Shown here one piece after another: positions 1-11,351 of a stretch of 11,351 nucleotides of DNA. Under the pieces are notes generated by a model. That model had not been told where the DNA came from, searched no databases, and was given only the letters and a program-made list of their open reading frames with translations. Where the stretch lies: assembly GCA_004298605.1 (NCBI GenBank), contig SCPW01000226.1, positions 1 to 11,351 on the forward strand, given 5' to 3'. The position numbers were made by a program, and so were the translations under genes. Every line of letters starts with the position of its first letter. Positions within the stretch are counted from its first letter, which is position 1. The DNA is from Gallionella sp. GTDB lineage: Bacteria > Pseudomonadota > Gammaproteobacteria > Burkholderiales > Gallionellaceae.

Positions 1-340
1 CCAACACCAACACTTGCGGGTTTTGCCCGGTGAAAATGCCGCGAAAACCGTAAATGGGTTTCGAGGCGATTGATGACAGGGAAACATGCAGCCCCGGCAC
101 GCTTTCCAGCACCTGATCCAGATCGGTTGCCCCCATGGACGCGATGTCGCGGGAAGTGATCACGGTCGCCACGGCGGGTGCGCGGGCGATGGGTTGCTGG
201 CTGCCGGTGGCGATGCTGATCGTGGATTTATCGCCGTAGGCCAGCGCCAAATCTTCTTCTTCGGTGGTCTGTGCGGCAGCAGTGCCGCTCCAAGCCAGAG
301 CCAGTAAGACACAGAGCGCTCGACGGTTCAATATTTGCAT
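1..340 (-). CDS. TonB-dependent outer-membrane receptor, N-terminal part (cut by window edge)
   Basis: This is the beginning of an outer-membrane receptor of the TonB-dependent family, which imports scarce ligands such as iron chelates, vitamins or sugars using energy from TonB. About 113 residues are visible and the frame runs off the left edge. Residues 1-23 form a Sec signal peptide (basic NRR, a Leu/Ala core, then AAA before Gln24). From about residue 50 the sequence matches the plug domain: VATVITSRDIASMGATDLDQ followed by the VLESVPGL and YGFRGI motifs. The ATG at 340-338 has a good GGAGG eight bases upstream. The gene lies 180 bases downstream of the citrate-synthase-like gene on the same strand, with a palindromic repeat between, so it may have its own promoter in 341-406. 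The ligand cannot be told from this part. The family call is firm; co-function with the upstream operon is only suggested by position. Confidence 0.9.
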   Translation of the reverse strand, partial: MQILNRRALCVLLALAWSGTAAAQTTEEEDLALAYGDKSTISIATGSQQPIARAPAVATVITSRDIASMGATDLDQVLESVPGLHVSLSSIASKPIYGFRGIFTGQNPQVLVL

Positions 341-406
341 ATCTGAATCCTCCGCATAATGGTCGGTCATCATTCGAATTTCAACAATCGGGGCTGTATC
401 CGCTAA

Positions 407-536
407 GGAAACGCCGATTTGATCCGTTCGTGGTGAACCTGTCGAACCATGATCGGATTAAATGTACAACAATCAATTGGTACTGCCAGCCCTTCGACAA
501 GCTCAGGGCGAACGGATGATTTAATCTGCGTTTCCC
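407..536. repeat. Dispersed REP/MITE-like palindromic element overlapping a stop codon
   Basis: The outer arms 407-430 and 509-536 are imperfect inverted repeats: GGAAACGC, GATT and ATCCGTTCG blocks match in order, with one substitution and a short length difference. Inside lie two smaller palindromes: one around TTCGTGGT...ACCATGA (about 422-458), and one around GCCCT...AGGGC (490-509) with the core CTTCGACAAGCTCAGG. From memory, this core is a very common intergenic repeat in beta- and gammaproteobacteria. The right arm contains the TAA stop of the neighbouring minus-strand gene and its last four codons. No transposase is encoded, so any movement would need enzymes supplied elsewhere. It may also act as a transcription end or mRNA-stabilising structure. 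Confidence 0.8.
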
Positions 537-1363
537 TGACTCGCGCCTGTTCCGCGCCAGCTTCGCCGGAGCCGGCCTTCGTACAAAATATCGGTGCAAG
601 AAACAGGGTACAACGTGCCTTCCGGGCGATCCGCAGCTTCGATGTAACAAGGCTGCATTCCGGCCAGAAATGCCGGAAATAAAAACAGGTAATACTCGCG
701 CGGCGAGAAACCGATGTCGGCAACCAGGGCTGCAACCAAACCCGCGTAGTTCATTTTCATGCGCCATCTGCCCGCAAACAAAACCCCTTCCACGGCAAAT
801 GCCAAGCGCAGATAAGACCCTTGGTCAAGCCCCAGACTTTTGGCCAAAGCCAGCATGTGCCGGTTGCGCTCGTCGCCGTTGATGAGCGGGCGGCCATAGC
901 CGCCGATGCTGCGGTGCAACGCCAGTTCCTGGCGGATGCATTCGGCCAGATCGCCTCCCTCATCCACTTGTCGCTTGGTGCGGATCAGAAAATCTATAGC
1001 GCGCATGTCGATACCGCGCCCGTATATGGACGCTTCCGAGACTGCCAGCGCCGCCGCGATCCCCAGATTGCCGGTGCTGCGGGAACTGCCCGCCAACGCG
1101 GCCACGCGGTTGTTCCACAGGCGGACATCGGGATAGCTGGTATAGGTCCAGATGGAGTGCATCAGCCGCAATTGCTCTTTGGTAAAGCGGCGACCGGTGA
1201 TGCCGAACACATAAAGCTCGATCCAATCCATATCCTTCAAATCGGTGTGCAGGTCGTGGCCGCGAAAAATTACATGGCTGCCGGGGTAGAACGTCCCCAT
1301 GCGGCTTTTCAATACACCGGCGTTTTGTTGCAGCAGACCCGGGCCGTTGGTGTGTGTGTTCAT
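521..1363 (-). CDS. Divergent citrate-synthase-superfamily protein, catalytic residues replaced
   Basis: A 280-residue protein with the fold signature of small citrate synthase/citryl-CoA lyase proteins. The N-terminal stretch FRGHDLHTDLKDMDWIEL parallels the usual RGYD...L segment. GGYGRPLINGDER (154-166) parallels the family's PGFGHPV...DPR, and MNYAGLVAALVADIGFSP (204-221) parallels MNVDG...ADLGFPP. By this comparison the three catalytic positions are changed: His to Tyr114, His to Arg158 and Asp to Ala207, although Asp164 of the DPR motif remains. Ordinary citrate synthase or lyase chemistry is therefore unlikely; a structural, regulatory or altered catalytic role is possible. The ATG at 1363-1361 is preceded by AAAAAGGA. 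It is the fourth gene of the TPP enzyme-SDR-CS-CS series, 88 bases after the previous gene, with a palindrome filling that gap. Its stop lies inside another repeat. Superfamily membership is likely; function is unknown. Confidence 0.75.
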   Translation of the reverse strand: MNTHTNGPGLLQQNAGVLKSRMGTFYPGSHVIFRGHDLHTDLKDMDWIELYVFGITGRRFTKEQLRLMHSIWTYTSYPDVRLWNNRVAALAGSSRSTGNLGIAAALAVSEASIYGRGIDMRAIDFLIRTKRQVDEGGDLAECIRQELALHRSIGGYGRPLINGDERNRHMLALAKSLGLDQGSYLRLAFAVEGVLFAGRWRMKMNYAGLVAALVADIGFSPREYYLFLFPAFLAGMQPCYIEAADRPEGTLYPVSCTDILYEGRLRRSWRGTGASQGNAD

Positions 1364-1383
1364 GCTATTTCCTTTTTCAATCT

Positions 1384-1458
1384 ACCGTAGGGGCGCGATT
1401 TATCGCGCCCTGATTTATGCCAACAGAAGGAGGGCGCGATAAATCGCACCCCTACGGT
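1384..1458. repeat. Near-perfect 27-bp inverted repeat (long hairpin) between the two citrate-synthase-like genes
   Basis: Arms 1384-1410 and 1432-1458 are 27 bases each, complementary with a single mismatch, around a 21-base loop. The arms carry GTAGGGGCGCGATTTATCGC, a sequence type I recall as widely dispersed between genes in many bacteria. As RNA it would form a very stable stem between two genes of the same operon. The right arm contains the TAG stop (1454-1452) of the upstream gene. It has no U-tract, so it is not a classical terminator; it may alter decay or expression balance between the two genes. Confidence 0.9.
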
Positions 1459-2246
1459 GCCTCACTTTCCAGCTCCACGATGCCGAACGGAAATTTTTTA
1501 TACCCGAGCGGGCGTTGTTCCAAGGCGTGCGCCGCCGCGCCGGGCAGGCGCAACAGCAGGTGCAGCATTTCGCCCTGCTCGGGGGTGAAGCCCAAATCGG
1601 CAAACGCGGCGGCGGCCACGCCGGACAGAGCGAGCGGGCAACCCGCCGCCGCTTCCAGTTCCGGTAAATTTTGCTGCAACCAGGGCAGGTATACCCCGGC
1701 GTCATAACGCGCCAGGCAGCCCAGCGTTTGCTGCACCGGTGTGGCGGTGCTGACGCCGTGGGGGTCGAAGCCCGGCGGGTGTTCCGGCGCGGGCCAGATG
1801 CTGCCCGGGATCGCGGCCAGCCCTCCCAGCCGCTTGCGCCATGCATCGAGATCGGTGCCGCATTCTGCCCAGCCTTCCATCGCCAGAAATACTTCGCGGC
1901 CTCCGGCCAGTTGCCCGGCGCCCACCGCCAGCGCGGCCATCAGCGTGGAGGCGGCGGTCGAGCCGCACACGCCGCCGCACATCGCGGCATGCACCGAGGC
2001 GTCGCGCGGGCCGGGGTTGGCCAGCGCCACCGCCAGAGCTTCCAGCATGTCCGCCTGCGCCGCCGCCGGCGTTTCCGCGCGGAACAACAGGTAAAGCATC
2101 TCTGCCCAGCGCGCCTGTCCCAGCATCTCGCCGTAAACATCGTAGCCGTGGCAATAGGCGGCGCGGGTGGCGAAAGGGTTGTCGGGCTCCGGCTCTTCGC
2201 GCCAGATGCGGGTGCGGATGGCGTTGGGGTTTTCTTTGTTGGACAT
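1452..2246 (-). CDS. Citrate-synthase/citryl-CoA-lyase-like protein lacking the catalytic triad
   Basis: A 264-residue protein resembling short citryl-CoA lyase-type members of the citrate synthase superfamily. Visible landmarks are CHGYDVYGEML (32-42), LAVGAGQLAGGREVFLAM (106-123, where HGGA is usual), PPGFDPHG (157-164, where PGFGHP is usual), LALSGVAAAAFADLGFTP (205-222, where NVDG...ADLGFPP is usual) and the well-kept C-terminal RLPGAAAHALEQ (233-244). By this alignment the catalytic His, His and Asp are Ala114, Pro162 and Ser208. The ATG at 2246-2244 is chosen because an AGGAG lies just upstream, eight bases after the SDR stop; a TTG at 2267 would overlap the SDR and is less likely. Together with the other citrate-synthase-like gene it forms an unusual pair; they might make a heterodimer, since this family is dimeric with active sites near the subunit interface. 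Function is unknown. Confidence 0.8.
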   Translation of the reverse strand: MSNKENPNAIRTRIWREEPEPDNPFATRAAYCHGYDVYGEMLGQARWAEMLYLLFRAETPAAAQADMLEALAVALANPGPRDASVHAAMCGGVCGSTAASTLMAALAVGAGQLAGGREVFLAMEGWAECGTDLDAWRKRLGGLAAIPGSIWPAPEHPPGFDPHGVSTATPVQQTLGCLARYDAGVYLPWLQQNLPELEAAAGCPLALSGVAAAAFADLGFTPEQGEMLHLLLRLPGAAAHALEQRPLGYKKFPFGIVELESEAP

Positions 2247-2254
2247 GCGGGCTC

Positions 2255-3013
2255 CTAAGGCAAGCACACTAGGCTGATGCCGCCATCGACGACGATTTCT
2301 TCGCCGACCACATAAGCCGAATCGTCGGAAGCGAGAAAGAGCGCGACCTTGGCAACCTCTTCCGGGGTGCCGAAACGTTTGATGGGAGATATTCCTTCGA
2401 TGTTGCTTTTGATGGATTGAAGCGCATCCTGAGGGAGTGGTAAACGTCTAAAACCTCCGGTATCGATTGGCCCGGGATTGATTGCGTTGATTCGAATCCC
2501 GCGGCTGATGAGTGCCAAACCCAAGGATTGCACCAGTGAGCGCAAAGCGGCCTTGCTCGCACCATAAACACTGAAATTGGGAGAGCCGGTCCGGTTGGTG
2601 ATGGAGGTGGTGACGATAATGGAGGCATTTCCGCTGAGTAGCGGCAACGCTTTCTGGATGGAGAAGAATATCCCCTTAAAATTAACACTCACAGTCTCAT
2701 CGAACTGCGCTTCGGACACCAATTCAATAGGCGCCGGAGTGCCGCCGGCAGCATTAAGGAACAGCACATCCAGTTGGCCGAAACTGTTTTTCACCTGCTC
2801 CATCAAGGAATCAATTTCGGTCAGGTTACCCGCTTCGCTGCGGATAACCAAGGTTTCGCTGCCCAACTCCGCTTGCGCGGCGGCCAGCCTTTCCGGGTCG
2901 CGTCCCGTGATTGCCAGCCGCGCGCCTTCGGCGCGAAAGAGCCTGGCGGTCGCCAGGCCGATTCCGCTCGAACCGCCCGTGATTAATACCGTTTTTCCCT
3001 TGAGTCTATCCAT
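2255..3013 (-). CDS. Short-chain dehydrogenase/reductase (SDR), probably NADPH-using
   Basis: A 252-residue classical SDR, the usual length for the family, expected to reduce a ketone or oxidise an alcohol in the cytoplasm. The cofactor motif TGGSSGIG is at 12-19, NAAG at 87-90, and the catalytic tetrad reads Asn111, Ser137, Tyr150 and Lys154 (YGASK). The segment INPGPIDT follows at about 178-185 and the C-terminal VDGG is normal. Arg38 after the second strand (ITGRD) suggests NADP(H). The ATG at 3013-3011 has GAAGGAA upstream and lies 13 bases after the TPP-enzyme stop, so the two are almost certainly co-transcribed. A natural reading is that it reduces the ketone made by the TPP carboligase, as acetoin/diacetyl reductases do, but the substrate cannot be read from the sequence. 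Family assignment is very firm. Confidence 0.95.
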   Translation of the reverse strand: MDRLKGKTVLITGGSSGIGLATARLFRAEGARLAITGRDPERLAAAQAELGSETLVIRSEAGNLTEIDSLMEQVKNSFGQLDVLFLNAAGGTPAPIELVSEAQFDETVSVNFKGIFFSIQKALPLLSGNASIIVTTSITNRTGSPNFSVYGASKAALRSLVQSLGLALISRGIRINAINPGPIDTGGFRRLPLPQDALQSIKSNIEGISPIKRFGTPEEVAKVALFLASDDSAYVVGEEIVVDGGISLVCLP

Positions 3014-3026
3014 GAAAACCGTTCCT

Positions 3027-4862
3027 TCAAAGAATGTTAGTCAAAACCCGCATTCGCACATTCATCGGCGGAATCTCATTGGGGTCGATGAGAACGTCCA
3101 GCAAGGTCGGGCCGTTGTGCGCGCACAGGGCGGCGGCGTCCAGGTCGGACAGGTCTTCCGGCGAGCGGATGGTGTGCGCCTGTGCGCCCAGCGCGCGCGC
3201 CAGCATGGCGAAATCGGTGGGCGGCAGGTCGCAGCCGATCTGTTCCGCACCGGCCATGCGTTGGCCGTGCTTGACCATGCCCAACGAGCGGTCGTTGAGC
3301 ACCACGAAGATGATGTTCAATTTCTCCGCGACGGCGACCGAGAGTTCCTGGCCGCTCATCAGCATGCTGCCGTCACCGGTGATGCAGACCACCGGCGCAT
3401 CGGGGTTGGCGGCCGCCGTTCCGACCGCGCCGCCGATAGCCCAGCCCATGGAGGCAAAATTCATTGTGACGCGCAGCCAGCCGCCATCGGCCTTGCGCAA
3501 TCCGGGCGAGATTTTACGGCTGCCCCCAAATCGCCTTTCGCCGAGACGGCGGTCGACAGCGGGATGCAAATAGTGGACCGACCAGGAAACGCTGTTGCCG
3601 GTGTCGGCGAGGAAACGCGTGGTCGGCGGGAAGAGCCGGCCCAATTCGCGCATCAGCCGTTGCGGCTTGATCGGAGCCGCGTCGCTCTCGTATTTGTCCG
3701 GCATCGCCAGCATGTGGTGCGGCGTCCATTCCGCGTCATCCGGTTCGCGCCCATGCCCGGGATTGCCGGCGTTGCGCCAGCCCTGCATGCGTTCGTTCAA
3801 CCGGTTGAACACCGACAGGATGCGCCCCCGCCCGTGGAGGCGCGCCATCGGCGTGCGCATCAGGTGTTCTTCCGATTCGTCTATATGCACCAGCCGTTCG
3901 TTGAGCAGGCTCTCGCTCCAGCCGCCGCTGTTCCATTCGCCCATGCAGGTGCCGATCGCCAGGATCAAATCCACGGATTTGTCCCGCAGCGCGGCCTCCG
4001 CCGAACCGTGCCCGCCGAAGCCGAATACGCCGCGAAACTGCGGGTGCCTCGGGCTGACCAACCCCTTGCCGTCCGGTGTCGTGACGATGGTGGCGCCCCT
4101 CAGCGCCGCGAACTGGAGTATCGAGCCGATCGCCTCGCCGCACCAGCCGCCGATCAGCAGCACGACGTGGTTGGCCTCGAACAACATCGTGCTCAGCGTT
4201 TCGATCGTGTCATCGTCCACCAGGGAGGCGGGAGCCAGCAGGCTTTGCAGGTCATATGAAGGGGCTTGGTGGGGGCTGGGGCTGCGGAACACGTCCACCG
4301 GGACAGTCAGGTGGGACGGCCCCCTGGGTGTGCGGATGGCGCGTTGCAGCGCGGAAACCAGTTTGGTTTCCATCTGTTTCGGATGCGATACCAGGGAATT
4401 GTAGCGGGTGCAGTGGCGGAACATGCCCAGCGTATCAATCCCGGTGCAGGACGATTCCTGCAGCGCGTTCTTGCCGAAGGCGGGCAACGCGGGTTGCCCG
4501 GTGATCACCAGCATCGGGATATTATTGTCGTAGGCGCAGGCGACGCCGGTGATGAGGTTGGTGGCGCCCGGGCCGGAAGTGGAGCAGCAGACGCCGATCT
4601 TGCCGCTTTCGCGGGCGTAACCGTCGGCCATGAAAGCGGCCCCGGCTTCGTGCCGCGCCAGGATGTGGCGTACACCGCCCCGGCGGGTGCTTCTGGCGAT
4701 GGCGTTGTAGAGCGGTTCGATCGCGCCGCCGGGGACGCCGAACACATATTCGATCCCCATCTGTTCCAGATAGGCAACCAGCAAATCCGCTACTTCTGGT
4801 GTTCTGTCCGGGGTGATTATCGGGTTTTCCCCGGTTATTTCCGTGCGGTTATGGGCAAGCAA
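3027..4862 (-). CDS. Thiamine-diphosphate-dependent acetolactate-synthase-like enzyme
   Basis: A 611-residue member of the TPP-dependent decarboxylase/carboligase family, closest in look to acetolactate synthase large subunits. The N-terminal pyrimidine-binding domain has YVFGVPGGAIEPLYNA (39-54) and the catalytic glutamate Glu72 in ARHEAGAAFMADGYAR, which argues against glyoxylate carboligase. SGPGATNLITG follows at 96-106. The C-terminal domain carries the Mg-TPP motif GDGSMLMSG (496-504) with Asn523 in VVLND. Where acetolactate synthase usually has a Trp-containing QWQ, this has KHGQRMAG, so the substrate may differ. No small regulatory subunit gene lies next to it, unlike branched-chain amino-acid biosynthesis operons. 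The TTG at 4862-4860 is the most upstream plausible start before a stop, with no ATG until residue 35; a GGAGG lies 26 bases upstream across a hairpin. It heads a minus-strand operon with an SDR and two citrate-synthase-like genes. Family is certain; reaction unknown. Confidence 0.9.
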   Translation of the reverse strand: MLAHNRTEITGENPIITPDRTPEVADLLVAYLEQMGIEYVFGVPGGAIEPLYNAIARSTRRGGVRHILARHEAGAAFMADGYARESGKIGVCCSTSGPGATNLITGVACAYDNNIPMLVITGQPALPAFGKNALQESSCTGIDTLGMFRHCTRYNSLVSHPKQMETKLVSALQRAIRTPRGPSHLTVPVDVFRSPSPHQAPSYDLQSLLAPASLVDDDTIETLSTMLFEANHVVLLIGGWCGEAIGSILQFAALRGATIVTTPDGKGLVSPRHPQFRGVFGFGGHGSAEAALRDKSVDLILAIGTCMGEWNSGGWSESLLNERLVHIDESEEHLMRTPMARLHGRGRILSVFNRLNERMQGWRNAGNPGHGREPDDAEWTPHHMLAMPDKYESDAAPIKPQRLMRELGRLFPPTTRFLADTGNSVSWSVHYLHPAVDRRLGERRFGGSRKISPGLRKADGGWLRVTMNFASMGWAIGGAVGTAAANPDAPVVCITGDGSMLMSGQELSVAVAEKLNIIFVVLNDRSLGMVKHGQRMAGAEQIGCDLPPTDFAMLARALGAQAHTIRSPEDLSDLDAAALCAHNGPTLLDVLIDPNEIPPMNVRMRVLTNIL

Positions 4863-4869
4863 AATATTC

Positions 4870-4893
4870 AGCGCCCGCTACGGGCGCTCCTCC
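4870..4893 (-). promoter_or_regulatory. Shine-Dalgarno GGAGG followed by a hairpin just before the TTG start
   Basis: On the minus strand GGAGG (4893-4889) is followed directly by a perfect 8-bp stem with a three-base loop (4888-4870), then seven bases to the TTG at 4862. The linear spacing of 26 bases is too long for normal initiation. If the stem folds, the remaining single-stranded spacer is seven bases, which is near optimal. This both supports the TTG start and suggests structure-dependent initiation. It could instead be a coincidence with a misplaced start. Confidence 0.45.
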
Positions 4894-5024
4894 GGGTGAG
4901 GTCGGGCAACCTCTCGTTTTGTTGGCCAATGAAGGCTGGCGTTCCGGTCTGAAGCCGGTTACTTTTGCAAGGGAATTATGCTACCGCAATTTTCCGCGCA
5001 GCATATATTTTTTTAACCGTGAAC

Positions 5025-5054
5025 AGTATCAGGGGCGGCGTAAAGCCTGATACT
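5025..5054. promoter_or_regulatory. Perfect 9-bp inverted repeat, possible operator or leader hairpin
   Basis: AGTATCAGG at 5025-5033 is exactly complementary to CCTGATACT at 5046-5054, separated by 12 bases. It has no U-tract after it in either direction, so it is not a typical terminator. Its place between divergent promoters would suit a regulator binding site, but the regulator is not identifiable here. Confidence 0.4.
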
Positions 5055-5213
5055 ATTTGCGTGCGAGTGAGCGGGGCGACCGGCGGTCGGGCAGCGCGCC
5101 ATTCCGGCCGGCATGGGGATGCGCCCGGATGGAGCGTCATGGAAAAAAGTTTAAGCGGAACATTTGGCCGCTTGCGCGATCGATCTCACATAAGCGACAC
5201 CGAAAAAGTAATC

Positions 5214-6452
5214 ATGGGCATGTTCACATCATTTTCACTATCCTGCGACGCGCCTTATTTCCGGCGGCGGATTGGGCGGGCAGCCTGCCTGCTGGCGGCC
5301 TCGTTGCTCGTGGTTTCCGCCGCCCCGGCATGGGCGATCCAGAAAGATTCGGTCGTCCTGACCCGCAAGAATGCACCGTTGCAGGAAGATTACTCCGGGG
5401 TGATTCGCGCCGTAGCCCCGTTCCTCTCCTTGCCCGTTTCGCTTCAGCCGGAGCAGGAAAACCAGGCCGAGGTGATGCGCGCCATCGAGGCGTTTCCGGA
5501 TGTGGTAGTTTTCCCCATCCGGGTCGCGGGCCCCATCACTTCCGCGGCGACCCGGAACCTTGCCAACAAAATCGCGCAGGCATCGGCGACCGGCACCATC
5601 GCGGTAATTTACCCGGACATCGGCGAGCCCTATCGCAGCATATTCACGCAGATCATCGAAGGCATCGAGGGCAAGGCCAAGGGGCGCGTCGCCAATTTCG
5701 CGGTGGGGGCGAACGTGGATGTCGGCGAACTGAATAATTCCCTGCGCCGCCAGGATGCCAAGGTGGTGATCGCGCTGGGGCGGCAGGGAATGAAAATCGC
5801 CTCCGCGCTGGACAGCAACATTGGCGTGGTGGTGGGCGGCGTATTGACGGCGCCGGAAGATGAAGCGCGCAATGTGCAGGTGAACAGCCTGTCGCCGGAT
5901 CCGGCGCTGCTGTTCTCGCGCCTGAAGGGGATGATGCCCAGGGCGCAGCGGGTGTTCACCGTGTACGACCCGCGCCAGAACGCGTGGATGATGCGCCTGG
6001 CGAAAGAGGCCGCGCGCGCGCAGGGGCTGGAACTCGTGGCCTACGAGGCGCGGGACTTGCGGGGCGCGATGCGCATTTATCAGGAAATTTTTGCCACCGC
6101 CGACGGCAAACAGGACGCGCTATGGCTGCCCCAGGATTCCACCACGGTGGAAGACAGCGCGGTGCTCCCGCTGGTGCTGCACGAGTCCTGGGCGCGCAAC
6201 CTGGCGGTGTTTTCCAGCAGTTTCGGGCATGTCAGGCGCGGCGTGCTGTTCTCGCTGTACCCCAACAATGTTGGCTTGGGCCGCCATCTTGCGGGCTCTG
6301 CCCTCGATTTCCTGGCTTCCGGCGAAAACGGGGTATCCGGCATGACCCCGCTGCGCGAGGTGCTGATGGCAATCAACCTGCGCACGGCCAAACACCTCGG
6401 AATCAATGCCGGCCAGCCGCAAAGTTTCGACACGGTGTTCCCCGAACAATAG
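5214..6452 (+). CDS. Secreted ABC-type solute-binding protein paired with a c-di-GMP sensor
   Basis: A 412-residue periplasmic protein resembling the ABC substrate-binding family of the TrpX/YtrF-like type (PF04392-like, from memory). Residues 1-41 form a signal peptide: an Arg-rich n-region (RRRIGR), a hydrophobic core and cleavage after APAWA. The body has the family's two-lobe pattern, with IAVIYPDIGEPYRSIF, later VVVGGVLTAPEDE and a VFTVYDPRQNAW segment, ending in INLRTAKHLGI. No permease or ATPase gene is adjacent, so it is unlikely to serve a local transporter; instead a GGDEF-EAL sensor follows after 12 bases. I infer that it detects a ligand or stress in the periplasm and passes the signal to that sensor. 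The start at ATG 5214 gives a normal signal peptide; ATG 5139 (with GGAG five bases before it) is an alternative that would leave an unusually long n-region. Confidence 0.8.
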   Translation: MGMFTSFSLSCDAPYFRRRIGRAACLLAASLLVVSAAPAWAIQKDSVVLTRKNAPLQEDYSGVIRAVAPFLSLPVSLQPEQENQAEVMRAIEAFPDVVVFPIRVAGPITSAATRNLANKIAQASATGTIAVIYPDIGEPYRSIFTQIIEGIEGKAKGRVANFAVGANVDVGELNNSLRRQDAKVVIALGRQGMKIASALDSNIGVVVGGVLTAPEDEARNVQVNSLSPDPALLFSRLKGMMPRAQRVFTVYDPRQNAWMMRLAKEAARAQGLELVAYEARDLRGAMRIYQEIFATADGKQDALWLPQDSTTVEDSAVLPLVLHESWARNLAVFSSSFGHVRRGVLFSLYPNNVGLGRHLAGSALDFLASGENGVSGMTPLREVLMAINLRTAKHLGINAGQPQSFDTVFPEQ

Positions 6453-6464
6453 GATGAGCCGGTC

Positions 6465-8903
6465 ATGAATAAAAAATTCGCGGCGTTTTCCCAGAAGCTC
6501 ACATTCCAGCGCCAGCTCGGCATCACGGTTACGCTCGGCATCCTCTTCCTCGCGCTGTTTTCCTCCGTAGTCGGGTCGTTGCAGGGCAATGAGCGGGTGC
6601 GCCACGACCTTATCGAGCAGGGGCGGCGCATCACCGAGAATCTGGCGCGCCAAAGCTCCCTGGCGCTGATTTATGCTTCCGCCGACAATGCCACCGAAGC
6701 GGTGAACGCCACCATGGCTTTCCCCGGCGTGGTCGGCCTGGAAATACGCAACGCCAACGGGAACGTATTGTTGATGCGCGGCAACGCCGATCCCGCCGGC
6801 CTTCTCGGGGAGACAAACGGCGGGTTGCAGGCCGCCGCCATGCTCAACGCGGAAAGCTCCGGCGCGTGGCATTTCACCGCGCCGGTCTATTCGCAGCCTT
6901 CCGCGGAATCGCCGTTCAACGATGCGGCGCCCCGCGAGTTGCTCGGCCACGTTTCGGTGGTCATGAGCAAGGCGGCGCTGACCCGGATGACCACCGACAT
7001 TTTCATCACCAACCTGGCCACATCGTTCTCCTTCGCGCTGCTGTTCCTGCTCCTGATCCGCTTCCTTACCCGCAGCATGGCGCGCCCGCTCGACCAGTTG
7101 TCGGCCAGCATGGGGCGCGCCCAAAACGGCGAATCGCAGGTGCGGGTCGTGCCTGCCGGGCCGAAGGACATTGCCGACATGGCGCACGCGTTCAACAGCA
7201 TGATGTCGGTGCAGGAAGAGCGCGAAGCGGCCTTGCGTATCGCCGCCATTGCCTTCGAGACCGAAGAAGGCATGATGGTGACCGATGAAAATGCGGTGAT
7301 CATCCGCGTCAACCAGGCATTCACCCGGTTGACCGGCTACAGCGCCGGGGAAGTGATCGGAAAGAACCCGTCCATGCTCAAGTCCGACCGCCAGGGCGCG
7401 GAGTTTTACCGGCATATGTGGGAAAGCATGCGCCGCGACAACTACTGGCAAGGGGAAATCTGGAACCGGCGCAAGAACGGGGAAATATACCCGGAATGGC
7501 TGAACATTACCGCCGTTATCGGCAAAGACGGCAGGGTCACGAATTACGTCGGCGCATTCATCGACTTCACCGAACGCAAACAGGCCGAAAACGAAATCCA
7601 CCATCTCGCCTTTTACGACCCGCTCAGCCAGTTGCCCAACCGGCGTCTGCTGCTTGACCGCTTGCGGCAGGCGGTGTCGACCGGCGCGCGCAACCAGGCC
7701 GGCGGTGCGCTCCTGTTCCTGGATCTCGATAATTTCAAGACTCTGAACGACACCAAGGGGCACGGTATCGGGGATTTGCTGCTGGTCGAGGTGGCCAAAC
7801 GCCTGCAGGCGTGCGTGCGCGAGGGCGATACCGTGGCGCGCTTCGGCGGGGATGAGTTCGTGCTGCTGCTGGAGGGTTTGAGCGAAGAAAGGGCACAGGC
7901 CGCCGTGCAGGCGCAGGGAGTGGGGGGGAAAGTGCTCGAAACGCTCAGCCAGCCCTACATTCTCGATGGGAATGAGTTCCACAGTTCATCGAGCGTGGGC
8001 ATCACCTTGTTTATCAATTACAAGGAGAAACTCGATGAGTTGCTCAAACAGGCCGACACGGCCATGTACGAAGCGAAAAAATCCGGCCGCAACACCCTGC
8101 GCTTCTTCGACCCCGTCATGCAGGATGAACTGGAAGCCCGCGCCCAGATCGAAGCCGGGCTGCGGGAGGCATTGCGCAGACAGGAATTCAGACTTTACTA
8201 CCAGATGCAGATCAACCACGCCGGGCGCATTATAGGGGCGGAGGTTCTGCTGCGCTGGATACATCCGGAGCGGGGTCTGATCCCGCCGCTGCAATTCATC
8301 CCGCTGGCGGAAGAAACCGGGCTCATCATTCCGATCGGGCAATGGGTGTTGGAAAACGCCTGCCGGCAACTCAAGGCATGGGAAGCGGAACCGCGCACCC
8401 GTGATTTGCAGCTTGCCGTCAACGTCAGCGGGCGGCAGTTCCGGCAGGCGGATTTCGTCGCGCAGGTGAGAGGCATACTCGAGCGCACCGGCATCAACCC
8501 GCTGCGCCTCAAGCTCGAACTGACCGAGAGCATCGTGCTCGACGATGTCGCCGACACCATCGCCAAGATGCTGGCGCTCAGGCAAACCGGCGTCAGTTTT
8601 TCCATGGATGATTTCGGGACAGGCTATTCATCGCTGTCCTACCTGACCCAACTGCCGTTCAACCAGTTCAAGATCGACCAGTCGTTCGTGCGACACATCG
8701 GCACCAAGACCCCCGACGCGACCATCATCCAGACCATTATCGGCATGGCCAATAACCTGGGCATGGAGGTGATCGCGGAAGGCGTGGAAACGCGGGAGCA
8801 ACGCGACTTTCTTGAAGCGAATGGCTGTATGCTCTACCAGGGTTACCTGTTCGGCATGCCCCTGCCTCATGAGGAATTCGATACGTTATTGGGTATGCGG
8901 TAA
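6465..8903 (+). CDS. Membrane c-di-GMP sensor: periplasmic domain-HAMP-PAS-GGDEF-EAL
   Basis: An 812-residue inner-membrane protein expected to both make and break cyclic di-GMP. Domain order: transmembrane helix about 18-40; a periplasmic sensor region about 41-180 resembling CHASE8; second helix about 183-202; HAMP about 203-252; PAS about 255-372 (with ITAVIGKDGRVTNYVGAFID and a PAC-like end); GGDEF about 378-545; EAL about 560-805. The diguanylate cyclase active site is an intact GGDEF at 461-465, with a likely inhibitory RxxD site, REGD, at 452-455. The EAL motif reads EVL at 593-595, a common active variant, and the downstream NVSGRQF, ELTES, DDFGTG (715-720), FKIDQSF and EGVE motifs are all present. 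Both activities therefore look possible, with PAS and periplasmic input setting the balance. It sits 12 bases after the solute-binding protein gene, so the two are co-transcribed. Confidence 0.95.
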   Translation: MNKKFAAFSQKLTFQRQLGITVTLGILFLALFSSVVGSLQGNERVRHDLIEQGRRITENLARQSSLALIYASADNATEAVNATMAFPGVVGLEIRNANGNVLLMRGNADPAGLLGETNGGLQAAAMLNAESSGAWHFTAPVYSQPSAESPFNDAAPRELLGHVSVVMSKAALTRMTTDIFITNLATSFSFALLFLLLIRFLTRSMARPLDQLSASMGRAQNGESQVRVVPAGPKDIADMAHAFNSMMSVQEEREAALRIAAIAFETEEGMMVTDENAVIIRVNQAFTRLTGYSAGEVIGKNPSMLKSDRQGAEFYRHMWESMRRDNYWQGEIWNRRKNGEIYPEWLNITAVIGKDGRVTNYVGAFIDFTERKQAENEIHHLAFYDPLSQLPNRRLLLDRLRQAVSTGARNQAGGALLFLDLDNFKTLNDTKGHGIGDLLLVEVAKRLQACVREGDTVARFGGDEFVLLLEGLSEERAQAAVQAQGVGGKVLETLSQPYILDGNEFHSSSSVGITLFINYKEKLDELLKQADTAMYEAKKSGRNTLRFFDPVMQDELEARAQIEAGLREALRRQEFRLYYQMQINHAGRIIGAEVLLRWIHPERGLIPPLQFIPLAEETGLIIPIGQWVLENACRQLKAWEAEPRTRDLQLAVNVSGRQFRQADFVAQVRGILERTGINPLRLKLELTESIVLDDVADTIAKMLALRQTGVSFSMDDFGTGYSSLSYLTQLPFNQFKIDQSFVRHIGTKTPDATIIQTIIGMANNLGMEVIAEGVETREQRDFLEANGCMLYQGYLFGMPLPHEEFDTLLGMR

Positions 8904-8938
8904 TGGCGCATGCGCTTCATCCCAGGAATCTTAATTCG

Positions 8939-9059
8939 GGCCACAGAGAACACTAGAGAAATCAGCGGTGTTATACGTTTTTATGACACCCCAAAAAGGT
9001 GAACCAATTCCCGGGTTCAACTGTTTTTTTACTCTGTGATCTCTGAGTTCTCTGTGGCC
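8939..9059. repeat. Dispersed inverted repeat with perfect 13-bp ends (CACAGAGAAC type)
   Basis: GGCCACAGAGAAC at 8939-8951 is exactly complementary to GTTCTCTGTGGCC at 9047-9059, and further partial matches (AGAGA blocks) continue inward. From memory, CACAGAGAACACAGAG-type ends are a widespread intergenic repeat in Gram-negative genomes. It occupies most of the gap between two convergent genes and encloses two smaller hairpins: GGTGTTAT/ATGACACC at 8967-8990 with one mismatch, and a terminator-like stem at 9000-9019. Confidence 0.8.
9000..9030 (+). terminator. Possible Rho-independent terminator after the GGDEF-EAL gene
   Basis: TGAACC (9000-9005) pairs with GGTTCA (9014-9019) around an eight-base loop, and seven T residues follow at 9024-9030 after ACTG. 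The stem is short and the T-run starts four bases late, so it is only a moderate candidate. It lies about 100 bases after the stop codon and within the dispersed repeat. Confidence 0.35.
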
Positions 9060-9123
9060 GACAGCGTTTTTAAGGTTCATCCGTTTCGACCGCACCCCTG
9101 CAATCATGAAATGGGATGGCGGA

Positions 9124-10386
9124 TCAAATCTCGAAGTGCTGCCGCACGCAGTTTTCCAGGAGTTGGCGGGCATCGTTTTCGGTGCTGTTTACCAGGCGGT
9201 CGAAGATATCGGGCGCTATCGTGCGGAACACGGCCATGACCGACGGGTCGAAATGGCTTCCCGTGCCTTTCTCGAGAACCGCCATCGCTGCCCCGAAGTC
9301 CATGGGTTCCTTATACGGGCGTCTCGAGCAGAGCGCATCGAACACATCGGCAACGGCAAAAATACGCGCCGCGAGCGGTATTGCCCCGCCCGCGATCTTG
9401 CGCGGGTAGCCGGAGCCGTCCCATTTTTCGTGATGGGCGGCCACGACCGCGTTCGCGCCATCGAGCCAACCCATGCCGGCGACAATCCCCTCGCCTTGTT
9501 CGACATGGGTGCGCATGATGGTTAACTCCGCATCGTCCAGCTTCCCGGGCTTGAGCAAGATTTTGTCGGGGATCCCGATTTTGCCGACATCGTGCAGAAA
9601 GCTGCCTGCAATCAGAGCCTGCATGTCGCTCCCCCCCAGGCCCATGCGCTCGGCTATGCGCGCGGCGATCCATGCGACCCGGTAATTGTGCGCGCCGGTA
9701 TCGGAATCGCGCCTGGCGATGGCGCGACCGAGGGATTCCATCATGGAAATATGCGATTCGAGCAGCTCGCGCGCTTTGCGTTCGTTGTCGGCTGACAGGC
9801 GCATCACGACCGGATAGAGCGCGATGCCGCAAAGCAAAGATGCCAGGCAGACCATCAATGCCGCGGTCAGGGAGCTGGAGAAAATTTGCTGCTGCTGCCA
9901 TGTCGGCACGACCCGAACCCCCTCGAAATAGCCGGTAATTGGCCCTTTCGTGTCGGTTGCCGAACTCCGCAAGGGGACGAAAACCTGCAAGACCCAGCGC
10001 CCACCGGGGAGTTTCATGCTTTTGTAAGATGCGGCAATGTAGTCCGGTGCGCCATGTTTGGGCAGGAACGATTCAATCGCAACGCCCTCGCCGGTCAGCG
10101 ATTCGGCAAGCTTGCGCCCGCTGCGGTCATAAATTTCGACGACATCAAACAGGCCGCCGGAAATGGTCTTGGCGGCAACGGCGGCATGCCCGGCGGCATC
10201 CGGGCCGGTCAGGTTGATAGCGTTGTAGTGGCGGAGCAACAGCCGCGATTCTTCGATGGCCAGCGAAACGATACTTTCTTCTGCGCCCTTGCGCGCAACG
10301 AACCATGACGCGGGGCTGGCGATAGACGCCAGGAGAACGCTGACAGCGGCAATCCGGATCGCGGTACGCTTCTGGAAGGGATTCAT
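9124..10386 (-). CDS. Membrane-bound HD-GYP cyclic di-GMP phosphodiesterase
   Basis: A 420-residue inner-membrane protein expected to hydrolyse cyclic di-GMP. A transmembrane helix lies at about 11-30, a periplasmic sensing region at about 31-168 (with FDVVEIYDRSGRKLAE, a Cache-like pattern), a second helix at about 171-195, then a short linker and the HD-GYP domain at about 208-400. The metal and catalytic residues are all visible: His233 (GAHNYR), His265-Asp266 and Lys269 (HDVGKIGIPD), His294, His318-His319, the GYP motif at 326-328 (HHEKWDGSGYP) and Asp347. The enzyme therefore looks active. The ATG at 10386-10384 is preceded by AAGGCGG. It is a single gene, convergent with the GGDEF-EAL gene, so three c-di-GMP catalytic domains cluster in 4 kb. 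A weak promoter-like pair (TTGCAG, 17 bases, TAAGCT) lies within about 85 bases upstream. Confidence 0.95.
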   Translation of the reverse strand: MNPFQKRTAIRIAAVSVLLASIASPASWFVARKGAEESIVSLAIEESRLLLRHYNAINLTGPDAAGHAAVAAKTISGGLFDVVEIYDRSGRKLAESLTGEGVAIESFLPKHGAPDYIAASYKSMKLPGGRWVLQVFVPLRSSATDTKGPITGYFEGVRVVPTWQQQQIFSSSLTAALMVCLASLLCGIALYPVVMRLSADNERKARELLESHISMMESLGRAIARRDSDTGAHNYRVAWIAARIAERMGLGGSDMQALIAGSFLHDVGKIGIPDKILLKPGKLDDAELTIMRTHVEQGEGIVAGMGWLDGANAVVAAHHEKWDGSGYPRKIAGGAIPLAARIFAVADVFDALCSRRPYKEPMDFGAAMAVLEKGTGSHFDPSVMAVFRTIAPDIFDRLVNSTENDARQLLENCVRQHFEI

Positions 10387-10529
10387 CGTATCGAGCCGCC
10401 TTTACATAAAGCCGGACGCGCCAGGCGCCCCGAACGGTATGGGCAGCTTAAAGAAACCTTGACGCGCCTGCAAGCCGGAGGGTAAACGCGTGCCTGTACA
10501 GCATGCATTAAAAACAGGGTTCTGTAGAA

Positions 10530-10548
10530 GGGTGGGCTGCGCCCACCC
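10530..10548. repeat. Perfect 8-bp GC hairpin in the intergenic gap
   Basis: GGGTGGGC (10530-10537) and GCCCACCC (10541-10548) pair perfectly around a TGC loop. It lies 40 bases past the stop of the minus-strand repeat protein, so it could help end that transcript, but on that strand it is followed by TTCTACAG rather than a U-run. AGGGTGGGC...GCCCACCC hairpins are also common dispersed repeats, as I recall. The rest of 10387-10587 shows nothing else I can support. Confidence 0.55.
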
Positions 10549-10587
10549 CGCGGGAACGAGTTTCTACCGCAGATTGGAATCGCTCCT

Positions 10588-11091
10588 TCAGCGGTCGCCG
10601 GGGTGATCGGAAAACGGTGGCTGCTTGCCGCCACGCTCGCCCATGTCGCGTTTGAATTGCCGGCGTTCTTCCGGCGACATTTTCTCGAAGCGTTCGCGCA
10701 TTTCCTTGCGGCGTTCCGCGCGTTGCTCCGGGGTCATATTTTCCAAGTGACCCTTCATTTTTTCGCGCATTTCCCTGCGCTCGTCCGGGGGCATTTCCTC
10801 CCAGTGCTCACGCATTTCCTTGCGGCGTTCCGCGCGTTGTTCAGGGGGAATTTTTTCGAGCTGTTCGCGTATTTCCCGGCGTTTTGACGCACGCTGTTCA
10901 GGCGTCATGCCCCGCATTTCCTCGCGCATCGCTTTGCGTTCTTCGGCGCGCTGTTCGGGGGGCATGGCTTTCATCCGCTCCATGTGTTTCCGCATGGGCG
11001 GTTTGTCCGCAGGGGCATCGGCGGCCATCGCGTTCAGGCCGAACGAGGCGGCGATGCCTGCGGCAATAAGTGTTTTAAGAACTGTATTCAT
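10588..11091 (-). CDS. Secreted protein of six 19-residue charged repeats (Spy/CpxP-like motifs)
   Basis: A 167-residue protein with a Sec signal peptide (residues 1-23, cleavage near AMA before Ala24). Residues 43-156 are six consecutive 19-residue repeats starting at 43, 62, 81, 100, 119 and 138, with the pattern M-[P/T/S]-P-E-Q-R-A-E-R-R-K-E-M-R-E. The MTPEQR core resembles the LTxxQ motif of periplasmic Spy/CpxP proteins, which act as chaperones or metal-stress sensors; this similarity is short and the assignment is tentative. The repeats are rich in Arg, Glu, Lys and Met and should form long charged helices. Met-rich secreted helices sometimes bind copper, but that is speculation here. 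The start at 11091 has GGGGAG upstream and lies 27 bases after the preceding small gene, so the two are probably one operon. Confidence 0.85.
   Translation of the reverse strand: MNTVLKTLIAAGIAASFGLNAMAADAPADKPPMRKHMERMKAMPPEQRAEERKAMREEMRGMTPEQRASKRREIREQLEKIPPEQRAERRKEMREHWEEMPPDERREMREKMKGHLENMTPEQRAERRKEMRERFEKMSPEERRQFKRDMGERGGKQPPFSDHPGDR
10624..10965 (-). repeat. Coding tandem repeat, six units of 57 bp
   Basis: The region encodes six in-phase 57-bp units with no length variation. Similarity extends to DNA: a 29-base stretch at 10697-10725 recurs exactly at 10811-10839, two units (114 bases) away. Near-identical units at this distance suggest recent duplication or gene conversion, while the fourth and sixth units are more diverged. 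Confidence 0.9.
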
Positions 11092-11118
11092 GTTGAATCT
11101 CCCCGGCTGGATTAACGC

Positions 11119-11351
11119 CTACTTGCGCGTTTCGGTATCGTGCTTTTCCTGGTAAATGGCCTTGCTGGCCTGGTTCAAATCCTGCTGGACATCCTTGCGC
11201 TCTTCCTTGGTAAATTTTCCGTCCGAACGGTATTGGCGCTCTTCCTGGCGAATTTCACGTTGCTGCGCGGCGAGTGCTCTGGTTTCTTCTTTGGTCAATT
11301 GGCCGGAGCGCACGCCCTGTTTGATGCGCTCGTTCTGGCGATGTTCGCGTG
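11119..11351 (-). CDS. Small charged conserved-type protein, C-terminal 77 residues (runs off window edge)
   Basis: The frame is open from the right edge down to the TAG at 11121-11119, giving 77 visible residues; a GTG at 11313 is in frame but the frame continues upstream (REHRQNERIKQG), so the true start is probably outside the window. Two similar segments are visible: SGQLTKEETRALAAQQREI and SDGKFTKEERKDVQQDLNQ. Each has a short G-x-[LF]-T-K-E-E start followed by a charged helix, faintly like paired EF-hand or dockerin-type units, but without a full set of Asp ligands. The end ASKAIYQEKHD is typical of a family of proteobacterial hypothetical proteins I have seen with no assigned role. It is upstream of, and probably co-transcribed with, the 19-residue-repeat secreted protein. 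Location cannot be judged without the N-terminus. Confidence 0.8.
   Translation of the reverse strand, partial: REHRQNERIKQGVRSGQLTKEETRALAAQQREIRQEERQYRSDGKFTKEERKDVQQDLNQASKAIYQEKHDTETRK

Follow-up and report, generated by a model that had tools for sequence, protein, structure and literature searches.

Genes for a TPP-dependent carboligase and for two adjacent proteins (CS1 and CS2) predicted to have the citrate synthase/citryl-CoA lyase fold form the core of an apparently undescribed gene island in the window, the 11,351-nucleotide stretch of DNA analyzed here. The island also contains a TonB-dependent receptor (TBDR) downstream and, divergently upstream, a periplasmic binding protein (SBP) and a membrane sensor. 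We propose, with a probability of just under one half (about 0.48), that a small diffusible ligand is both produced and sensed by the island, which would have its own uptake route for the ligand and a sensor resembling LuxP/LuxQ or NspS/MbaA.

Table 1. Positions of the island genes and of two inverted repeats in the window.
Feature	Position	Strand	Size and start	Basis
TonB-dependent receptor, truncated by contig end to its N-terminal plug	2..373	-		PF07715
Inverted repeat between CS2 and TonB receptor	422..517	.	25-nt arms	80% complementary
CS2, second citrate-synthase/citryl-CoA-lyase fold protein (predicted)	521..1363	-	280 aa	
Inverted repeat between CS1 and CS2	1384..1458	.	28-nt arms	96% complementary
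CS1, citrate-synthase/citryl-CoA-lyase fold protein (predicted)	1452..2246	-	264 aa, ATG start	
SDR, short-chain dehydrogenase/reductase, optional accessory gene	2255..3013	-	252 aa	PF13561, E 1.1e-59
TPP (ThDP)-dependent acetolactate-synthase-like carboligase	3027..4862	-	611 aa, TTG start assumed	PF02776/PF00205/PF02775
Periplasmic binding protein (SBP)	5214..6452	+		PF04392, 30.1 bits (cut-off 25.9)
Membrane sensor, HAMP, PAS, GGDEF, EAL	6465..8903	+		Pfam; 12 bp after binding protein

The ORF calls place the TPP enzyme, SDR, CS1 and CS2 in a single minus-strand run of a Gallionellaceae-type genome with gaps of 13 bp (TPP-SDR), 8 bp (SDR-CS1) and 88 bp (CS1-CS2), confirming the tightly spaced same-strand ORFs described in an earlier note on this DNA. 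The ATG at 2246 was adopted as the start of CS1, the mechanical ORF beginning upstream at 2267. The inverted repeat between CS1 and CS2 is probably a genomic repeat element, and no Rfam RNA was matched in the window at gathering thresholds. The operon bounds given earlier (521..4862) hold for the run itself but not as limits of the unit, which reaches the SBP and sensor at 5214-8903. The ATG at 5214, preceding a signal-peptide-like stretch, is a likelier start for the SBP than the listed ORF start at 4965, and the protein is the sole PF04392 match at E 0.001 in the host genome (86% complete). A gap of 147 bp separates CS2 from the cut receptor ORF; a full-length receptor homologue (L030:10890-12944) produced Pfam matches to plug and barrel only.

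The three TPP domains and the SDR scored far above the Pfam cut-offs. In the TPP enzyme Glu72, G496-D497-G498 and N523 are invariant in 26 aligned rows, and they align with the E. coli enzymes. On this sequence evidence the protein is assigned to the ThDP-dependent decarboxylase/carboligase superfamily, for which the catalytic Glu and the GDG...N motif are marks. The best NCBIfam matches were acetolactate synthases; among the best 25 of 59 matches the highest score was 294.7 bits for TIGR00118 (cut-off 538.35), and all 25 fell below the curated cut-offs. IlvB and IlvI have the same domain order and cofactor motif but are only 27-29% identical to the TPP enzyme. In the tree all 68 of 68 subfamily A, subfamily B and other TPP rows formed one clade (support 0.988) standing apart from E. 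coli IlvB, IlvI, Gcl, PoxB and Oxc, whereas IlvB, IlvI, the host's own IlvI and Gcl formed another (support 0.957). No gene for an acetolactate synthase small regulatory subunit was present among the genes of the window, and the host genome encodes a separate IlvI with IlvH on contig C94. An acetolactate synthase of the IlvB/IlvG type is ruled out by the sub-cut-off scores, the separate clade and the genome's own IlvI/IlvH. The earlier argument against branched-chain amino-acid synthesis is thus upheld, and the grouping with IlvB that would have counted against the earlier note was not seen. The nearest solved relatives, and best PDB matches, are BbmA (∼32% identity) and CsmA (∼29%) (8x3x, 8x3z), both of which share with the TPP enzyme a Gly where E. 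coli IlvI has Trp. We know of no citrate-synthase-like partner for either protein.

CS1 matched PF00285 below the cut-off (21.0 versus 27 bits), CS2 matched no Pfam family at E 0.1, and both scored well under the cut-offs of the NCBIfam PRK06224 citryl-CoA lyase models. The best matches of the predicted models were citryl-CoA lyase, ATP-citrate lyase and citrate synthase, in agreement with the earlier description of two citrate-synthase-like proteins. Since the models are shallow (mean pLDDT 61-62, alignments of 20 rows each), only the superfamily fold is claimed for CS1 and CS2. Fold and approximate length resemble those of citryl-CoA lyase (PDB 6hxp) and the ATP-citrate lyase module; the active sites do not. 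None of the 64 CS1 rows and none of the 66 CS2 rows has, at the position or one column away, the catalytic Asp of the NVDG motif, a role with which the titles of the D1026A and D541A mutant structures agree. The His residues of SAHGGA and GYGHR are the catalytic pair. In CS2 the former is replaced by Tyr (65/66 rows) or Phe (1/66) and the latter position is a gap in 66/66 rows, such that all three citryl-CoA lyase catalytic residues are missing from every row. CS1 retains the SAHGGA His in 15 of 64 rows; the GYGHR His is in the exact column in 1/64 and within two columns in 38/64, where the local alignment is not decisive. A working citryl-CoA lyase or citrate synthase is ruled out for CS2 by the three residues and for CS1 by the Asp. 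Since the fold is kept but the catalytic set is incomplete, ordinary citrate-type chemistry by this adjacent pair is unlikely. Some CS2 homologues are annotated at the source as citryl-CoA lyase, a label that the residues do not support.

Of the 369 genomes from the class in which the distribution of the genes was analyzed, 44 carried CS2, a count that takes in weak and fragmentary matches, 48 carried the TPP clade, and 40 carried both where 5.7 were expected; the two were no more than 6 kb apart in 33 of these 40. CS1 preceded CS2, adjacent and in the same order, in 62/62 pairs. The reciprocal co-occurrence of the TPP clade and CS2 rules out a chance neighborhood, and the one conserved unit claimed in the earlier note is borne out for the TPP enzyme, CS1 and CS2. 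It does not extend to the SDR: no more than 9 of the 20 named loci have this gene and hence the complete four-gene set. The SDR is therefore optional and rejected as a core enzyme, and the previously suggested core of a carboligase followed by a ketone reductase is not sustained.

Among loci with full flanks, a TBDR was located within 9 kb in 39/44 and an SBP in 35/44, against backgrounds of 3-5 plug proteins per genome (three genomes) and 1-2 PF04392 matches per genome (five genomes), the latter a lower bound, since the model missed the island SBP of G141 that was found by tblastn. The receptor link, previously judged weak, is among the strongest features of the island. Sensor genes are common (15-44 GGDEF proteins per genome), so that their proximity alone carries little weight. 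In L034 and L120, as in the window, the SBP gene is followed directly by a sensor gene. Iterated-profile matches for HK and GGDEF were left out because the profiles extended into adjoining domains. The sensor equivalents at other loci have the architecture HAMP-HisKA-HATPase-RR-Hpt-GGDEF-EAL or HAMP-HK. An ORF cluster (c10) with no Pfam match was rejected as an antisense artefact over the SBP gene based on its opposite-strand matches over SBP matches.

Variant loci depart from this arrangement in both the sensing and the enzyme genes. The SBP was undetected in nine of the 44 full-flank loci (L088, L089, L095, L097, L104, L110, L112, L126 and L127) and the receptor was absent from five; in three of these five (L097, L126 and L127) the TPP-CS1-CS2 trio adjoins other sensor kinases. 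A Ser/Thr-kinase-AAA-GAF-HK protein adjoins CS2 in L124, L126 and L127, next to a LuxR-type response regulator in L126 and L127, and GAF/PAS hybrid kinases are present in L097 and L099; no TBDR or SBP was found in the stretch examined at any of these loci. The receptor and sensor queries gave no match in L095. On the enzyme side, CS1-CS2 are present in L036 with no TPP match in ∼7 kb upstream, and G009 has the TPP enzyme, TBDR and SBP with no CS pair. The TPP clade accompanies TBDR-SBP-sensor in G212 and G113 with a methyltransferase and a KAS III-like enzyme, respectively, as partner; each variant rests on one locus, since a family-level follow-up found them in 1/4 and 1/1 genomes. A TBDR-SBP-HK triad is present without TPP/CS in G040 and L189, and the receptor module may therefore bind foreign ligands. 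In G008 the GGDEF-EAL protein (82%) and SBP (74%) are more conserved than the TPP enzyme (57%) and CS2 (55%), a pattern that does not show matched diversification of synthase and receptor. Pfam scans of selected neighbors identified an AMP-binding enzyme after CS2 in L125 and an EamA-type transporter gene beyond the receptor in 3/20 named loci; the other recurring neighbors scanned were housekeeping genes or had no assignment.

In the pathway proposed, whose product and direction of chemistry we infer, the TPP enzyme would, as judged from its family, decarboxylate a 2-oxoacid and add the unit to an acceptor, forming an alpha-hydroxyketone (acyloin) or related core. The 62/62 adjacency suggests that CS1 and CS2 form a heteromer, the rebuilt active site of which may bind or modify the core, and in some strains the SDR would reduce a carbonyl. 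The product would leave the cell, perhaps through the EamA-type transporter in the 3/20 named loci that have it; the scanned neighbors included no exporter common to the loci. From its linkage the TBDR would return the product across the outer membrane. Gene order suggests that periplasmic binding of the product by the PF04392 protein is signaled to the sensor, whose gene lies 12 bp further on, and that this sensor sets a c-di-GMP or phosphorelay output.

The architecture resembles that of LuxP/LuxQ or NspS/MbaA, although the candidate synthase is unrelated, a TPP carboligase and not LuxS. CqsA is a PLP enzyme and also differs from the TPP carboligase. The likeness to the known pairs derives from gene order and domains, a PF04392 gene beside a HAMP-PAS-GGDEF-EAL gene; the use of PF04392 and the presence of the TonB receptor and ligand-making genes in the same island set it apart. 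PMC12121927 describes LuxPQ and NspS-MbaA sensing, in which a protein that binds the ligand acts together with a membrane kinase or GGDEF-EAL enzyme. The same paper gives the autoinducer CAI-1 as (S)-3-hydroxytridecan-4-one. The possible alpha-hydroxyketone product would be reminiscent of CqsA/CqsS signaling. Titles retrieved from the open-access literature contained no description of the island, BbmA or CsmA, which is weak evidence of absence. It is possible, although less likely than not, that the ThDP carboligase clade and the fixed pair of catalytically rebuilt citrate-synthase-fold proteins make extracellular signals of a new class, which the dedicated TonB receptor would take back up and the PF04392 protein would read out via c-di-GMP or phosphorelay sensors. 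The synthase genes would then be swapped between lineages, the CS pair being exchanged, lost, or replaced by the methyltransferase or KAS III-like enzyme; signal structure may diversify modularly and synthase-free triads may eavesdrop.

TBDRs usually serve nutrient or siderophore uptake, and the enzymes could instead produce a small chelator for export, which the receptor would take back in once it carries a metal, the SBP and sensor only reporting its return. The frequent nearby receptor, the iron-oxidizer-type host and the NCBIfam matches of the L026 receptor, which are sub-cut-off and include haemin, siderophore and B12 receptors, favor such a metallophore. We nonetheless consider it unlikely given the direct succession of SBP and sensor, the receptor-less loci in which the trio adjoins other sensor kinases, and the occurrence of the island in Methylomonas and other genera that, to our knowledge, are not iron oxidizers.

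Both TPP enzymes and citryl-CoA lyases are able to act in the lyase direction, and the receptor might import a foreign compound that is sensed by the SBP and cleaved by the TPP enzyme, CS1, CS2 and SDR. The AMP-binding enzyme of L125 and the triads without TPP/CS are consistent with such breakdown, which is rendered improbable by the loss of the catalytic Asp from all CS1 and CS2 rows, by scanned recurring neighbors that contain no degradation pathway, and by the TPP-CS1-CS2 genes that L126 and L127 keep beside sensor kinases without a receptor. If its neighbors were incidental, the TPP enzyme could serve the ordinary metabolism of branched-chain amino acids, acetoin or glyoxylate, in keeping with acetolactate synthases as best family matches; this is very improbable in view of the low scores, the separate clade, the separate IlvI/IlvH and the non-ilv identity of the conserved partners.

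If ligand production and self-sensing is correct, a system for chemical communication or self-sensing, for which we found no existing name, would be present in about one in eight of the sampled genomes of the class (44/369, weak and fragmentary matches included). Many of the loci would link it to c-di-GMP, through which cells switch between swimming and biofilm. Independent of signaling, a conserved citrate-synthase-fold pair that lacks the catalytic Asp would put a textbook fold to a new use. The island is carried by iron-oxidizing and related bacteria, and hosts include Methylomonas koyamae, Noviherbaspirillum denitrificans, Roseateles cellulosilyticus and Pelomonas, named and cultured-type organisms that make the system testable.

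Re-reading of the open reading frames confirmed the position, minus-strand orientation and spacing that an earlier note had assigned to four genes of the Gallionellaceae-type genome (2.30 Mb, 462 contigs), encoding a ThDP-dependent, acetolactate-synthase-like enzyme (TPP), a short-chain dehydrogenase/reductase (SDR) and two adjacent proteins of the citrate synthase/citryl-CoA lyase fold (CS1 and CS2), with successive gaps of 13, 8 and 88 bp. The window, 11,351 bases, is one entire contig of that genome. The unit was drawn too narrowly, leaving outside it a TonB receptor gene 147 bp past CS2, a PF04392 periplasmic binding protein and a sensor, which together with the TPP/CS genes are here termed the island. 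The binding protein more likely starts at ATG 5214, ahead of a signal-peptide-like stretch, than at the listed position. Since CS1 and CS2 are nearly contiguous in relatives (e.g. L022 and L026), the inverted repeats of the window look like inserted genomic repeat elements, which could affect mRNA processing. The HD_5 and DUF3106 genes beyond the sensor had no conserved link to the island among ORF clusters of the named loci.

Features of the window and of related loci (locus prefix given where outside the window)
Feature	Position	Strand	Remark
TPP-dependent enzyme	4862-3027	minus	
SDR	3013-2255	minus	
CS1	2246-1452	minus	
CS2	1363-521	minus	
TonB-dependent receptor	373-2	minus	first 124 residues, truncated at contig end
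PF04392 binding protein	ORF listed from 4965	plus	divergent from TPP run
HAMP-PAS-GGDEF-EAL sensor	6465-8903	plus	12 bp past PF04392 gene
Inverted repeat	1384-1458		CS1-CS2 gap
Inverted repeat	422-517		CS2-receptor gap
HD-GYP-type protein (HD_5)	9124-10386	minus	
Small repetitive DUF3106 protein	10588-11091	minus	
EamA-type transporter	L023:12973-13899		Pfam scan
EamA-type transporter	L025 from 13775		ORF clustering
EamA-type transporter	L027 from 12966		ORF clustering

The island TPP enzyme retains the catalytic Glu and cofactor motif in alignments and shares 27-29% identity with IlvB and IlvI of E. coli. A single clade took in all 68 related TPP rows, island or free-standing, with support of 0.988; subfamily C, with four rows (A, B and C being labels coined in this analysis), grouped with BbmA (0.982); the branch joining all island-type rows with BbmA and CsmA, the nearest solved relatives (PDB 8x3x and 8x3z), was weak (0.529). 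The best PDB matches of the TPP profile were BbmA (472 bits) and CsmA (385), then acetolactate synthase (321). Where IlvI has Trp and IlvB Gln, Gly is found in BbmA, CsmA and the island enzymes and is invariant in 26/26 aligned TPP rows; in the PDB entry 'BbmA-G484F complex with CBOA' the printed sequence has Phe replacing this Gly of BbmA. The acceptor pocket of the island enzyme is predicted to be roomier. PF02776 has two matches in total in the window's genome, in which contig C94 carries a separate IlvI followed by IlvH, each 57% identical to the E. coli protein. The genome's own IlvI/IlvH and the placement of the TPP clade apart from IlvB/IlvI are in agreement with the earlier argument against a role in branched-chain amino acid synthesis. 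CS1 and CS2 both lack the catalytic Asp, and CS2 also lacks both His.

A single scan of genome contigs identified 20 named loci, spread over Gallionellaceae, Herbaspirillum, Noviherbaspirillum, Janthinobacterium, Methylomonas, Rhodocyclaceae, Roseateles, Pelomonas, Leptothrix and unclassified records. CS1 adjoins CS2 in all 20 (L033 partial), 18 contain TPP (the contig end truncates L033, and L036 lacks TPP), 19 have a TonB receptor nearby and nine have SDR. Within the class, CS2 was detected in 44/369 genomes (E ≤ 1e-5) and TPP in 48 (alignment at E ≤ 1e-120), with both in 40 where 5.7 were expected (hypergeometric 7e-41, uncorrected for relatedness of the genomes). The two genes lie <6 kb apart in 33 of these 40, 264 kb apart in one and on separate contigs in six, part of which may reflect contig breaks. 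The proposed four-gene association held for TPP with CS2 and for the CS1-CS2 order, but SDR is optional. Of the four class genomes carrying CS2 alone, G132 has a contig-end fragment, G114 a decaying locus and G208 a locus close to a contig end, and the match in G435 is weak; among the eight with TPP only, G144 has a CS2 fragment at a contig end and in G286 TPP starts at a contig edge. Across the phylum, 12/398 genomes carry CS2: eight outside the class, two shared with the class set (the window's genome and G166) and two with weak matches (G448 and G682). CS2 was found in 19 of 81 relatives, two weakly; at E < 1e-30 it occurs in 17, with the TPP clade in 19 and both in 16. CS1 is present and CS2 past the contig end in G006 and G030, and G009 has TPP, receptor and binding protein without the CS1-CS2 pair. 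In the decaying island of G114 (L113), TPP and receptor genes are in pieces, TPP being broken and CS2 incomplete. A break within CS2 divides the island of G216 (L088, L180): TPP, SDR, CS1 and the N-terminal part of CS2 are near 3.776 Mb, and the remainder lies ~0.5 Mb off on the opposite strand.

Fifty further stretches were retrieved and, with L114, L128 and L129 excluded as weak, 67 CS-bearing loci including the 20 named were counted. In the 44 with at least 8 kb on each side (12 named, 32 other), all with distinct CS2 sequences, a TonB receptor and TPP were each within 9 kb in 39, and a PF04392-type protein in 35. L088 (a CS2 fragment), L095, L097, L126 and L127 lack both receptor and binding protein; L089, L104, L110 and L112 lack the binding protein. 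Plug domains number 3-5 per genome (three genomes) and PF04392 matches 1-2 (five genomes; a lower bound, as the model misses divergent members such as that of G141), a background from which rough arithmetic gives a chance of ~3% and ~1%, respectively, per 20 kb. The sensor background, unlike these, is not low since genomes contain 15-44 GGDEF matches. Sensor architecture varies, from that of the window to HAMP-HK-RR-Hpt-GGDEF-EAL (1,478 aa, Methylomonas L034; HK, histidine kinase; RR, response regulator) and HAMP-HK (L085). Where receptor and binding protein are absent from the stretch covered, the TPP-CS1-CS2 trio is often still beside signal-transduction genes: a Ser/Thr-kinase-AAA-GAF-HK protein adjoins it in L124, L126 and L127 (domain scans of the latter two also showed a LuxR-type response regulator), and GAF/PAS hybrid kinases are near it in L097 and L099. 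Sensor queries gave no match in L095. In L125, an AMP-binding (acyl-CoA ligase-like) gene (8057-9568) follows CS2, and the stretch covered yielded no TonB receptor.

The commonest constant is the TPP-clade enzyme with the sensing gene set, CS1-CS2 being its usual tailoring partner and SDR an infrequent one, which fits a self-made, sensed ligand over a housekeeping pathway. In single cases the TPP gene keeps receptor, binding protein and sensor kinase or sensor beside a methyltransferase (G212) or a KAS III-like enzyme (G113). We place the probability that the island makes a ligand sensed by the same cell at slightly under one half. LuxPQ and NspS-MbaA are precedents for the sensing half and CAI-1 for an alpha-hydroxyketone signal, as described in PMC12121927. 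That the ligand is instead a metallophore is a doubtful reading, and catabolism of a foreign ligand is somewhat less probable again. The gene set, its conservation, the CS fold, the missing catalytic residues and the separation of the TPP clade are established here; for a ligand both made and sensed by the cell, we infer the product class, reaction direction, a CS1-CS2 heteromer, export and the ligand identity for receptor and sensor. In G008 the GGDEF-EAL protein (82%) and binding protein (74%) are more conserved than TPP (57%) and CS2 (55%), identities that count against simple matched specificity of the synthase and receptor sides. Island parts recombine among the nearer relatives: identities to the window show opposite patterns in L119 (TPP 82%, CS1 39%, CS2 29%) and L022 (55%, 84% and 88%).

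G040 carries a second triad of TonB receptor, PF04392 protein and sCache_4-HAMP-HK-RR protein without TPP or CS genes (L189:3681-8568), possibly listening for a ligand that is shared or foreign. Outside the island, the recurring genes scanned in the named loci were pyrophosphatase, FolD-type, YebC-type, RecQ-type, flavin oxidoreductase and unassigned genes. In 3/20 named loci, an EamA-type transporter encoded on the opposite strand, past the TonB receptor, is a possible, not general, exporter. FIST-domain proteins adjoin island-clade TPP genes in L168:10584-12691 and L175:3565-7516, with an HK or GGDEF-EAL protein. In the G009 island, the gene after the TonB receptor, in the same orientation, encodes a sulfotransferase (L196:4972-6219).
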